This document shows, in pieces, positions 1 through 64,000 of a DNA stretch of 64,000 nucleotides. The notes under the pieces were generated by a model, which was given only the letters and a program-made list of their open reading frames with translations, was not told where the DNA came from and made no database searches. Source of the stretch: Herbiconiux sp. A18JL235 (GTDB lineage: Bacteria > Actinomycetota > Actinomycetes > Actinomycetales > Microbacteriaceae). Position numbers and translations under genes: made by a program. The stretch spans positions 868,001 through 932,000 of the forward strand of contig NZ_CP162511.1 in the NCBI RefSeq assembly GCF_040939305.1, read 5' to 3'. Within the stretch, counting starts at the first letter, position 1. The number at the start of each line of letters is the position of its first letter.

Positions 1-1
1 C

Positions 2-622
2 ATCATGTTCGAAGGACGCAATCTCCTGGAACTGCGACGCAAGGAGCTCGACGCGGTGCGCGGGAACCGCATCGCGATCGTCTTCCAGGACCCGACGGCG
101 GCGCTCCACCCCCTGCTCAGGATCGGCACCCAGATCACCGAGCACCTCATCGCGCACACCGGTGTCTCGAAGAAGCAGGCCGACGCCCGGGCCGTCGAGC
201 TGCTCGAACTGGTGCGCATCACCGACCCGAAGAGCGCCGTCAAGGCGTACCCGCACCAGTTCTCCGGCGGCATGCGTCAGCGCGCGGCCATCGCCATCGC
301 CCTCGCCTGCGAGCCCCGGGTGCTGATCGCGGACGAACCGACCACGGCACTCGACGTGACCGTGCAGGCGGGCATCCTGCGGCTGTTCGACCGGCTCGCC
401 CGCGAGACCGGGGTCTCGATGCTGTTCATCACCCACGACCTCGGCGTGATGAGCTCGATCGCCGACCGCACCTACGTGTTCAAGGACGGCTCGGTGGTGG
501 AGTCGGGTGTGACCTCGCTCATCCTCAACGATCCCCAGCACGAGTACACCAGGGCCCTCATCGACGCACGAGCGCAGTCGCTGGCGCCGAAGGCCGGCGA
601 GCAGGCGGGAGGCGCCAGGTGA
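2..622 (+). CDS. Peptide ABC transporter ATP-binding protein, DppD/OppD-like (5' end cut)
   Basis: ATP-hydrolysing subunit of a dipeptide/oligopeptide importer acting on the cytoplasmic face of the membrane. The reading frame is open to the window edge, so the N-terminus and the Walker A loop lie outside. What remains shows a Q-loop (IVFQDPTAALHP), the ABC signature QFSGGMRQR, Walker B with DEPTTALD and the switch His in FITHDLG. The C-terminal region with HEYTRAL is typical of DppD/OppD proteins. Its stop overlaps the GTG start of a second ATPase. The permeases and binding protein should lie just upstream. The family is clear; the substrate is inferred from neighbours. Confidence 0.9.
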   Translation: MMFEGRNLLELRRKELDAVRGNRIAIVFQDPTAALHPLLRIGTQITEHLIAHTGVSKKQADARAVELLELVRITDPKSAVKAYPHQFSGGMRQRAAIAIALACEPRVLIADEPTTALDVTVQAGILRLFDRLARETGVSMLFITHDLGVMSSIADRTYVFKDGSVVESGVTSLILNDPQHEYTRALIDARAQSLAPKAGEQAGGAR

Positions 623-1443
623 ACATCCTCGAACTGAACGACATCGTCGTCACGCATCGCCGGAGCGGAGCGCCGCCGGTGCGTGCCGTGCGCGGCGTCT
701 CACTCGCGGTGGAGCCTGGCCGCATCGTCGGTCTGGTGGGCGAGTCGGGCTGCGGCAAGTCGTCGCTGGCCAGGGTCGCCTGCGGCATCGAAGCGCCCAC
801 CTCGGGCACGGTGCAGTTCGAGGGCAGGAGCCTCGAACCGCTCAGGATGCGCCGGCGACCGCTCGCCGACCGTCGCCTGCAGATGGTGTTCCAGAACCCC
901 TATTCCTCGCTGAGTCCTCGCCGCACCGTCGGCAGCCAGCTGCTCGACGGTCTCGCGGAGCCCGCAGCCCGCGGCGGACGCGCCGCCGAGGTGTCGAGAC
1001 TGCTCGAGCTGGTGGGGTTGGACGCTTCGGCCGCCACGCGGTACCCGGCCCAGTTCTCGGGCGGCCAGCGTCAGCGCCTCGCCATCGCCCGAGCCCTTGC
1101 CGCCCGGCCCAGCCTGGTCGTCGCCGACGAGCCGGTGACCGCGCTCGACGCGTTCTCCTCGGCCCAGATCGTGCGCCTGCTCCAATCGCTCGTGGCCGAG
1201 CTCGGCATGGGGATGCTCTTCATCTCGCACGACCTCTCGCTCGTGCGGGCCATCGCCGACGAGACCGCGGTGATGTACGCGGGCGAGATCGTCGAGCGCG
1301 GGCCGAGCGAGCAGCTCTGGCAGAACCCTCAGCATCCCTACACCCGCACCCTCATCGCGGCGATCCCCGAGATCGGTCCCGCCAAGAAGCTCCCCGGCCT
1401 CGACGAGGACTTCCCCCTACCCACGAACGGAGTCCCCGCATGA
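619..1443 (+). CDS. Peptide ABC transporter ATP-binding protein, DppF/OppF-like
   Basis: Second ATPase of the same importer, 274 residues, complete. It has Walker A (GESGCGKSS), Q-loop (MVFQNPYSSLSPR), signature QFSGGQRQR, Walker B with DEPVTALD, H-loop FISHDLS, and the C-terminal HPYTRTL motif of the oligopeptide-type family. The GTG start overlaps the preceding stop in GTGA, and the stop overlaps the next ATG, so the genes are translationally coupled. Paired with the preceding ATPase it would form the DppDF-type heterodimer. The neighbouring peptidase-like and amino-acid-dehydrogenase genes suggest uptake of small peptides or amino-acid derivatives that are then oxidised. Confidence 0.92.
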   Translation: MNILELNDIVVTHRRSGAPPVRAVRGVSLAVEPGRIVGLVGESGCGKSSLARVACGIEAPTSGTVQFEGRSLEPLRMRRRPLADRRLQMVFQNPYSSLSPRRTVGSQLLDGLAEPAARGGRAAEVSRLLELVGLDASAATRYPAQFSGGQRQRLAIARALAARPSLVVADEPVTALDAFSSAQIVRLLQSLVAELGMGMLFISHDLSLVRAIADETAVMYAGEIVERGPSEQLWQNPQHPYTRTLIAAIPEIGPAKKLPGLDEDFPLPTNGVPA

Positions 1444-2684
1444 TGATCGACATCGCGCCAGGCACCGCCACGCTGATCACCGGCGCCCGCGTGTTCACCG
1501 CCGCCGACGCCGAGGGGCTCGTCGACGCTGCCGTGCTGATCGGCGTCGACGGGCGGATCGTGAGCGTCGGCCCCGAGCAACGGGTTCGCGAGGAGGCCGG
1601 CGACGGCGAGCTCCGCGAGATCGAGCTTGACGGCCGCGTGCTGAGCCCCGGCCTGATCAACATGCACGTGCACCTCGGGCTCGCCCTGCCCGGGTCGGCC
1701 GGCGCCGAGATCGCGGGCAAGTCCGACCCCGACCTCCTCCTGGTGATGGCCGACGGCGCCAAGCGCACCCTGCACGCCGGCATCACGACCACGCGGCTGG
1801 TGGGTGAGAGCCGTTACCTCGACTTCGCCCTGCGACGGGGCATCGACGCCGGCATCGTGCCGGGCCCGCGCATCTTCACCGCCGGTCACGCACTGTGCTG
1901 CACGGGCGGTCACGGCTGGGAGTCGGATGCGCTGGAGGGCGACGGTGCCGATGAGCTGCGGCGGCTCGCCCGCCTGCAGATCCGGCACGGCGCCGATCTG
2001 ATCAAGGTCTGCATCTCCGGTGGCATCGCCGGCGAGCACGAGCAGATCGACACCCCGCAGCTGACCGACGACGAGATGGCCTCGATCATCCAGGTGGCGC
2101 ACGACTGGGGACGCAAGGTCACCGCGCACGTCGGTCCCTCCGACGCGCTCCGGCGTGCGATCGAGCTCGGCCTGGACTGCGTGGAGCACGGCTACCAGCT
2201 CACCACCGAGGTGACGGCCCTGATGGCCGACCGCGGGGTCTGGTACGTGCCCACCATCACGGTCAGCCGGTGCGAGGAGTTCTTCGACGCGCAGGGCGTG
2301 CCCGAGTGGATGAAGTCCCGAGCCCTCGGTGCGGGACCGCGTCACTGGGAGAGCCTGCAGAACGCGATCGCCAGCGGCGTGCAGATCGCGATGGGCACCG
2401 ACATGCCGCCCGCCGCCGCGTTCGACGGCACCACCGCCACCGTGCGCGAGATGGAGTTCATGGTGGAGGCGGGCATGACGCCGCTCGCGGTGATGCGCTC
2501 GGCCACGGCTCGCGCCGCCGACCTGCTCGGGACGGACACCCTCGGACGCATCGAGCCCGGCGCGCACGCCGACCTCATCGCCACCCCGGAGGACCCGACG
2601 ACGGACATCTCGGCGCTGCGCGGCCTCGACTGGGTGATGAAGGGCGGCGTCGTGGTGCGCGACGATCGCAAGGCGACGGCATGA
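1440..2684 (+). CDS. Metal-dependent amidohydrolase (imidazolonepropionase/prolidase-like)
   Basis: 414-residue member of the amidohydrolase superfamily, TIM-barrel hydrolases with one or two metals. The first metal-binding strand is visible as NMHVHLG near residue 75. VTAHV and EHGY give the strand-5 and strand-6 histidines, and GTDMPP carries the strand-8 Asp. The C-terminal GRIEPGAHADLI is the usual end of the composite beta domain. Relatives include imidazolonepropionase-like proteins and Xaa-Pro or Xaa-Arg dipeptidases. Because it sits between a peptide importer and an amino-acid dehydrogenase, dipeptide hydrolysis is a reasonable inference, but the substrate is not established by sequence. 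Confidence 0.85.
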   Translation: MMIDIAPGTATLITGARVFTAADAEGLVDAAVLIGVDGRIVSVGPEQRVREEAGDGELREIELDGRVLSPGLINMHVHLGLALPGSAGAEIAGKSDPDLLLVMADGAKRTLHAGITTTRLVGESRYLDFALRRGIDAGIVPGPRIFTAGHALCCTGGHGWESDALEGDGADELRRLARLQIRHGADLIKVCISGGIAGEHEQIDTPQLTDDEMASIIQVAHDWGRKVTAHVGPSDALRRAIELGLDCVEHGYQLTTEVTALMADRGVWYVPTITVSRCEEFFDAQGVPEWMKSRALGAGPRHWESLQNAIASGVQIAMGTDMPPAAAFDGTTATVREMEFMVEAGMTPLAVMRSATARAADLLGTDTLGRIEPGAHADLIATPEDPTTDISALRGLDWVMKGGVVVRDDRKATA

Positions 2685-4411
2685 GCACCTCGTCCACCCG
2701 GCGGATCGCCGACGACTACACCGCCGCCCTGGCCGCCCATGAGCCGGCCGCGGCGCAGGCGCTCGGGCAGCACGCCGCAGGCCGGCTCCCCGACTACAGC
2801 CCGGAGTGGGCTGTCGAGCGGCGCCGGCTCGCCGAGCGCGTCGCCGTCGACCTGGCCGGCGCACCCGGGGCAACCGGCGCGTCCGGCGCACCCGCGCCAT
2901 CCGGTGCGTCCGAAGACCCCGACCTCGCCCTCCGCGCTGCCCTCGGCGAACGGATGCGCAGTGAGGCCGAGCTCTTCGACACCGGTTTCAGCGCACGGTT
3001 GCTGGCGCCCCTCGCCTCGCCGGTGCACGAGATCAGGGAGAGCTTCGACGACGTCACCGTGACCGACGACGAGGCGGGCGACGACGTGATCGAACGACTC
3101 GTCGCCGTGCCGGCGGCGCTCGCCGACCTGCGACGACGGCTCGACTGGGCGCGCGCCGCCGGTGAGGAGGGCCGGTTCAGCGGCACCGGCGTCGCAGCGG
3201 CCCGCCAAGTGCGGGCGGTGGCCGGTCAAGTGCGCTCCTGGATCGACCCCACGGGCACCGACTACTTCTCCCGGATCGCCCGCGGCGGGCTCGCCTCCTC
3301 GAGGGAGACCCGGTTGGAGCGGGCGGGCACCGACGCCGGCCTGGCGTTCGCCGAGTTCGCGTCGTACCTCGACGGCGAGCTGCTCGCGGGCGCCCCCGAG
3401 GAGGATGCCGTGGGCGAGCAGGTCTACGCCCAGACCGCCCGGAGCTTCCTCGGCACCCCGATCGACCTCGACGACATCTACGACTTCGGCTGGGCCGAGC
3501 TCGACCGTCTGGTGGCGCAGTCGCGACGTCTCGCCGCGCAGGTGCTCGGGGTCGCCGGTGAGGCAGACGTCGAGACCGCGTCCCGTGCGCTGTTCGCCGA
3601 CGAGCGCTACCGCGTCGCGGGACGCGACAACATCGTCGGCTGGCTGCGCGACCGGTTCGAGTGGACGCTCGAGCGGGTGCAGGGAGCGTTCGACCTGCCC
3701 GGCGACGTGCGCGAGGTCGACATCGTGGTGCCCACCGCCGCCACGGGAGTCGTCTACTACACACCGGGCGCGCCCGACGGCAGCACCACCGGGAAGATCG
3801 TCTGGACGGTGCCGGAGGGGGAGGACTCCATCAGCACCTGGCACGAGGTGACGAGCTTCCACCACGAAGGGGTGCCCGGCCACCACCTCGAGCACACCAC
3901 CAACCGCGCCAACTCCGGGCTGCACCCATGGCAGCGCTACCTCTGCGAGATCCACGGCTACGCCGAGGGCTGGGCGCACTACTCCGAACAGCTCTCCGCC
4001 GAGCTGGGCCTCCTGCGCGACCCGGCCGAGGAGCTGGGAGCCGTGCTGGGGCAGGTCTGGCGCGCGGTCAGGATCGTGGCCGACATCGGCCTGCACACCG
4101 GCCGGCCGGTGCGTCCCAACGCGCTGGGAGCAGAAGGGCCCTGGACCCCGGAGCTCGCCCGCCGCTTCCTGGTGGAGCTCGCTCTCGTCGACCCGCGTAC
4201 CGCGGGCTTCGAGGTGGACCGCTACCTCGGCTGGCCGGGGCAGGCACTCGCCTTCAAGGTCGGCGCCAAGCTGTGGCTCGACGCCCGGGCCGACGCCGAG
4301 GCCCGCGGGATCCCGGCCTCTCACTTCCACCGCAGCGCGCTCGGCCTCGGGCCGATGGGTCTCGGCCCGCTCCGCGAGCTGCTCTCGACCTCAGCCCCGG
4401 AGCCACGATGA
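2681..4411 (+). CDS. DUF885 family protein, probable zinc peptidase
   Basis: 576-residue cytoplasmic protein of the DUF885 family. I place the start at the ATG that overlaps the amidohydrolase stop (ATGA), although the frame is open further upstream. The family's metal-site signature is clear: HEGVPGHHLEH near residue 405, followed by the downstream EGWAHYSEQ motif, the arrangement of a gluzincin-type peptidase. No signal peptide is seen, and an Ala/Pro/Gly-rich stretch occurs near residues 55-80. Its place after a peptide importer and an amidohydrolase suggests intracellular peptide breakdown. The catalytic reaction of DUF885 proteins is poorly characterised. Confidence 0.85.
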   Translation: MSTSSTRRIADDYTAALAAHEPAAAQALGQHAAGRLPDYSPEWAVERRRLAERVAVDLAGAPGATGASGAPAPSGASEDPDLALRAALGERMRSEAELFDTGFSARLLAPLASPVHEIRESFDDVTVTDDEAGDDVIERLVAVPAALADLRRRLDWARAAGEEGRFSGTGVAAARQVRAVAGQVRSWIDPTGTDYFSRIARGGLASSRETRLERAGTDAGLAFAEFASYLDGELLAGAPEEDAVGEQVYAQTARSFLGTPIDLDDIYDFGWAELDRLVAQSRRLAAQVLGVAGEADVETASRALFADERYRVAGRDNIVGWLRDRFEWTLERVQGAFDLPGDVREVDIVVPTAATGVVYYTPGAPDGSTTGKIVWTVPEGEDSISTWHEVTSFHHEGVPGHHLEHTTNRANSGLHPWQRYLCEIHGYAEGWAHYSEQLSAELGLLRDPAEELGAVLGQVWRAVRIVADIGLHTGRPVRPNALGAEGPWTPELARRFLVELALVDPRTAGFEVDRYLGWPGQALAFKVGAKLWLDARADAEARGIPASHFHRSALGLGPMGLGPLRELLSTSAPEPR

Positions 4412-4815
4412 CCCACGACAGCACCCTGCGCGACTTCGTGCTCGACCTCTACAGCGACCTCGGCGACCGCGCCGCGTTCGACCGGCGGCTGCATCCCGAC
4501 GTCACCGTCTGGGAGACCCCCCGGGCCGATCTGATGCGCGGCATCGCCGAACTCGACGAGCTGCGCGGGCCCGCCAGGGCGCCGGGCGAGCGCCGTGACC
4601 CCCTGCCCGACGTGCGCCCGGTGCAGATCGTGACCGACCGCTACGACGACACCGGGCTCATCCGCTACGTGCTCGAGGTGAGGGACCCGTCCGGCGGCGA
4701 GCTGCTCGAGCTCGTGCGGGTGACGGATGTGCTGCGTCGCGACGGTACGGGGTGGCGGATCGTGCACCATCACGCCCAAGATCTCGCACTGCCCGCGCCC
4801 CGGCCGAGCGCCTGA
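4408..4815 (+). CDS. NTF2-like/SnoaL-like small protein
   Basis: 135-residue protein starting at an ATG that overlaps the previous stop. It shows the pattern of the NTF2-like superfamily: an N-terminal helical stretch (RDFVLDLYSDLGDRAAFD), a short segment with HPDVTVWE, then alternating strands ending in GWRIVHHHAQ. Such proteins are usually small enzymes or ligand-binding accessory domains; catalytic residues cannot be assigned here. It is fully embedded in the operon (overlap upstream, 16 bases to the next ATG), so a role in the same catabolic route is likely but unspecified. Confidence 0.75.
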   Translation: MTHDSTLRDFVLDLYSDLGDRAAFDRRLHPDVTVWETPRADLMRGIAELDELRGPARAPGERRDPLPDVRPVQIVTDRYDDTGLIRYVLEVRDPSGGELLELVRVTDVLRRDGTGWRIVHHHAQDLALPAPRPSA

Positions 4816-4831
4816 CCGAAAGGAACGACAG

Positions 4832-5761
4832 ATGGACAGGAACAGCGTCGACTGGCACGGGTACATCCCGGCCATCACCACCCCGTTCGACCGGGAAGGG
4901 GCCTTCGACACCGCGGCATTCGAGGGGCAGATGGGCTGGCTCTCCGAGGAGGGGATGCACGGGGTGATCCTCGCCGGCACCTCGGGCGAATGGTTCAGCC
5001 TCTCGGCGGCCGAGCGCGCCGAGCTCTTCCGCCGCGGCGCCGAGTTCGGCGCGGGCATGCGGGTGCTGGGCGGCTGCAACGCCTTCACCGCCGCCGAGGC
5101 GATCCAGCACGCCCGCGAGGCGGAGAACGCCGGGCTCGACGGCATCCTGCTCACGCCGCCGCCGTATCTCGTGCCCTCGCGCGCCGAGGTGGTTCAGTTC
5201 TACCGCGACGTCGCTGACGGCACCGGCCTGCCGATCTGCGTCTACAACTGGCCGCGCGGCTGCGTGGTCGATCTCGACGCCGAGACGCTGGGCGAGCTCG
5301 CCGAGATCGACAACGTGGTGGCGATCAAGAACTCCACGGGCGATTTCCGCGGCTTCCTCGCCGGGCTCTACGCGCTCGGCGACCGGGTGCGCTACTTCGG
5401 CGTGCCCACCAGTGAGCTCGGTGCCGACCTGGTGCAGCTCGGTCGCGGCGACGGCCTGATGGGCTCCGGCGCGCCGCTCGGCCGCGACCACCCCGACTTC
5501 TGGAACGCTCTCGAGGCCGGCGACCGCGACCGGGCGATCGAGCTCGGCGCGCGCGACCGTGTGGTGATGCTCGACTGGTTCGGCGCCGACTACGGTGCCC
5601 GCTTCGGCAACCAGCAGGCGATCATGAAGACGGCGCTCCGGCTCCGCGGCGTGCCGGCGGGCTTCGTGCGCCGCCCCTTGCTCGAGCTCGACGACGAGCA
5701 GGTGGCGATCGTGCGCGGAACGCTCGAGGGGCTCGGCATCCCGACCGTCCCACTCTCGTGA
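4832..5761 (+). CDS. DapA-family aldolase/deaminase (dihydrodipicolinate synthase superfamily)
   Basis: 309-residue class I aldolase-superfamily enzyme using a lysine Schiff base. The start is the ATG preceded by GAAAGG. I see the GTSGE pyruvate-carboxylate loop at residues 49-53, Tyr138 in VYNWP, and the Schiff-base Lys166 in VAIKNSTG, so the active site looks intact. Family members include DapA, N-acetylneuraminate lyase, KdgD and pyrroline-4-hydroxy-2-carboxylate deaminase of hydroxyproline breakdown. The three downstream dehydrogenase subunits favour the last of these as inference. The stop overlaps the next GTG. Confidence 0.88.
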   Translation: MDRNSVDWHGYIPAITTPFDREGAFDTAAFEGQMGWLSEEGMHGVILAGTSGEWFSLSAAERAELFRRGAEFGAGMRVLGGCNAFTAAEAIQHAREAENAGLDGILLTPPPYLVPSRAEVVQFYRDVADGTGLPICVYNWPRGCVVDLDAETLGELAEIDNVVAIKNSTGDFRGFLAGLYALGDRVRYFGVPTSELGADLVQLGRGDGLMGSGAPLGRDHPDFWNALEAGDRDRAIELGARDRVVMLDWFGADYGARFGNQQAIMKTALRLRGVPAGFVRRPLLELDDEQVAIVRGTLEGLGIPTVPLS

Positions 5762-6960
5762 CCGCGAGGTACGACAGCGTCGTCGTGGGCGGAGGCCTCC
5801 TGGGCGCCGCGTTGGCGTGGATGCTGGCGAGCCAGGGTGCCAGCGTGCTGCTTCTGGAGCGCGATCAGCTCAATCAGCACGCCTCGGGACAGAACGCCGG
5901 CAGCCTGCACTTCCAGCTGGAGTACCGGATGGTGGAGAACGGTTGGGAGTCGGCGCGCACGGCGGCCGAGGCGATGCCGCTGCATCTGGCCGCGGCCGAG
6001 GAGTGGCGGTCGCTCGGCGATGAGCTCGGCGAGTCGCTCGGCGTGCGTCAGCCCGGCGGCTTCATGCTGGCCGAGACGGCCGAGCAGGTCGAGGTACTGC
6101 AGCGCAAGACCGAGCTGGAACGGCAATGGGGTCTGGAGGTGGTGCTGCTCGACGGCGACGAGGCACGGGCGCGCGCTCCCTACCTCTCCGACCGGGTGCT
6201 CGCGGCGGCGTTCTGCCCCATCGAGGGCAAGGCGGACACCCGCATCGCGGGCCCCGCACTGGTGAGGGGAGCAGTGCGGCGTGGTGCCGAGGTTCTCACC
6301 CGGCACGAGGTGGTCGGCCTGAGCCGCGCGGGCGAGGGCTGGCACGTGCAGGCGGTCGACCGGTCGGCGCCGGGCGCACCCGCCGAGGTGCGGTTCGAGG
6401 CGCGCACGGTGATGCTGGCCGCGGGCGTCTGGACCACGCGCCTCGGCCGCCTGCTCGATGTCGAGCTGCCCACGATCCCGTTGGGTCTGATGATGAGCGT
6501 GACTGCGGCGACGGAGCCCTTCATCCCGCACCTCGTGCAGCATGCCGGAGCGAAGCTCTCGCTCAAGCAGGCCGGGAACGGCACGGTGCTGATCGGCGGC
6601 GGCTGGCCGGCAACGCTGACCACGACGGCCGACGGTTCCCCCGACGTGGATGCGCGGCCCGCGCTCGTGCGCTCGTCGCTGATCGGCAACGCGCGCGCCG
6701 CTATCGGGGTCGTTCCCCGCACCGCGGCCCTCCCGGTGCTGCGCTCGTGGGTGGGCGCCACCACCGTCACCCCGGACCAGCTTCCTCTGGTCGGCGAAGT
6801 GCCCGGCCGACCCGGCGTCTTCGTCGCCACGGGTGGATCGGCCTTCACCCTCGGACCGAGCTTCGCCCGCTCTTTGATCGCTCTCGCCGACGGCCGTGCC
6901 CCGGCGATCGACCTCACACCCTACGACCCGCAGCGCTTCGGAGGTCTGCTCCATGTCTGA
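5758..6960 (+). CDS. FAD-dependent oxidoreductase, D-amino-acid oxidase-like (beta subunit type)
   Basis: 400-residue DAO-family flavoprotein with the dinucleotide-binding loop VVGGGLLGAALAW at residues 10-22 and a C-terminal FVATGGSAFTLGP segment closing the FAD site. It starts at a GTG overlapping the upstream stop. Together with the two following genes (a small [2Fe-2S] protein and an NAD-type flavoprotein with a BFD domain) it matches the subunit set of heteromeric dehydrogenases for D-hydroxyproline/L-proline and the HcnABC-type enzymes. It would catalyse oxidation of an amino or imino acid at the alpha carbon and pass electrons to the partner subunits. The actual substrate is inferred. 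Confidence 0.87.
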   Translation: MTARYDSVVVGGGLLGAALAWMLASQGASVLLLERDQLNQHASGQNAGSLHFQLEYRMVENGWESARTAAEAMPLHLAAAEEWRSLGDELGESLGVRQPGGFMLAETAEQVEVLQRKTELERQWGLEVVLLDGDEARARAPYLSDRVLAAAFCPIEGKADTRIAGPALVRGAVRRGAEVLTRHEVVGLSRAGEGWHVQAVDRSAPGAPAEVRFEARTVMLAAGVWTTRLGRLLDVELPTIPLGLMMSVTAATEPFIPHLVQHAGAKLSLKQAGNGTVLIGGGWPATLTTTADGSPDVDARPALVRSSLIGNARAAIGVVPRTAALPVLRSWVGATTVTPDQLPLVGEVPGRPGVFVATGGSAFTLGPSFARSLIALADGRAPAIDLTPYDPQRFGGLLHV

Positions 6961-7264
6961 CGATTCGACCCAGACCCCTCAGGCGGGGGCTGACACCGGC
7001 CGGCTCCCCGGGGACCGGGGAGAACCCCTCACCATCCTCATCGACGACGTTCCGGTCGGATGCTTCGCAGGCGAGACCGTCGCCGTGGCGCTCTTGGCCG
7101 ACGGAGTGCGTGAGTTCTCACGGCGCGGCGGGGAGCCCAGGATGCCGCTGTGCAACATGGGCACGTGCTTCGAGTGCGGCGTCGTCATCGACGGGGTGCC
7201 CCTCGTGCGCTCCTGCCTCACCGTGGTGGCCGACGGCATGACCGTCAGGACGAGCCGCTCATGA
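6953..7264 (+). CDS. Small [2Fe-2S] ferredoxin-like dehydrogenase subunit (HcnA/LhpE-like)
   Basis: 103-residue ferredoxin-fold protein. The start chosen is the ATG inside the end of the preceding gene (8-base overlap); a longer upstream extension is not needed. Four cysteines in plant-ferredoxin spacing bind the cluster: Cys67, Cys72, Cys75 and Cys88 (C-x4-C-x2-C-x12-C). In heteromeric amino-acid dehydrogenases this gamma subunit carries electrons between the two flavoproteins. It overlaps the next gene by four bases (ATGA), consistent with a stoichiometric complex. Confidence 0.88.
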   Translation: MSDDSTQTPQAGADTGRLPGDRGEPLTILIDDVPVGCFAGETVAVALLADGVREFSRRGGEPRMPLCNMGTCFECGVVIDGVPLVRSCLTVVADGMTVRTSRS

Positions 7265-8751
7265 CGATCAGGCACGACCTCGTGATCGTGGGCGCTGGCC
7301 CCGCCGGGCTGGCGGCGGCGCTCGCCGCCGCGGAAGCGGGCGCCGACGTGCTCGTCGTCGACGAGCAGCGAGCCCCGGGCGGACAGATCTTCCGCCGCAC
7401 ACCGCCCGAGTTCGGATCCCCCTCCCGCCTGCCTGCGGGATACCCGTGGGCCGAAGAGCTGCTGACGCGCGCCAGGGCCGATCCGCGCATCCGGTGGAGC
7501 CTCGGCACGACTGTTTTCGGCTTGCTGCGCCCCCTCGCGACCGAGCCCGGCGATGACGGCGCCGGAGACTTCGAGGTGTACCTGAACGGCGGGCCCTCCT
7601 CGGGCACCGTGCTGGCGCGGCGGGTGCTGATCGCGACCGGCGCCTACGACATGCCCGTGGCCGTGCCCGGCTGGACCCTGCCGGGCGTCATGATGGCCGG
7701 CGCCGTGCAGGGGCTCCTCAAGTCGCAGCGGTTGCGCGTCGCCGATCGGGTGGTGCTGGCCGGGTCCCACCCGCTGCTGGTGATCGTGGCCGCTCAGCTG
7801 GTGGCGTCGGGTGCGACGGTGACCGAGCTCGCCCTCGCGCGCTCGCTGCCTACCCTGGGGGAGCTCGTGCGGGCGCTTCCCGCGGTGCCCGGCCACGTCG
7901 GACTGCTGCTCGAACTCGCCCTCTGTCTGCTGCGACTGAAGCGCGCCGGCGTGCGCATCTCGCTCGGTACCGTGCCGCTCGCCATCGAGGGCGACGACAG
8001 GGTGCGGGCGGTGCGGTTGGTCGAGGCCGACGCGCGCTGGCGCCCGCGAGGGCCAGAACGCACGGTGGAGACGGATCAGGTGGTGTTCGGCTACGGCTTC
8101 CAGCCCTCCGCCGAGCTCGCCCGTCAGGCGGGGTGCCTCATGCGTTGGGACTCAGCCGGGGGCGGCTGGGTCGTACGCGCCGACGAACGGCTGGCCACGA
8201 GTGTGGCGGGCATCTTCGCCGCCGGTGAGCCCACCGGGGTCTCGGGCGCCGAGAAGGCGCGCGCCCAGGGGGCGTTGGCCGGGCTCGAGATCGCGCTCGA
8301 CCTCGGCCTGGCCGTCGACCCGCGGGCCCTGCCGAGGGCCCGCCGCGCGGTGAAGCGGGCCGAGCGCTTCGCGGCCGTGGTGCGGCGGATGTTCGCGCCT
8401 CGTCGCGCCGACCTCGCCGACCTCGCCACCGACTCCACCGAGGTCTGCCGGTGCGAGGCGGTGACGAGGGGAGAGGTCGACCAGTTCCTCCACGCGAACC
8501 CCCACGTCTCCTCGGTGAACCCGGTCAAACTCGCCTGCCGCACCGGGATGGGTCCGTGCCAGGGGCGCTACTGCGAGACGACGATCGGCCAGCTGGTGGC
8601 GAAGGCACGCCGGATGCCCGTCGAGGAGACCGGCGCGTTCACCGCGCATCTGCCTGTCAAACCGGTGCCGCTCAGCGCCTACGCTGCCCTCGACGACGAC
8701 CCCACGCTGCCGCTGCGGGCGGAGGAACCCGGGGGTAGCTTGGGCGCATGA
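7261..8751 (+). CDS. FAD/NAD(P)-binding oxidoreductase with C-terminal BFD-type [2Fe-2S] domain (alpha subunit)
   Basis: 496-residue pyridine-nucleotide-disulfide-oxidoreductase-fold protein. The N-terminal FAD loop is VIVGAGPAGLAAAL (residues 8-21), and a second region ending GIFAAGEPTGVSG closes the flavin site. A C-terminal BFD-like domain holds cysteines at about 396, 398, 426, 433 and 438, likely ligands of a second [2Fe-2S] cluster. This domain order matches the HcnB/LhpF type subunit. The upstream frame continues without a stop, but the ATG at 7261 overlapping the [2Fe-2S] gene is the natural start. It should form one membrane-associated or soluble dehydrogenase complex with the two preceding products. 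Confidence 0.88.
   Translation: MTIRHDLVIVGAGPAGLAAALAAAEAGADVLVVDEQRAPGGQIFRRTPPEFGSPSRLPAGYPWAEELLTRARADPRIRWSLGTTVFGLLRPLATEPGDDGAGDFEVYLNGGPSSGTVLARRVLIATGAYDMPVAVPGWTLPGVMMAGAVQGLLKSQRLRVADRVVLAGSHPLLVIVAAQLVASGATVTELALARSLPTLGELVRALPAVPGHVGLLLELALCLLRLKRAGVRISLGTVPLAIEGDDRVRAVRLVEADARWRPRGPERTVETDQVVFGYGFQPSAELARQAGCLMRWDSAGGGWVVRADERLATSVAGIFAAGEPTGVSGAEKARAQGALAGLEIALDLGLAVDPRALPRARRAVKRAERFAAVVRRMFAPRRADLADLATDSTEVCRCEAVTRGEVDQFLHANPHVSSVNPVKLACRTGMGPCQGRYCETTIGQLVAKARRMPVEETGAFTAHLPVKPVPLSAYAALDDDPTLPLRAEEPGGSLGA
8736..8741 (+). promoter_or_regulatory. Leaderless -10 element for the VOC gene
   Basis: TAGCTT lies exactly six bases before the ATG at 8748, which puts the expected transcription start at the start codon. 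It lies inside the upstream coding sequence, so the VOC gene may have its own leaderless transcript as well as read-through from the operon. Confidence 0.5.
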
Positions 8752-9125
8752 TCGGAAAACTTGACGCCATCGCGCTCGACTGCCCCGACCCCAGGGCGCT
8801 CGCCGCCTTCTACGGCGAGATCCTCGGGCTCTCCATCGCCGAAGACTCCGAGGACGAGTGGGTCGAGCTCACCGGCCCCGGCTCGGTCGACGGCGACCGC
8901 CCCGTGCTCGCCTTCCAGAAGGTGGAGGACTACCGCGCGCCGGAGTGGCCAGGCCAGCTCGTCCCTCAGCAGTTCCACCTCGACATCAGGGTCGAAGGCC
9001 TCGACGAGGGTGAGAAGGCCGTGCTGGCGCTCGGCGCCACGGCGACCGGCGAGCACTACGCGACCTGGCGGGTCTACCTCGACCCGGTCGGGCATCCGTT
9101 CTGCCTGGTCAGCTCGAACGGCTGA
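8748..9125 (+). CDS. VOC family protein (glyoxalase/bleomycin-resistance fold)
   Basis: 125-residue single-unit vicinal-oxygen-chelate protein. It opens with KLDAIALDCPDPRALAAFY, the typical first strand and helix of the fold, followed by GEILGL, and ends HPFCLVSS. Possible metal-ligand positions include His in QQFHLDI and a C-terminal Glu/His; the assignment is uncertain. Subfamilies of this kind are frequent in Actinobacteria and mostly uncharacterised. Its ATG overlaps the dehydrogenase stop, but an upstream TAGCTT element suggests independent leaderless transcription. Confidence 0.8.
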   Translation: MIGKLDAIALDCPDPRALAAFYGEILGLSIAEDSEDEWVELTGPGSVDGDRPVLAFQKVEDYRAPEWPGQLVPQQFHLDIRVEGLDEGEKAVLALGATATGEHYATWRVYLDPVGHPFCLVSSNG

Positions 9126-9161
9126 CGCCAGGGCGGGCGGCGTGAGCCCAGCACGCTGAGC

Positions 9162-9167
9162 TACACT
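9162..9167 (+). promoter_or_regulatory. -10 element for the cbs leader transcript
   Basis: TACACT fits the actinobacterial TANNNT -10 consensus and ends six bases before the GTG of the small Cys ORF, so the mRNA should start at that GTG. No good -35 is visible, which is common for leaderless promoters. Confidence 0.6.
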
Positions 9168-9173
9168 GGAGGG

Positions 9174-9206
9174 GTGTTCGTGAATCCCACCTGTTGTCGT
9201 CGCTGA
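9174..9206 (+). CDS. Ten-codon leaderless leader peptide with tandem Cys codons
   Basis: GTG-initiated ORF encoding M-F-V-N-P-T-C-C-R-R, followed by TGA. There is no Shine-Dalgarno sequence because the predicted transcript begins at the GTG. The two adjacent TGT codons sit at the base of a perfect eight-base hairpin (9196-9214) that contains the stop codon. It lies 114 bases before cystathionine beta-synthase, a cysteine-synthesis gene. Short leaderless polycysteine ORFs acting as cysteine-responsive attenuators are known upstream of cysteine genes in mycobacteria; this looks like the same principle here. Function is inferred from codon content and position. Confidence 0.65.
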   Translation: MFVNPTCCRR

Positions 9207-9214
9207 GCGACGAC
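9196..9214 (+). promoter_or_regulatory. Attenuator hairpin overlapping the leader-peptide stop
   Basis: GTCGTCGC / GCGACGAC form a perfect eight-base-pair stem around a TGA loop that is also the stop codon of the leader peptide. A ribosome paused at the two Cys codons would cover the left arm. A second hairpin (CGCATCCGT / ACGGATGCG, 9270-9289) follows before the cbs ribosome site AAGGA at 9309. Confidence 0.5.
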
Positions 9215-9320
9215 CCTTCCTGACAGACCGGATCGTCACCCGCCCCCAGCCGCCGCTCTCGCTGCGTGCCGCATCCGTCCACGGATGCGATCGGTGCGAG
9301 ACACATCCAAGGACACCCAC

Positions 9321-10688
9321 ATGAAGTACGCCAACAGCGTCATCGACCTCGTCGGCAACACGCCCCTCGTCAAGCTCAACTCGGTCACCGAGGGCATCGC
9401 CGCAACGGTGCTCGTGAAGGTCGAGTACCTCAACCCGGGCGGCTCGTCGAAAGACCGCATCGCCACCCGCATCATCGACGCCGCCGAGCGTGAGGGGCTG
9501 CTGAAGCCCGGGGGCACCATCGTCGAGCCCACCTCGGGCAACACCGGCGTCGGCCTCGCGCTGGTGGCGCAGCAGCGCGGCTACCGCTGCGTGTTCGTGC
9601 TCCCCGACAAGGTGGGTGAGGACAAGCGCAACGTGCTCACCGCCTACGGCGCCGAGATCGTCGTGACCCCCACCGCCGTCGCGCCCGAAGACCCCGACTC
9701 CTACTACTCGGTCTCCGACCGACTGGTGCGCGAGATCCCCGGCGCCTTCAAGCCCAACCAGTACGCCAACCAGAACGGGCCGCTCAGCCACTACGAGACC
9801 ACCGGCCCCGAGATCTGGCGCGACACCGAGGGCGAGGTCACGCACTTCGTGGCCGGCGTCGGCACGGGCGGCACCATCAGCGGAACGGGCCGGTACCTGA
9901 AAGAGGTCTCCGACGGCCGCGTCACCATCATCGGCGCCGACCCGGAGGGCTCGGTCTACTCCGGTGGCACCGGCCGCCCCTACCTCGTCGAGGGCGTGGG
10001 CGAAGACTTCTGGCCCACCGCCTACGACGGCTCGGTGGTCGACGACATCATCGCCGCGAGCGACGCCGAGTCGTTCGAGATGACCCGTCGACTGGCCCGC
10101 GAGGAGGGGCTGCTGGTGGGTGGCTCGAGCGGCCTCGCCGTCGTCGCCGCCCTCAAGGCCGCCCGCGAGCTGCCCGCCGACGCCGTCGTCGTGGTGCTCC
10201 TGCCCGACGGCGGCCGCGGCTACCTCGGCAAGATCTTCAACGAGAAATGGATGCGCAGCTACGGTTTCGCCGACCGGAGCGAGGGCTCGACGGTGCGCGA
10301 CCTGCTCGCCGGCAAGGGCGACGGCCTCCCGGACCTGGTGCACACGCATCCGAGCGAGACCGTTCACGACGCCATCGAGATCATGAGCATCTACGGGGTC
10401 TCGCAGATGCCCGTGCTCTCGGCCGAACCGCCCGTCGTGATGGGCGAGGTCGTCGGGTCGCTCGACGAGCAGACACTGCTCGACAAGGTGTTCACCGGGG
10501 AGGCGGCGATGACCGACAAGGTCGGCGACTTCGTCGGCCCCGCCCTGCCCCTCATCGGCATCAACGAGTCGGTCGCCTCGGCCCGTCAAGCGCTCGCCGC
10601 GACGCCCGCACTGCTCGTCTCCGACGACGGCAAGCCCGTCACCGTGATCACCCGTCAAGACCTCCTCACCTTCCTCAGCGAAGCCTGA
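9321..10688 (+). CDS. cbs: Cystathionine beta-synthase with CBS-domain pair
   Basis: 455-residue PLP enzyme joining serine (or acetylserine) and homocysteine to make cystathionine. The N-terminal catalytic domain has the PLP lysine Lys44 in GGSSKDR, the substrate loop PTSGNTGVGLAL and the phosphate-binding GTGGTISG. The C-terminal region from about residue 335 contains two CBS repeats (MSIYGVSQMPVLS and ATPALLVSDDGKPVTVITRQDLL), the regulatory module. The start is the ATG preceded seven bases upstream by AAGGA. The next gene encodes the cystathionine partner enzyme, so the pair handles sulfur transfer between homocysteine and cysteine. The upstream Cys leader suggests cysteine-dependent expression. 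Confidence 0.95.
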   Translation: MKYANSVIDLVGNTPLVKLNSVTEGIAATVLVKVEYLNPGGSSKDRIATRIIDAAEREGLLKPGGTIVEPTSGNTGVGLALVAQQRGYRCVFVLPDKVGEDKRNVLTAYGAEIVVTPTAVAPEDPDSYYSVSDRLVREIPGAFKPNQYANQNGPLSHYETTGPEIWRDTEGEVTHFVAGVGTGGTISGTGRYLKEVSDGRVTIIGADPEGSVYSGGTGRPYLVEGVGEDFWPTAYDGSVVDDIIAASDAESFEMTRRLAREEGLLVGGSSGLAVVAALKAARELPADAVVVVLLPDGGRGYLGKIFNEKWMRSYGFADRSEGSTVRDLLAGKGDGLPDLVHTHPSETVHDAIEIMSIYGVSQMPVLSAEPPVVMGEVVGSLDEQTLLDKVFTGEAAMTDKVGDFVGPALPLIGINESVASARQALAATPALLVSDDGKPVTVITRQDLLTFLSEA

Positions 10689-10708
10689 CCAGCGAAAGGC
10701 ACCGCACC

Positions 10709-11869
10709 ATGGCGATCCAGCAGAACGAGAACTTCGAGACCCGCGCCATCCACGCCGGGCAGCAGTTCGACCCCACCACGGGCGCGATCATCCCGCCCGT
10801 CTACCTCACCTCCACCTTCGTCCAAGACGGCATCGGCGGGTTCCGCGGCGGCTACGAGTACGCGCGCGGCGGCAACCCCACCCGCACCTCGCTCGAGACC
10901 CTGCTCGCCTCGCTCGAGGGCGCCAAGCACGGCCTCTCCTTCGCCTCGGGCCTCGCCGCCGAAGACGCGCTGCTGCGCGCGGTGCTCGAGCCCGGCGACC
11001 GCATCGTGCTCGGCAACGACGCCTACGGCGGAACGCACCGGCTGATCGACCGCATCCACGGCAAGTGGGGCGTCGAGAACGTCGCCGTCGAGATGAGCGA
11101 CCTCTCCGCCGTCTCGAAGGCGGTCGCCGCCGGCCGCACGAAGATGCTCTGGCTCGAGACCCCGTCGAACCCGCTCATGAAGATCAGCGACATCGCCGAG
11201 CTCGCCGAGATCGGCCACGCCGCGGGCGCGATCGTCGTGGTCGACAACACCTTCGCCTCGCCGTACTTGCAGCAGCCGCTCGCGCTCGGCGCCGATGTCG
11301 TGGTGCACTCCACGACGAAGTACCTCGGTGGGCATTCAGACGTACTGGGCGGCGCCGTCGTGCTGAACGACGACGTGCTCGAAGAGAAGGTGCGCTTCCT
11401 GCAGTTCGCCTCGGGCGGGGTCTCGGGGCCGATGGATGCGTGGCTCACCACGCGGGGCATCAAGACGTTGGCGGTGCGCATGGACCGCCATTCGGCCAAC
11501 GCCCAGGCCATCGCCGAGCACCTCGTCGGTCACCCCGCGCTCGACGCCGTCTACTACCCCGGCCTCCCCACGCATCCGGGGCACGAGCTGGCGAAGCGGC
11601 AGATGCGCTCCTTCGGCGGCATGATCTCGCTGGCGCTCAAAGCCGGCCCCAAGGCGGCACGCAAGTTCGCCGAGTCGACCAAGGTGTTCCAGCTCGCGGA
11701 GTCGCTCGGGGGTGTGGAGTCGCTCATCGGCTACCCCTCCGAGATGACCCACGCGTCGGTGAAGGGTACGCCTCTCGAGGTTCCCGAGAACGTCATCCGG
11801 CTCTCGGTGGGCATCGAGTCGGTCGACGACCTGATCGCCGATCTCGACCGGGCGCTGCCCCGGCGCTAG
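10709..11869 (+). CDS. metB: Cystathionine gamma-synthase/gamma-lyase
   Basis: 386-residue Cys/Met-metabolism PLP enzyme. PLP Lys204 lies in HSTTKYLGGHSD, with the upstream YARGGNPTR, the aromatic YGGTHRL and VDNTFASPYLQQPL as expected. The start ATG follows GCGAAAGG. Sequence alone does not separate gamma-synthase (MetB, cystathionine from O-acyl-homoserine and cysteine) from gamma-lyase (cysteine from cystathionine). Being co-transcribed with cystathionine beta-synthase behind a cysteine-sensing leader argues that gamma-lyase activity, and therefore reverse transsulfuration to cysteine, is at least part of its job. Confidence 0.9.
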   Translation: MAIQQNENFETRAIHAGQQFDPTTGAIIPPVYLTSTFVQDGIGGFRGGYEYARGGNPTRTSLETLLASLEGAKHGLSFASGLAAEDALLRAVLEPGDRIVLGNDAYGGTHRLIDRIHGKWGVENVAVEMSDLSAVSKAVAAGRTKMLWLETPSNPLMKISDIAELAEIGHAAGAIVVVDNTFASPYLQQPLALGADVVVHSTTKYLGGHSDVLGGAVVLNDDVLEEKVRFLQFASGGVSGPMDAWLTTRGIKTLAVRMDRHSANAQAIAEHLVGHPALDAVYYPGLPTHPGHELAKRQMRSFGGMISLALKAGPKAARKFAESTKVFQLAESLGGVESLIGYPSEMTHASVKGTPLEVPENVIRLSVGIESVDDLIADLDRALPRR

Positions 11870-11927
11870 CCCGCGTGCCGCGGCATCGGGTGCTGTCGCA
11901 TCCGGTGCCGCGGCAGACGCGCGCCCG

Positions 11928-13670
11928 TCACACGGCGGGTTTGGTGTCGGAGTGGATCCATGCGTCGAAGAGCGCCGAGAGGTCGTCGCCCGAGAGCGAT
12001 TCGGCATACGAGACGAACTCGGCGGTCGACCCGGACCCTCCGGCGTGACCCGCAGCCCAGCCCTGGAGGATGGCGAAGAAGTCGTCGTCGCCCACGGCGG
12101 TGCGGAGCGCCTGCAGCGTCATGGCCCCGCGCACGTAGACGGGTGCGTCGAATATGCCGGATGCTCCGGGGTCGGCGATCTCCGTCGTCCAGAAGTCGTC
12201 GGGTGCCGAGGCGTAGGCCTGGTCGAAGCTCTGCTGCGGGGTCGGGCCGCCGGTGTGCTCGGCCCACAGCCACTCGGCGTAGGTGGCGAAGCCCTCGTTC
12301 AGCCAGATGTCGCTCCACCGGTGCATCGAGACGTCGTCTCCGTACCACTGGTGGGCGAGCTCGTGCACGACCACGGAGGCATCGGCGTCGGCAGGGAACG
12401 ACCAGCTCGGGTAGATGGGCCTGGTCTGGTTTTCGAGGGCATACGGCAGGGGCTGCCCGGGCGAGAGGTCGGCGATGGCGATGCCGCCCGCCTCGCTGAA
12501 CGGATAGGGCCCGAACGACTGCTCGAGGACGTCGATGACCTCGGGCTCGGTGGCGAAGATCTTCGCCGCCACGTCGCCGACGGTCGTGCCGCCGCCGTCG
12601 GCCTCGACGGTGTAGAGGGAGGGGTCGATGGCGTCGTAGAACGTGATGCCGTCGACCGTGGAGGTGGTGATGTCGTAGTCGCCGACCGTCGCTGTGGCGA
12701 GGTAGGTGGCCATGGGCTTCGCCATCTCCCAGGTGAAGCTGGTGCGACCGGCTGAGGTCGATTCGCCCGCGAGGCGGCCGTTGCCCACCACGGTGAGCCC
12801 CTCGGGCACCGACATGGTCGTGGTGAAGGTGGCCTTGTCGGACGGGTGGTCGTTCGACGGGAACCAGGTCGCCGCCACGCGGGGCTGACCCACGATCACG
12901 GCGCCGTCGGTCGAGCGGAACACCCCGGCCGGGCCGAAGGCGTCGTCGATGGTGATCGGCACGCCGCGGTAGACGACCGTCGTCGAGATCGTGCTCCCGC
13001 TCGGGATGCCCGACGCGGGGGTGACGGTGAGCTCGGTGCGGGGCGGCGTGGCGTCGCCGTCGGTCGACCCGGGGAGCTGGGGCTGGCCGGTGACGATGCT
13101 GATCTGGGTGCTCGCGAGGCTCCACCCCGCTGTGGCCCCGTCGACCGTGACCGAGTCGATGGCGATGGCGTCGCTGCCGTCGACGGTGCGGGTGTCGAAG
13201 TCGAGGTTGAAGGAGGAGAGGTTCTCGGTGGCGACCGCCTCGATGGTGGCGGAGCCGGAGAGCACCCCGGTGGCGGGCTCGTAGGAGAGGTCGAGGTCGT
13301 AGTGCTCGACGTCGTACCCGCCGTTGCCGTCGAGCGGGTAGTAGGGATCGCCGATGCCGGCGGCGCCCGCGACGAAGTCGACGGGAGCCGGGGTGGGCGT
13401 GGGTGTCGGCTCGGGGGTCGGCAGCGGCGACGGCGACGTCGTCGGCGGGCACGGTGCAGCGGCGCTCGCCGACTGCGGCGCGAACCCTCCACCGCCGATC
13501 ACGAGGGCTGCCACGAGCAGCGGCAGCGTCGCCAGCGCGATCGCGCCGCGCCGCCGGTGGCGACGCACCAGGAGCCAGGCGGCCCCGCCGCCGACGGCTG
13601 CTAGTGCCAAGGCGAGGAGGACCAGGGGGAAGGGGCCCGAGCCCGTTGCCGCCAATTCGCAGGAGTTCAT
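11928..13670 (-). CDS. Secreted M1 family zinc aminopeptidase with odd N-terminus
   Basis: 580 residues from the ATG at 13670. The M1 zinc site HELAHQW occupies about residues 436-442, with the third ligand Glu in WLNEGFATYAEW, and the exopeptidase domain precedes it. The first 41 residues read like a C-terminal sortase signal: LAATG at residues 6-10, a hydrophobic run, then RRHRRR. This is followed by a conventional hydrophobic signal segment ending SASA. A GTG at 13568 would instead give a clean signal peptide beginning MRRHRRR. I list the longer frame but think the shorter start is as likely. It is a paralogue of the next gene and probably co-transcribed with it. Confidence 0.88.
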   Translation of the reverse strand: MNSCELAATGSGPFPLVLLALALAAVGGGAAWLLVRRHRRRGAIALATLPLLVAALVIGGGGFAPQSASAAAPCPPTTSPSPLPTPEPTPTPTPAPVDFVAGAAGIGDPYYPLDGNGGYDVEHYDLDLSYEPATGVLSGSATIEAVATENLSSFNLDFDTRTVDGSDAIAIDSVTVDGATAGWSLASTQISIVTGQPQLPGSTDGDATPPRTELTVTPASGIPSGSTISTTVVYRGVPITIDDAFGPAGVFRSTDGAVIVGQPRVAATWFPSNDHPSDKATFTTTMSVPEGLTVVGNGRLAGESTSAGRTSFTWEMAKPMATYLATATVGDYDITTSTVDGITFYDAIDPSLYTVEADGGGTTVGDVAAKIFATEPEVIDVLEQSFGPYPFSEAGGIAIADLSPGQPLPYALENQTRPIYPSWSFPADADASVVVHELAHQWYGDDVSMHRWSDIWLNEGFATYAEWLWAEHTGGPTPQQSFDQAYASAPDDFWTTEIADPGASGIFDAPVYVRGAMTLQALRTAVGDDDFFAILQGWAAGHAGGSGSTAEFVSYAESLSGDDLSALFDAWIHSDTKPAV

Positions 13671-13771
13671 GGATGCTCGCCGATCGTGTCGAGGGAACGG
13701 TGCTCAGGAAGCCCCCAGCATAGGGGCACAGCAGGGCCGGGGAACAGCCCGGGGTGATGGGCGGTCAGGCC

Positions 13772-15376
13772 TCAGGTGGACGTGGGCTTCGAGCCGGTGT
13801 AGAGCCAGGTGTCGAAGAAGTCGCCGAGGTCGCTCCCCGAGGCCTTCTCGACGTGGGCGATGAAGTCGTCGGTCGAGACGGTGCCGTAAGCGTTCTCGGC
13901 GGCCCACGACTTCACGGCGGAGAAGAAGACCTCGTCGCCGAGCTTCAGCCGCAGGGCGTGCAGGGTCATGGCGCCCCGGTTGTAGACCGCTTCGTCGAAG
14001 ACGTGCGCGGGTCCCGGGTCGCCGATCTCGAGGCCCCAGAACGGGTCGCTCGCCGGCTGGTCGTCGAGGAAGTCGAAGATCTGCTGGGCGGTCTGGCCGC
14101 CCTGGTCTTCCGACCACAGCCACTCGGCGTAGGTCGCGAAGCTCTCGTTCAGCCAGATGTCGCTCCATGCGGCGATCGACACGCTGTCGCCGAACCACTG
14201 GTGGGCGAGCTCGTGCACCACGGTCGACAGGCCCTCGGGCCCCTCGAACACCCACGGCCCGTAGATGGGGCGGGTCTGGTTCTCGAGCGCGTAGTCGAGG
14301 TCGTCGACGTTGACGGCGATGCCGCCCGACTCGGTGAACGGGTAGGGTCCGAAGCGCGAGGCGAGGAACGCGGTGATCTCGGGCCCACGGGCGAAGGCTT
14401 GATCGGCCAGGTCGCCGTAGCTCTGCCCGGTCGCCTCCACGGCCTGCTCGTCGAAGAGGCCGCTGCCGACGGCGTTCCAGTAGTCGATGCCGTCCTGCGA
14501 CAGCGTCGAGACGGCGAAGTCGCCGACCGTGGCGGTGGCGAGGTAGGTGGCCATCGGCTCGTCCATCACCCACTCCCAGTCGGTGCGGCCGTCTGCGGTG
14601 ACGGCACCTGCCAGCCGCCCGTTCGAGATGGCCTGCAGACCCTCGGGAACCGACATCCGGATGCGGAAGGTCGCCTTGTCGGCGGGATGGTCGTTGGCCG
14701 GGAACCAGGTCGCCGCCACGCGCGGCTGGCCCACGATGACGGCGCCGTCGGCGGTGCGGATGACCCCGCCGTAGCCGAAGGTGTCGTCGATGGTGGCGGG
14801 CACGCCGCCGTACTCGACGGCCACCGTGAAGTCGGTGCCCTCGTCGATGCCCGCCGCGGGCGTGACGATGAGCTCGGTGCGCCCGGGATCGGCCAGCCCG
14901 TCTCCTTCAGCACCTGCCGCACCGTCTTCGTCGCTCCCGTCGGCGGCCCCGGGCTCGTCGCCTTCCGGCTCATCGACCGGTTGCCCCGTGGCGGCACTGA
15001 TGTCGAAGCTCTCGGTGGTGAAGTCTGCGTCGACGTCGTCGACGGTGACCCTGGTGACCATGAGCCCGTCGAGGTCGAGGTCGAAGCGCGACAGGTCTTG
15101 GGTGGCGGTGGCGCTGATGACGGCGCGGCCCGCGAGCTCACCCGTCTCGGGCTCGTAGGCGAGCTCGAGGTCGTAGTGCCCCACGTCGTAGCCGCCGTTG
15201 CCGTCGAGCGGGTAGTAGGGGTCTCCGATACCCGCGGCCCCGGGCTGGTAGCGGCTCTCGGGTGTGCCGGTCGGAGACGGGGTGGGGTCGGGGGTCATGC
15301 CCGTGCAGCCGGCGAGTAGGGCCACGAGCGCGACCGCGCCCACCGTCGCCGCGCCGAAAGTGCTGCGTCGCTTCAC
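13772..15376 (-). CDS. M1 family zinc metallopeptidase lipoprotein
   Basis: 534 residues from a GTG overlapping the EamA stop (GTGA). It has a lipoprotein signal peptide with lipobox LAGC and lipidated Cys24, then a Thr/Pro-rich linker. The zinc motif HELAHQW is at about residues 388-394, followed by WLNESFATYAEW. A charged Glu/Asp/Gly-rich insertion lies near residues 135-165. It is clearly homologous to the M1 protein that follows: both share the GIGDPYYPLDGNGGYDV opening and GQPRVAATWFP. The likely role is trimming extracellular peptides at the membrane surface. Confidence 0.92.
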   Translation of the reverse strand: MKRRSTFGAATVGAVALVALLAGCTGMTPDPTPSPTGTPESRYQPGAAGIGDPYYPLDGNGGYDVGHYDLELAYEPETGELAGRAVISATATQDLSRFDLDLDGLMVTRVTVDDVDADFTTESFDISAATGQPVDEPEGDEPGAADGSDEDGAAGAEGDGLADPGRTELIVTPAAGIDEGTDFTVAVEYGGVPATIDDTFGYGGVIRTADGAVIVGQPRVAATWFPANDHPADKATFRIRMSVPEGLQAISNGRLAGAVTADGRTDWEWVMDEPMATYLATATVGDFAVSTLSQDGIDYWNAVGSGLFDEQAVEATGQSYGDLADQAFARGPEITAFLASRFGPYPFTESGGIAVNVDDLDYALENQTRPIYGPWVFEGPEGLSTVVHELAHQWFGDSVSIAAWSDIWLNESFATYAEWLWSEDQGGQTAQQIFDFLDDQPASDPFWGLEIGDPGPAHVFDEAVYNRGAMTLHALRLKLGDEVFFSAVKSWAAENAYGTVSTDDFIAHVEKASGSDLGDFFDTWLYTGSKPTST

Positions 15377-16362
15377 GTCTCTCCTCTGCCTGGGGTTCTG
15401 GCGACTCTATCGGAGCCCGCCGACGCCCGGCCCGCCGACGCCCGCGCCGCCGAGGCCCGCATCCGACCGGGCATCCGCCCCGGCCTCACGCGCACCCTGC
15501 CGGCGAGCACGCCGAGCAGCACCAGCGCCGTGCCCACCGCCTCCGCCGGCCCGAAGGCCTCGCCGGCGATCACGGTGCCGAGCACCACACCGGTCACGGG
15601 GTTGAGCAGGCCGATCACACCGACGGTTCCTGCGCGCAGATGCTTCAGACCGGTGAACCAGGCGACGAAGGCGAGCGCGGTCGCCACGAGCGAGACGTAG
15701 GCGAAGCCGGCGATCGCCGGCGCGTCGAGGGCGGGCGGAGGGCCTTCGACGACGATGGCGGCCGGCACGACGGCGAGACCGCCGCCGACGAGCTGCCACG
15801 AGGTGAGGGACAGGGTGCGGACGCCCGCCGACCACTTCTTCGTGAGCACGAAGCCGATCGAGGAGAGCAGCATCGCGCCCAGGGAGGCGAGCACTCCGAG
15901 TCCCGAGACCTCGCCACCCGGAGTGCCCCGATCGCCGCCCCCCGCTCCCGCTCCCGCGGTGAGCATGAGCACGACGCCGGCCGACCCGACCAGCATCCCG
16001 ATCACCGGCACCAGCTGCGGGCGCTCGCCGAGCAGCGGCCAGGCGATGAGCATCAGCACTCCTGCCGAGGTGGCCATGAGGGTGGCGGCGAGGCTCGTCG
16101 GCAGCAGCTGCGAGACGACGTAGATCAGCACGAAGAACGCCCCCACGTTGAGCACTCCCAGCACGGCCGACCTCCACCACCACGAACCGCGCGGCAGCTC
16201 TCGTGCGAGTGCGACCAGGAGCAGCCCGGCCGGGAGCGCCCTCAGCACGGCGCCCCACAGGGGCGAGTCGACGGGGAGGAGCTGGCGCGTCACGAAGTAG
16301 TTCGAGCCCCAGGCGATGGGCGCGATCGCCGTGACGAGGATCCAGCGCCAGGTAGCTTCCAT
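15373..16362 (-). CDS. EamA/DMT-family transporter
   Basis: 329-residue integral membrane protein with about ten hydrophobic segments and the two EamA repeats of the drug/metabolite transporter superfamily (for example IAPIAWGSNYFVTRQLLP near the start and LLNPVTGVVLGTVIAGE in the second repeat). The start chosen is the ATG at 16362; an in-frame ATG also lies further upstream at 16434. The chosen ATG sits inside a palindromic operator shared with the divergent MarR gene, so the pump is probably repressed by that MarR. The substrate is unknown. Its stop overlaps the GTG of the M1 lipoprotein. Confidence 0.85.
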   Translation of the reverse strand: MEATWRWILVTAIAPIAWGSNYFVTRQLLPVDSPLWGAVLRALPAGLLLVALARELPRGSWWWRSAVLGVLNVGAFFVLIYVVSQLLPTSLAATLMATSAGVLMLIAWPLLGERPQLVPVIGMLVGSAGVVLMLTAGAGAGGGDRGTPGGEVSGLGVLASLGAMLLSSIGFVLTKKWSAGVRTLSLTSWQLVGGGLAVVPAAIVVEGPPPALDAPAIAGFAYVSLVATALAFVAWFTGLKHLRAGTVGVIGLLNPVTGVVLGTVIAGEAFGPAEAVGTALVLLGVLAGRVRVRPGRMPGRMRASAARASAGRASAGSDRVARTPGRGET

Positions 16363-16391
16363 GGAAGCCACTATAGCTTCCGTGGAAGCTA
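16353..16391. promoter_or_regulatory. Tandem MarR-type operators between eamA and marR
   Basis: Two copies of one palindrome: TAGCTTCC-AT-GGAAGCCA (16353-16370) and TAGCTTCC-GT-GGAAGCTA (16374-16391). The second has perfect eight-base arms and the first has one mismatch. They are 21 bases apart, two helical turns. The first covers the EamA start codon and the second overlaps a TATAGC -10-like element for the regulator. This is what an autoregulating MarR dimer controlling a divergent pump would need. Confidence 0.75.
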
Positions 16392-16393
16392 AG

Positions 16394-16903
16394 ATGAGGA
16401 CCATGACGGAATTCGACGACAGGGTGGGCCGCATCCAGGCCGCCTGGCGACGCGAGCGCCCCGACCTCGACGTCTCGCCCCAGGGGGTGATCGGCCGGCT
16501 GCACCGTCTCGCCGCCCACCTGACCGCCGAGCTCGAGGTGGTCTACGCCCGCCACGGCCTGAGTGAGGGCGAGTTCGACGTGCTCGCCACGCTGCGCCGC
16601 GCGGGGGATCCGTTCGAGCTCGCGCCGAGTGAGCTCGCCGACCAGACGATGGTGACGACGGGGGGCATGACCAAGCGTCTCGACCGGCTCGGGGCGCGCG
16701 GTCTGCTCAGCCGCCGCGCCGCGGGTGGCGACGGCCGCCGCCGTGTCGTGGCGCTCACGCCGGAGGGCGTCGAGGTGATCGATGCCGCCTTCGCCGACCA
16801 CATGGAGAACGGGCGTCGCCTGCTCGACCAGCTCGGCGCATCCGATGCCCGTGATCTCGAGGAGTTGCTCGCGCGGTGGCTCGCGCATCACGAAGGGGAC
16901 TAG
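16394..16903 (+). CDS. MarR family transcriptional regulator
   Basis: 169-residue winged-helix regulator. The core LSEGEFDVLATLRRAG, the recognition region ELADQTMVTTGGMTKRLDRLGARGLL and the wing GDGRRRVVALT are standard for MarR. I chose the ATG at 16394; the ATG at 16403 is an alternative. It lies divergent from an EamA transporter with two palindromes between them, so it likely represses both genes until a ligand binds. The ligand is unknown. It is followed by a separate permease gene 78 bases on. Confidence 0.9.
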   Translation: MRTMTEFDDRVGRIQAAWRRERPDLDVSPQGVIGRLHRLAAHLTAELEVVYARHGLSEGEFDVLATLRRAGDPFELAPSELADQTMVTTGGMTKRLDRLGARGLLSRRAAGGDGRRRVVALTPEGVEVIDAAFADHMENGRRLLDQLGASDARDLEELLARWLAHHEGD

Positions 16904-16981
16904 CCGCAGGCTGGCTGTAATTCGACGGATGCTGGCATTTCTGCCATCGCCGCCGTCGCATCGGGCCGCGAGTATGAAGGA

Positions 16982-18280
16982 GTGAGCACCGAGACCGACC
17001 AGAGCCCCACCCAACCCTCGATCGACTCCGGCACCGTCGGGTGGGCGCAGGGCGCCGCGCTCTACGTCGCGGCGGTGCTCGGCACGGGCATCCTCGTGCT
17101 GCCGGCGCTCGCCGCCCAGGTGGCGGGGCCGGGATCGATCCTCGCGGTGCTGGCGCTCATCGTGCTGTCGGTACCGCTCGCGGGAACCTTCGCGGCTCTC
17201 GCGGCGCGGCATCCGGATGCCGGCGGGGTCGCCACCTTCGTGCGTCTGGCACTCGGGCCGACGGCAGCGCGCATGGCCGGGTACTGGTTCTTCTTCGGGG
17301 TCTGCGTCGGGTCGCCGGTGGTCGCGCTCCTCGGTGCCGAATACCTCGTCGCCGTGCTCGGTGCCGAGCGCTGGGTGGCCTTCGTGGTCGCTCCCGCGCT
17401 GATCGCGCTGCCCCTGGCCTCGAACCTGTTCGGACTGCGCTTCTCGGGGCGGGCGCAGCTCGCGCTCTCGGGGCTGCTGGTCGCCGTGGTGGTGGGAGTG
17501 GTCGTGGTCGCGGCGCCGGCGGGTGCCGCCGCGAACGTCGAGCCCTTCCTCCCGCACGGCTGGGCAGGTGTCGGAGCGGCGATCAGCCTCTTCGTCTGGG
17601 CCTTCGCCGGCTGGGAGGCCGTGACCCATATCGCCGGGGAGTTCCGGCGCCCGCGCACGACCATCCCGCTGGCCACGGCGATCGCCATCGTGGTGGTGGG
17701 TGCGTGCTACCTCGGCCTCCAACTGGTGACCGTCGCGGTGCTGGGCGACGCAGCCGGGTCATCCCCGGTTCCCCTGCTCGATCTCGTCGACGCCACGGCG
17801 CCCTCGTGGGGTCGCGTCGCCGTCGCCTCCGTGGCCGGCATCGTCGCGGTGGGGGTGCTGAACGCCTATCTGGGCGCCTTCGCCAAGCTGGGTGCCTCGC
17901 TCGGGCGCGACGGTGACCTGCCCTCGGCGCTCGGCCGGGGGGCCGAGGCGGGAGGGGTGCCGCGGCGGGCGCTCGCGGTGGTCGCGCTGCTGGCGGCCGG
18001 CTACTACACGGCGATGGTGCTGACGGGAGGGGAACTGACGCCGTTCATCCTCATCCACACCTCCTGCATGGTGGCGGTGTACGCCCTCGGGGTGGTGGCG
18101 GCGCTGCGCATCCTGCCGCGGTTCGGGGCCGGGTGGTGGTGCGCCGCAGTGTCGGTGCTGCTCGTGGGCGGGCTGGTCGTGCTCGCCGGAGGGAATCTGC
18201 TGGTGCCGGCCCTGCTCGCCGTGGCGGCCCTCGCCGTGTCACTCGTTCGGGCGACTCACGCGACACGCCGGGCGCGCTGA
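16982..18280 (+). CDS. APC family amino-acid permease
   Basis: 432-residue membrane protein with about 12 transmembrane segments. The first helix carries GTGILVLPALAAQVAGPGS, the unwound-helix glycine motif of the APC superfamily, and FVWAFAGWEAVTHIAGEFRRP is the typical helix-6 region. The GTG start follows GAAGGA. It resembles YjeH-type and other small-amino-acid exporters/permeases. The substrate is not deducible. It stands alone between the MarR gene and the nrd operon. Confidence 0.87.
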   Translation: MSTETDQSPTQPSIDSGTVGWAQGAALYVAAVLGTGILVLPALAAQVAGPGSILAVLALIVLSVPLAGTFAALAARHPDAGGVATFVRLALGPTAARMAGYWFFFGVCVGSPVVALLGAEYLVAVLGAERWVAFVVAPALIALPLASNLFGLRFSGRAQLALSGLLVAVVVGVVVVAAPAGAAANVEPFLPHGWAGVGAAISLFVWAFAGWEAVTHIAGEFRRPRTTIPLATAIAIVVVGACYLGLQLVTVAVLGDAAGSSPVPLLDLVDATAPSWGRVAVASVAGIVAVGVLNAYLGAFAKLGASLGRDGDLPSALGRGAEAGGVPRRALAVVALLAAGYYTAMVLTGGELTPFILIHTSCMVAVYALGVVAALRILPRFGAGWWCAAVSVLLVGGLVVLAGGNLLVPALLAVAALAVSLVRATHATRRAR

Positions 18281-18433
18281 ATGTCGGTGGTCGAATTTAT
18301 CCTCAGGGGAGATCAGGCCCACTCTCCACAGGCCGAGCGAGAAAGGCGAGAACAGGCCGATCTGCTTGTGGAGATCCCTGCGCAGAAAGCTGTTCACAGC
18401 TGTGGAGGGCCTGTGGATAATTACACAGGTGTA

Positions 18434-18480
18434 ACACTTCATCTAGGGGTGCTCGCTCTGGCTGACAACTAGATGTAGTA
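18434..18480 (+). promoter_or_regulatory. Paired NrdR boxes and promoter of nrdHIEF
   Basis: Two 16-base sites resembling the NrdR consensus, ACACTTCATCTAGGGG (18434) and ACAACTAGATGTAGTA (18465), start 31 bases apart, the three-turn spacing usual for NrdR. The second overlaps a TAGTAT -10 element (18476-18481). The remaining 18281-18590 stretch holds a small GNRA-loop hairpin (CCCGCT-GCGA-AGCGGG, 18502-18517) in the 5' leader and no gene. Confidence 0.7.
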
Positions 18481-18590
18481 TTGAACTCCCGGCGACGAGA
18501 GCCCGCTGCGAAGCGGGAAATGGGTTCCGAACCGGGCAGAAACCTCATTTTCATCAGTCCTTTTTTCTCCTCGAGAAAGGTGCAACTCCT

Positions 18591-18830
18591 ATGGCAATCA
18601 CGGTCTACACGAAGCCCTCCTGCGTTCAGTGCACTGCCACCTACCGCGCCCTCGAGAACAAGGGTCTCGAGTTCGAGATCTTCGACCTCTCGGTCGACGA
18701 GAAGGCGCTCGAGACGGTCAAGGAGCTCGGCTACCTGCAGGCCCCCGTCGTCATGACCTCCGAGGGCGACCACTGGTCGGGCTTCCGTCCCGACAAGATC
18801 GCCGAGCTCGCCAGCCGCGCCTCCGCCTGA
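18591..18830 (+). CDS. nrdH: Glutaredoxin-like redoxin NrdH
   Basis: 79-residue thioredoxin-fold electron donor for class Ib ribonucleotide reductase. The redox pair is Cys11-Val-Gln-Cys14 in KPSCVQCTA, with the cis-Pro segment QAPVV and the GFRPDKI ending that gives NrdH its thioredoxin-reductase specificity. A good ribosome site, GAGAAAGG, precedes the ATG. It is the first gene of nrdHIEF. Confidence 0.96.
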
Positions 18831-18834
18831 GTCG

Positions 18835-19287
18835 ATGCGGGCTGATTCCGCCCGGATCGAGTCACCGAGCCTGCTCACGTCAGACACCGACGACCTCGTC
18901 TATTTCTCGAGCGTCTCCGGTAACACGCACCGCTTCGTGGAGTCCCTCGGCCGGGCTGCCTCGCGCATCCCGATCTATGCCCGCGAAGAGAAGCTCACGG
19001 CGACCCGGCCGTTCGTGCTCGTCCTCCCCACCTACGGCGGGGGGAACGGTGCGGGTGCCGTTCCCAAACAGGTGATCCACTTCCTCAATGACGAGGGAAA
19101 CAGATCGCTCATCCGCGGCGTCATCGCCGCAGGCAACACCAACTTCGGTGCCGCCTACTGCCTTGCGGGCGACATCGTCGCGCGCAAATGCAGGGTGCCG
19201 GTGCTCTATCGATTCGAAGTATTCGGAACCCCGGATGACCGTGAGGCCGTCCAGAACGGATTGGACAGACTGTGGAAGCAACTCTGA
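18835..19287 (+). CDS. nrdI: Flavodoxin-like protein NrdI
   Basis: 150-residue FMN protein that supplies the oxidant for building the dimanganese-tyrosyl radical in NrdF. The FMN phosphate loop is [10 protein letters not shown], and the [15 protein letters not shown] and [14 protein letters not shown] segments are the family's flavin loops. About 15 extra N-terminal residues precede the core, so a downstream start is possible. It lies four bases after nrdH and overlaps nrdE by 16 bases. Confidence 0.94.
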
Positions 19288-21419
19288 TCGACGCGCCGAC
19301 CGCCGCGCCGGCGCTCGATTACCACTCGCTGAACGCGATGCTGAACCTCTATGACGAGAACGGACTGATCCAGTTCGACAAAGACAAAGAGGCGGCGAAG
19401 CAGTACTTCCTGCAGCACGTCAACCAGAACACGGTCTTCTTCCACAACCTGAAGGAGCGCCTCGACTACCTGGTCGAGAAGGAGTACTACGAGAAGGAGG
19501 TGCTCGACGCCTACTCGTTCGAGTTCATCCAGCAGCTCAACGACCTCGCGTACTCGAAGAAGTTCCGCTTCGACACCTTCCTCGGCGCGTTCAAGTACTA
19601 CACCAGCTACACGCTGAAGACCTTCGACGGCAAGCGCTACCTCGAGCGCTTCGAAGACCGCGTGGTGATGACCGCCCTCGGTCTCGCCCAGGGCGACGAG
19701 CAGCTCGCCACCAACCTGGTCGAGGAGATCATCGGAGGCCGCTTCCAGCCGGCCACCCCCACCTTCCTCAACACCGGCAAGGCACAGCGCGGTGAGCTCG
19801 TCTCCTGCTTCCTGCTGCGCATCGAAGACAACATGGAGTCGATCGCCCGTGGCATCAACTCGGCGCTCCAGCTCTCCAAGCGGGGCGGCGGCGTCGCACT
19901 GCTGCTGTCGAACATCCGTGAGGCGGGCGCCCCGATCAAGCAGATCGAGAACCAGTCCTCCGGCATCATCCCCGTCATGAAGCTGCTCGAAGACAGCTTC
20001 AGCTACGCCAACCAGCTCGGTGCTCGTCAGGGCGCCGGCGCGGTCTACCTGAGCGCGCACCACCCCGACATCATGAAGTTCCTCGACACCAAGCGTGAGA
20101 ACGCCGACGAGAAGATCCGCATCAAGACCCTCTCCCTCGGTGTCGTCGTTCCCGACATCACCTTCGAGCTGGCGAAGAACGACGAAGACATGTACCTCTT
20201 CTCGCCCTACGACGTCGAGCGCGTCTACGGTGTGCCGTTCGGCGACATCTCGGTGACCGAGAAGTACCGCGAGATGGTCGACGACCCGCGCATCCGCAAG
20301 ACCAAGATCAACGCTCGCGAGTTCTTCCAGACCCTCGCCGAGATCCAGTTCGAGTCGGGTTACCCGTACATCATGTACGAAGACACGGTGAACAAGGCGA
20401 ACCCCATCAAGGGCCGCATCAACATGTCGAACCTGTGCTCGGAGATCCTCCAGGTCAACACCCCGACCACCTACAACGAAGACCTCTCCTACGCCGAGAT
20501 CGGCAAAGACATCTCGTGCAACCTGGGTTCGCTGAACATCGCGCTCACCATGGACTCGCCCGACTTCGGCAAGACCGTCGAGACCGCCATCCGCGGCCTC
20601 ACCTCGGTCTCGAACCAGTCGCACATCACCTCGGTGCGCTCGATCGAAGACGGCAACGACAAGTCGCACGCCATCGGGCTCGGGCAGATGAACCTCCACG
20701 GCTACCTCGCCCGCGAGCGCGTGTTCTACGGCTCGGAGGAAGGTGTCGACTTCACGAACATCTACTTCTACACGGTGCTCTTCCACGCGCTGCGGGCCTC
20801 GAACGCCATCGCCATCGAGCGCAACGAGCGGTTCGACGGCTTCGAAGACTCCACCTACGCCTCCGGTGAGTTCTTCGACAAGTACATCGACGAGGCGTGG
20901 GTGCCGGCGACGGCGCGTGTGGCCGAGCTGTTCGAGACCTCGAACATCCACATCCCCACGCAAGACGACTGGCGCGAGCTCAAGTCCTCCATCCAGGCGC
21001 ACGGCATCTACAACCAGAACCTGCAGGCCGTGCCGCCCACCGGGTCGATCTCGTACATCAACAACTCCACGTCGTCGATCCACCCGGTGGCGTCGAAGAT
21101 CGAGATCCGCAAAGAGGGCAAGATCGGCCGCGTCTACTACCCGGCTCCGTTCCTCACGAACGACAACCTCGAGTACTACGACGACGCCTACGAGATCGGT
21201 GCCGAGAAGATCATCGACACCTACGCGGCGGCCACCCAGCACGTCGACCAGGGCCTGTCGCTGACGCTGTTCTTCAAAGACACCGCCACCACCCGCGACA
21301 TCAACAAGGCCCAGATCTACGCCTGGCGCAAGGGCATCAAGACCATCTACTACATCCGTCTCCGCCAGCTCGCCCTCGAGGGCACGGAGATCGATGGTTG
21401 CGTTTCCTGCATGCTGTGA
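19272..21419 (+). CDS. nrdE: Class Ib ribonucleotide reductase large subunit NrdE
   Basis: 715-residue alpha subunit that reduces ribonucleoside diphosphates to deoxy forms. It begins at a GTG within the end of nrdI; an ATG at 19339 is too far in to be preferred. Features include [23 protein letters not shown] with an active-site Cys, the NLCSEI segment with the radical-accepting Cys, and the C-terminal redox pair Cys710/Cys713 (CVSCML) that NrdH re-reduces. No N-terminal ATP-cone is seen, as expected for class Ib. Codons are more highly biased than neighbours, as for a highly expressed gene. Confidence 0.96.
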
Positions 21420-21436
21420 TCGACACCTGTAGATAA

Positions 21437-22441
<1,005 letters not shown>

Positions 22442-22474
22442 CCCGAACCGCTCTGCGCGTGGGAGTCGACGCGA

Positions 22475-22510
22475 AGCGCCCTGTTGAGGACATGCCCTCA
22501 ACAGGGCGCT
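22475..22510 (+). terminator. Strong hairpin ending the nrd operon
   Basis: AGCGCCCTGTTGAGG (22475-22489) pairs perfectly with 22496-22510 over 15 base pairs with a six-base loop. There is no T-tract, a common situation in high-GC Actinobacteria, so termination is inferred from stem strength and position just after nrdF. Confidence 0.7.
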
Positions 22511-22520
22511 CGTCGTTCGC

Positions 22521-22526
22521 TAGCAT
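22521..22526 (+). promoter_or_regulatory. Leaderless -10 element for the Tat-exported orphan
   Basis: TAGCAT followed by exactly six bases and the ATG at 22533, with no ribosome-binding site. This gives an independent leaderless promoter right after the nrd terminator. Confidence 0.6.
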
Positions 22527-22532
22527 GCCGAC

Positions 22533-23015
22533 ATGACCGAGCCTGAGGTGCCCTCCGTCTCCCGCCGCACCGTCGTCGGTGCAGCCTGGGCCGCCCCCGT
22601 GATCGTCGCCCTGGCCGCCGCACCTCAGGCGGCAGCGAGCGCCGCGCAGCTGCTCGACGCGTTCGCCATCGGCCCTGACATCTCCGGACAGCCCGCCGGC
22701 ACGGCTTACCGCCTGCACGTTGGGAACAGCGGTCTCTCCGCCATTCCGGCCGGAGGCCTCACCCTGTACGTCGACGGCTCGGATCGGCAGTGGACGTTGG
22801 AGATGTTCGACAGCGACGGCTGGGCCTACGGCCCCGGCACCGGCGGGGGTCCCACCTACTCGTACGTGTACACCGCTCCGCTCGCTCCCGGCGAGACGAT
22901 CACGATCGACATCGTTCTTCGCCGCGCCCCGTCGACGGTGTTGCCGACCGCACAGTTCATCTACTCCGCGCCGGGCTACGACTCGAAGATCCTCTCGCTC
23001 CAAGTGCCCTTTTGA
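22533..23015 (+). CDS. Tat-exported small protein of unknown function
   Basis: 160 residues. A twin-arginine signal (SRRTVVGAAWAAPVIVALAAA) ends near AAASA at about residue 37, so the protein should be exported folded. The mature part (about 120 residues) is rich in beta-forming residues and Gly, with no motif I recognise. A second gene at 57409 has the same AAWAAPV signal core, the same compact size and a similar short beta-rich mature region, suggesting a family. Transcribed from its own leaderless promoter; no functional neighbour. Confidence 0.75.
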   Translation: MTEPEVPSVSRRTVVGAAWAAPVIVALAAAPQAAASAAQLLDAFAIGPDISGQPAGTAYRLHVGNSGLSAIPAGGLTLYVDGSDRQWTLEMFDSDGWAYGPGTGGGPTYSYVYTAPLAPGETITIDIVLRRAPSTVLPTAQFIYSAPGYDSKILSLQVPF

Positions 23016-23104
23016 CCGAGCACCCACCCGGCGGCGCCCTCTCGTGCCCTGCACGACCCGTGTCGGTGGTTGACGGGCGTGGCGTGGCGTGAGGGGATGG
23101 GGGC

Positions 23105-25716
<2,612 letters not shown>

Positions 25717-25740
25717 CGGCCCCGGGCTCCGGCCGGCCTC

Positions 25741-25870
25741 GGCGACCGCGCCCCTGGCGGCCTCGCGCTTCGGGCGGCCCCGGCGACCGCGCTCCTGGCG
25801 GCCTCGCGCTCCGGCCGGCTCCGGCCGGCCCCGCGCTCCGGCCGGCCTCGGCGACCGCGCCCGCCGCCTC
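25741..25870. repeat. GC-rich degenerate tandem repeat
   Basis: Between two convergent genes a unit close to GCGACCGCGCYCCTGGCGGC followed by CTCGCGCTYCGGSCGGC occurs twice in full (about 25741 and 25782) and once in part (about 25850). It holds no gene. It may form stable secondary structure and act as a bidirectional transcription barrier, which is inference. Confidence 0.6.
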
Positions 25871-25966
25871 GGTGGCGGATGCGCCCGTCGTCCCGCTGCC
25901 CGCTCCCGCGGCCGCGCCCGTCTCTCGCTCGGAGGGTGGCAGGACGGCCGGGCGCGGCGCCTCCGC

Positions 25967-27406
25967 TCAGCTCACACTGACGGCGCGCGCCGCGTACTGC
26001 TCGCGGATGACGGGCCTGTGGTCGGGTTTCGGCTCCGCGACCACCGCGACGGGCCAGGACGGCCGGGTGCCGGTGAGCGCCCACGCGGCCTGGGTCGCCG
26101 CCCCGTCGGCGACGTACTCGCCGGGCGAGGGAACCGTGACGGGCACGTCGAACACCTGGGCCGCGACGGCCTGCACGGCGGGGTTGAGCGCGGCCCCGCC
26201 GATGAGCAGGATGCGACGCGGCCGCACCCCCACCCGCCGCACCGCGTCGAGCCCGTCGGCGAGGCCGCAGAGCAGCCCCTCGACGGCCGCTCGGGCGAGG
26301 CCCTCGCGCGTGGTGGACGCGAGGGTCATGCCGAACAGCGTCGCGGTGGCCTCGGGCAGGTTGGGTGTGCGCTCGCCCTCGAAGTAGGGCTGCAGCACCA
26401 GGCCGCCCGAGCCGGGCTCCGCGGCGAGAGCGAGCTCGCCGAGGGCCGCGTGGTCGACACCGAGCAGCGCCGCCGTCGAGTCGAGCACCCGGGCGGCGTT
26501 CAACGTCGCCACGAGCGGCAGGAAGGCTCCGGAGGCGTCGGCGAACCCGGCGACGGTTCCGCTCGCGTCGGCGGACGGCTCACCCGTGACGGCGAACACG
26601 GTGCCGCTCGTGCCGATCGACACCACGACGTCGCCTTCGCTCGCCCCGAGCCCCAGGGCGGCTCCGGCGTTGTCGCCGGCGCCCGCGCCCACCACGATCC
26701 CGGCCGGGATGCGGAGGCCGGCCGCGGCCTCGAACTCGACGGTCTCGCCGGCCTGCTCGGCGGGCCCGAGCACTCGGGGGAGCACTGCGTCGTGCCCGAG
26801 TGCCGCCACGAGCAGCTCGCGGTCGTAGGCCTCGGCTCCCGGGCTCCAGTAGGAGGTGCCGCTCGCGTCGGAGCGGTCGGTGACGAGCTCGTCGAGCACG
26901 GGCCCGAGCGGGCTGGAGCCGGCCGGGCCGTACCCACGCAGCCGCCAGGTGAGCCAGTCGTGGGGAAGGGCGACCGCCGCGACCCGGGCGGCGGCCTCGG
27001 GCTCGGTGTCGCGCAGCCAGCGCAACTTGGTCGCGGTGAAGGAGGCGACCGGCACCGACCCCGTGCGCGCGGCGAGGGCCTCGGCGCCGAACTCCTCGAT
27101 GAGCTCGCGGGCGGCGCCCGCCGACCGGGTGTCGTTCCAGAGCAGCGCGGGCCGCACCACCTCGCCCGCCTGGTCGAGCACCACCATCCCGTGCTGCTGG
27201 CCGGCGATCGCGAGGGCAGCGACGTCGTCGAGTCCGCCCGCCGCGGTCAGGGCGGTCAGCAACGCCTCCCACCACGCGGCCGGATCGACCTCGGTGCCTG
27301 AGGGATGCGCGGCGCGGCCCTCGCGCACCAGCGCCCCGCTCTCCACCTCCCGCACGACGACCTTGCAGCTCTGCGTCGATGAATCGATGCCGGCGACCAA
27401 CGTCAT
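25967..27406 (-). CDS. xylB: Xylulokinase (FGGY carbohydrate kinase)
   Basis: 479-residue sugar kinase phosphorylating D-xylulose. The start is the ATG behind GAGGAG. The ATPase-fold P1 loop reads [13 protein letters not shown], the substrate region [12 protein letters not shown] and LLWNDTRS match xylulokinases, and the C-terminal part has the second phosphate loop and [14 protein letters not shown]. An inverted repeat sits just upstream of the ribosome site. There is no xylose isomerase in the window. Confidence 0.9.
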
Positions 27407-27419
27407 TGGTGTCTCCTCT

Positions 27420-27442
27420 ATAAGTTCCCAGACACAACTTAT
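27420..27442 (-). promoter_or_regulatory. Putative XylR-type operator in the xylB leader
   Basis: Perfect inverted repeat ATAAGTT-N9-AACTTAT, 14 bases before the xylB start codon. AT-rich arms in GC-rich DNA, at the promoter/leader of a pentose kinase, suggest the site of a ROK-type XylR or similar repressor. The regulator is not in this window. Confidence 0.55.
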
Positions 27443-27528
27443 TCGACGAGCCGTGCCCGCCGCCACTCGCCGGGAACGCGTCGAGGGCGTTGCGTCCGTC
27501 GCCCGAGGATCGGGGACATGATTGCATC

Positions 27529-29091
27529 ATGTCGGATGCTCCTCCCGCCGTCCCCCGCCGCGCTTGGCAGGCCCTCGTCGTGCTGCTGGCCGGCATGTTC
27601 ATCGCTCTCCTCGACACGACGATCGTGAACGTGGCACTGCCCAGCATCCGCACCAGCATCGACGCCTCCGAGGCCACACTGTCGTGGATCATCTCGGGGT
27701 ACGCGCTCGCCTTCGGTCTCGCGCTGGTTCCCGCCGGGCGCATCGGCGACCGCATCGGCCACAAGTGGGTGTTCTTCACCGGCATCGCCGTCTTCACGGC
27801 GGCGAGCGTGGCGTGCGGACTCTCCCAGAACGACCTGCAGCTCGTCGCCTCGAGGGTGGTGCAAGGGCTCGCGGGCGGGGCGTTCGTGCCGGCGGTGACG
27901 GCGTACATCCAGTTGCTCTTCCCCTTCCGTGCGCGCGGGCGGGCCTTCGCCGTCATGGGCGCGGTCATCGGGGTGTCGACGGCACTCGGCCCCATCATCG
28001 GGGGACTCATCATCCAGGCCTTCGGCGCCGACGAGGGCTGGCGGCTGGTGTTCGGGGTGAACCTGCCGATCGGCGTCGTCACGCTCGTGGCCGCAGCCGT
28101 GCTGCTGCCAGGGCGGCGGGAGACGGATGCGGTCGCCGCCTCGCACAAGGCCGCCTCGATCGGCGGTGGGGCACCCGGTGGCGCCCCCGCCGGGGCTCCG
28201 GAAGGCACGGCGTCGCGCGGCGCGGAACCGGCGGCCGTGCAAGGCGCGGGGGTCGACTGGGTGGGGTTGGTGCTCGTTTCGGCGGGCCTGATCGCGCTGC
28301 TGGTGCCGCTCATCCAGGGGGAGGACGAGGGTTGGCCGCTGTGGACCTTCCTCACGATCGGCGGGGGAGTGCTGCTGCTCGTCGCCTTCGGCGCCTGGGA
28401 GGTGTTCTTCAGCAAGCGGGGGAGGCTGCCGCTCGTGCCCCCGCGGTTGTTCCGGCATCCCTCGTTCACCGGGGGTGTCGTGCTGGCGCTGGTGTACTTC
28501 GCGGCCTTCACCAGCATCTTCTTCACCATCTCGCTGCTCTGGCAAGCCGGCCTGGGGCACACGGCGCTCGAGTCGGGTCTCGTCTCGATCCCGTTCGCCT
28601 TCGGCTCCATCGCGGGCTCGGCGCTCAGCAACCGCCTCGCGCAGCGCCTCGGGCGCACTGTGCTCGTCATCGGCACCGCGGCGGTCACGCTGGGCCTCAC
28701 CGCCGTCTGGCTGCTGCTGCTCACCGTGCCGGCGGGCGAGCTCACCTCCTGGCACCTTCTCGTGCCGCTCCTCGTGGCGGGCTTCGGGAACGGGCTGTTC
28801 ATCGCCCCGAACGTGCAGTTCATCGTCGCGACCGTCGACGGTCGGGATGCGGGAGCCGCCTCCGGTGTCATCAGCGCCATCCAGCGCATCGGCAGCGCGA
28901 TCGGTATCGCGGTGATCGGCAGCGTGTTCTTCGGCACCCTGGTGGTACAGGGCGGGTCGGCCGAGGCGCTCGCGTCGGGCTTCACCGCAAGCTCTGCGGC
29001 GGCGATGGGGGTGAGCGTGGCGTTCAGCGTGGTGGCGTTCCTGCTCGTCTTCGCGCTGCCGCGCCGCACGGCGGCTCGCGGTTCGCACTGA
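27529..29091 (+). CDS. DHA2-family MFS efflux transporter (EmrB/QacA type)
   Basis: 520-residue membrane protein with about 14 transmembrane segments. The first helix ends LLDTTIVNVALPSI, the DHA2 hallmark motif, followed by PAGRIGDRIGHKWVF (motif A) and RVVQGLAGGAFVPA. A long central Gly/Ala/Pro-rich loop (about residues 195-245) separates the halves. The start is the ATG at 27529; CATGAT ends six bases before it and may be a weak leaderless -10. It probably exports a toxic compound; the substrate is unknown. Confidence 0.88.
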   Translation: MSDAPPAVPRRAWQALVVLLAGMFIALLDTTIVNVALPSIRTSIDASEATLSWIISGYALAFGLALVPAGRIGDRIGHKWVFFTGIAVFTAASVACGLSQNDLQLVASRVVQGLAGGAFVPAVTAYIQLLFPFRARGRAFAVMGAVIGVSTALGPIIGGLIIQAFGADEGWRLVFGVNLPIGVVTLVAAAVLLPGRRETDAVAASHKAASIGGGAPGGAPAGAPEGTASRGAEPAAVQGAGVDWVGLVLVSAGLIALLVPLIQGEDEGWPLWTFLTIGGGVLLLVAFGAWEVFFSKRGRLPLVPPRLFRHPSFTGGVVLALVYFAAFTSIFFTISLLWQAGLGHTALESGLVSIPFAFGSIAGSALSNRLAQRLGRTVLVIGTAAVTLGLTAVWLLLLTVPAGELTSWHLLVPLLVAGFGNGLFIAPNVQFIVATVDGRDAGAASGVISAIQRIGSAIGIAVIGSVFFGTLVVQGGSAEALASGFTASSAAAMGVSVAFSVVAFLLVFALPRRTAARGSH

Positions 29092-29105
29092 TCGCGGCAC
29101 AAGCC

Positions 29106-29135
29106 TTGCGCTCGCGGGCGGCTGACCGCTACAGT
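29106..29135 (+). promoter_or_regulatory. Promoter of the small-ORF transcript
   Basis: TTGCGC (29106-29111), 18 bases, then TACAGT (29130-29135). It would start transcription near 29142, about 45 bases before the small ORF at 29186. Confidence 0.5.
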
Positions 29136-29185
29136 CATAAACCGCGACAACACGGTCGCCCAGACACGAGAAAGGGAGGTGAATC

Positions 29186-29245
29186 ATGTTCGATCCGGAG
29201 ATCACAGACATGACGCTTCCCTCGTCGACGCGCGCAGCCCTCTAG
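29186..29245 (+). CDS. 19-residue small ORF with a near-perfect ribosome-binding site
   Basis: ATG-initiated, 20 codons including TAG, peptide starting MFDPEITDMTLPSS. The preceding AAAGGGAGGTGA is almost fully complementary to the 16S anti-Shine-Dalgarno end, the strongest ribosome site in the window. It is acidic at the start and has no run of a single amino acid that would suggest attenuation. A perfect hairpin TTCAGA-TTC-TCTGAA (29246-29260) follows the stop directly, and a GTG-started gene follows 84 bases later. It could be a leader peptide or a free-standing small protein; function unknown. Confidence 0.55.
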   Translation: MFDPEITDMTLPSSTRAAL

Positions 29246-29328
29246 TTCAGATTCTCTGAAGCCAGGCTCGCCCCGGTCTCGCCAGGAAGCGTCTCCCCGA
29301 CGCCCATCACCTTCCTGGAGACATCATC

Positions 29329-29853
29329 GTGTTCACTTCTTCGTCTCGCGCGCACGACGCCGCGATACTCCGTTTCACCGGTCGAGAACCCCTCGACCGC
29401 GTCGACGCCCTCCGCTACGGCCGCGGCCTCGCCGCCGGCACCTACCGTCGCGAATGGACCTGGCTCGCCTTCGTCGACGACACCCCCGACGCCGCCCCGG
29501 TGGCCCGGGGTGTCTGGTGGGGGCCTGTGGGCTCGGTTCACCCCGTAGCCCTGCACTGCCTCCTCGTCGACGAGTCGCTCCCGCACCCCGAGGTGTGGGG
29601 TGCCGCCCTCATCCGGTCGGCGCACCGGGCCTTCGCCGAGGCCGGGGCGATCCTCGCCCCTGACCTCGTCGTCGAGGAGCTGCCCGGCACCGACCCGGCC
29701 GACGCGGCTGTGCAGGCCGCGGTGGCCTGGCGACGGGCCGCCGCAGCCGACGCCGGGCTCCCTCTCGAGTCGGTCGACGGCTCGCGCCGCACCTTCTCGG
29801 CGCGGCTGGCGCCGGCCCCCAGGGCGCGGGCTCTGGCCGGCACCGGTCGATGA
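29329..29853 (+). CDS. Protein resembling the N-terminal half of two-domain GNAT proteins
   Basis: 174 residues from a GTG with GGAG ahead. The pattern (charged N-terminal helix, WTWLAFVDDTPDAAPVARGVWWGPVG, PEVWGAALIRSAHRAFAEAG, then PADAAVQAAVAWRRAAAADAGL) recalls the N-terminal region of actinobacterial acetyltransferases in which a catalytic GNAT domain normally follows. No acetyl-CoA loop is present here, so the catalytic half is missing or the protein works as a stand-alone domain. Recognition is weak; treat as hypothetical. Confidence 0.6.
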   Translation: MFTSSSRAHDAAILRFTGREPLDRVDALRYGRGLAAGTYRREWTWLAFVDDTPDAAPVARGVWWGPVGSVHPVALHCLLVDESLPHPEVWGAALIRSAHRAFAEAGAILAPDLVVEELPGTDPADAAVQAAVAWRRAAAADAGLPLESVDGSRRTFSARLAPAPRARALAGTGR

Positions 29854-29930
29854 CGGCACCTCGGGCGGGTGCGCACCGCTTCGGCGGACGCACCCGCTCC
29901 GAGCCCATGCCCTCGGCGTGTTCACAGGAG

Positions 29931-29999
29931 TGTGACAGTCACATCGCGCGTCGGGAGACGGCATAATGTAACTGCGTCCACGCCGTGTGAACGTGCACA
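29931..29999 (+). promoter_or_regulatory. LacI-type operators and promoter of the LacI gene
   Basis: Two sites of the form seen at the araD promoter: TGTGACAGTCACA (29931-29943) and TGTGAACGTGCACA (29986-29999). They flank a TAATGT -10 element (29964-29969). This suggests autoregulation by the downstream LacI-family protein. Confidence 0.6.
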
Positions 30000-30023
30000 T
30001 GGCCGTGAGCGAGCAGGGATGCG

Positions 30024-31187
30024 ATGAGCGAAGCCCCACCGGAGCAGCGCCGTTCGCGTGCCCCCAGCATCCGTGACGTCGCGAAGCTCGCCGGGGTCTC
30101 GCACCAGACCGTCTCGCGCGTTCTGAACAACCACCCGAGTATTCGCGACGAGACCAAGGCACGCGTGCTGGAGGTGATGGACCAGCTCCAGTACCGGCCG
30201 AACCGCGCGGCCCGCGCCCTGGTCACCAGCCGCTCCCGCACCATCGGCGTGCTCACCTCCTCGCGTGCCGACTACGGGCCTGCGTCGAGCATCCTCGCCA
30301 TCGAGGAAGCCGCGCAGCTCGCCGGCTATCTCGTCATCACCGCCAACGCCGACGGCAACTCGAGCGCCTCGATCGCTCGCGCCATCACCCACCTCATCAA
30401 TCAGTCGGTCGAGGGGATGGTGGTGATCGCGCCGCAGGTGCGGGTCTTCGACACCCTCGCCGAGATGCGGCTCGACCTGCCCTACGTCACCCTCCAGGCC
30501 ACCGGCAGGCTCAACGACCACTCTCTCGCCGTCGACCAGATCGCGGGTGCCCGCGCCGCGACGCGGCACCTCATCGAACTCGGCCATCGCGGCATCTATC
30601 ACCTCGCGGGCCCGCAGGACTGGATCGAGGCTGAGGCGCGCATGAAGGGCTTCCTTCGCGAGATGAGCGACAACGACGTGCCCACCACGGCGCCCATCCT
30701 CGGCGACTGGACCGCCGAGTTCGGCTATTACGCCGGTCGTGAGTTGCTGAGGGTGCGCGACTTCACGGCCATCTTCTCGTCGAACGACCAGATGGCCCTC
30801 GGCCTCGTGCACGCCATCCGCGACGCGGGGCTCGACGTTCCCCGCGACATCAGCGTCGTGGGCTTCGACGACATCCCCGAGGCCGCGCACTTCTGGCCGC
30901 CGCTCACGACGGTCCGGCAGGATTTCGCCGAGCTCGGCCGACGGGCGATCGCGGCTCTCGTGGAGAGCGCTGAGGCGGGAGATGCGGGCGTAGGCACCAG
31001 CGAGGAGCCCGAGCCCGAGCCGGCCCCTGAGCCGCCGCAAGAGCACCGACCGCAGCCGCGCGGTCTGTGGCGGCGTGTGCTGCATCCCGAACCCGAGGCG
31101 GCCTCGCCGGTGGCCGAGGAGGAGCCCGGCGCCGTGCAGCCCGCCCTCGTCGTGCGCAGATCGACTGCGCCCCCCTTCGCAGGCTGA
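30024..31187 (+). CDS. LacI-family regulator of the adjacent sugar locus
   Basis: 387 residues. N-terminal helix-turn-helix IRDVAKLAGVSHQTVSRVLN at residues 16-35, hinge YRPNRAARAL, then a periplasmic-binding-like sensor domain ending LTTVRQDFAELGRRAIAAL near residue 312. It then carries an unusual tail of about 65 residues, rich in Glu, Pro and Arg, with no family counterpart I know. Matching TGTGA(A/C)CG-type palindromes lie at its own promoter and at the araD promoter, so it most likely represses both, with an arabinose-type inducer. Confidence 0.88.
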   Translation: MSEAPPEQRRSRAPSIRDVAKLAGVSHQTVSRVLNNHPSIRDETKARVLEVMDQLQYRPNRAARALVTSRSRTIGVLTSSRADYGPASSILAIEEAAQLAGYLVITANADGNSSASIARAITHLINQSVEGMVVIAPQVRVFDTLAEMRLDLPYVTLQATGRLNDHSLAVDQIAGARAATRHLIELGHRGIYHLAGPQDWIEAEARMKGFLREMSDNDVPTTAPILGDWTAEFGYYAGRELLRVRDFTAIFSSNDQMALGLVHAIRDAGLDVPRDISVVGFDDIPEAAHFWPPLTTVRQDFAELGRRAIAALVESAEAGDAGVGTSEEPEPEPAPEPPQEHRPQPRGLWRRVLHPEPEAASPVAEEEPGAVQPALVVRRSTAPPFAG

Positions 31188-31223
31188 CGACGACGCGTTT
31201 ATCGAAACGAGACATTCGTCGAC

Positions 31224-31300
31224 TTGACAGGGCGATCCCTCGGGGTCTTACTATGTTCGAGATGTGACCGTTCACATCAAGACCGATGTGAACGGTCACA
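31224..31300 (+). promoter_or_regulatory. araD promoter with two mirror-image LacI operators
   Basis: TTGACA (31224-31229) and TACTAT (31249-31254) form a promoter. Immediately downstream are TGTGACCGTTCACA (31263-31276) and its exact reverse complement TGTGAACGGTCACA (31287-31300), centres 24 bases apart. A repressor bound at both would block initiation or early elongation. The nearby LacI gene is the obvious candidate. Confidence 0.75.
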
Positions 31301-31323
31301 CTAGACAAAGGAGTCCCCGGACC

Positions 31324-31389
31324 ATGCAGTACGCCGACCAGTCTTCCCCCCAGCGGGTGGCGGGCATCTCCGCGGGTGGCCTCGCGTGA
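31324..31389 (+). CDS. 21-residue small ORF coupled to araD
   Basis: ATG-initiated frame starting MQYADQSSPQRVAG, preceded by AAAGGAG, ending in a TGA that overlaps the GTG of araD (GTGA). It lies directly after the operators, so it is the first ORF of the transcript. It may be a small protein, a leader that couples translation to araD, or the relic of a truncated first gene. No motif recognised. Confidence 0.5.
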   Translation: MQYADQSSPQRVAGISAGGLA

Positions 31390-32081
31390 GCGGCTTCGGT
31401 CCGGAGATCGAGGTGGGCATCGCGAGACTGCGCGCCGAGATCGCCAAGCTCCACTCCGAGCTCCCGCGCTACGACCTCGTGGTCTGGACGGGCGGCAACA
31501 TCTCCGGCCGCGTCGCCGGCGCCGATCTGTTCGTCATCAAGCCCTCCGGCGTCTCCTACGACGAGCTCGCCCCCGAGAACATGATCCTCTGCGACCTCGA
31601 CGGCAACGTCATCCCCGACACCCCGGGTGCCACGCGTTCCCCGTCGGTCGACACCGCCACGCACGCCTACGTCTACCGCACCCTCCCCGAGGTCGGTGGC
31701 ATCGCCCACACCCATTCGCCGTTCGCGGTCGCCTGGTCGTCGCTCGGTGAGGGCATCCCGTGCATCGGCACCACCGCGGTCGAGGAGTTCGGCCCCGAGA
31801 TCCCCCTCGGCCCCGCCGCCGTCACCGGCGACGGGTCGATCGGGCGCGGCATCGCCGCCACCCTCGCCGAGCACCGCTCGCCCGCCGTGCTGATGGGCGG
31901 GCACGGCCCGTTCACCCTCGGCCCCGACGCCCGTGCCGCCGTGAAGTCGGCGGTTCTCGTCGAAGACGCGGCCCGCGTCGCCTACCTGGCCCGGCAGCTC
32001 GCCGGAGCCCCCCATGCTCAACCGTCCCCTACCGAGATACCGACGAAGAAGTCCCACACCACACGAAAGGAATCACAGTGA
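31386..32081 (+). CDS. araD: L-ribulose-5-phosphate 4-epimerase, class II aldolase family
   Basis: 231-residue zinc enzyme interconverting L-ribulose 5-phosphate and D-xylulose 5-phosphate. The phosphate-binding TGGNISGR and [10 protein letters not shown] segments, the metal pair in [12 protein letters not shown] and the third His in [10 protein letters not shown] are in place. The GTG start overlaps the small ORF; a slightly frayed, basic C-terminal tail overlaps the next gene. It lies with a ChvE-type importer, suggesting L-arabinose use, but isomerase and kinase genes are not in the window. Some class II fuculose-phosphate aldolases look similar. Confidence 0.88.
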
Positions 32082-33211
32082 AGATCAAGACACTGCTCGC
32101 GGGAGTCGCCGCGGGCGCACTCATGGTCAGCCTCGCCGCCTGCTCCTCTGGCGGCTCCGGCAGCACCGACAGCTCAGGCGGCGGAAGCGGCGACGGCGGC
32201 CTCATCGGCGTCGCCATGCCCACCAAGTCGTCGGAGCGCTGGATCCAGGACGGCAACGCCGTCAAGGAGCAGCTCGAGGCAGCCGGCTACACCGTCGACC
32301 TGCAGTACGCAGAAGACGACATCCCCACCCAGGTCTCGCAGATCGAGAACATGATCACCAAGGGCGCGGAAGCCCTGATCGTCGCCTCGATCGACGGCAC
32401 CACGCTCACCAGCGTGCTGCAGGAGGCCGCTGACAGCGACATCCCCGTCATCGCCTACGACCGCCTCATCCGCGACACCGAGAACGTCGACTACTACGCC
32501 TCCTTCGACAACTACAAGGTGGGCGTGCAGCAGGCCAACTCGGTACTGAACGGCCTCGGCCTCGTCGACCTCGAGGGCAAGGCGACCGACGGAGCCCCCG
32601 CCGGCCCCTTCAACATCGAGCTGTTCGCCGGTTCGCCCGACGACAACAACGCGACGTTCTTCTGGAACGGCGCGATCGACACCCTCCAGCCCTACATCGA
32701 CAAGGGAACCCTCGTCGTGAAGAGCGGCCAGGAGGACTTCGAGCAGGCTGCGACGCTCCGTTGGGACGGTGAGACCGCTCAGAAGCGCATGGAGAACATC
32801 CTCACCTCGACGTACTCCGACGGGTCGAAGGTCAACGCGGTGCTGTCGCCCTACGACGGCATCTCGCGAGGCATCATCTCCGCCCTCACCGACGCCGGTT
32901 ACACGGTGGGTGCCGAATGGCCCGTCATCTCGGGCCAGGACGCCGAGCTCGACTCGGTGAAGGCCATCGAGGCCGGCGAGCAGTACGCCACCATCTTCAA
33001 GGACACCCGTAACCTGGCGAAGGTCGCGGTCGACATGGCGACGGCACTGCTCGAGGGCAACGAGCCCGAGACCAACAACACCACCGACTACGACAACGGC
33101 GTGAAGGTCGTTCCGAGCTACCTGCTCGAGTCGCAGATCGTCGTCAAGGACAACATCGAAGACGTCCTGGTGAAGTCGGGCTACTGGACCGAAGACGAGA
33201 TCAAGGGCTGA
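32078..33211 (+). CDS. chvE: Sugar ABC transporter substrate-binding lipoprotein (ChvE-like)
   Basis: 377 residues from a GTG overlapping the araD stop, with GAAAGG ahead. Lipoprotein signal with lipobox SLAAC and a Ser/Gly linker, then a periplasmic-binding fold: [52 protein letters not shown]. This matches ChvE/multiple-monosaccharide binding proteins that take arabinose, glucose or galactose. It delivers sugar to the MmsA/MmsB pair downstream. Confidence 0.92.
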
Positions 33212-33231
33212 TCGAGCCCTGCTCCGACCGA

Positions 33232-33263
33232 GGCCCCGGCCGCGTGACAGCGCGGCCGGGGCC
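33232..33263 (+). terminator. Hairpin between binding protein and ATPase genes
   Basis: GGCCCCGGCCGCG and CGCGGCCGGGGCC form a perfect 13-base-pair stem with a six-base loop and no T-tract. Placed after the binding-protein gene, it would lower transcription of the downstream transporter genes and protect the upstream mRNA, giving the usual excess of binding protein. Confidence 0.65.
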
Positions 33264-33305
33264 CCGGCCGGTCCCTGGACGAGGCGAGAAAAGGACAACA
33301 GTTCG

Positions 33306-34844
33306 ATGACGGATGATCGCACCAACATTCTGGAGATGCGCGGCATCACCAAGACCTTCCCGGGCGTGAAGGCGCTGCAGGACGTGACGATCCACGTCCG
33401 TCGCGGCGAAGTGCACGCCATCTGCGGCGAGAACGGCGCCGGCAAGTCCACCCTCATGAAGGTGCTCTCCGGCGTGTATCCGCACGGCACCTACGACGGC
33501 GACATCGTCTTCGAAGGCGAGGTGCAGTCGTTCCGCGACATCCGTGATTCCGAGGCCAAAGGCATCGTGATCATCCACCAGGAGCTCGCACTCAGCCCCT
33601 ACCTCTCGATCGCCGAGAACATCTTCTTGAACAACGAGCTCAAGGGCCCGCTCGGTCTGATCGACTGGAACAAGACCAACCACGAAGCCGCGTCGCTGCT
33701 CGCACGCGTGGGGCTGCGTGAGAACCCCACCACCAAGGTGCGCGACATCGGTGTGGGCAAGCAACAGCTGGTGGAGATCGCCAAAGCCCTCTCCAAGCGC
33801 GTGAAGCTGCTCATTCTCGACGAGCCGACCGCCGCCCTCAACGACGAGGACAGCGACCACCTGTTGAACCTCATCCTGCACCTCAAGGAGCAGGGCATCA
33901 CGTCGATCATCATCAGCCACAAGCTGAACGAGATCAAGAAGGTCGCCGACTCGGTCACCGTCATCCGTGACGGCAAGACGATCGAGACGATGGCGAAGAC
34001 GGAGGTGACCGAGGAGCGCATCATCAAGGACATGGTGGGCCGCGACCTCGAGCACCGCTACCCCGACCACACCCCGCACATCGGTGAGGAGATCTTCAGG
34101 GTCGAGGAGTGGACAGCACACCACCCGCAAGACCCGAACCGGGTGATGGTCGATTCCGTCGACCTGAACGTTCGGGCCGGCGAGATCGTCGGCATCGCCG
34201 GGCTCATGGGCGCTGGGCGCACCGAGTTCGCGATGAGCGTCTTCGGCCGCAGCTACGGCTCGCGCATCTCGGGCCGGGTGTTCGTGAAGGGCAAGGAGGT
34301 GAAGACGCGCACCGTCGCCGAGGCGATCGACAACGGGCTCGCCTACGCCACCGAAGACCGCAAGACCTTCGGCCTCAACCTCATCGACGACATCAAGCGC
34401 AACATCTCGATGGCCGCCCTCGACAAGCTCGAGCGCTTCGGCATCGTCGACGACGGCAAGGAGTTCCAGGTCGCCAACGAGTACCGCAAGAGCATGAACA
34501 TCAAGGCTCCCTCGGTGCTGGCGAAGACCGGGAAGCTCTCCGGCGGCAACCAGCAGAAGGTCGTGCTGTCGAAGTGGATCTACTCCGACCCCGACGTCCT
34601 CATCCTCGACGAGCCCACCCGCGGCATCGACGTGGGTGCGAAGTACGAGATCTACAGCATCATCAACAAGCTCGCCGCGCAGGGCAAGGGCATCATCGTG
34701 ATCTCCTCGGAGCTTCCCGAACTGCTCGGCATCTGCGACCGCATCTACGCCCTCTCGGAGGGCCGCATCACCGGCGAGCTCCCGATCGCCGAAGCCGACC
34801 CCGAGTCGTTGCTCAAGCTCATGACCATGGAAAAGCCCCGCTAG
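33306..34844 (+). CDS. mmsA: Multiple-monosaccharide ABC transporter ATP-binding protein (MmsA/GguA)
   Basis: 512-residue protein with two fused nucleotide-binding domains. NBD1: Walker [10 protein letters not shown], signature-like [15 protein letters not shown], Walker [13 protein letters not shown]-loop ISHKL. NBD2: the family's usual altered Walker [10 protein letters not shown], signature LSGGNQQKV and [10 protein letters not shown]. This matches the sugar subfamily (MglA/XylG/GguA), in which NBD1 is the main ATPase. It works with the permease 34 bases downstream. Confidence 0.94.
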
Positions 34845-34877
34845 CGCCCGCGCTGACGGAGAGGAGAGAAGAAGACC

Positions 34878-36119
<1,242 letters not shown>

Positions 36120-36136
36120 CCGTCGTTCGTACTCTG

Positions 36137-36201
36137 GTCGCCCCCGGCGCCCGCTCGACCGGCACGCTTCCCGTGCCCGGCTTGCGGGAGCCGGGGGCGA
36201 C
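36137..36201 (+). terminator. Branched hairpin after mmsB
   Basis: GTCGCCCCCGGC (36137-36148) pairs with GCCGGGGGCGAC (36190-36201), enclosing a smaller GGCACG/CGTGCC stem. It stands just before the degenerate ABC gene and may separate its transcription from mmsAB. No T-tract. Confidence 0.5.
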
Positions 36202-36219
36202 TGTCATCGTGAGGGAACC

Positions 36220-37794
36220 ATGAGCGGCGCGATCCACCTTCCCCTGCCCGGAGCGGGTCTCGTGCCCGGCGACACCGAGCTCGTCGCGGTGCCCGGGGAG
36301 GTGCTCGTCGCCGTCGGCGAGAACCGCTCGGGGCTCGCCTCGGTGGCTCAGCACGTCGTCGACCACATCGTGTCGGCCCGCGGGGACGCGCCGGTGTACG
36401 CGTCGATCGGGCGCCGGCGAGGGCTTGTCCCCGGTGCCGACGTGGCCCAGAACGTGTTCATGGGGCGCGAGCGCGTGAGGCGCTGGGGGCCGCTGCGCCT
36501 GGGGATCGACGAGCGGGCGACCCGCGACGACGCTGCGGCATTGCTGGCAGCGCTCGGGTCGACGGTCTCACCGGTCGAGCAGGCCGAGGCGGTCGGGGAG
36601 TTCGACCGCATCGTCGTGGAGCTGGCCCGGGCGCTCGCCCGTGAGGCGGTGCTCATCACCCTCGACGAGCCCACGGCCGATCTCGCGCCGCGCGATGCCG
36701 AGCGGCTGGAGGCGGCGCTCGCCGAGGTGCGGCGGCGCCGGGTGGCCGTGGTGGTGCTGAGCGAGCGGCCGCGGGCGGCGCTCGCGGTCGCCGACCGCGT
36801 GGTGGTGGTGCGCGATGGGGTCGTGGTGGGGGAGCACGCACGGGCTGAGTGGGAGGAGAGCGCGAGGGCGAGTGGTGCCGCGGGCTCGCCTGCGCGCGGC
36901 GACTCGGGCGCGGGCTCCCCGGGTGCGGTTGCCGGAGCGGGGGTCGAGCGGATGCGCGACACGATCTTGCGAGAGATGGTGTCGCGACCGGAGCTGTCGG
37001 TGGCGGTACCGGCACCTTCGCCGCGGGAGGCGAGCGCGCCGGCCGACGGAGACGAGGTGCTCGTCGTGTCGGGGTGGACGGTGGGCGACCCCGTCGACCC
37101 CGGGCGCGAGCTGGTTCACGATGTCGGTTTCTCGGTGCGGGAGGGGGAGGTGCTCGGCATCGCCGGGCTCCACGACTCGGGGAGCTCGGCCCTGCTGCTG
37201 AGCCTCTACGGCCACTCTGAAGGCACCTTCCGGGCCGGCCGCGTCGAGCTGGCCGGGCGGGAGGTCGACACCTCGAGCGTCGAGAAGGCGATCGCTGCGG
37301 GCTTGTTCCTCGTGGCGACGAATCCGCCGCGCTATCGGGTGCGGTTCATCGGGGGGATCGCGATGCCGGTCTCGGCATCGTCCCTCCCGCGCCTCGCACG
37401 AATGGGACTCGTCGACCGCGACAGCGACACCGACCCGGGCGACGGCCTCGGTGGCAGGCTCATGGGGGCCGTGCGCTCGATGAACCGGGGCGGCGCACAG
37501 GCCGATCAGCTGCTCGGGCTTCTGCGCGAGTTCCCCGCCTCCGAGCGCCGGGTGCTGCTGCTCGACGGCCCCGCCGAGGGCCTCACCGCGGCGCAACGTG
37601 CCGAATTGCGGCGGGGCGTCGAGCGCATCCGCGACTCGGGCAAGTCGGTGGTGCTCGCCTCCGACGACCTGGTCGAGCTCTTCACGGTCTGCGACCGCGT
37701 GCTCGTGATGGCCGACGGCCGCGTCACCGGCACCCTCGACACCCGCACCCCCGTCGACCCGCTCACCCTCGCCACCCTCCTCGCCCCCGCCTGA
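36220..37794 (+). CDS. Degenerate tandem ABC ATPase-like protein (probable pseudo-ATPase)
   Basis: 524-residue protein with the two-NBD layout of sugar ABC ATPases but damaged nucleotide sites. NBD1 has GENRSGLAS (33-41) where GENGAGKST is expected, so the essential Lys is Leu39; Walker B LDEPTAD (148-154) is retained, and the LSxGQ signature is replaced by AVGEFDR. NBD2 has GLHDSGSSA (316-324) and LDGPAEG (448-454) instead of DEPTRG, losing the catalytic Glu. The frame is open with no stops and good codon use, so it is not simple decay. It follows mmsAB and may regulate or scaffold that importer; function unknown. Confidence 0.8.
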   Translation: MSGAIHLPLPGAGLVPGDTELVAVPGEVLVAVGENRSGLASVAQHVVDHIVSARGDAPVYASIGRRRGLVPGADVAQNVFMGRERVRRWGPLRLGIDERATRDDAAALLAALGSTVSPVEQAEAVGEFDRIVVELARALAREAVLITLDEPTADLAPRDAERLEAALAEVRRRRVAVVVLSERPRAALAVADRVVVVRDGVVVGEHARAEWEESARASGAAGSPARGDSGAGSPGAVAGAGVERMRDTILREMVSRPELSVAVPAPSPREASAPADGDEVLVVSGWTVGDPVDPGRELVHDVGFSVREGEVLGIAGLHDSGSSALLLSLYGHSEGTFRAGRVELAGREVDTSSVEKAIAAGLFLVATNPPRYRVRFIGGIAMPVSASSLPRLARMGLVDRDSDTDPGDGLGGRLMGAVRSMNRGGAQADQLLGLLREFPASERRVLLLDGPAEGLTAAQRAELRRGVERIRDSGKSVVLASDDLVELFTVCDRVLVMADGRVTGTLDTRTPVDPLTLATLLAPA

Positions 37795-37803
37795 CCCGCC
37801 CGC

Positions 37804-37873
37804 GACCACGTTCTCGCGGACAAAGTCCGTCGAGAACAAAGTTCTGTCGGACTTTGTCCGCGAGAGAGTGGTC
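37804..37873. repeat. Double-hairpin palindromic element, copy A
   Basis: Two adjacent hairpins share the core GGAC-AAA/TTT-GTCC: GTTCTCGCGGAC / GTCCGTCGAGAAC (37810-37837) and a second around CGGACTTTGTCCG. The 17-base arms 37813-37829 and 37848-37864 are also exact reverse complements, so alternative large foldings exist, and GACCAC/GTGGTC close the ends. It lies between convergent genes, where it could act as a bidirectional terminator. Confidence 0.75.
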
Positions 37874-37965
37874 GGGGGTGGGTGGGGTCGTGTGGCTGAG
37901 GGGTGGGCCGAGTGGTTGAGGGGTGGGGCGGGAGGTTGCTGGGTGTGGTCGAACGACCCGCGCCA

Positions 37966-38030
37966 CCACGTTATGACGGACAAAGTCCGTGATAACTCCC
38001 GTCTTCACGGACTTTGTCCGTGAGAAGTGG
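37966..38030. repeat. Double-hairpin palindromic element, copy B
   Basis: A second version of copy A: GTTATgACGGAC-AAA-GTCCGTgATAAC (37970-37996) followed by CTTCACGGAC-TTT-GTCCGTGAGAAG (38003-38027), again closed by CCAC/GTGG. The stems differ from copy A by compensating changes, so the structure, not just sequence, is conserved. This is the pattern of a REP/BIME-type intergenic family. Confidence 0.75.
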
Positions 38031-38076
38031 ATGGGGCCGGGTGGGTGGCGCCCTGGGAGGGGGCGCCAAGGGGCGC

Positions 38077-39279
<1,203 letters not shown>

Positions 39280-39280
39280 G

Positions 39281-40432
39281 TCAGTTCTCGCTGTCGGCTC
39301 GGAGCAGGGCGTCTCGGAAGAGGGCGGCGGAGGCCTCGGGCGGTACGTCGCCGATGAAGGCGCCCATCGCCGCCTCGGATCCTGCCAGGAACTTCAGTTT
39401 GTCGACCGCCCGCCGCGGCGACGTGATCTGCAGCATCAGGCGGATGTCGTCGCGGTGGGCGTGCACGGGCGCCTGGTGCCAGGCGGCGATGTACGGTGTG
39501 GGCGTGTCGTAGAGGGCGTCGACGCCGCGCAGCAGGCGCTGGTAGAGCACGGCGAGTTCGTCGCGCTCGTCGCCCGAGAGCCCGGCGAAGTCGGGAACGT
39601 GCCGGTGCGGGAGCAGGTGGATCTCGAGCGGCCAGCGCGCGGCGAACGGCACGAACGCGGTGAAGTGCTCGCCGCGGAGCACCACGCGGTCTGACTCCTG
39701 CTCGAACGCGAGGATGTCGGCGAACAGGGAAGCGCCGTAGCTCTCGATCGAGGCGATGAGCTTCTGGGTGCGCGGGGTGATGTAGGGGTAGGCGTAGATC
39801 TGCCCGTGCGGGTGGTGCAGCGTGACGCCGATGGCCTCACCGCGGTTCTCGAACGGGAACACCTGCTCGACGCCCGGCAGCTCGGAGAGCGCCGCCGTGC
39901 GGTCGGCCCACGCCTCGACCACGGTGCGTGCCCGTGAGGGCGACAGCGTCGCGAAGGAACCGTCGGTCGACGGGCTGAAGCACACCACCTCGCAGCGGCC
40001 GACCGAGGGCTTCACCCGCCCGAGGCCGACCTCGGCGAGCGAGTCGAGCTCGGCGACGGCCCGCTGGGAGGCGCCGGATGCTCCGGTCACCTCGGCGAGG
40101 TCAGGCCCGAAGGAGGGCGACTTGTTCTCGAACACCGCGACGTCGTAGAGGCTCGGCACCTCGGTGAGGTTCTCGGGAGTCGACGGTGCCAGCGGGTCAA
40201 GGTGCTTCGGAGGCAGCATGACGCGGTTCTGCCGTGCGGCGGCGATGGAGATCCATTCGCCCGTGAGCGGGTCTTGGCGCATCGAGGCGACGGGCGGGCG
40301 CGGGGCGGCCGGGCGCAGGTCGGGCGCCCGCTCGGGGTCGAGGGTGCTGTCGGCGTCGTCGAAGTAGATGAGCTCGCGACCGTCGGAGAGGTGGTGCACG
40401 CGCTTCGTGATGCCGTGGGAGAGCTGAGTCAC
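39281..40432 (-). CDS. galT: Galactose-1-phosphate uridylyltransferase
   Basis: 383 residues from the GTG at 40432 (protein starting MTQLSHGITKRVHHL); the frame extends another 17 codons upstream but across the promoter. It exchanges UMP between UDP-glucose and galactose 1-phosphate through a histidine nucleotidyl intermediate, seen as GVTLHHPHGQIYAYP. HRHVPDFAG and the late HQAPVH provide further histidines of the two HIT-like halves. First gene of galTK, divergent from a DeoR regulator. No galE is present here. Confidence 0.93.
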   Translation of the reverse strand: MTQLSHGITKRVHHLSDGRELIYFDDADSTLDPERAPDLRPAAPRPPVASMRQDPLTGEWISIAAARQNRVMLPPKHLDPLAPSTPENLTEVPSLYDVAVFENKSPSFGPDLAEVTGASGASQRAVAELDSLAEVGLGRVKPSVGRCEVVCFSPSTDGSFATLSPSRARTVVEAWADRTAALSELPGVEQVFPFENRGEAIGVTLHHPHGQIYAYPYITPRTQKLIASIESYGASLFADILAFEQESDRVVLRGEHFTAFVPFAARWPLEIHLLPHRHVPDFAGLSGDERDELAVLYQRLLRGVDALYDTPTPYIAAWHQAPVHAHRDDIRLMLQITSPRRAVDKLKFLAGSEAAMGAFIGDVPPEASAALFRDALLRADSEN

Positions 40433-40486
40433 ACGACGATTACCCCACTTTCGATTCCACAAGTCAAGTCCGGGAAAGGCCAAGCA

Positions 40487-40515
40487 TTGACAACTAAAGC
40501 AAAAGAACCGAAACT
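40487..40515 (+). promoter_or_regulatory. Promoter of the DeoR gene in the galT/deoR divergent region
   Basis: TTGACA (40487-40492), 17 bases, GAAACT (40510-40515); the start would fall at the ATG at 40522, giving a leaderless mRNA. On the other strand TTGACT (complement of 40464-40469) may serve galT. A-rich direct-repeat-like sequence between them is a plausible DeoR site. Confidence 0.5.
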
Positions 40516-40521
40516 CGACGC

Positions 40522-41316
40522 ATGTCCTCCGACTCCGAGCAGCTTCCCGCGGCGGTGCGTCGCGACCGCATCATCGCCCGCGTCCTCGACACCGGGTTCG
40601 TGCGGGTCGGCGAGCTGAGCCGGGAGTTCGGGGTGTCGGAGGTGACCGTGCGCTCCGACCTCGACGCCATCGAGCGCGAGTACCCGATCGACCGCGTACA
40701 CGGCGGCGCGGTGCTGCGGGGCGGCGGAGGCCGCCGGGAGGAGCCGTTCGAGGCGGCGCTCGCCAGCTCGGCCGAGCAGAAGAGGCGCATCGGCCGGGTC
40801 GCTGCCGCCATGGTGTCGAGCGGGTCGAGCATCATCCTCGACGTGGGCACCACCCCGGCCGCCGTCGCCGCAGCGCTCGTCGAGCGCGACGACCTCGACG
40901 ACGTGGTGGTGGTCACGAACAGCCTCACCACCGCGCTCGCGCTCGAGCCCGCCATCCCGCGTCTCACCGTCGTCGTCACCGGTGGCACCCTGCGGCCCCT
41001 GCAGCACTCGCTGGTCGCCCCCTTCGCCTCGAAGGTGCTCGACGAGTTGCACGTCGACCTGGCGTTCCTCGGGGGCACCGGCGTGCATCCGCTCCACGGG
41101 GCCACCAACGTCAACCTCCCCGAGACGGAGCTGAAGCGGCAGATGCTGCTCTCGGCGGAGCGTGCGGTCTTCGTCGCCGACTCCTCGAAGCTCGGAGTCG
41201 TCGACCTCGGGCGCATCGGCGCCATCGAGGAGTTCCACGTGCTGGTCACCGCCGACCCCGAGCCCGGCGCCCTCGACGGCTTCGCCGAACGGGGCCTCGA
41301 GGTCATCGTGGCCTGA
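40522..41316 (+). CDS. DeoR family regulator of galactose genes
   Basis: 264 residues. N-terminal winged helix (RVGELSREFGVSEVTVRSDL) with the family follow-on RVHGGAVL, then a sensor domain related to ribose-phosphate isomerase: ILDVGTTPAAVAAAL, VTNSLTTAL, VTGGTLRP and VADSSKLG. Such domains sense sugar phosphates. Divergent from galTK, so probably represses that operon, with a galactose-derived phosphate as signal. The target is inferred from position. Confidence 0.9.
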   Translation: MSSDSEQLPAAVRRDRIIARVLDTGFVRVGELSREFGVSEVTVRSDLDAIEREYPIDRVHGGAVLRGGGGRREEPFEAALASSAEQKRRIGRVAAAMVSSGSSIILDVGTTPAAVAAALVERDDLDDVVVVTNSLTTALALEPAIPRLTVVVTGGTLRPLQHSLVAPFASKVLDELHVDLAFLGGTGVHPLHGATNVNLPETELKRQMLLSAERAVFVADSSKLGVVDLGRIGAIEEFHVLVTADPEPGALDGFAERGLEVIVA

Positions 41317-41385
41317 CGGCCCGCCCGGCCCCGCGCATCCGGCCCGCTCCGCCCCGCCCCGCGCATCCGCTCCGCCGAGCTTGCC

Positions 41386-41473
41386 TAGACTGGACACGAC
41401 GCCGGCGCCCTCGACCCCGCCGGGTGCTCGCCTCCCTCTCCTCCATCGCCACCGACGGCGGGGCGCGCCCCGC
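41386..41473 (+). promoter_or_regulatory. -10 element and leader hairpin of the Bcr/CflA gene
   Basis: TAGACT (41386-41391) is a good -10. The leader of about 95 bases that follows contains a perfect palindrome GCGGGGCGCGCCCCGC (41458-41473) 20 bases before the GTG start. It could impede initiation or transcription of the pump gene. Confidence 0.4.
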
Positions 41474-41493
41474 AGGAATGCCGTTCTCCCTCC

Positions 41494-42723
41494 GTGACTA
41501 CCGTCGTGCATCCCGGTGACTCGCTCACCCTGCGCCAGCGCCTGCTCTACATCGTCATCCTCGGCGCCCTCACCGCGCTGGGCCCGTTCACCATCGACCT
41601 CTACCTCCCCGCGTTCCCGACCCTCGAGGCCGACTTCGACGTGCCGGCGGCGATGATCCAGCTCACCCTCACCGGCACGACGGTGGGCTTCGCGCTGGGG
41701 CAACTCGTGATGGGGCCGCTGAGCGACCGCATCGGCCGGCGCACCCCCATCCTGGTCGCCACCGCGGTGCACGTGGTGGCCTGTGTGGGCGCGGCCGTGG
41801 CCCCCGAGATCTGGAGCCTCGGGGTGTTCCGCGTGCTGCAGGGAATGGGGGCCGCGGCGGGAGCGGTGGTCGCGATGGCCATGGTGCGCGACCTGTTCGG
41901 CGGCCGGCCGCTGGTGCTGATGCTGTCCCGGCTCGCCCTGGTGTCGGGCCTCGCCCCCATCCTCGCCCCGCTCATCGGCTCGCAGCTGCTGCTGGTCGTC
42001 GACTGGCGGGGCATCTTCTGGGTGCTCGCCGCCTACGGCGCGATCGTGATCGCCGTCGTCGCCCTCGGCATCAGGGAGACCCTCCCTCCCGAACGCCGCC
42101 ACGACGCCGGCCACGCCACCGCCCGGCAGCGCTACCGCGCCGTGCTCACCGACCCGGTGTTCGTCGGCGTCGCCCTCATCGGCGGCATGACCTTCTCGGG
42201 GTTGTTCGCCTACCTCTCGGCGAGCTCGTTCCTCTTCCAGCAGGTCTACGGCTTCGACCCGCAGCAGTACGGTGTGCTCTTCGCGGTCAACTCCCTCGGC
42301 GTGGTGGGAGGCGTTCAGCTCAGCTCGCGGCTCACCCGCTGGTTCGGCCCGCAGTGGATCATCGCGGTCTCCACCGTGATGCTGCTCGCCATGGCCGGGC
42401 TGATCGTGTTGTTCAGCGAGCTCGAGGTGGGCCTCTGGGGAACGCTGGTGCCGCTGTGGCTGTTCATCTTCGCCTGCGGCCTCACCTTCCCGTGCGTGCA
42501 GGTGCTCGCCCTGAACGATCACGGGCACGAGGCCGGCACCGCCGCGTCGCTGCTCGGGGCGGTGAACTTCGGCCTCGCCGGCCTCATCTCGCCCCTCGTG
42601 GGCGTGCTCGGCATCGGCAGCGCCGTGCCGATGGCGGCAGTGATGGCGGGAACGGCCGTGGTGAGCATCCTCTCGCTCTGGCTCGTCGTGCGGCCGTGGC
42701 GGGTGCCCGAACTCGCGAGATGA
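41494..42723 (+). CDS. Bcr/CflA-type MFS multidrug efflux transporter
   Basis: 409 residues, about 12 transmembrane segments. LGALTALGPFTIDLYLPAFP is the Bcr/CflA first helix, and GQLVMGPLSDRIGRRTPIL is MFS motif A. VFRVLQGMGAAAGAVVAMAMVRDLF follows, as in this subfamily. The GTG start is chosen because it precedes the first helix with a short cytoplasmic tail. It probably exports a hydrophobic drug or metabolite; substrate unknown. Single-gene transcript behind its own -10 element. Confidence 0.9.
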   Translation: MTTVVHPGDSLTLRQRLLYIVILGALTALGPFTIDLYLPAFPTLEADFDVPAAMIQLTLTGTTVGFALGQLVMGPLSDRIGRRTPILVATAVHVVACVGAAVAPEIWSLGVFRVLQGMGAAAGAVVAMAMVRDLFGGRPLVLMLSRLALVSGLAPILAPLIGSQLLLVVDWRGIFWVLAAYGAIVIAVVALGIRETLPPERRHDAGHATARQRYRAVLTDPVFVGVALIGGMTFSGLFAYLSASSFLFQQVYGFDPQQYGVLFAVNSLGVVGGVQLSSRLTRWFGPQWIIAVSTVMLLAMAGLIVLFSELEVGLWGTLVPLWLFIFACGLTFPCVQVLALNDHGHEAGTAASLLGAVNFGLAGLISPLVGVLGIGSAVPMAAVMAGTAVVSILSLWLVVRPWRVPELAR

Positions 42724-42761
42724 CGCGGATGCGGGGGCGGGCGGTCGCGGGCACGTCGCGG

Positions 42762-42767
42762 TAGTCT
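42762..42767 (+). promoter_or_regulatory. Leaderless -10 element for the PAP2 gene
   Basis: TAGTCT, six bases, ATG at 42774. No ribosome site is present. Confidence 0.6.
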
Positions 42768-42773
42768 CGCGAG

Positions 42774-43511
42774 ATGTCGACCACCCCGCCCCCGCCTCCC
42801 GTCGAGCACGGGGAACCGCTGCCGCCCGACGCGCCGACCCCCTACAAGGTCGCGCGGTTCTGGCCCGTGGTCTCGGGCGCCGTGGCGCTGGTGTTCGCCC
42901 TCGTCATCGGGGCCGTGGTGCTGCTGCGCGAGCAGGGGCTGCCGTTCGCGTTCGACGCCGAGTGGATGGAGGAGATCGTCGAGCACCGCGCCCCGTTCTG
43001 GGAGGTGCCGTCGCTCGTCATGAACTACCTCGGCGGCGGAGTGGTCGCGGTGTTCGTGGTGCCCATCATCGTGATCGTCGGCCTGCTGCTGTTCCGGCGC
43101 CCCTGGGCAGCGCTGTACTTCACCATCTCCATCATCGTGAGCGCCGCGCTCGTGCAGCTGCTGAAGACCGTGGTGGGGAGGCCCCGCCCCGAAGACATCC
43201 TCGTCGTCTCCGACTTCGGGTCGTTCCCGTCGGGCCACTCGGCGAACGCCGCGACCATCGCCGTGACGTTCGGCATCATCTTCACCCGGGTCTGGATCTG
43301 GGTGGCCGGCTCGGTCTACACCCTCCTCATGATGGCGAGCCGCACCTACCTCGGGGCGCACTGGGTGAGCGATACCATCGGCGGCCTGCTGCTCGGCGCC
43401 GCCGTCGCCGTGCTCATCTGGGCTCCCTTCGCCGCCAAGCTCTACCGGGAACGCGCGGCCGACCATCGGCCGGTCTGGATGCGCGGCGGGCGTTCCGCAA
43501 TCAGACCCTGA
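42774..43511 (+). CDS. PAP2 family membrane phosphatase
   Basis: 245 residues with a Pro-rich N-terminal tail, one early transmembrane helix and then the PAP2 core. The three phosphatase motifs are present: KTVVGRPRP, PSGHSAN and SRTYLGAHWVSD (catalytic His in each of the last two). Such enzymes dephosphorylate undecaprenyl pyrophosphate or phosphatidic acid on the outer face of the membrane. Leaderless transcript likely. Confidence 0.92.
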   Translation: MSTTPPPPPVEHGEPLPPDAPTPYKVARFWPVVSGAVALVFALVIGAVVLLREQGLPFAFDAEWMEEIVEHRAPFWEVPSLVMNYLGGGVVAVFVVPIIVIVGLLLFRRPWAALYFTISIIVSAALVQLLKTVVGRPRPEDILVVSDFGSFPSGHSANAATIAVTFGIIFTRVWIWVAGSVYTLLMMASRTYLGAHWVSDTIGGLLLGAAVAVLIWAPFAAKLYRERAADHRPVWMRGGRSAIRP

Positions 43512-43515
43512 CCGG

Positions 43516-43521
43516 TAACGT
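43516..43521 (+). promoter_or_regulatory. Leaderless -10 element for the saccharopine-dehydrogenase-like gene
   Basis: TAACGT, six bases, ATG at 43528, without a ribosome site. Confidence 0.6.
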
Positions 43522-43527
43522 CGACCC

Positions 43528-44802
43528 ATGAGAATTCTCCTTGTGGGCGCCGGCGGAGTGGGCGACGCCATCGCGAAGATCGCTGCTCGACGTTCCTTCT
43601 ACGAGCAGATCGTCGTGACCGACTACGACGTCAGTCGAGCCGAGCGCACGGTCGCCTGGATCGCCGAGCGGCACGGCGCCGATGTCGCTGCCCGGTTCGC
43701 GGCCGACAGCATCGACGCCTCCGACCCCGACAGTGTAGCCGCCGTCGCCACGAAGCACGGCTCCACCCACGTGATGAACGCGGTCGAGCCGAAGTTCGTG
43801 CCCACCATCTTCGCGGGGGCGCTCGCCGCGGGGGCCGACTACCTCGACATGGCGATGAGCCTGTCGGAGCCGCACCCCGTGCATCCGTACACCGAGACCG
43901 GCGTGAAGCTCGGCGACGACCAGTTCGCCCAGGCCGCCGACTGGGAGACGCAGGGGCGGCTCGCTCTCGTGGGCATGGGCGTCGAGCCCGGTCTCAGCGA
44001 CGTGTTCGCGCGCTACGCCGCCGACCACCTGTTCAGCGAGATCGACGAGCTCGGCACCCGCGACGGTGCCAACCTGGTGGTGCGCGACTCCGACGGCAAT
44101 GAGATCTTCGCGCCATCGTTCTCCATCTGGACGACGATCGAGGAGTGCCTCAACCCGCCCGTCATCTGGGAGAAGGACACGGGCTGGTTCACCACGCCGC
44201 CGTTCTCGGAGCCGGAGGTGTTCACCTTCCCCGAGGGCATCGGCGACGTCGAGTGCGTGAACGTGGAGCACGAGGAGGTGCTGCTCATGCCGCGCTGGGT
44301 CGACGCGAAGCGCGTGACCTTCAAGTACGGGCTCGGCGAGGAGTTCATCGGCATCTTGAAGACGCTGCACCAGCTCGGCCTCGACAAGACCACACCGTTG
44401 CGGGTGCGCTCGGCGAACGGGCCGGTCGAGGTGGCACCGCGCGACGTGGTGGCGGCAGGGCTGCCCGACCCCGCGACCCTCGGCCCCTTCATGACGGGGA
44501 AGACCTGTGCCGGGCTGTGGGTGACCGGCACGGGTACCGACGGAAAGCCGCGCGAGGTGTACCTCTACCATGTGAGCGACAACGAGTGGACGATGGCCGA
44601 GTACGAGTCGCAGTGCGTGGTGTGGCAGACGGCGCTCAACCCGGTCGTCGCCCTCGAGCTGCTGGCCGCCGGTACCTGGTCGGGGAGCGGCGTGCTCGGG
44701 CCGGAGGCGTTCGACGCCGAGCCGTTCCTCGAACTCATGGCGCGGCCGGAGGCCGAGGGCGGGTACGGGCAGGCCTGGGGGCTCGAAGACCGGCTGGCCT
44801 GA
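43528..44802 (+). CDS. Saccharopine dehydrogenase family protein
   Basis: 424-residue NAD(P)-dependent oxidoreductase. The Rossmann loop MRILLVGAGGVGDAIAKIA is at the extreme N-terminus, with MNAVEPKFVPTIFAGALAAGADYLDMAMS and GMGVEPGLSDVFARYAAD as in the saccharopine reductase/carboxynorspermidine dehydrogenase group. These enzymes form or split secondary amines between an amino acid and a carbonyl compound. The exact substrate is unknown. It is two bases away from an amino-acid racemase-like gene, and the two probably share a pathway with the following GNAT. Confidence 0.87.
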   Translation: MRILLVGAGGVGDAIAKIAARRSFYEQIVVTDYDVSRAERTVAWIAERHGADVAARFAADSIDASDPDSVAAVATKHGSTHVMNAVEPKFVPTIFAGALAAGADYLDMAMSLSEPHPVHPYTETGVKLGDDQFAQAADWETQGRLALVGMGVEPGLSDVFARYAADHLFSEIDELGTRDGANLVVRDSDGNEIFAPSFSIWTTIEECLNPPVIWEKDTGWFTTPPFSEPEVFTFPEGIGDVECVNVEHEEVLLMPRWVDAKRVTFKYGLGEEFIGILKTLHQLGLDKTTPLRVRSANGPVEVAPRDVVAAGLPDPATLGPFMTGKTCAGLWVTGTGTDGKPREVYLYHVSDNEWTMAEYESQCVVWQTALNPVVALELLAAGTWSGSGVLGPEAFDAEPFLELMARPEAEGGYGQAWGLEDRLA

Positions 44803-44804
44803 TC

Positions 44805-45962
44805 ATGACGGTGCCCGAGGAGTGTTCAGCCCTTCCCGCGCTCGACCCGGTCGAGCTCGAGGCGGTGGAGCTGCATCGCGTGGCGATGCCCCTGGTGCGA
44901 CCGTTCGAGACGAGCTTCGGGCGCCAGTACGTGCGCGACGTGCTGCTGGTGCGGGTGCTCACCTCCTCGGGTGAGGGGTGGGGCGAGTGCGTGGCGATGA
45001 CCGACCCGGTGTACTCCAGCGAGTACGTGGAGGGCGCCGCCGAGGTGCTCGCGCGCTACCTCGCACCGGCGCTGCTCGGGGTGCGCACGCTCGGCGCCGT
45101 CGACGTGGGTGCCGCGCTCGGCTTCGTGATCGGGCACCGGATGGCGAAGGCGGCGCTCGAGACCGCAGTGCTCGACGCACAGACGCGGGCGGCGGGAATG
45201 AGTTTCGGCGAGTACTTCGGGGCGGTGCGCCCCGAAGTCGAGTGCGGTGTGTCGGTGGGCATCTCGGCCTCCGTCGACGACCTCCTCGAGGAGGTCGCGT
45301 CGTACCGCGACGCGGGCTACCGTCGCATCAAGCTCAAGATCAAGCCCGGGTGGGACCTCGAACCCGTGGCGGCGGTGCGGTCGCTGCTCGGCCCCGGTGC
45401 GCTGCTGCAGGTCGACGCGAACGCCGCCTACACGGTCGACGACATCGACCATCTGCGGCAGCTCGACGACTTCGGGTTGCTGCTCATCGAGCAGCCCTTC
45501 GTCGAGGACGACATCGCCGGCCACGTCGCGCTCGCCGCGGCCATCGACACCCCGGTGTGCCTCGACGAGTCGATCACCTCGGCCGAGGTGGCGATCGACG
45601 CGATCGCCCGCGACGCGACGTCGATCGTCAACATCAAGGCGGGCCGCGTCGGCGGCTACCTCGAAGCCGTGCGCGTTCACGACGTGTGCCGGGCCCGCGA
45701 CGTGCCGGTGTGGTGCGGTGGGATGCTCGAGACCGGGGTGGGGAGGGCGGCCAACGTGGCCCTGGCGGCGCTGCCGGGCTTCACCTTGCCGGGCGACACC
45801 TCGGGGTCTGACAGGTACTTCGCCGAAGACCTGACCGAGTCGTTCGTGCTGGTCGAGGGGCGTCTGGCCGTGCCGACCGGGCCGGGCTCGGGTGTGACGG
45901 TGCGCGACGAGCTGCTCGAGGAGTGGCGCTCGCGGCCCGTGCGGCAGCTCGGGCATGTCTGA
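44805..45962 (+). CDS. Enolase-superfamily N-acylamino-acid racemase / o-succinylbenzoate synthase-like
   Basis: 385-residue muconate-lactonizing-type enolase-superfamily enzyme. The KxK catalytic pair is in RIKLKIKPGWD, metal ligands in LQVDANAAY (Asp), LLIEQPF (Glu) and CLDESI (Asp), and the second-side lysine in NIKAGRVGG. The GGMLETGVGR segment is typical of NSAR/OSBS proteins. Many members both make succinylbenzoate for menaquinone and racemise N-succinylamino acids. The directly overlapping GNAT gene, with no men genes around, favours the racemase role. The ATG at 44805 is two bases after the previous stop. Confidence 0.88.
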   Translation: MTVPEECSALPALDPVELEAVELHRVAMPLVRPFETSFGRQYVRDVLLVRVLTSSGEGWGECVAMTDPVYSSEYVEGAAEVLARYLAPALLGVRTLGAVDVGAALGFVIGHRMAKAALETAVLDAQTRAAGMSFGEYFGAVRPEVECGVSVGISASVDDLLEEVASYRDAGYRRIKLKIKPGWDLEPVAAVRSLLGPGALLQVDANAAYTVDDIDHLRQLDDFGLLLIEQPFVEDDIAGHVALAAAIDTPVCLDESITSAEVAIDAIARDATSIVNIKAGRVGGYLEAVRVHDVCRARDVPVWCGGMLETGVGRAANVALAALPGFTLPGDTSGSDRYFAEDLTESFVLVEGRLAVPTGPGSGVTVRDELLEEWRSRPVRQLGHV

Positions 45963-46572
45963 GCGTCGCGCACGGGCAGCGGGGGCGGGCGCGGGTGCTG
46001 AGGTGCGCATCCGGAGCGCCTCTGCGGCGGCCCCCGACCGCGAGGCGATCGCGGGCATCTGCATCGCCACCGGCGACGCGGGAACGGATGCGCGGGCGAG
46101 CGGCCTCGGGGAACCGGCGCTCGGCGCCCTGGTCGCCCGGTATGCGACCTGCTACCTCGACCTCGAACCGGCGTTCGCCGTGGTGGCGGAGCTGGATGGT
46201 CGGGTGCTCGGCTACGCGCTCGGCGCGCTCGACACTGCCGACTTCGCGACGCGGTTCGAGCAGCTCGACGACCACTCGCTCACGGCCGCGGAGCGGCGTG
46301 AGCACGCGCGCGGCCTGCGTGTGCCTGAGGCGGAGCGCTTTCCTTCGCACCTCCACGTCGACCTGCTGCCCGAGGCGCAGGGTCGAGGGCTCGGGCGTAG
46401 GCTCGTCGACGAGGTGCACGGGCGTCTCGCCGTCGCGGGGTCGCGGGGTGTGCACCTCGGTGTCGACCCACGGAACACCGTAGCGCTCGCGTTCTACCCG
46501 CGTGTCGGCTTCGCGCGAGCGCGCGAGGAGCCCGAGGTGGTGATCTTCACCCGCCCGCTGCCGGCCGCCTGA
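45955..46572 (+). CDS. GNAT family N-acyltransferase
   Basis: 205 residues. Starts at an ATG inside the end of the racemase gene (eight-base overlap). The acyl-CoA binding loop is LPEAQGRGLGRRLVDEV, preceded by HLHVDLLP and followed by GVHLGVDPRNTVALAFYPRVGFARA, a full GNAT core. An N-terminal section of about 60 residues is more variable. Coupling to the racemase suggests it N-acylates (perhaps N-succinylates) the amino acid that the racemase inverts. Substrate unproven. Confidence 0.85.
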   Translation: MSERRARAAGAGAGAEVRIRSASAAAPDREAIAGICIATGDAGTDARASGLGEPALGALVARYATCYLDLEPAFAVVAELDGRVLGYALGALDTADFATRFEQLDDHSLTAAERREHARGLRVPEAERFPSHLHVDLLPEAQGRGLGRRLVDEVHGRLAVAGSRGVHLGVDPRNTVALAFYPRVGFARAREEPEVVIFTRPLPAA

Positions 46573-46604
46573 TCGCGGCCCCGCCGCGACAAGGCTCGCG
46601 CGCC

Positions 46605-46691
46605 GCACCCGCAGGGCACCCGCAGGCGCACCCGCTCCCGCACGCGCACCCGCACGCGCACCCGCTCCCACACGGGCACCCGCTCCCGCTC
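46605..46691. repeat. Short tandem repeat of GCACCCGC-type units
   Basis: About eight degenerate copies of a 9-12 base unit (GCACCCGC followed by ACGC, TCCC or AGG) fill the gap between convergent genes. Length polymorphism by slippage is likely. It contains no gene. Confidence 0.65.
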
Positions 46692-47016
46692 AGCGGGTGC
46701 TCCGGGCGACGCGGGTTCCGCTGACGGAGGAGCGCGGCAGCCGGCCGGCGCGAGAGTGGCCGGTCATCGTGTCGCCCGTCACGACGACGTCGAAGTCGAG
46801 GTGGAGCCGGAGGGGCTTCGTGATCGACTGGCGCCAGGTGACCCGCTCTCCACCGTCGACGGCGCTCGTCGCGATGTCGAGCAGCTCGACCGTCTCGTCG
46901 GTGCCGATTGCGGTTCCGCGGAGCGCCTCCCCGCCGGCGATGAAGGTGAGATCGGCACGGATGCTGCCGATCGGTGTGCGCATGGTCAGGGCCCAGGTGC
47001 CGGGGAGGGTGCTCAT
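46690..47016 (-). CDS. Small conserved-type protein of unknown function
   Basis: 108 residues. The start ATG at 47016 gives a compact protein beginning MSTLPGTWALTMRTPIGSI; the frame continues upstream without a stop but in shadow sequence. Alternating strands (ADLTFIAGGEALRGTAIG, ELLDIATSAV, GERVTWRQSI, LHLDFDVVVTGDTMTG) suggest a small beta-barrel such as a lipocalin-like fold. No catalytic motif. The C-terminus (SSVSGTRVARSTR) runs up to the tandem repeat. No ribosome site is obvious. Confidence 0.65.
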   Translation of the reverse strand: MSTLPGTWALTMRTPIGSIRADLTFIAGGEALRGTAIGTDETVELLDIATSAVDGGERVTWRQSITKPLRLHLDFDVVVTGDTMTGHSRAGRLPRSSVSGTRVARSTR

Positions 47017-47065
47017 CGTCGGTCGCTTTCGGTTGGGGAGTGGGCGAGGGGAGAGGGTCAGGTTC

Positions 47066-47103
47066 AGGGGTGACAACGGCAGGGGTGACAACGGCAGGGG
47101 TGA
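47066..47103. repeat. 15-base tandem repeat
   Basis: AGGGGTGACAACGGC occurs at 47066 and 47081 with a partial third copy at 47096, between the small unknown gene and the DJ-1/PfpI gene. Confidence 0.7.
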
Positions 47104-47141
47104 GCCGGACGGAACCCCGGACACCGCACGGCCCGGCCCCG

Positions 47142-47828
47142 TCAGAACGCAACCGGCACGGGCCCGCGAGGCGCCCACACGGTGCCACGCCGTTCGTACT
47201 GGAAGAGCTGCTCGACGGCGTGCGCGATCCGCGGGCCGGTCTCGCGCTCGAGCAGATAGAGCGCGAGATCGAGGCCCGACGTCACCCCGCCGGAGGTGAC
47301 GAGGTCGCCGTCGTCGACGACGCGGGCGTCGACGACCGTCACGCCCGTGGCCTCGAGCATGTCGAGCCCGAGCCGGTGGGTAACGGCGGTGCGCCCCTCG
47401 AGCAGCCCCGCCATGGCGAGGGCGAGCGAGCCGCCGCAGACGGTGGCGACGAGAGTGTGCGGCGCGTCGAGGCACCGCCGCATCAACTCGGGGAAGGGCG
47501 TGCCCCCGAGCCTCGCGATCAGCACCGGAATGGTGACGACCTCGTCGGGGTCGCCGTCGACGGGTCCGGAGGCGCCGGGCACCACGACGATGCCCGGCGC
47601 CTCCGGGTGCAGGGTGTCGGTGGCCTCCAGGTGCAGGCCCCGGGTTCCGCTCCGCACGGGGCCCGGTGCGTCGAGGCTCACCAGGCGCACGTCGAGACCA
47701 CCCGACAGTGCGTCGGAGCCCGCGGCGAAGACCTCGAAGGGCGCGATCACGTCGAGTGGATCGAACCCGTCGAACAGGATGATCTGAACGAGTGGAACGG
47801 CCGTGGCAGGGCCTTCACCTGGATGCAT
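47142..47828 (-). CDS. DJ-1/PfpI family protein (isonitrile-hydratase-like)
   Basis: 228 residues. The nucleophile elbow Cys is in ATVCGGSLALAMAGLLEG, and IILFDGFDPLDVIAPFEVF opens the fold. HRLGLDMLEATGVTVVDARVVDDGDLVTSGGVTSGLDLAL is the segment shared with GlxA-type proteins. Function cannot be assigned; family members include isonitrile hydratases and glyoxalase III. Divergent from a GlxA regulator carrying the same domain, each with a leaderless promoter in the 94-base gap. Confidence 0.88.
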   Translation of the reverse strand: MHPGEGPATAVPLVQIILFDGFDPLDVIAPFEVFAAGSDALSGGLDVRLVSLDAPGPVRSGTRGLHLEATDTLHPEAPGIVVVPGASGPVDGDPDEVVTIPVLIARLGGTPFPELMRRCLDAPHTLVATVCGGSLALAMAGLLEGRTAVTHRLGLDMLEATGVTVVDARVVDDGDLVTSGGVTSGLDLALYLLERETGPRIAHAVEQLFQYERRGTVWAPRGPVPVAF

Positions 47829-47834
47829 ACCCGA

Positions 47835-47840
47835 ACGCTA
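47835..47840 (-). promoter_or_regulatory. Leaderless -10 element for the DJ-1/PfpI gene
   Basis: On the minus strand TAGCGT, six bases, ATG at 47828. Confidence 0.6.
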
Positions 47841-47910
47841 CGGAGAAGTGGATGCTGTCGGCCAGTGGCCGATCTGCCAGTTACCGTTACGATTCCGCCA
47901 GCCCCGCACC

Positions 47911-47916
47911 TAGACT
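47911..47916 (+). promoter_or_regulatory. Leaderless -10 element for the GlxA-type regulator
   Basis: TAGACT, six bases, ATG at 47923. Back-to-back with the minus-strand element at 47835. Confidence 0.6.
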
Positions 47917-47922
47917 TCCCCC

Positions 47923-48864
47923 ATGCATCAGGTCGCCGTGCTCGCCCTCGACGGGGTGATCGCCTTCGACCTGGCCACCCCCATCGAGGTCTTCTCCCGC
48001 ACCCTCGACGAGCAGGGCGAGCAGCTCTACGCCGTCACGGTGGCAGGGCCTTCGCGAACGGCGTCGGCCGGCCCGATCGACATCTCGGTGCGGGAGGGTC
48101 TCGACGGCATCATGGGGGCCGACACGGTGATCGTCCCGGGCCGGGTCGAAGGCAGCCCGCCCCTCGACGCGGCGACCATCGCGGCGCTCAGGGCCGCCGC
48201 GGAGCGCGGCGCGCGCATCGCCTCGATCTGCGTCGGTGCCCTCGACCTCGCCGCCACGGGACTCCTCGACGGGCTGCGGGCGACGACCCACTGGCGGGCG
48301 GCCGGCCTCCTCGCCGACCGTCACCCCGAGGTCGAGGTCACCCCGGCTGCCCTGTTCGTCGACAACGGGAGGGTGCTCACCTCCGCCGGGGCCTCGGCGG
48401 GAATCGACCTCTGCCTCCATCTCGTCGCCCGCGACCACGGTGGCGCCGTGGCCGCCGACGCCGCCAGGGCGGCGGTGATGCCGCTCACACGAGACGGCGA
48501 CCAAGCTCAGTTCGTGCGCGACGACACCCTGGGCGGCACCGGCATCGAGGCGACACTGCGCTGGATCGAGCAGCACGCGCACGAACCGATCACCGTCGAC
48601 GACATCGCCCGGCACGCGACGGTGAGCACCCGCACCCTCCACCGCCGCTTCAGCGAGGAGACCGGCATGAGCCCGAGCGCCTGGGTCGTTCGCGCCCGCG
48701 TGCGACGCGCCCAGCAGCTGCTCGAGACCACCGACCGTCCCGTCGATCGCGTCGCCGCCGAGTCGGGCCTCGGGTCGGCGGCGAACCTGAGGAAGCACTT
48801 CGCCGCGGTCGTCGGCACGACGCCTACCCGCTACCGCACGGCTCTCACCGCGCGGCACCGCTGA
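47923..48864 (+). CDS. GlxA-type AraC regulator with DJ-1/PfpI sensor domain
   Basis: 313 residues. N-terminal DJ-1/PfpI-like domain (VAVLALDGVIAFDLATPIEVFSR, IASICVGALDLAATGLLDG with the elbow Cys) and C-terminal AraC helix-turn-helix pair (ITVDDIARHATVSTRTLHRRFSEETG and DRVAAESGLGSAANLRKHF). It probably controls its divergent DJ-1 neighbour by binding the shared intergenic region, with an unknown small-molecule signal. Confidence 0.9.
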   Translation: MHQVAVLALDGVIAFDLATPIEVFSRTLDEQGEQLYAVTVAGPSRTASAGPIDISVREGLDGIMGADTVIVPGRVEGSPPLDAATIAALRAAAERGARIASICVGALDLAATGLLDGLRATTHWRAAGLLADRHPEVEVTPAALFVDNGRVLTSAGASAGIDLCLHLVARDHGGAVAADAARAAVMPLTRDGDQAQFVRDDTLGGTGIEATLRWIEQHAHEPITVDDIARHATVSTRTLHRRFSEETGMSPSAWVVRARVRRAQQLLETTDRPVDRVAAESGLGSAANLRKHFAAVVGTTPTRYRTALTARHR

Positions 48865-48890
48865 ACCCCCCCCGCCATCGCCCCCACGTG

Positions 48891-49838
48891 TCAGCGATAG
48901 CGGCGCGGCACCGTCCAGTGGCGCCCGAACTGGATGTCGAACCAGGCGGGGTGGAAAGGGCTGTCGCCCCCGGCGGGGTAGCTCGTCAGCTCGCCGAAGA
49001 CGATGCGGTCGGGGAGGAGGTAGAGGTCGACGCGCACGAAATCGGTGTCCTCGCCGAGGCGCTCGGCGAGTGCGATCAGGGTGTCGAGGCGGTCGGGGCG
49101 AGGGTGCGGGGGGTCGGCCCAGGGCGGTCCGCCACTCAGCGGGAGGTGCTCCCAGTCGGGCGTGTAGAAATCCTGCGTGCGGCCGGCGAACCGGGCGGTG
49201 TCGACCTGGATGAACCGGCAGCGGCCGTGGAAGACGAACAGCTTGACGTCGTCGGGGATGCCGCCGCCCTCATCCGTCAGCATCTCCTCGACCAGGATGC
49301 GCGGGGGAACGTGACCATAGGCCCACTCGCGGTTCGGTCCCTGTCCGTACAACTGCGACGACCAATGGGCTCCGATCGCGGCCAGATGACCGCCGTCGAC
49401 GGCTTCGGGCCGCACGTGCCGGTAGACCCAACTCCACCTGGCCTCGGGCAGCTCGGCACCGGCGGGCGCGTCGGGGCTCACCACGATGGCGGCGCCGCTG
49501 CCGTGGGTCGGCTTCACCACGAAGCGGTCGGGCAGCCGGAGTTCGCGTAGCCGCACCGGATCGTCGACGACCGCGAACGCGTGCGGCAGGTGTTCGGGCC
49601 CGATGCGGGCGGCGACGTAGTCGCGCACCGCGGCCTTGTCAGCGAAGGTCACGAGCAACGGCCGGTGGTCGCGCAGCATCTTGTACCGCACCTTCTCGGT
49701 GAAGGTGACCGGCTGTCGGGTGCGCCAGAGCCGCCACAGCCGCACCCAGCGGCTCCGTTCCCGCGGCTTCACCCGGGGATCGGCGCGGATGCCGGCGCGC
49801 ACGTGGGCGCGGGTTCCGGGCCGCGCGTCGCCCCTCAC
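48891..49838 (-). CDS. TupA-like ATP-grasp protein
   Basis: 315 residues from a GTG overlapping the stop of the GT2 gene (GTGA). KVRYKMLRDHRPLLVTFADKAAVRDYV near the N-terminus and VVKPTHGSGAAIVV (ATP-grasp lysine and loop), PPRILVEEML and KLFVFHGRC are hallmarks of the ATPgrasp_TupA family named for teichuronopeptide synthesis. FVRVDLYLL and FGELTSYPAGG give the metal-binding end. It probably ligates an amino acid or peptide to a glycan carboxylate. Last gene of a five-gene cell-surface block. Confidence 0.85.
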   Translation of the reverse strand: MRGDARPGTRAHVRAGIRADPRVKPRERSRWVRLWRLWRTRQPVTFTEKVRYKMLRDHRPLLVTFADKAAVRDYVAARIGPEHLPHAFAVVDDPVRLRELRLPDRFVVKPTHGSGAAIVVSPDAPAGAELPEARWSWVYRHVRPEAVDGGHLAAIGAHWSSQLYGQGPNREWAYGHVPPRILVEEMLTDEGGGIPDDVKLFVFHGRCRFIQVDTARFAGRTQDFYTPDWEHLPLSGGPPWADPPHPRPDRLDTLIALAERLGEDTDFVRVDLYLLPDRIVFGELTSYPAGGDSPFHPAWFDIQFGRHWTVPRRYR

Positions 49839-50674
49839 GCGGCGTCGGCGACGAGCCGCCGCCGGTAGCCGTCGGCGTCGCGCTCGATGAGTCCGTCGCG
49901 CTCGAACCGGTCGAGCCAGCCCTGCATCGGCCAGCTGCCCCAGCGGTCGTGGAAGGTGCGCGCGTTGCGCAGGATGTCGTCGAGGTGCTCGACGGGCGGG
50001 CTGGTCACGGGGTGGTGCTGGTGGTACGCGCGGGCGGCGCCGATCCAGGCCAGCTGCACACCGCGCATCCGCGCCGTGAAGGCGATGTCGGTGTCTTCGC
50101 CCCCGTAGCCGGAGTAACCCTCGTGGAATCCGCCGATCCGCCGCCACACCTCGTCGGTGAGCGCGAACGAGAGCGACCAGAACAGCTCGTGCGGCCCGCC
50201 GAGCTCCACCTCGCCCGGCGCGGGTGACGGCCGGGCGGCGTGCGGGCTGTCGAGGGCCGGCAGCTCGTCGAGCCGGTACCCGCCGGGGCCGGGCGCGGGA
50301 AGGTAGGTGACCGGCCCGCAGAGCAGCCGGTCGGCGGTGGCCGGATGCTCGGCGGCAGCCACGTAGGCATCGATCGCCCCGGGCGCGGGTACGCAGTCGA
50401 CGTCGAGGAAGACGAAGGTCGATGCACCGTGCAGGGTGGCGGTGGCGGCGCCCACATTGCGTGCCCGGGCGAGCGGAAGCGTGCGGGAAGCCGGCACGTG
50501 CCTCACCACCACGTCGGGGTGGTGGAGCGCCGGCAGCGCCTCGAGCCCCGGGTCCCCCATCGCGACCACGACATGGAGGAACGGATGCGCGCCCGGCCGG
50601 GCGAGCGCCTCCCGCTGGAGGGTCAGGTGGTCGTGGCGGCCGCGCACCACGGTGATGACGGCGGTGCGGGTCAT
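49835..50674 (-). CDS. Family 2-type glycosyltransferase
   Basis: 279 residues. GT-A fold: AVITVVRGRHDHLTLQREAL at the N-terminus, metal-binding FLDVDCVPAPGAIDAYV (DxD-like), and the acceptor-side GYGGEDTDIAFTARMRG with the catalytic ED pair. No membrane segment. The stop overlaps the ATP-grasp gene's GTG and the ATG overlaps the stop of the gene before it. The donor sugar cannot be told. Confidence 0.88.
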   Translation of the reverse strand: MTRTAVITVVRGRHDHLTLQREALARPGAHPFLHVVVAMGDPGLEALPALHHPDVVVRHVPASRTLPLARARNVGAATATLHGASTFVFLDVDCVPAPGAIDAYVAAAEHPATADRLLCGPVTYLPAPGPGGYRLDELPALDSPHAARPSPAPGEVELGGPHELFWSLSFALTDEVWRRIGGFHEGYSGYGGEDTDIAFTARMRGVQLAWIGAARAYHQHHPVTSPPVEHLDDILRNARTFHDRWGSWPMQGWLDRFERDGLIERDADGYRRRLVADAA

Positions 50675-51798
50675 GAGGCGAGCTCCAGGGACGGGCCGTC
50701 GCCGGCCGCGGTGGCGGGCGGTGGGGTGTCGGAGGCGCGCGCTCCGAGTGGCTCGGCTGCCGCGCCCGCCCCGCTCGTCGCGCCCGCTCCACCCGCCGAG
50801 ACCGCCGCGATCGCAGCCGCGGCCCGGGAGGCGCCACGGCCGTCGTTCCAGCTTCGCCACGCCGAACCGTCGCTCTCGCAGGCCTGCGTGAGCAGCTCGC
50901 CCCAGTCGGCCGAGTCGAAGCTCTCGGCGACGACGGCCGGCCAGGCGCCCGCCTCGAGCACGGCGGCGGTATGGCGCTGCTCGTCGTGGGGGCGGCGCTG
51001 CGGGATGACGACCGCCGGCCGCCGGGCCGCCGACACGTCGGCGATCGCGCCCTGACCGGCGTGGGTGACCACGACGTCGGTGCGGCGCAGCAGCGGCCAC
51101 GGGTCGTCGACCCAGGAGGCGTCGCCGCCGACGAGGGTCCAGTCCCATCCGGGCGCGACGCGACGGGCCCGCTCGAGCGACTCGTCGGAGACCCCGCCCC
51201 CGCCCCGCCCGTTCAGCACGAGCACGCGCGGCCTCCGCTTCGGCGCCGTGGTGGGGTGGGGCTGAGCGTGCCGACCGGCTGCGGTCGCGAAGCGCGAGAT
51301 GGCACCGACCGGAAGATGCCGCGACCGCGCCGCATCGTCGAGCCCCTCGAGCATCCCGGCGGCCCCCGCCGGCCACGCGGAGAGGATGAGGCTCGACGCG
51401 GCGAAACCCAGCCGGTGGGCCTCGTCGTCGCGCCGGCCCGGCAGGGCGAACGACACCACGGGCACACCGTGCAGCCGCGCGAGCAGCGCGACCTCGATCG
51501 AGACGTCCGAGACGACAGCCGTCGGGCCGGCACGGTTGATCCACGACGCGATGCGCGCCATCCGCCGCCGCAGCCCCTCGTGGCGCAGCGGCACCCAGTG
51601 CAGCCGGCCATCCGCATCCGTCGTCGCCCGGTCCACCGGCTCGGTGTCGTCGAGCGGCAGCTGCACCCACGGGCCGCGCCAGCCGGCGGGTCTCGGCAGC
51701 GACGACAGACCCGTCACCGGCTCGTCGAGCTGAGCGGCGATCGCCGTCGCCCGCACGGCGTGGCCCTGGCCCACGTGGTGCACGTAGTACCCGATCAT
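50671..51798 (-). CDS. MurG-like/GT28-type glycosyltransferase
   Basis: 375 residues of GT-B fold. It opens with MIGYYVHHVGQGHAVRA, the donor-transfer glycine loop with catalytic-type His seen in MGT/GT28 proteins. The C-terminal half contains VLVLNGRGGGG and THAGQGAIADVSAARRPAVVIP, the UDP-sugar site. The last 40 residues are an Ala/Gly-rich, probably disordered tail. It overlaps neighbours on both sides by four bases. It likely adds one sugar of a surface glycan. Confidence 0.85.
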   Translation of the reverse strand: MIGYYVHHVGQGHAVRATAIAAQLDEPVTGLSSLPRPAGWRGPWVQLPLDDTEPVDRATTDADGRLHWVPLRHEGLRRRMARIASWINRAGPTAVVSDVSIEVALLARLHGVPVVSFALPGRRDDEAHRLGFAASSLILSAWPAGAAGMLEGLDDAARSRHLPVGAISRFATAAGRHAQPHPTTAPKRRPRVLVLNGRGGGGVSDESLERARRVAPGWDWTLVGGDASWVDDPWPLLRRTDVVVTHAGQGAIADVSAARRPAVVIPQRRPHDEQRHTAAVLEAGAWPAVVAESFDSADWGELLTQACESDGSAWRSWNDGRGASRAAAAIAAVSAGGAGATSGAGAAAEPLGARASDTPPPATAAGDGPSLELAS

Positions 51799-52868
51799 GC
51801 GGCGCGCTCCAGCGCGATCGACTCCTCGTACAGAAGCTCGTACCGCTCCACCATCGCGCCGATCGAGCAGGTGCGCAGAGCGTGGAGGCGCACCGCGTCG
51901 CGGGGGAGCGCCGAGGCCTCCACGAGGGCGACGGCGAGCGACTCCACGTCGTCGGGGGCGGCGAGCCGCCCGCTGTCGACCGAGACGATCTCGGGCAGCG
52001 CGCCGCGGGCGAACGCCGCCACCGGCGTGCCCGTCGACATCGATTCCGCCGCCACCAGCCCGTACGGCTCCTCCCAGGTCGGGGTGACCGCCGTCACCGC
52101 CGCCCGCCCCACATGGTGCGCCAGTTCCCGCGACCCGAGGTGGCCGAGGTACCGGATGCGCTCGTCGAGGTGCGGTTCGATGTGCTCGGCGAAATACGCC
52201 CGGTCGAACACCGGGCCCGCGAGATCGAGCCGCAGCCCGGCCAGCTTCGCCGCCGTGATCGCGAGGTGGGGTGCCTTCTCGGCCACCAGCCTGCCGAACC
52301 AGATCGCCGCGTCGCCACCGGGGCCCGGCCGCCAACGTGCCGTGTCGACCCCGTTCAGGATGACGGAGGCGGAGGTGCTCCCTCTCCACTGCCTGGCCGT
52401 GAACCGGCTCACAGCGACGCACCTCGCCGACGGGGTGAGACGCATCGCCGACTCCAGCCACGGCGTGGGCGGGGTGTGCAGCGTCGTCACCATCGGGATG
52501 TCGAGGGTCTCTGACATGGCCACCGGCAGGTGATGAAGGCTGTTGTTGTGCACGACGTCGAAGCGCGAGCCGCCCGAGCGGGCCAGCTCGAGCATGAGTC
52601 CGAGGTAGGCGTGGTGCTCCTGCATCCAGTGCTCGGGGGGCGCCGCCACATCAGACCGCGCGGTCTCCGACGAGCTGAACGGATGCACGGGAAGGGTCGT
52701 CGCCGAGAGCGCCGGGTCGGTTCCCGCCGAGGCGAACAGCGTCACCTCGTGGCCGCGGGCCGTGAGTTCCCGGGCGAGGGCGTGGGTGTGGGCCTCGAGG
52801 CCGCCCGCGAACGGCTCGGCGATGGGGAAACGGCTCGACGCGATGAGGCAGACCCGCAACCCCCTCAC
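51795..52868 (-). CDS. Family 4 glycosyltransferase
   Basis: 357 residues, GT-B retaining type. N-terminal VCLIASSRFPIAEPFAGGLEAHTHALARELTARGHEV and FDVVHNNSLHHLPVA, then LNGVDTARWRP, FGRLVAEKAPHLAI and the E-x7-E region EEPYGLVAAESMSTGTPVAAF are classic GT4 motifs. GTG start overlapping the upstream stop. Donor not predictable. Confidence 0.92.
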   Translation of the reverse strand: MRGLRVCLIASSRFPIAEPFAGGLEAHTHALARELTARGHEVTLFASAGTDPALSATTLPVHPFSSSETARSDVAAPPEHWMQEHHAYLGLMLELARSGGSRFDVVHNNSLHHLPVAMSETLDIPMVTTLHTPPTPWLESAMRLTPSARCVAVSRFTARQWRGSTSASVILNGVDTARWRPGPGGDAAIWFGRLVAEKAPHLAITAAKLAGLRLDLAGPVFDRAYFAEHIEPHLDERIRYLGHLGSRELAHHVGRAAVTAVTPTWEEPYGLVAAESMSTGTPVAAFARGALPEIVSVDSGRLAAPDDVESLAVALVEASALPRDAVRLHALRTCSIGAMVERYELLYEESIALERAA

Positions 52869-54076
52869 TGCAGCAGCCCGCGGTAGAGGGCGAGGTGCGC
52901 GGAGGCGACGTTGTCTCGTTGGCGGGCACGCGCATCCGGACTCGCGGGCTGCGGCGGGGGTGCGCTCGCCGCGGCACGCACAGCGCGCGCGAGTGACTGT
53001 TCGTCGAGGCCCGACTCGTCGTGGTGGTACGAGTGCACCGGGCCCTGGTCGGCGTAGTAGCCGCAGTCAGGGGCGACCACCGCGGTGCCGAGGTCGCGGC
53101 AGGCCTCGAGCCAGCCCGAGTGGGTGCCGAAGCGGTAGGGCAGCACCGACACATCGAGTGAGTCGAGGTAGGCCCACAGCTCGTCGTCGGTGAAGAAGTC
53201 GTGAACGTGCAGCTCGAGCGCCCCTTCCTCCTCGCGCCGGCGAAGGAGCCCCGCCAGTTCGGGGTCGAAGCGGGAGCCGGCGGCGTCGAGCACGTCGGAG
53301 TGGCCGTCGACCTGCAGCACCGCACCGGGGATGCCGTCGAGGGCCTCCACCAGCGCCTCGATCACCGGGCCCGGGTTCATGCTGGCGCGAAGGCTCTTCA
53401 CGTGCACGCCCACCCGCACCGGCCGGAGGCGCCCGGGCGAAGGCGAGGGCGAAGCGGGTGCATCGGGGTTCAGCCGCCCCGCCTGACGTTCCCGCATCGT
53501 CTCGAGATCGACGACGTGCGGATGCGGCAGCACCGTCGCGTGGCGCCCCCAGCGACGCTCGATCTCGGCGGCCGCACCCGAGGTCAGGGTGATGAGGGCG
53601 TCGGCGGCGGGGATGAGCACATCCAGCTGCGCGTCGTGCTCACGGCGGTCGGGGTGGTGCGGGTTGCGCAGGTCGTGCACCGTGTAGACGAAGGGCTTGC
53701 GGTGCAGGCGCAGCGCCTCGGTCAGCTCGCGCAGCTCGTCGGGGGTGCGGGCGTCGAAGCCGAACTGCAGGTGGAACACGTCGAACTCGTCGGCGTGCTC
53801 GTGCACCCACTCCGCCTGCAGCATGGCCGGGGGCCACCAGCGCTCGACAGCCGAGCGGCGCGGGTCGTCGGGGTGGGGGTCGGGGAGGCGGTGCACGGGG
53901 GCGGTTTCGCGAGCGGTCGCCGTCTCGGGTTCTCCCGGGCCGCCGTCGACGGGGGAGAGGTGCCGCACGTACACGTGACCGGAGGGCACCGATGCGACCC
54001 TGATCGTCTCACGCCTCGGGGCGTGCCCGGAGTCGAGAAGAGCGGATGCGGAGGGTCGGCGGGCGATATCGGTCAC
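52865..54076 (-). CDS. GT-B glycosyltransferase, family 1/4-like
   Basis: 403 residues from a GTG at 54076; TTCACT lies six bases upstream on the minus strand, a possible leaderless -10, while the frame runs further up. VASVPSGHVYVRHLSP, FDVFHLQFGFD, FVYTVHDLRNPHHPDR (acceptor half) and VDGHSDVLDAAG, VSVLPYRFGTHSGWLEACRDLGTAVVAPDCGYY (donor half) show the fold. The missing classical E-x7-E is replaced by HSGWLEACRD. First gene of the block, so it likely begins the transcript. Confidence 0.8.
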   Translation of the reverse strand: MTDIARRPSASALLDSGHAPRRETIRVASVPSGHVYVRHLSPVDGGPGEPETATARETAPVHRLPDPHPDDPRRSAVERWWPPAMLQAEWVHEHADEFDVFHLQFGFDARTPDELRELTEALRLHRKPFVYTVHDLRNPHHPDRREHDAQLDVLIPAADALITLTSGAAAEIERRWGRHATVLPHPHVVDLETMRERQAGRLNPDAPASPSPSPGRLRPVRVGVHVKSLRASMNPGPVIEALVEALDGIPGAVLQVDGHSDVLDAAGSRFDPELAGLLRRREEEGALELHVHDFFTDDELWAYLDSLDVSVLPYRFGTHSGWLEACRDLGTAVVAPDCGYYADQGPVHSYHHDESGLDEQSLARAVRAAASAPPPQPASPDARARQRDNVASAHLALYRGLLQ

Positions 54077-54218
54077 TCTCCCAGTGAACGGCTCCCAGAG
54101 GAGTTCGCACCGGCCTTGACACGGTGGATCATCGTGGCATGCTTGTCGGTCGTTCACGGAGGGCGCGCATCCGTTCTGCCCCGGCGCCGGTGAGGACGGA
54201 AGGAGCCATGACTCCACC

Positions 54219-54923
54219 TCAGTGGTCGCAGTTCCTAGCGGAGGGCCGCGCCGCCTCGGTGGTGACGATGTCGATCGCCCGCCGGTCGCGCAGCACGTCG
54301 AAGTGCCCGCCCGACGGCAGCCGCACGTTGTGGGCTCCGGGCAGTTCGCTGCCCTCGGGAACGATCGGGTCGAAGCTGCTGAAGACCGACACGATGCGCT
54401 CGTTCACCAGGTCTTCGGAGGCGAGGAGGGCCGTGGTGGGGTCGTCGGCGCGGAAGGCGCGCAGCGTGCTGTTCGGCGCCCAGCGGGCGTATCGGCTGCC
54501 CGAGAACGGGGTGGCCACGGCGACCATGCGCACCAGACGGTGGTCGGGATCGAGCTTCAGCATGGCGTACTTGCCGATCAGCCCGCCCTTGCTGTGGGCG
54601 GCGATGAACACGTCGTCGAGGCCGCGGTCGGCGATGAAGCGGGCGACGAGCTCAGCGCTGTCGATCACCGGGCGGCGGTTGCAGTGCAGCGCGGAGACCA
54701 CGTGCACCGGGTGCCCGCGACGGTGGAGGGCCTCGATCATGGGGCGCATGAAGTGCCACGTCTCGTACACGCCGGGCAGGGCGATGCAGGGGCGCTCGGT
54801 GCCCGAGGCGTAGCGCGCCGGGTCGATGCGGGAGGCCCAGCCGCCGAGCTGCAGGGCGGCGGCGACCACATAGTCCTTCGTGACGCCCTCGGCGAAGGCG
54901 CGGAGGCTGACGGGGGCGCTCAT
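54219..54923 (-). CDS. Alpha/beta hydrolase, lipase-like
   Basis: 234 residues. Oxyanion region ALPGVYETWHFMRPMIEAL, nucleophile elbow AAHSKGGLIGKYAM (Ser in H-S-K-G), acid in SSFDPIVPEG and the late His in PSGGHFDVL form the triad. No signal peptide. It overlaps the next hydrolase gene by four bases. Resembles esterases/lipases acting on lipid-like esters; substrate unknown. Confidence 0.87.
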   Translation of the reverse strand: MSAPVSLRAFAEGVTKDYVVAAALQLGGWASRIDPARYASGTERPCIALPGVYETWHFMRPMIEALHRRGHPVHVVSALHCNRRPVIDSAELVARFIADRGLDDVFIAAHSKGGLIGKYAMLKLDPDHRLVRMVAVATPFSGSRYARWAPNSTLRAFRADDPTTALLASEDLVNERIVSVFSSFDPIVPEGSELPGAHNVRLPSGGHFDVLRDRRAIDIVTTEAARPSARNCDH

Positions 54924-55807
54924 GCGCGGATGCCGCCGACCCGCAGGGCGAGGAACGCCTCGATCTCGCGCGCCACCCGCGGGGCGTCGGTGTGCTGCAG
55001 CACGTGGCCCGGGCCGTCGAGCTCGACGAGGGCGCCGTGCGCTGCACGGTGCGCGAGCTGCTCGCACCACTCGCGCCGGGCGATGGGGTCGTTGCTCCCG
55101 CGCAGCACGAGCACCGGGCCCTTCCACCCTGCGACGGTGTCTTCGAGACGGTAGTCGAGCATCCGTCTGAGGGCCGCACCGAAGCGACGTGGGCGGGTGC
55201 GCAGGTAGTCGGCGGCGATGAGGGCGACCGAGGTGGGCGTCTCGAAGAGGGTGTCGCGCAGCAGGTCGGCCGTCTGCTGCGCGGCGCTGCGCCGGCTCGG
55301 GTCGACGACGGGGGCGGCGAGCACCAGGCCCCGGATGCGAGGAACGGCTCCTCCACGCATGGAACCTCCGCGCACGGAACCTTCGTGCACGGTTTCTTTC
55401 CCCTCGGACTCGTGGCGCGCGGTCTCTCCCCGCACGGTCGCCTGCTCGCGGGCAGCCGCCTCGGCTGCGATCTGAGCGCCCATCGAGTGGCCGACGAGCA
55501 CGGCGTCGGCGATGTCGTGCTCGCCGAGGGCGCGCAGCACGGCATCGGCGAGGTGCGGCACGGTGAGGTGCTGAGGCGGCGGGAGGGTTCCGTCGGGCAT
55601 CCGGTGCCCCGCGAAGCCCGGGAGATCGAGGGTCAGCACCGACCCAGTGCGCCCGATCTCGGCGGCGAGCCGCCTGCTGTAGCGGTGCGACATCCCGATG
55701 CCGGGAACGATCACCACCGTGGGCGTGCGCCGCGTCGTCGTTCCCGCGCTCAAGTCGCCTCGTTGTTCCACCCTCTCCAGCCTGCACCCCTCCGCCGCCG
55801 CGGCCAC
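54920..55807 (-). CDS. Alpha/beta hydrolase with a repeat-encoded insertion
   Basis: 295 residues from GTG at 55807; a later in-frame GTG (protein VEQRGDLSAG) is an alternative. Triad elements: VVIVPGIGMSHRYSRRLAAE oxyanion loop, nucleophile in VLVGHSMGAQIAAEAA, acid in RGSNDPIARR, His in DGPGHVLQH. Between core strands, about residues 120-155, lies a Glu/Gly/Arg-rich insertion encoded partly by 15-base tandem repeats, which may vary in length. Coupled with the adjoining lipase-like gene. Confidence 0.87.
   Translation of the reverse strand: MAAAAEGCRLERVEQRGDLSAGTTTRRTPTVVIVPGIGMSHRYSRRLAAEIGRTGSVLTLDLPGFAGHRMPDGTLPPPQHLTVPHLADAVLRALGEHDIADAVLVGHSMGAQIAAEAAAREQATVRGETARHESEGKETVHEGSVRGGSMRGGAVPRIRGLVLAAPVVDPSRRSAAQQTADLLRDTLFETPTSVALIAADYLRTRPRRFGAALRRMLDYRLEDTVAGWKGPVLVLRGSNDPIARREWCEQLAHRAAHGALVELDGPGHVLQHTDAPRVAREIEAFLALRVGGIRA
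55341..55390. repeat. 15-base repeat inside a hydrolase gene
   Basis: Units GGAACCTCCGCGCAC (55361) and GGAACCTTCGTGCAC (55376) follow a longer related unit at 55341. Being a multiple of three, gains or losses would keep the hydrolase frame. Confidence 0.65.
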
Positions 55808-55866
55808 GGGGTTGACACGGTCGGGCCTAGCTCGCGAGGCTCGGCAGCCCCACCATCGTCGCCGCC

Positions 55867-56376
55867 TCAGGGCCGCGGCATCGCGAGCCCCAGCACGATC
55901 CGCCTGGCCTCACCCGCGCCGTCGTCGTCGATGCGCGTCAGGCCGATCTTCTCGGCGACGCGCTGCGAGGCGCGGTTCTGCGGGTGGATGATCGCCACCA
56001 CTCGATCGGCGGTCGTGTGCTGCCGCGCGAACTCGAGGCAGGCGGTCGCGGCCTCGGTTGCGTACCCACGGCCGTGGAGCTCGGCGCGCATGTGGTAGCC
56101 GACCTCGACGACGGGGGCGCCGCCGAGGTGCTGCACGGTGAGTCCGCAGTCGCCCACGAATCCGCCGTCGTGCGTCTCCACGATCCACAGCCCGAAGCCG
56201 AGGGTCTCGTAGTTGCGTCGGTTCCACGCGATCCAGGCGGACGCCTCGTCGCGGGACTTCGGGGCGGGGTAGTAGCGCATCACCTCGGCGTCACCCAGCA
56301 ACCCGGCCATCGCATCCAGGTCGCGCTCCTCCATCTGCCGGAACCGCAGCCGCTCCGTCGCCTCGGGAACTCCCAT
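55867..56376 (-). CDS. RimJ/RimL-type GNAT acetyltransferase
   Basis: 169 residues. ERLRFRQMEERDLDAMAGLLGDAEVMRYYP is the family opening, the acetyl-CoA loop is MRAELHGRGYATEA, and IIHPQNRASQRVAEKIGLTRI is the conserved end. It acetylates an amino group of a protein N-terminus or small molecule; the target is unknown. Leaderless promoter TAGCGT just upstream. Confidence 0.9.
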   Translation of the reverse strand: MGVPEATERLRFRQMEERDLDAMAGLLGDAEVMRYYPAPKSRDEASAWIAWNRRNYETLGFGLWIVETHDGGFVGDCGLTVQHLGGAPVVEVGYHMRAELHGRGYATEAATACLEFARQHTTADRVVAIIHPQNRASQRVAEKIGLTRIDDDGAGEARRIVLGLAMPRP

Positions 56377-56382
56377 CCTTCG

Positions 56383-56388
56383 ACGCTA
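56383..56388 (-). promoter_or_regulatory. Leaderless -10 element for the GNAT gene
   Basis: Minus-strand TAGCGT, six bases, ATG at 56376. Confidence 0.6.
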
Positions 56389-56412
56389 GCCCTCGTCGCG
56401 AGAGGCCGGCGT

Positions 56413-56661
56413 TCAGGCTCTCGAGGCGGGCGCCTCGACCTCGGCGACGCTCGAGGCTGTGTGGGTGGCAGACGGGTGGTGGGTGTGTCGTCCGGCGATC
56501 GCCCGGGCGATCTCGTTCAACGCCGCGATGATCGCGCCCACGAAGAGCGTCGTGGCGACGACGATCGACTTGAAGAGCGGCCCAGCCTCAGGGCTCATCA
56601 CGACGAGCACCACCACGATCACGACTCCCAGCGCGTACGCCGCCCACGACATCTTCCCCAT
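56413..56661 (-). CDS. Small membrane protein of unknown function
   Basis: 82 residues with two transmembrane segments (YALGVVIVVVLVVMS and SIVVATTLFVGAIIAAL) and a soluble C-terminal tail rich in His, Thr and Ala. No recognisable motif. Leaderless signal TAGCGT at 56668. Conserved-looking but unassigned. Confidence 0.7.
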   Translation of the reverse strand: MGKMSWAAYALGVVIVVVLVVMSPEAGPLFKSIVVATTLFVGAIIAALNEIARAIAGRHTHHPSATHTASSVAEVEAPASRA

Positions 56662-56667
56662 TCCCCG

Positions 56668-56673
56668 ACGCTA
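56668..56673 (-). promoter_or_regulatory. Leaderless -10 element for the small membrane protein
   Basis: Minus-strand TAGCGT, six bases, ATG at 56661. Confidence 0.6.
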
Positions 56674-56777
56674 CAACCCTCCTCGACATAAGTCGACCAC
56701 TACGGCGCCCCTGCGCATCCGATCGCCGGCGCCGTGGGACGATGAGCGCATCCACGCCGCGGCCGAAGGGAGCACCG

Positions 56778-57275
56778 ATGGGGGTCGTCGAGGGTCGCAC
56801 GGATGCTTGTGGTGACGACCACGGGAGGGTCGCGGGCATCGGCGGGCCGGATGACAATGGGCACGGGGCCGCGCTGCCGCATCTGAAGGCGACGCTGTTC
56901 GCAGCGTTGGCGGTCGGCGTCGTGTCCGCGGCGGGGTTCGCGATCGAGCTCATCCGCCGTACCCCGGCCGATGAGCGCGGCTTCATCGCCTTCGGAATCC
57001 TCGCTGCAGCCATGGTGGCCCTCGTCTTCGGCGGAGCAGCGTTGGTCGGCGGAGTGATCGCGTGGGCCATCACCTCGGCCCGGCCGACCTCGCGCGTGCG
57101 CCGCGCACTCCTCGGGGCGATCCTCACCGTCGCACCGGTCGCCGTCCTGGGTGGCGTGTGGGACCTCACCAGCCACACTGCTCCCTGGCTGACCGTGCTC
57201 GCCGCCGCCATCGCCGCCGCGGTCGCATCGGTGACGACCGCACTGCTCGTGGGGCGCAGGCCATCGGGGTCGTGA
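56778..57275 (+). CDS. Membrane protein of unknown function
   Basis: 165 residues from the ATG preceded by GAAGGGAGC; an in-frame ATG 36 bases earlier is possible but lacks a ribosome site. Four hydrophobic segments follow a polar N-terminal 35 residues: ATLFAALAVGVVSAAGFAIEL, GILAAAMVALVFGGAALVGGVIAWAI, LLGAILTVAPVAVLGGVW, WLTVLAAAIAAAVASVTTALLV. No family recognised. Confidence 0.65.
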   Translation: MGVVEGRTDACGDDHGRVAGIGGPDDNGHGAALPHLKATLFAALAVGVVSAAGFAIELIRRTPADERGFIAFGILAAAMVALVFGGAALVGGVIAWAITSARPTSRVRRALLGAILTVAPVAVLGGVWDLTSHTAPWLTVLAAAIAAAVASVTTALLVGRRPSGS

Positions 57276-57329
57276 CGAAGGGAGCATCCGTGTGGGTGCT
57301 GGACGCGCATCCGTCGTTCTGGGGCGGCT

Positions 57330-57349
57330 CCGGTAGTAAGAACTACCGG
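57330..57349 (+). terminator. Short hairpin after the membrane protein gene
   Basis: CCGGTAGT-AAGA-ACTACCGG, eight base pairs and a four-base loop, no T-tract. Possible terminator before the Tat-exported gene. Confidence 0.45.
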
Positions 57350-57408
57350 GTGCGCGGAGGCTGAGGTGACGGCGTCGATAGCGTGAGGGGGACGAGCGGG
57401 GGAGCAGG

Positions 57409-57834
57409 ATGCAGGGGTCGAGGGCGATCGAGGACGCACGGGGCGGCCAGGGTGCAGGCGCGACGCGGCGGGCGGTGCTGAGGAGCGCGGCGTGGGCGGC
57501 GCCGGTCGTCGCGGTGGCGGCGGCGACTCCGCTGGCGGCGGCGAGCACCGCTCCGGGCGGCAGGCTCACCGTGACCAGCAGCGGCTACATGCCCTCGCAG
57601 GACTGGGGCGCCTTCGCGGGCATCGTCGCCAGCCCTCACTACGCCGGCGGGCTCACCGACGACATGATCGTGTTCTCCCACCCGGTCACCATCACTCGCT
57701 GGGTCGTGCTCGACGACGGCCGCGTGCTGCAGCTGTTCTTCATGCCCGACGACCGATCCCTCCCTGGCGTGCGCGCCACCTTCCTGGTGCCGGGTTACGC
57801 GCCACTCCCGTGGAGCTTCGGCTACCCCGAATGA
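57409..57834 (+). CDS. Tat-exported small protein, second family member
   Basis: 141 residues. Twin-arginine signal ATRRAVLRSAAWAAPVVAVAAAT ends near AAAST, about residue 47. The mature region of about 95 residues has aromatic-rich strands (ITRWVVLDDGRVLQLFFMP, RATFLVPGYAPLPWSFGYP) and no known motif. The signal core matches the protein at 22533, and both mature parts end with a pattern of strand, PGY, strand. Ribosome site GGGGGAGCAGG before the ATG. Confidence 0.72.
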   Translation: MQGSRAIEDARGGQGAGATRRAVLRSAAWAAPVVAVAAATPLAAASTAPGGRLTVTSSGYMPSQDWGAFAGIVASPHYAGGLTDDMIVFSHPVTITRWVVLDDGRVLQLFFMPDDRSLPGVRATFLVPGYAPLPWSFGYPE

Positions 57835-58292
57835 GCTCGGCGCACGCCAGACCGCTGCGCCCGCGCACCGGTGCGACCGCGCCGGGCTGCGCCGGCCACG
57901 GCTGTCGAGGTCTCATGACGGCGACCTGTGCACTACCGACGGCCTACATCGGGTTCTGTGGATAATGCCTGCGCCACGTCACTCCGCCCTACTCTGGCGC
58001 GATGGAGCTGCGCTACCCTGTGTTCCTCCTGGCGGCCCTGCTCAGGCGTAGCCGTCGGAGCTCTCGACCGAGCAGGAGCTCCGCCGCGCCTGATAGGAGG
58101 TGTCGCGAGGGCCCTGCCCGCCAGCGCGACCCCACGCCCGCTGCGACGCGGCAAGACCGAAGCTGAGAAACACCCGTGCGATTTTGTTGACCTAGGCGTA
58201 CGGTCGGTCGAGCCGCCGGCGTCCCTCGCATTCGCCCCGTGACCGACCGGCACAAGCGAGACGCACGACGCGAGATTCAGACGGAGGTAGTC
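57835..58292. other. Long gap with a possible decayed gene start
   Basis: No convincing complete gene in this stretch. An ATG at 58002 opens a frame reading MELRYPVFLLAALL like a signal or membrane anchor. The rest becomes Arg-rich and unlike a real protein unless the frame is shifted by one base near 58045. TTGACC at 58189 may be part of a promoter for the MFS gene. Confidence 0.3.
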
Positions 58293-59819
58293 ATGTCGTC
58301 GAACACGGATGCGGCCGGCAGGTCGAAAGAACCCGACCAGGCACCGAGGACGGTGAGGAGCCTCGTTCCGGCGAGGATGGACCGGTTGCCGTGGACGAGG
58401 TTCCACTGGATGGTCGTCTTCGGCCTCGGTGTCTCCTGGATCCTCGACGGCCTCGAGATCCAGATCATCGCCTCGAACGGCTTCCAGGCCGAACTCGGCA
58501 TGGACTCCGCGCAGGTCGGCCTCGCCGGCACCATCTACCTGGTCGGCCAGGTGGTCGGCGCGCTCGTGTTCGGCAGACTCTCCGACAGGTTCGGGCGCAA
58601 GAAGCTGTTCATCATCACCCTCGCCATCTACCTCGTGGGGTCGGCGCTCGCCGGCCTCAGCCCGAACATGGAGTTCCTGTTCGTGATGCGCTTCATCGCC
58701 GGCCTCGGCATCGGCGGCGAATACGCGGCGATCAACTCGGCGATCGACGAACTCATCCCGAGCCACTACCGCGGCCGCATCGACATCGCCATCAACGGCA
58801 CCTACTGGGGCGGCGCGGCACTCGGCTCGGTCGCGAACCTGTTCTTCCTGAACCCCGACAACTTCGCCGAGAACATCGGCTGGCGCCTCGCCTTCTTCAT
58901 CGGCCCGGTGCTCGGCCTCGTCATGATCTACATGCGCCGGCACATCCCCGAGAGCCCGCGCTGGCTGATGACCCACGGCAAGGAGGATGTCGCCGAGAAG
59001 ACCGTCGACGACATCGAGGCCCGCGTCGAGAAGGAGTCGGGCAAGAAGCTCGACCCGGTTCCCGACGACCAGGCGATCGAGGTGAAGCCGCTCGACCGCA
59101 TCCCGTTCATGAAGATCGCGAGCGTGCTCATCCGCGACTACCCGAACCGCACCGTGGTGGGCCTCACCATGATGATCACGCAGTCGTTCCTCTACAACGC
59201 CATCTTCTTCACCTATGCGCTGGCGCTGCAGAACTTCTACGGGGTCGAGAACGATGCGGTGCAGTACTTCTTCTTCCCCTTCGCGATCGGCAACCTGATC
59301 GGCCCGCTGGTGCTCGGCCCGCTGTTCGACACCTGGGGCCGGCGCAAGATGATCCTGCTCACCTACGGGCTGTCGGGCATCATCCTCACCGTCTCGGGCT
59401 TCCTGTTCCAGGCGGATGTGCTGAACGCCACCACGCAGACCGTGTTCTGGTGCGTCGCGTTCTTCTTCGCGAGTGCCGGCGCATCCTCCGCCTACCTCAC
59501 GGTGAGCGAGCTGTTCCCGCTCGAGATGCGCTCGCAGGTCATCTCGTACTTCTTCTCGATCGCGCAGATCGCCGGATCGGTCGCCCCCCTGCTGTTCGCC
59601 TCTCTCATCGGCGACGGCGAAGACCGCGGCCCCATCACCATCGGCTACATCGGTGCGGGCCTGCTCATGGTGGTGGGCGGTGTCATCTCGTTCATCTTCG
59701 GGGTGAACGCCGAACGCAAGCCGCTCGAGGCCATCACCAACCCGCTCTCGGCCGTCTCGGAGGGCAAGCTCAACGTCGACGGCGAACGCACCACGCGGGC
59801 ACGCAAGCAGCGCACCTAG
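58293..59819 (+). CDS. MFS metabolite:proton symporter
   Basis: 508 residues with about 12 transmembrane segments. The ATG chosen follows ACGGAGGTAG. Helix 2-3 motif FGRLSDRFGRKKLFII, the RFIAGLGIGGEYAAINSAIDELIP segment and PESPRWL after helix 6 mark the sugar-porter/metabolite symporter group. A charged cytoplasmic loop of about 60 residues separates the halves. Substrate is likely an organic acid or sugar; not determinable. Confidence 0.88.
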   Translation: MSSNTDAAGRSKEPDQAPRTVRSLVPARMDRLPWTRFHWMVVFGLGVSWILDGLEIQIIASNGFQAELGMDSAQVGLAGTIYLVGQVVGALVFGRLSDRFGRKKLFIITLAIYLVGSALAGLSPNMEFLFVMRFIAGLGIGGEYAAINSAIDELIPSHYRGRIDIAINGTYWGGAALGSVANLFFLNPDNFAENIGWRLAFFIGPVLGLVMIYMRRHIPESPRWLMTHGKEDVAEKTVDDIEARVEKESGKKLDPVPDDQAIEVKPLDRIPFMKIASVLIRDYPNRTVVGLTMMITQSFLYNAIFFTYALALQNFYGVENDAVQYFFFPFAIGNLIGPLVLGPLFDTWGRRKMILLTYGLSGIILTVSGFLFQADVLNATTQTVFWCVAFFFASAGASSAYLTVSELFPLEMRSQVISYFFSIAQIAGSVAPLLFASLIGDGEDRGPITIGYIGAGLLMVVGGVISFIFGVNAERKPLEAITNPLSAVSEGKLNVDGERTTRARKQRT

Positions 59820-59856
59820 CGTCGGCGCGCATCCGCCGGCCTGGGCCGGTCTCTGT

Positions 59857-59896
59857 CGCGAAGTGCTCGAAACCCGCGGGTTTCGGGCACTTCGCG
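59857..59896. terminator. 40-base near-perfect palindrome between convergent genes
   Basis: CGCGAAGTGC (57-66), one G-T pair, then CGAAACCCG and their complements fold into one long hairpin. It separates the MFS gene from the copper ATPase on the other strand and may terminate both. Confidence 0.65.
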
Positions 59897-59958
59897 CGTG
59901 CAGGCCGAGCGGATGCGCGGGGCGGGTTCTCCACGGCCGAGCGGATGCGCGGGGCGGG

Positions 59959-62370
59959 TCAGCTGAAGCGACGCAGGCGCAGGCTGTTGGTCACCACGAA
60001 GACCGAGGAGAAGGCCATGGCTGCCCCCGCGAGCAGCGGGTTGAGAAGGCCGAACATGGCGAGGGGGATCGCCGCGACGTTGTAGGCGAAGGCCCAGAAC
60101 AGATTGCCCTTGATGATGCCGAGGGTGGTTCGCGACAGCCGGATCGCGGTGGCCGCGGTGCGCAGGTCGCCCCCGATGACGGTGATGTCGCCGGCGGCGA
60201 TGGCTGCGTCGGTTCCGTCGCCCATGGCGAGCGCGAGGTCGGCGGCGGCGAGCGCCGCTGCGTCGTTCACTCCGTCGCCGGCCATCGCCACGACGTGCCC
60301 CTGCCGTTGCAGCGACCGGATGGCGTCGAGCTTGCCGGCCGGCGTCACTCCCGCCCTCACGTCGTCGATGCCCACGGCGCGGGCGACGGAGGCGGCTGCC
60401 CCCGGGTTGTCTCCCGTGAGCAGTACGGGCGTGAGCCCGAGTGCCCGGAACTCCTCGACGGCTCGGGCGCTGGTGGGCTTGACGGTGTCGGCGACGGCGA
60501 TGAGTCCGAGCGCGACGCCGTCGGCGGCGACGGCGACGACGGTCGCTCCCTGCGACTCGAGTGCGGCTGCGCGTGCGGTGAGCGGCCCGGTGTCGACCCG
60601 CCACCGGTCGGCCAGCCACGACAGCCTGCCGGCGGCGACCGCTCGCCCGCCGACCACGCCCTGCACTCCTGCTCCGGCATGTGCCTCGAAGCCGTCGGCC
60701 CGCGGGGCGCCGCCGGAGGTGGCCCGCACGATCGCCCGGGCCACCGGATGCTCGGAGCCCTCCTCGACGGTCGCCGCGAGGGCCAGCAGCTCGGCGACCC
60801 CCGCGTCCGCGGCTGCGCCGGGAGGAGCGTCCGAGCATGTACCCCGAGCTGCGCCCGAGTCCCCGTCAGCGTCTCCGCCCGGCGCTGCGCCCGAGCCTCT
60901 GCCCGAAGCTCCACGAGGCGCGCCGAGCGCACCGTTCTCCGCGACCACCACCTCCCGCACCGTCATCTCGCCGCGGGTCACCGTGCCGGTCTTGTCGAGC
61001 ACGATCGTGTCGACGCGTCGGGTCTGTTCGAGCACCTGTGGCCCGCGGATGAGGATGCCGAGCTGCGACCCCCGCCCCGTTCCCACGAGCAGTGCCGTCG
61101 GCGTCGCGAGGCCGAGCGCGCACGGGCAGGCGATGATGAGGGTCGCCACTCCCGCCGTGAACGCCATGTCGAGCGACGCCCCGGCGAGAAGCCAGCCGCC
61201 GAAGGCGATGAGCGCGAGTGCCATCACGACGGGAACGAACACTCCGGAGATGCGGTCGGCGAGGCGCTGCGCCTGCGCCTTGCCTGTCTGCGCCTCCTCC
61301 AGCAGACGCCCCATCCTCGCAAGTTCGGTGTCGGCGCCCACCCGGGTGAGTTCGACGACGAGCCTGCCCCCCGCCACGATGGTGGCCCCCGTCACCCGCG
61401 ACCCCGGCGCGACCTCGACCGGCACCGACTCCCCGGTGACGAGGCTCGTGTCGACGGCGGAAGCGCCCTCGAGCACCACGCCGTCGGCGGCGATCTTCTC
61501 GCCCGGGCGCACGACGATGACGTCGCCCACCTGAAGCTCGTCGGTCGCGACCCGGTGCTCCGTCCCGTCGCGCAGCACCGACGCGTCTTTCGCGGCGAGC
61601 GAGAGCAGCGCCCGCAGTGCCTCGGTCGACGACCTCTTCGCCCGCGACTCGATGAAGCGCCCGGCGAGGATGAACACGGTCACCGCCGCGGCCACCTCGA
61701 GGTAGATCTCGTCGGCTCCGCCCTCCGGTGTGCCGAGCAGCGTGAACGACATGTGCATGCCGGGCCGGCCGGCGGAGCCGAACACCAGCGCGTAGAGCGA
61801 CCAGCCGTAGGCGGCGAGCACCCCCACGCTGATCAGCGTGTCCATCGTGGCCGTCCCGTGGCGAGCGTTCACCGCCGCCGCGCGGTGGAACGGCAGCGCA
61901 CCCCAGACCACCACAGGGGTCGCGAGCGCGAGGGCGACCCACTGCCAGCCGTCGAACTGCAGCACGGGCACCATCGACATCAGCGCCACGGGCACCGCCA
62001 GCACCCCCGACACGACGAGCCGCCGCAGCAGAACGCGCGCTGCCCGGTCGGCGGCGGAGCGGCCGGCCGCTCCTTCTGCCGCATCGCTGCCGTGCCGCAG
62101 CGGGGAGGAGGCGGATGCGGCGCCCCCGTCGATGAGGGAGGTGCTCGGCGCATCGGCCGGCGCCGGGAGCCACGCCGAGTAACCCGCCGCCTCGATGGCG
62201 GCGACCAGCTCGGGGGTCTCGACTCCGTCGCTGCGCACCCGCGCCTTCTCGGTGGCGTAGTTCACGGTGGCCTCGACGCCGGGCAGCTTGTTGAGCTTGC
62301 GCTCGATGCGGTTCGCGCACGACGCACAGGTCATGCCGCCGATGTCGAGTTCGACGTCGAAAGTGCTCAC
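59959..62370 (-). CDS. copA: Copper-translocating P-type ATPase
   Basis: 803-residue P1B-type ATPase exporting Cu+. N-terminal metal-binding domain GMTCASC (Cys15/Cys18), eight membrane segments, ion-site IIACPCALG, phosphorylation site DKTGTVT, TGES in the actuator, SEHPVA in the N-domain and GDGVNDAAAL in the hinge. The N-domain carries an unusual Gly/Ala/Asp-rich insertion of about 40 residues (around 60770-60930). GTG start overlapping the chaperone gene's stop. Confidence 0.94.
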   Translation of the reverse strand: MSTFDVELDIGGMTCASCANRIERKLNKLPGVEATVNYATEKARVRSDGVETPELVAAIEAAGYSAWLPAPADAPSTSLIDGGAASASSPLRHGSDAAEGAAGRSAADRAARVLLRRLVVSGVLAVPVALMSMVPVLQFDGWQWVALALATPVVVWGALPFHRAAAVNARHGTATMDTLISVGVLAAYGWSLYALVFGSAGRPGMHMSFTLLGTPEGGADEIYLEVAAAVTVFILAGRFIESRAKRSSTEALRALLSLAAKDASVLRDGTEHRVATDELQVGDVIVVRPGEKIAADGVVLEGASAVDTSLVTGESVPVEVAPGSRVTGATIVAGGRLVVELTRVGADTELARMGRLLEEAQTGKAQAQRLADRISGVFVPVVMALALIAFGGWLLAGASLDMAFTAGVATLIIACPCALGLATPTALLVGTGRGSQLGILIRGPQVLEQTRRVDTIVLDKTGTVTRGEMTVREVVVAENGALGAPRGASGRGSGAAPGGDADGDSGAARGTCSDAPPGAAADAGVAELLALAATVEEGSEHPVARAIVRATSGGAPRADGFEAHAGAGVQGVVGGRAVAAGRLSWLADRWRVDTGPLTARAAALESQGATVVAVAADGVALGLIAVADTVKPTSARAVEEFRALGLTPVLLTGDNPGAAASVARAVGIDDVRAGVTPAGKLDAIRSLQRQGHVVAMAGDGVNDAAALAAADLALAMGDGTDAAIAAGDITVIGGDLRTAATAIRLSRTTLGIIKGNLFWAFAYNVAAIPLAMFGLLNPLLAGAAMAFSSVFVVTNSLRLRRFS

Positions 62371-62714
62371 GGCCGCGGGGCGAGCGTGTAGCCGGCCTCC
62401 TCGACGGCCGCGCGCAGGGCGTCGGCGTCGGGCCGTGCGTCGCCGGCGGCGATGACGCGCACGGTCGACGCCCCGCCCACCACGAGCTCGACGCTGACCG
62501 ACCCGACCCCCTCGACCTCAGACACCTCCTCGGTGACGCTCGAGACGCAGTGCGCGCAGGTCATGCCCTCCACCATCAGCGTCGTGACGGCTCCGTCGCC
62601 CACGGTGTCGAGGGCGACCGCGTGATCGGAGTGATGGCCCCCGGGTGCGCAGCACGCGCATCCGTCACCCCCGCGCGTCGTCAGTCCCAGGTCGCGGATT
62701 CCCTCGCTGTGCAT
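62367..62714 (-). CDS. Copper chaperone with Cys/His-rich N-terminal region
   Basis: 115 residues from the ATG behind GGAGGAG. The C-terminal two thirds is an HMA domain with EGMTCAHC (Cys53/Cys56). The N-terminal part contains Cys19, Cys21, Cys22, His27, His28 and His31, a second likely metal site not usual in CopZ. It is coupled to copA by a four-base overlap and probably hands copper to it. Confidence 0.88.
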   Translation of the reverse strand: MHSEGIRDLGLTTRGGDGCACCAPGGHHSDHAVALDTVGDGAVTTLMVEGMTCAHCVSSVTEEVSEVEGVGSVSVELVVGGASTVRVIAAGDARPDADALRAAVEEAGYTLAPRP

Positions 62715-62766
62715 GATGGTGAACTCCTCCACGGCTCGACACCGCCACTCGGCGGCCTCCTCCGAG

Positions 62767-62785
62767 CATACCCCCACCCGGTATG
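62767..62785 (-). promoter_or_regulatory. CsoR-like operator of the copper operon
   Basis: CATACC-N7-GGTATG, with the C-rich centre (CCCCACC) typical of actinobacterial CsoR sites. It overlaps the likely minus-strand -10 (TATGCT, 62765-62770) of the chaperone-copA operon. A CsoR gene is not in the window. Confidence 0.65.
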
Positions 62786-62798
62786 TTAGGCGAGAGGC

Positions 62799-63515
62799 TC
62801 AGGCGATGACGAGGCTCGCCGGCGACATGAGCGCGATGAGCACGAGGGTGAACAGGGCGATGGTGCCGGCCACCGCGAGCCGTCCTGCCCACGGCCACCG
62901 CTCGAACCAGTAGATGAGTTCGGGCATCTCGCTGCGCAGCCGGTCGGCGGTGATGGGGTCGTCGAGGCGTTGCACGGGTGCCCCGAAGGCTGTGGCCACG
63001 GCGTCGATGTCGTCGTTCGACCAGAACTCCCCGCGCATGCGCAGCAACGGCTCGCCCAGAGTGTCGAGCAGGAAGAGCTGCCGGGTGGTCTCGGTGGTCG
63101 CCCCGCGGTAGATGTCGACGATGAGCGCCGTCGCGACGCGCTTGGCCGGCACCCGGTTCTGGTGCACGAAGAAGCCCCGCTCGATGAGTCCGTCGCGTTC
63201 GAGGCGGATGCTCACCCCTCGCAGCAGCGCCACCGCGGCCAGGTAGAGGGCGAGGATGAACAGGGCGGCGATGATCACTCGCGGCCAGCTGCCGCGGGGG
63301 ATGGCGAACCACAGCATCGCCGCCAGGATCGGCAGCGTCAGCGCGGCGACCACGAGCCGGGTCTGCCGGATGAGCTGCGACCGCGGCCGGAGCGTTCGGG
63401 CGTCACCAGGCTCCCGCCGGGTTGCCGGCTCGCCCGCCGCCCGCGCGCCGTGCGCAGGGACGGAGGCGTCGACCCCGCCCGAGGGCAGAGTTCCACCCCG
63501 CTCTCCCTCACCCAT
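62799..63515 (-). CDS. Membrane protein with a PH-like middle region
   Basis: 238 residues from the ATG at 63515, which lies six bases after a TATCCT -10 on the minus strand. The N-terminal 65 residues are polar; two transmembrane helices follow (RLVVAALTLPILAAMLWFAI and VIIAALFILALYLAAVALL). A segment of about 90 residues resembles bacterial PH domains (VSIRLERDGLIERGFFVHQNRVPAKRV), and a final membrane helix closes the protein. Function unknown; possibly envelope-related. Confidence 0.7.
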   Translation of the reverse strand: MGEGERGGTLPSGGVDASVPAHGARAAGEPATRREPGDARTLRPRSQLIRQTRLVVAALTLPILAAMLWFAIPRGSWPRVIIAALFILALYLAAVALLRGVSIRLERDGLIERGFFVHQNRVPAKRVATALIVDIYRGATTETTRQLFLLDTLGEPLLRMRGEFWSNDDIDAVATAFGAPVQRLDDPITADRLRSEMPELIYWFERWPWAGRLAVAGTIALFTLVLIALMSPASLVIA

Positions 63516-63521
63516 GGCTTC

Positions 63522-63527
63522 AGGATA
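63522..63527 (-). promoter_or_regulatory. Leaderless -10 element for the PH-like membrane protein
   Basis: Minus-strand TATCCT, six bases, ATG at 63515. Confidence 0.6.
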
Positions 63528-63610
63528 CGTGCCCCGTTCGGGGCGCGACAGCGGCCGTCCGGGGGACACGACTCAGCCAACACCCAGCCCGCACCCGTGA
63601 GCCGGCCAGG

Positions 63611-64000
63611 TCAGAGCACCGGGCGGCGACGGAAGGGGTTGTGCACGCGGTTCGTGTCGGGCACCTCGGCCACCACCATCTCCGGAGCACGCGAGACCAG
63701 CAGCCAGGCGGGCAGGATGGCGATGCACAGGAGGGGCAGCGCCACCACGCTGCCCGTGATGAGCGTCGCGACGAAGAGCGCGATCCACCCGTCGCGGGCA
63801 ATGGCGAGAACCATGCCGAGCACCCCTGCCCCGACGGCGAGCGTGAGCGGGACGGCCGGCATCAGCACGGTCGCGTACATGCCGAACGCGACGCCGAGGA
63901 AGACCGCGGGGAAGATGTGCCCGCCGCGGAAGCCCGACGCTCCCGCCACCGCGAGCGCGATCAGCTTCACGCCGAAGATCGACAGCAGCTGCAGGCCCGA
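63611..64000 (-). CDS. ClC-type voltage-gated ion channel/antiporter (C-terminal part)
   Basis: At least 129 residues; the frame is open to the window edge, so the N-terminal part lies beyond. GASGFRGGHIFPAVFLGVAFG matches the conserved GxFxP ion-selectivity segment of ClC proteins, and the remaining hydrophobic helices (ALFVATLITGSVVALPLLCIAIL) end in a short basic tail. No CBS domains follow. Confidence 0.85.
   Translation of the reverse strand, partial: SGLQLLSIFGVKLIALAVAGASGFRGGHIFPAVFLGVAFGMYATVLMPAVPLTLAVGAGVLGMVLAIARDGWIALFVATLITGSVVALPLLCIAILPAWLLVSRAPEMVVAEVPDTNRVHNPFRRRPVL

Follow-up and report, generated by a model that had tools for sequence, protein, structure and literature searches.

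Introduction

In attenuators of the trp type, the control codons of the leader peptide lie in arm 1 of the leader RNA and the stop codon lies between arms 1 and 2. The leader RNA of a leaderless polycysteine short open reading frame (sORF) of mycobacteria is said, after Canestrari et al. 2020, to mask the ribosome-binding site (RBS), which a stalled ribosome reportedly frees. Leaderless Cys-rich upstream ORFs of mycobacteria are described as first candidates in the part of PMC4633059 considered here, and passages of PMC13236596 and PMC9094748 cite Canestrari et al. 2020 for polycysteine sORFs. Candidate Cys leader peptides were reported by Seliverstov et al. in 2005 for cys operons of Mycobacterium and P. 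acnes and for cbs of Bifidobacterium longum, and the sections of that paper considered here describe them as being without conserved terminators and propose Rho (PMC1262725). In Rhodobacterales, uORFC-8-2 stands before cysS and combines tandem Cys codons with an intrinsic terminator, according to the relevant part of PMC8632094. Here we analyse a window of 64,000 nucleotides (nt) from Herbiconiux sp. A18JL235 (Microbacteriaceae; contig NZ_CP162511.1, positions 868,001 to 932,000), in which a short ORF with two Cys codons lies ahead of cbs and metB and is best explained as part of a cysteine-sensing attenuator of the two genes.

Results

A Cys-Cys leader ORF upstream of cbs-metB

Re-reading of the sequence bore out every element of the preliminary description of this locus: TACACT, a 6-base gap, GTG, a ten-codon ORF with a Cys-Cys pair, 114 nt between the end of the leader and the ATG of cbs at 9321, and a perfect eight-base hairpin with the stop codon in its loop (Table 1). 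The leader reads GTG TTC GTG AAT CCC ACC TGT TGT CGT CGC TGA (n=10, the start read as Met), so that the Cys-codon run is close to the stop of a short ORF located upstream of a cysteine-metabolism operon, the two genes of which are separated by 20 nt. The profile scan for metB covered the stretch from 10721, and its start codon at 10709 was fixed separately. A sigma-70 scan revealed no two-hexamer promoter at the leader, and the promoter call is therefore that of a -10 element by itself. The spacing from TANNNT to the start is 6 bases in the window and 6-8 bases across the printed leaders of relatives (our rule admits 4-9), and the leader start codon would be the 5′ end of the mRNA. Searches with Rfam cis-regulatory families returned 0 matches, both in 8700-9700 at E up to 1 and in the window at the gathering score.

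Table 1 Features of the cbs leader region and operon, in window coordinates
Feature	Position	Strand	Detail
-10 element TACACT	9162-9167	+	six bases 5′ of the leader GTG; sequence read
Leader ORF MFVNPTCCRR, leaderless type	9174-9206	+	GTG 9174-9176 to TGA 9204-9206; sequence read
5′ end of the presumed mRNA, GUGUUC	9174-9179	+	predicted pairing with GGACAC 9311-9316, Shine-Dalgarno (SD) region
Adjacent Cys codons TGT TGT, presumed control codons	9192-9197	+	codons 7-8 of 10
Stop-loop hairpin, GTCGTCGC 9196-9203 / GCGACGAC 9207-9214	9196-9214	+	eight-base arms; loop TGA 9204-9206
Spacer, C-rich and G-poor, possible Rho loading region	9207-9304	+	C 0.43, G 0.28
SD-like AAGGA of cbs	9309-9313	+	sequence read
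cbs, cystathionine beta-synthase	9321-10688	+	TIGR01137, 613 bits, cut-off 510
metB, cystathionine gamma-synthase family	10709-11869	+	NF005871, 650 bits, cut-off 513

The surroundings of the operon comprise, at 4727-8751, a cluster encoding a DHDPS-family protein, a DAO-type FAD oxidoreductase, a 2Fe-2S protein and a Pyr_redox_2/BFD protein, which we take to resemble amino-acid or hydroxyproline oxidation clusters. On the minus strand, at 11928-15376, two M1-family metallopeptidase genes lie side by side, convergent with cbs-metB.

The Cys codons are kept in relatives

We searched the regions upstream of cbs for leaders by a fixed rule (TANNNT 4-9 nt before ATG or GTG, 5-22 codons, CC or CxC). 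A first sample of 81 upstreams, consisting of the best 80 of 588 Cbs matches and the window, yielded 16 matches (16/81), as against 0.08 per 81 in first-order shuffles of the same upstreams (100 rounds) and 0/81 on the reverse strand; among 300-nt windows from both strands of the best 80 loci, 14/3684 matched, leader-holding windows included. The closest named relatives among the best 80 of 588 are Herbiconiux species (Cbs identity 90-91%), and it is from Cbs similarity to these named species that the genus and family labels of the sampled relatives were inferred. A genus sample contained the region in 15 of 16 genomes and the leader in all 15 of these.

To this we added a family sample of 199 Microbacteriaceae genomes, 143 of which gave a Cbs match at 1e-100; 130 upstreams were read (30 automatic loci and 100 fetched), and the other 13 of the 143 were omitted as partial matches. 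A leaderless-type ORF with a Cys doublet was present in 31 of the 130 cbs upstreams, as compared with 0.10 matches per 130 after shuffling (20 rounds), an excess of approximately 300-fold; the 81- and 130-upstream samples share species and are not independent. The leaders are spread over 14 genera by rule and group code, or 15 with two CxxC leaders (L244 and L250) that were added by eye, and three doubtful ones (L259, L286 and L291) were left uncounted. In the same family-sample test, other doublets were found as totals without breakdown (Arg 25, Ser 13, Leu 8 and Pro 1), and Arg and Ser adjoin the Cys residues in the printed leader peptides.

These peptides are 8-14 codons long and vary widely (MFLSCCRR, MRLRLSCSCCPR, MSTVKSCCCCR, MIILTPCPCCCFH and others), such that the Cys codons stay while the rest of the peptide diverges between genera. 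Of the 32 leaders from other genera, 30 have their last Cys codon 1-3 codons 5′ of the stop. The preliminary description had named conservation of the Cys codons upstream of cbs in relatives as a check, and they are indeed kept, in 15/15 matching genomes of the genus and 31/130 upstreams of the family. The leader, its Cys codons and its place are read directly from the sequence of the window, and its conservation from that of the relatives; judged from these sequences, the leader is probably a switch under cysteine control, of a type that has been described before.

Leaders use TGT where genes prefer TGC

The Cys codons of 47 leaders (32 from other genera and 15 of Herbiconiux type, many of the latter near copies) comprised 106 TGT and 14 TGC, whereas 32 long ORFs of the window with high GC3 contained 75 TGC and 8 TGT. 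The bias of the leaders against this reference, which consists of the long ORFs of the window only, gave a Fisher p of 1.7e-31 with kin leaders treated as independent; the other genera by themselves gave a TGT:TGC ratio of 75:14. The choice of TGT could sharpen the sensitivity of stalling or serve RNA pairing. A search of titles found no paper on codon choice in such leaders, and the bias opens the question of why leaders use TGT where genes prefer TGC.

Two probable 5′ designs of cbs

The family sample divides into 65 of 130 upstreams with TANNNT 3-10 nt before cbs itself, 31 with the leader, 34 with neither and 0 with both. The first sample (best 80 of 588 and the window) likewise has TANNNT at cbs in 27/81, the leader in 16/81 and both in 0. 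Because the -10 element stands right at cbs in the 65 upstreams, half of the family sample probably makes a leaderless cbs mRNA. That the two arrangements exclude each other is no surprise, as transcription beginning at cbs would leave a leader no space; it is the repeated gain or loss of the leader that is informative. On a quick gene tree of the 81 Cbs proteins of the first sample, the leader label (16 rows) requires seven changes, six of these being forced by well-supported branches, where changes are gains or losses relative to all other rows of a gene tree. In the neighbouring genus Subtercola (3 rows), cbs is probably leaderless.

That leader and leaderless cbs never occur together (0/130) is also what a simple promoter shift predicts, and the leader ORF might accordingly be a neutral by-product of such a shift, with Cys codons that arose by chance. 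We consider this highly improbable, given the roughly 300-fold excess of Cys doublets over shuffles in peptides that otherwise differ, the confinement of the last Cys codon to the neighbourhood of the stop in 30/32 leaders of other genera, and the TGT bias.

Leaders elsewhere in the genome and family

To look for similar leaders at other genes, we used a sequence-only model (R1) built from 30 cbs leaders, which differently shaped leaders could escape. It found one significant site in the genome of Herbiconiux sp. A18JL235, that of cbs (1e-7), the next best scoring 0.29; a match in G038 had no Cys leader by script and was taken as chance. An alternative to attenuation is that MFVNPTCCRR acts in trans, perhaps as a micropeptide that binds metals or thiols, and the Arg that follows the Cys codons in most printed peptides would suit such a role. 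However, the remaining residues differ between genera, the length varies from 8 to 14 residues, and 25 of the 26 model sites in the 199 family genomes stand before cbs, so we give this explanation very little credence.

A 15-mer, TGTTGTCGTCGCTGA, was tried as a family-wide marker and rejected; it occurs at 63 sites in 60/199 genomes. Four of the 30 loci read are cbs leaders, and at the other 26 neither a Cbs match in the following 1.4 kb nor, by eye, a leader was found; the remaining 33 sites include at least three cbs leaders by coordinates (G008, G026 and G053). The 15-mer recurs in one shared context in many family genomes (L112-L117 and others), apparently that of one conserved gene.

cbs-metB in the sulfur metabolism of the genome

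A metB-like gene lies within 1.6 kb 3′ of cbs in 56 of 76 named loci (from the best 80 of 588), including all 15 leader-bearing loci in that test. The PAPS/APS reductase profile PF01507 found no match in the genome of Herbiconiux sp. A18JL235, while control genomes matched in 14/14 cases, which makes conversion of methionine to cysteine by Cbs and a MetB-type lyase a plausible cysteine supply. Both cysE and cysK were found in the genome, so the cell need not rely on reverse transsulfuration; the region upstream of cysK-cysE is without a Cys leader of this type. Induction of cbs-metB under uncharged Cys-tRNA would make sense as part of a cysteine supply from methionine.

Possible coupling of the leader to cbs expression

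The explanation that we hold, as a whole, to be likely is that ribosome stalling at the Cys codons of a leaderless leader releases the masked cbs start. Transcription would begin at the leader GTG, so that the ribosome would load on the extreme 5′ end of the mRNA and translate MFVNPTCCRR. When Cys-tRNA is scarce, this ribosome would stall on TGT TGT and cover the 5′ half of the leader; because it would thereby prevent the leader from pairing with the cbs start region, the start would be left free and cbs-metB would be made. With plentiful cysteine, the ribosome would finish, the leader RNA would refold and cbs expression would drop. What this scheme predicts is where transcription starts, that the ribosome stalls, which way expression responds and how the leader is coupled to cbs; for this last step, masking of the start is our first choice and Rho-dependent termination in the C-rich spacer the second. 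The preliminary description had proposed transcriptional read-through here, which may apply instead of start masking.

RNAalifold analysis of 14 sequences of the genus predicted a closed fold, in which GUGUUC pairs with GGACAC and GUGAAUC with letters of the GAUUCG type and the stop hairpin is formed. Covariation in this fold was little above shuffles (the score was reached by 15/500 and the number of double-change pairs by 345/500), and it cannot test the helix between the 5′ end and the SD because the pairs are nearly invariant. The energy needed to open the cbs RBS was averaged over sets of loci. For 11 loci from other genera it was 10.1 kcal/mol in the free RNA, 3.8 with a ribosome at the first Cys codon and 5.3 with a ribosome at the stop, as compared with 6.7 for shuffled leaders. 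The 15 Herbiconiux-type loci gave 4.5 (free), 3.1 (stalled) and 4.9 kcal/mol (stop), and here shuffled leaders masked more (5.6 kcal/mol). For 21 held-out loci the values were 6.5, 4.5 and 5.4 kcal/mol in the same order, the free state being close to that of shuffled leaders (6.2 kcal/mol; p 0.46) and the drop on stalling giving p 0.09 against shuffled leaders. RBS masking that is freed by stalling is thus predicted as a set in the 11 loci of other genera and weakly in the 15 Herbiconiux-type loci, and was not seen as a set in the 21 held-out loci, among which L180, L199 and L244 individually behave as start masking predicts and four (L172, L220, L265 and L273) show a raised opening cost on stalling.

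In the window itself, the cbs AUG was unpaired with a probability of 0.43-0.46 in the free RNA, 0.55-0.84 with nt 1-31 covered and 0.05-0.06 with the ribosome at the stop. The gain in AUG opening depends on the footprint, since covering nt 16-31 only gives 0.18, less than in the free RNA. Both G of the SD remained largely paired in each of the four states, with an unpaired probability of no more than 0.26. The modelled folds of the window fit start masking in direction, with a small size in its genus.

Specific pairing between leader and RBS was assessed by swapping partners and comparing duplex energies. Thirteen loci, mostly those in which the pairing was first noticed, gave p 0.0002; p was 0.003 for 34 loci, 0.007 for the 32 of them outside the genus of the window and 0.001 for 28 thinned loci. 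In the 21 held-out loci p was 0.34, and in a thinned set of 16 of them 0.14; we dropped the claim of a general preference of leaders for their own RBS.

The stop-loop hairpin, which the preliminary description had treated as part of the switch, is genus-specific. A stem of at least five pairs surrounds the stop in 15/15 Herbiconiux-type leaders and in 5/32 leaders from other genera, the latter the same as in controls (16%); a stem of at least eight pairs, G-U allowed, arises in 1.4% of controls with shuffled downstream sequence built from leaders of other genera. At one locus of the genus, L155 (G206), the hairpin persists with a single base pair altered in both arms in a compensating manner (by eye), and the leader is kept while the middle of the spacer is missing, leaving 49 nt; stalling lowers the cost of opening its RBS from 7.5 to 2.9. 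As a conserved working part the hairpin is not supported, being confined to the genus of the window. Of the proposed cysteine attenuator before cbs, what stands is a leaderless-type Cys leader ahead of cbs-metB in 14 genera, and what does not is the hairpin as its conserved working part.

The leader might instead sense cysteine and act on transcription through Rho in the C-rich spacer before cbs, a reading that we regard as rather unlikely. The end of translation at the TGA would leave the spacer free and RNA polymerase would be stopped before cbs; a stalled ribosome, together with an altered fold (about 9209-9215 with 9230-9237, rather than with the Cys-codon arm), would hinder termination. 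The spacers of leader loci average C 0.44 and G 0.28, as compared with 0.346 and 0.342 in 65 upstreams of leaderless cbs and 0.367 and 0.337 in 34 upstreams of neither kind. The peak of C minus G per 40 nt is 0.25 in the 32 loci and 0.327 in the 15 Herbiconiux-type loci, against 0.172 in 155 ordinary upstreams; the p of 0.0001 for the 32 loci versus ordinary upstreams is too small because the loci are related, and the C peak of the window itself is matched by 10% of ordinary upstreams. A scan of 9100-9330 for intrinsic terminators gave 0 terminator-like sites, with no hairpin and U run before cbs. Rho was proposed for such leaders by Seliverstov et al. 2005, who in the same part of their paper call the prediction rather weak (PMC1262725).

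Discussion

Returning to the leader as a cysteine sensor, we tentatively propose, with somewhat less than even confidence, that cbs of Microbacteriaceae comes in either of two 5′ arrangements, a leaderless mRNA of its own or a leaderless-type Cys leader followed by an SD-led cbs, and that the leader was gained or lost at least six times on the Cbs tree. Selection would keep the sensing TGT codons, against the TGC preference of ordinary genes, and the coupling RNA would be rebuilt in each lineage, be it as masking, Rho or the stop-loop hairpin. This opens the question of whether a sensing leader can persist while its coupling mechanism changes, and the 47 natural leader variants assembled here, including the minimal 49-nt spacer of L155, are a supply of material for it.

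Among known systems, the window resembles the trp-type attenuator in having control codons in arm 1, the stop between arms 1 and 2 and a possible rival arm 3, but is without a terminator arm and U run. uORFC-8-2 shares with the window tandem Cys codons in a reading frame that precedes a cysteine gene; it differs, in the part of the article considered, by its terminator with a U run, by Cys codons at positions 14-15, by its occurrence in Alphaproteobacteria and by the dominance of UGC, where TGT dominates in the cbs leaders of Microbacteriaceae (PMC8632094). The leaders of Seliverstov et al. 2005 share with the present ones a Cys run near the stop, a place before cbs, no conserved terminator and a pyrimidine-rich spacer; they come from another family, the sections considered make no mention of a leaderless start, and metB follows cbs here (PMC1262725). 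Since that paper reports the Bifidobacterium longum cbs candidate, the earlier statement that no case had been described before a transsulfuration operon was wrong (PMC1262725). With the mycobacterial polycysteine sORFs, as far as the sources considered describe them, the leader shares a start predicted to be of leaderless type, a Cys run near the stop and a position ahead of a cysteine-metabolism operon. It is distinguished from them by its occurrence in another family of Actinomycetota ahead of cbs-metB, by RBS masking that is predicted to be weak in the genus of the window and by the genus-specific stop-loop hairpin. The leader of the window is a well-supported addition to the known Cys leader peptides, not new in kind, and, set against the papers considered, extends them from mycobacteria, Propionibacterium and one report in Bifidobacterium to a further family, in which 14 genera or more carry them.
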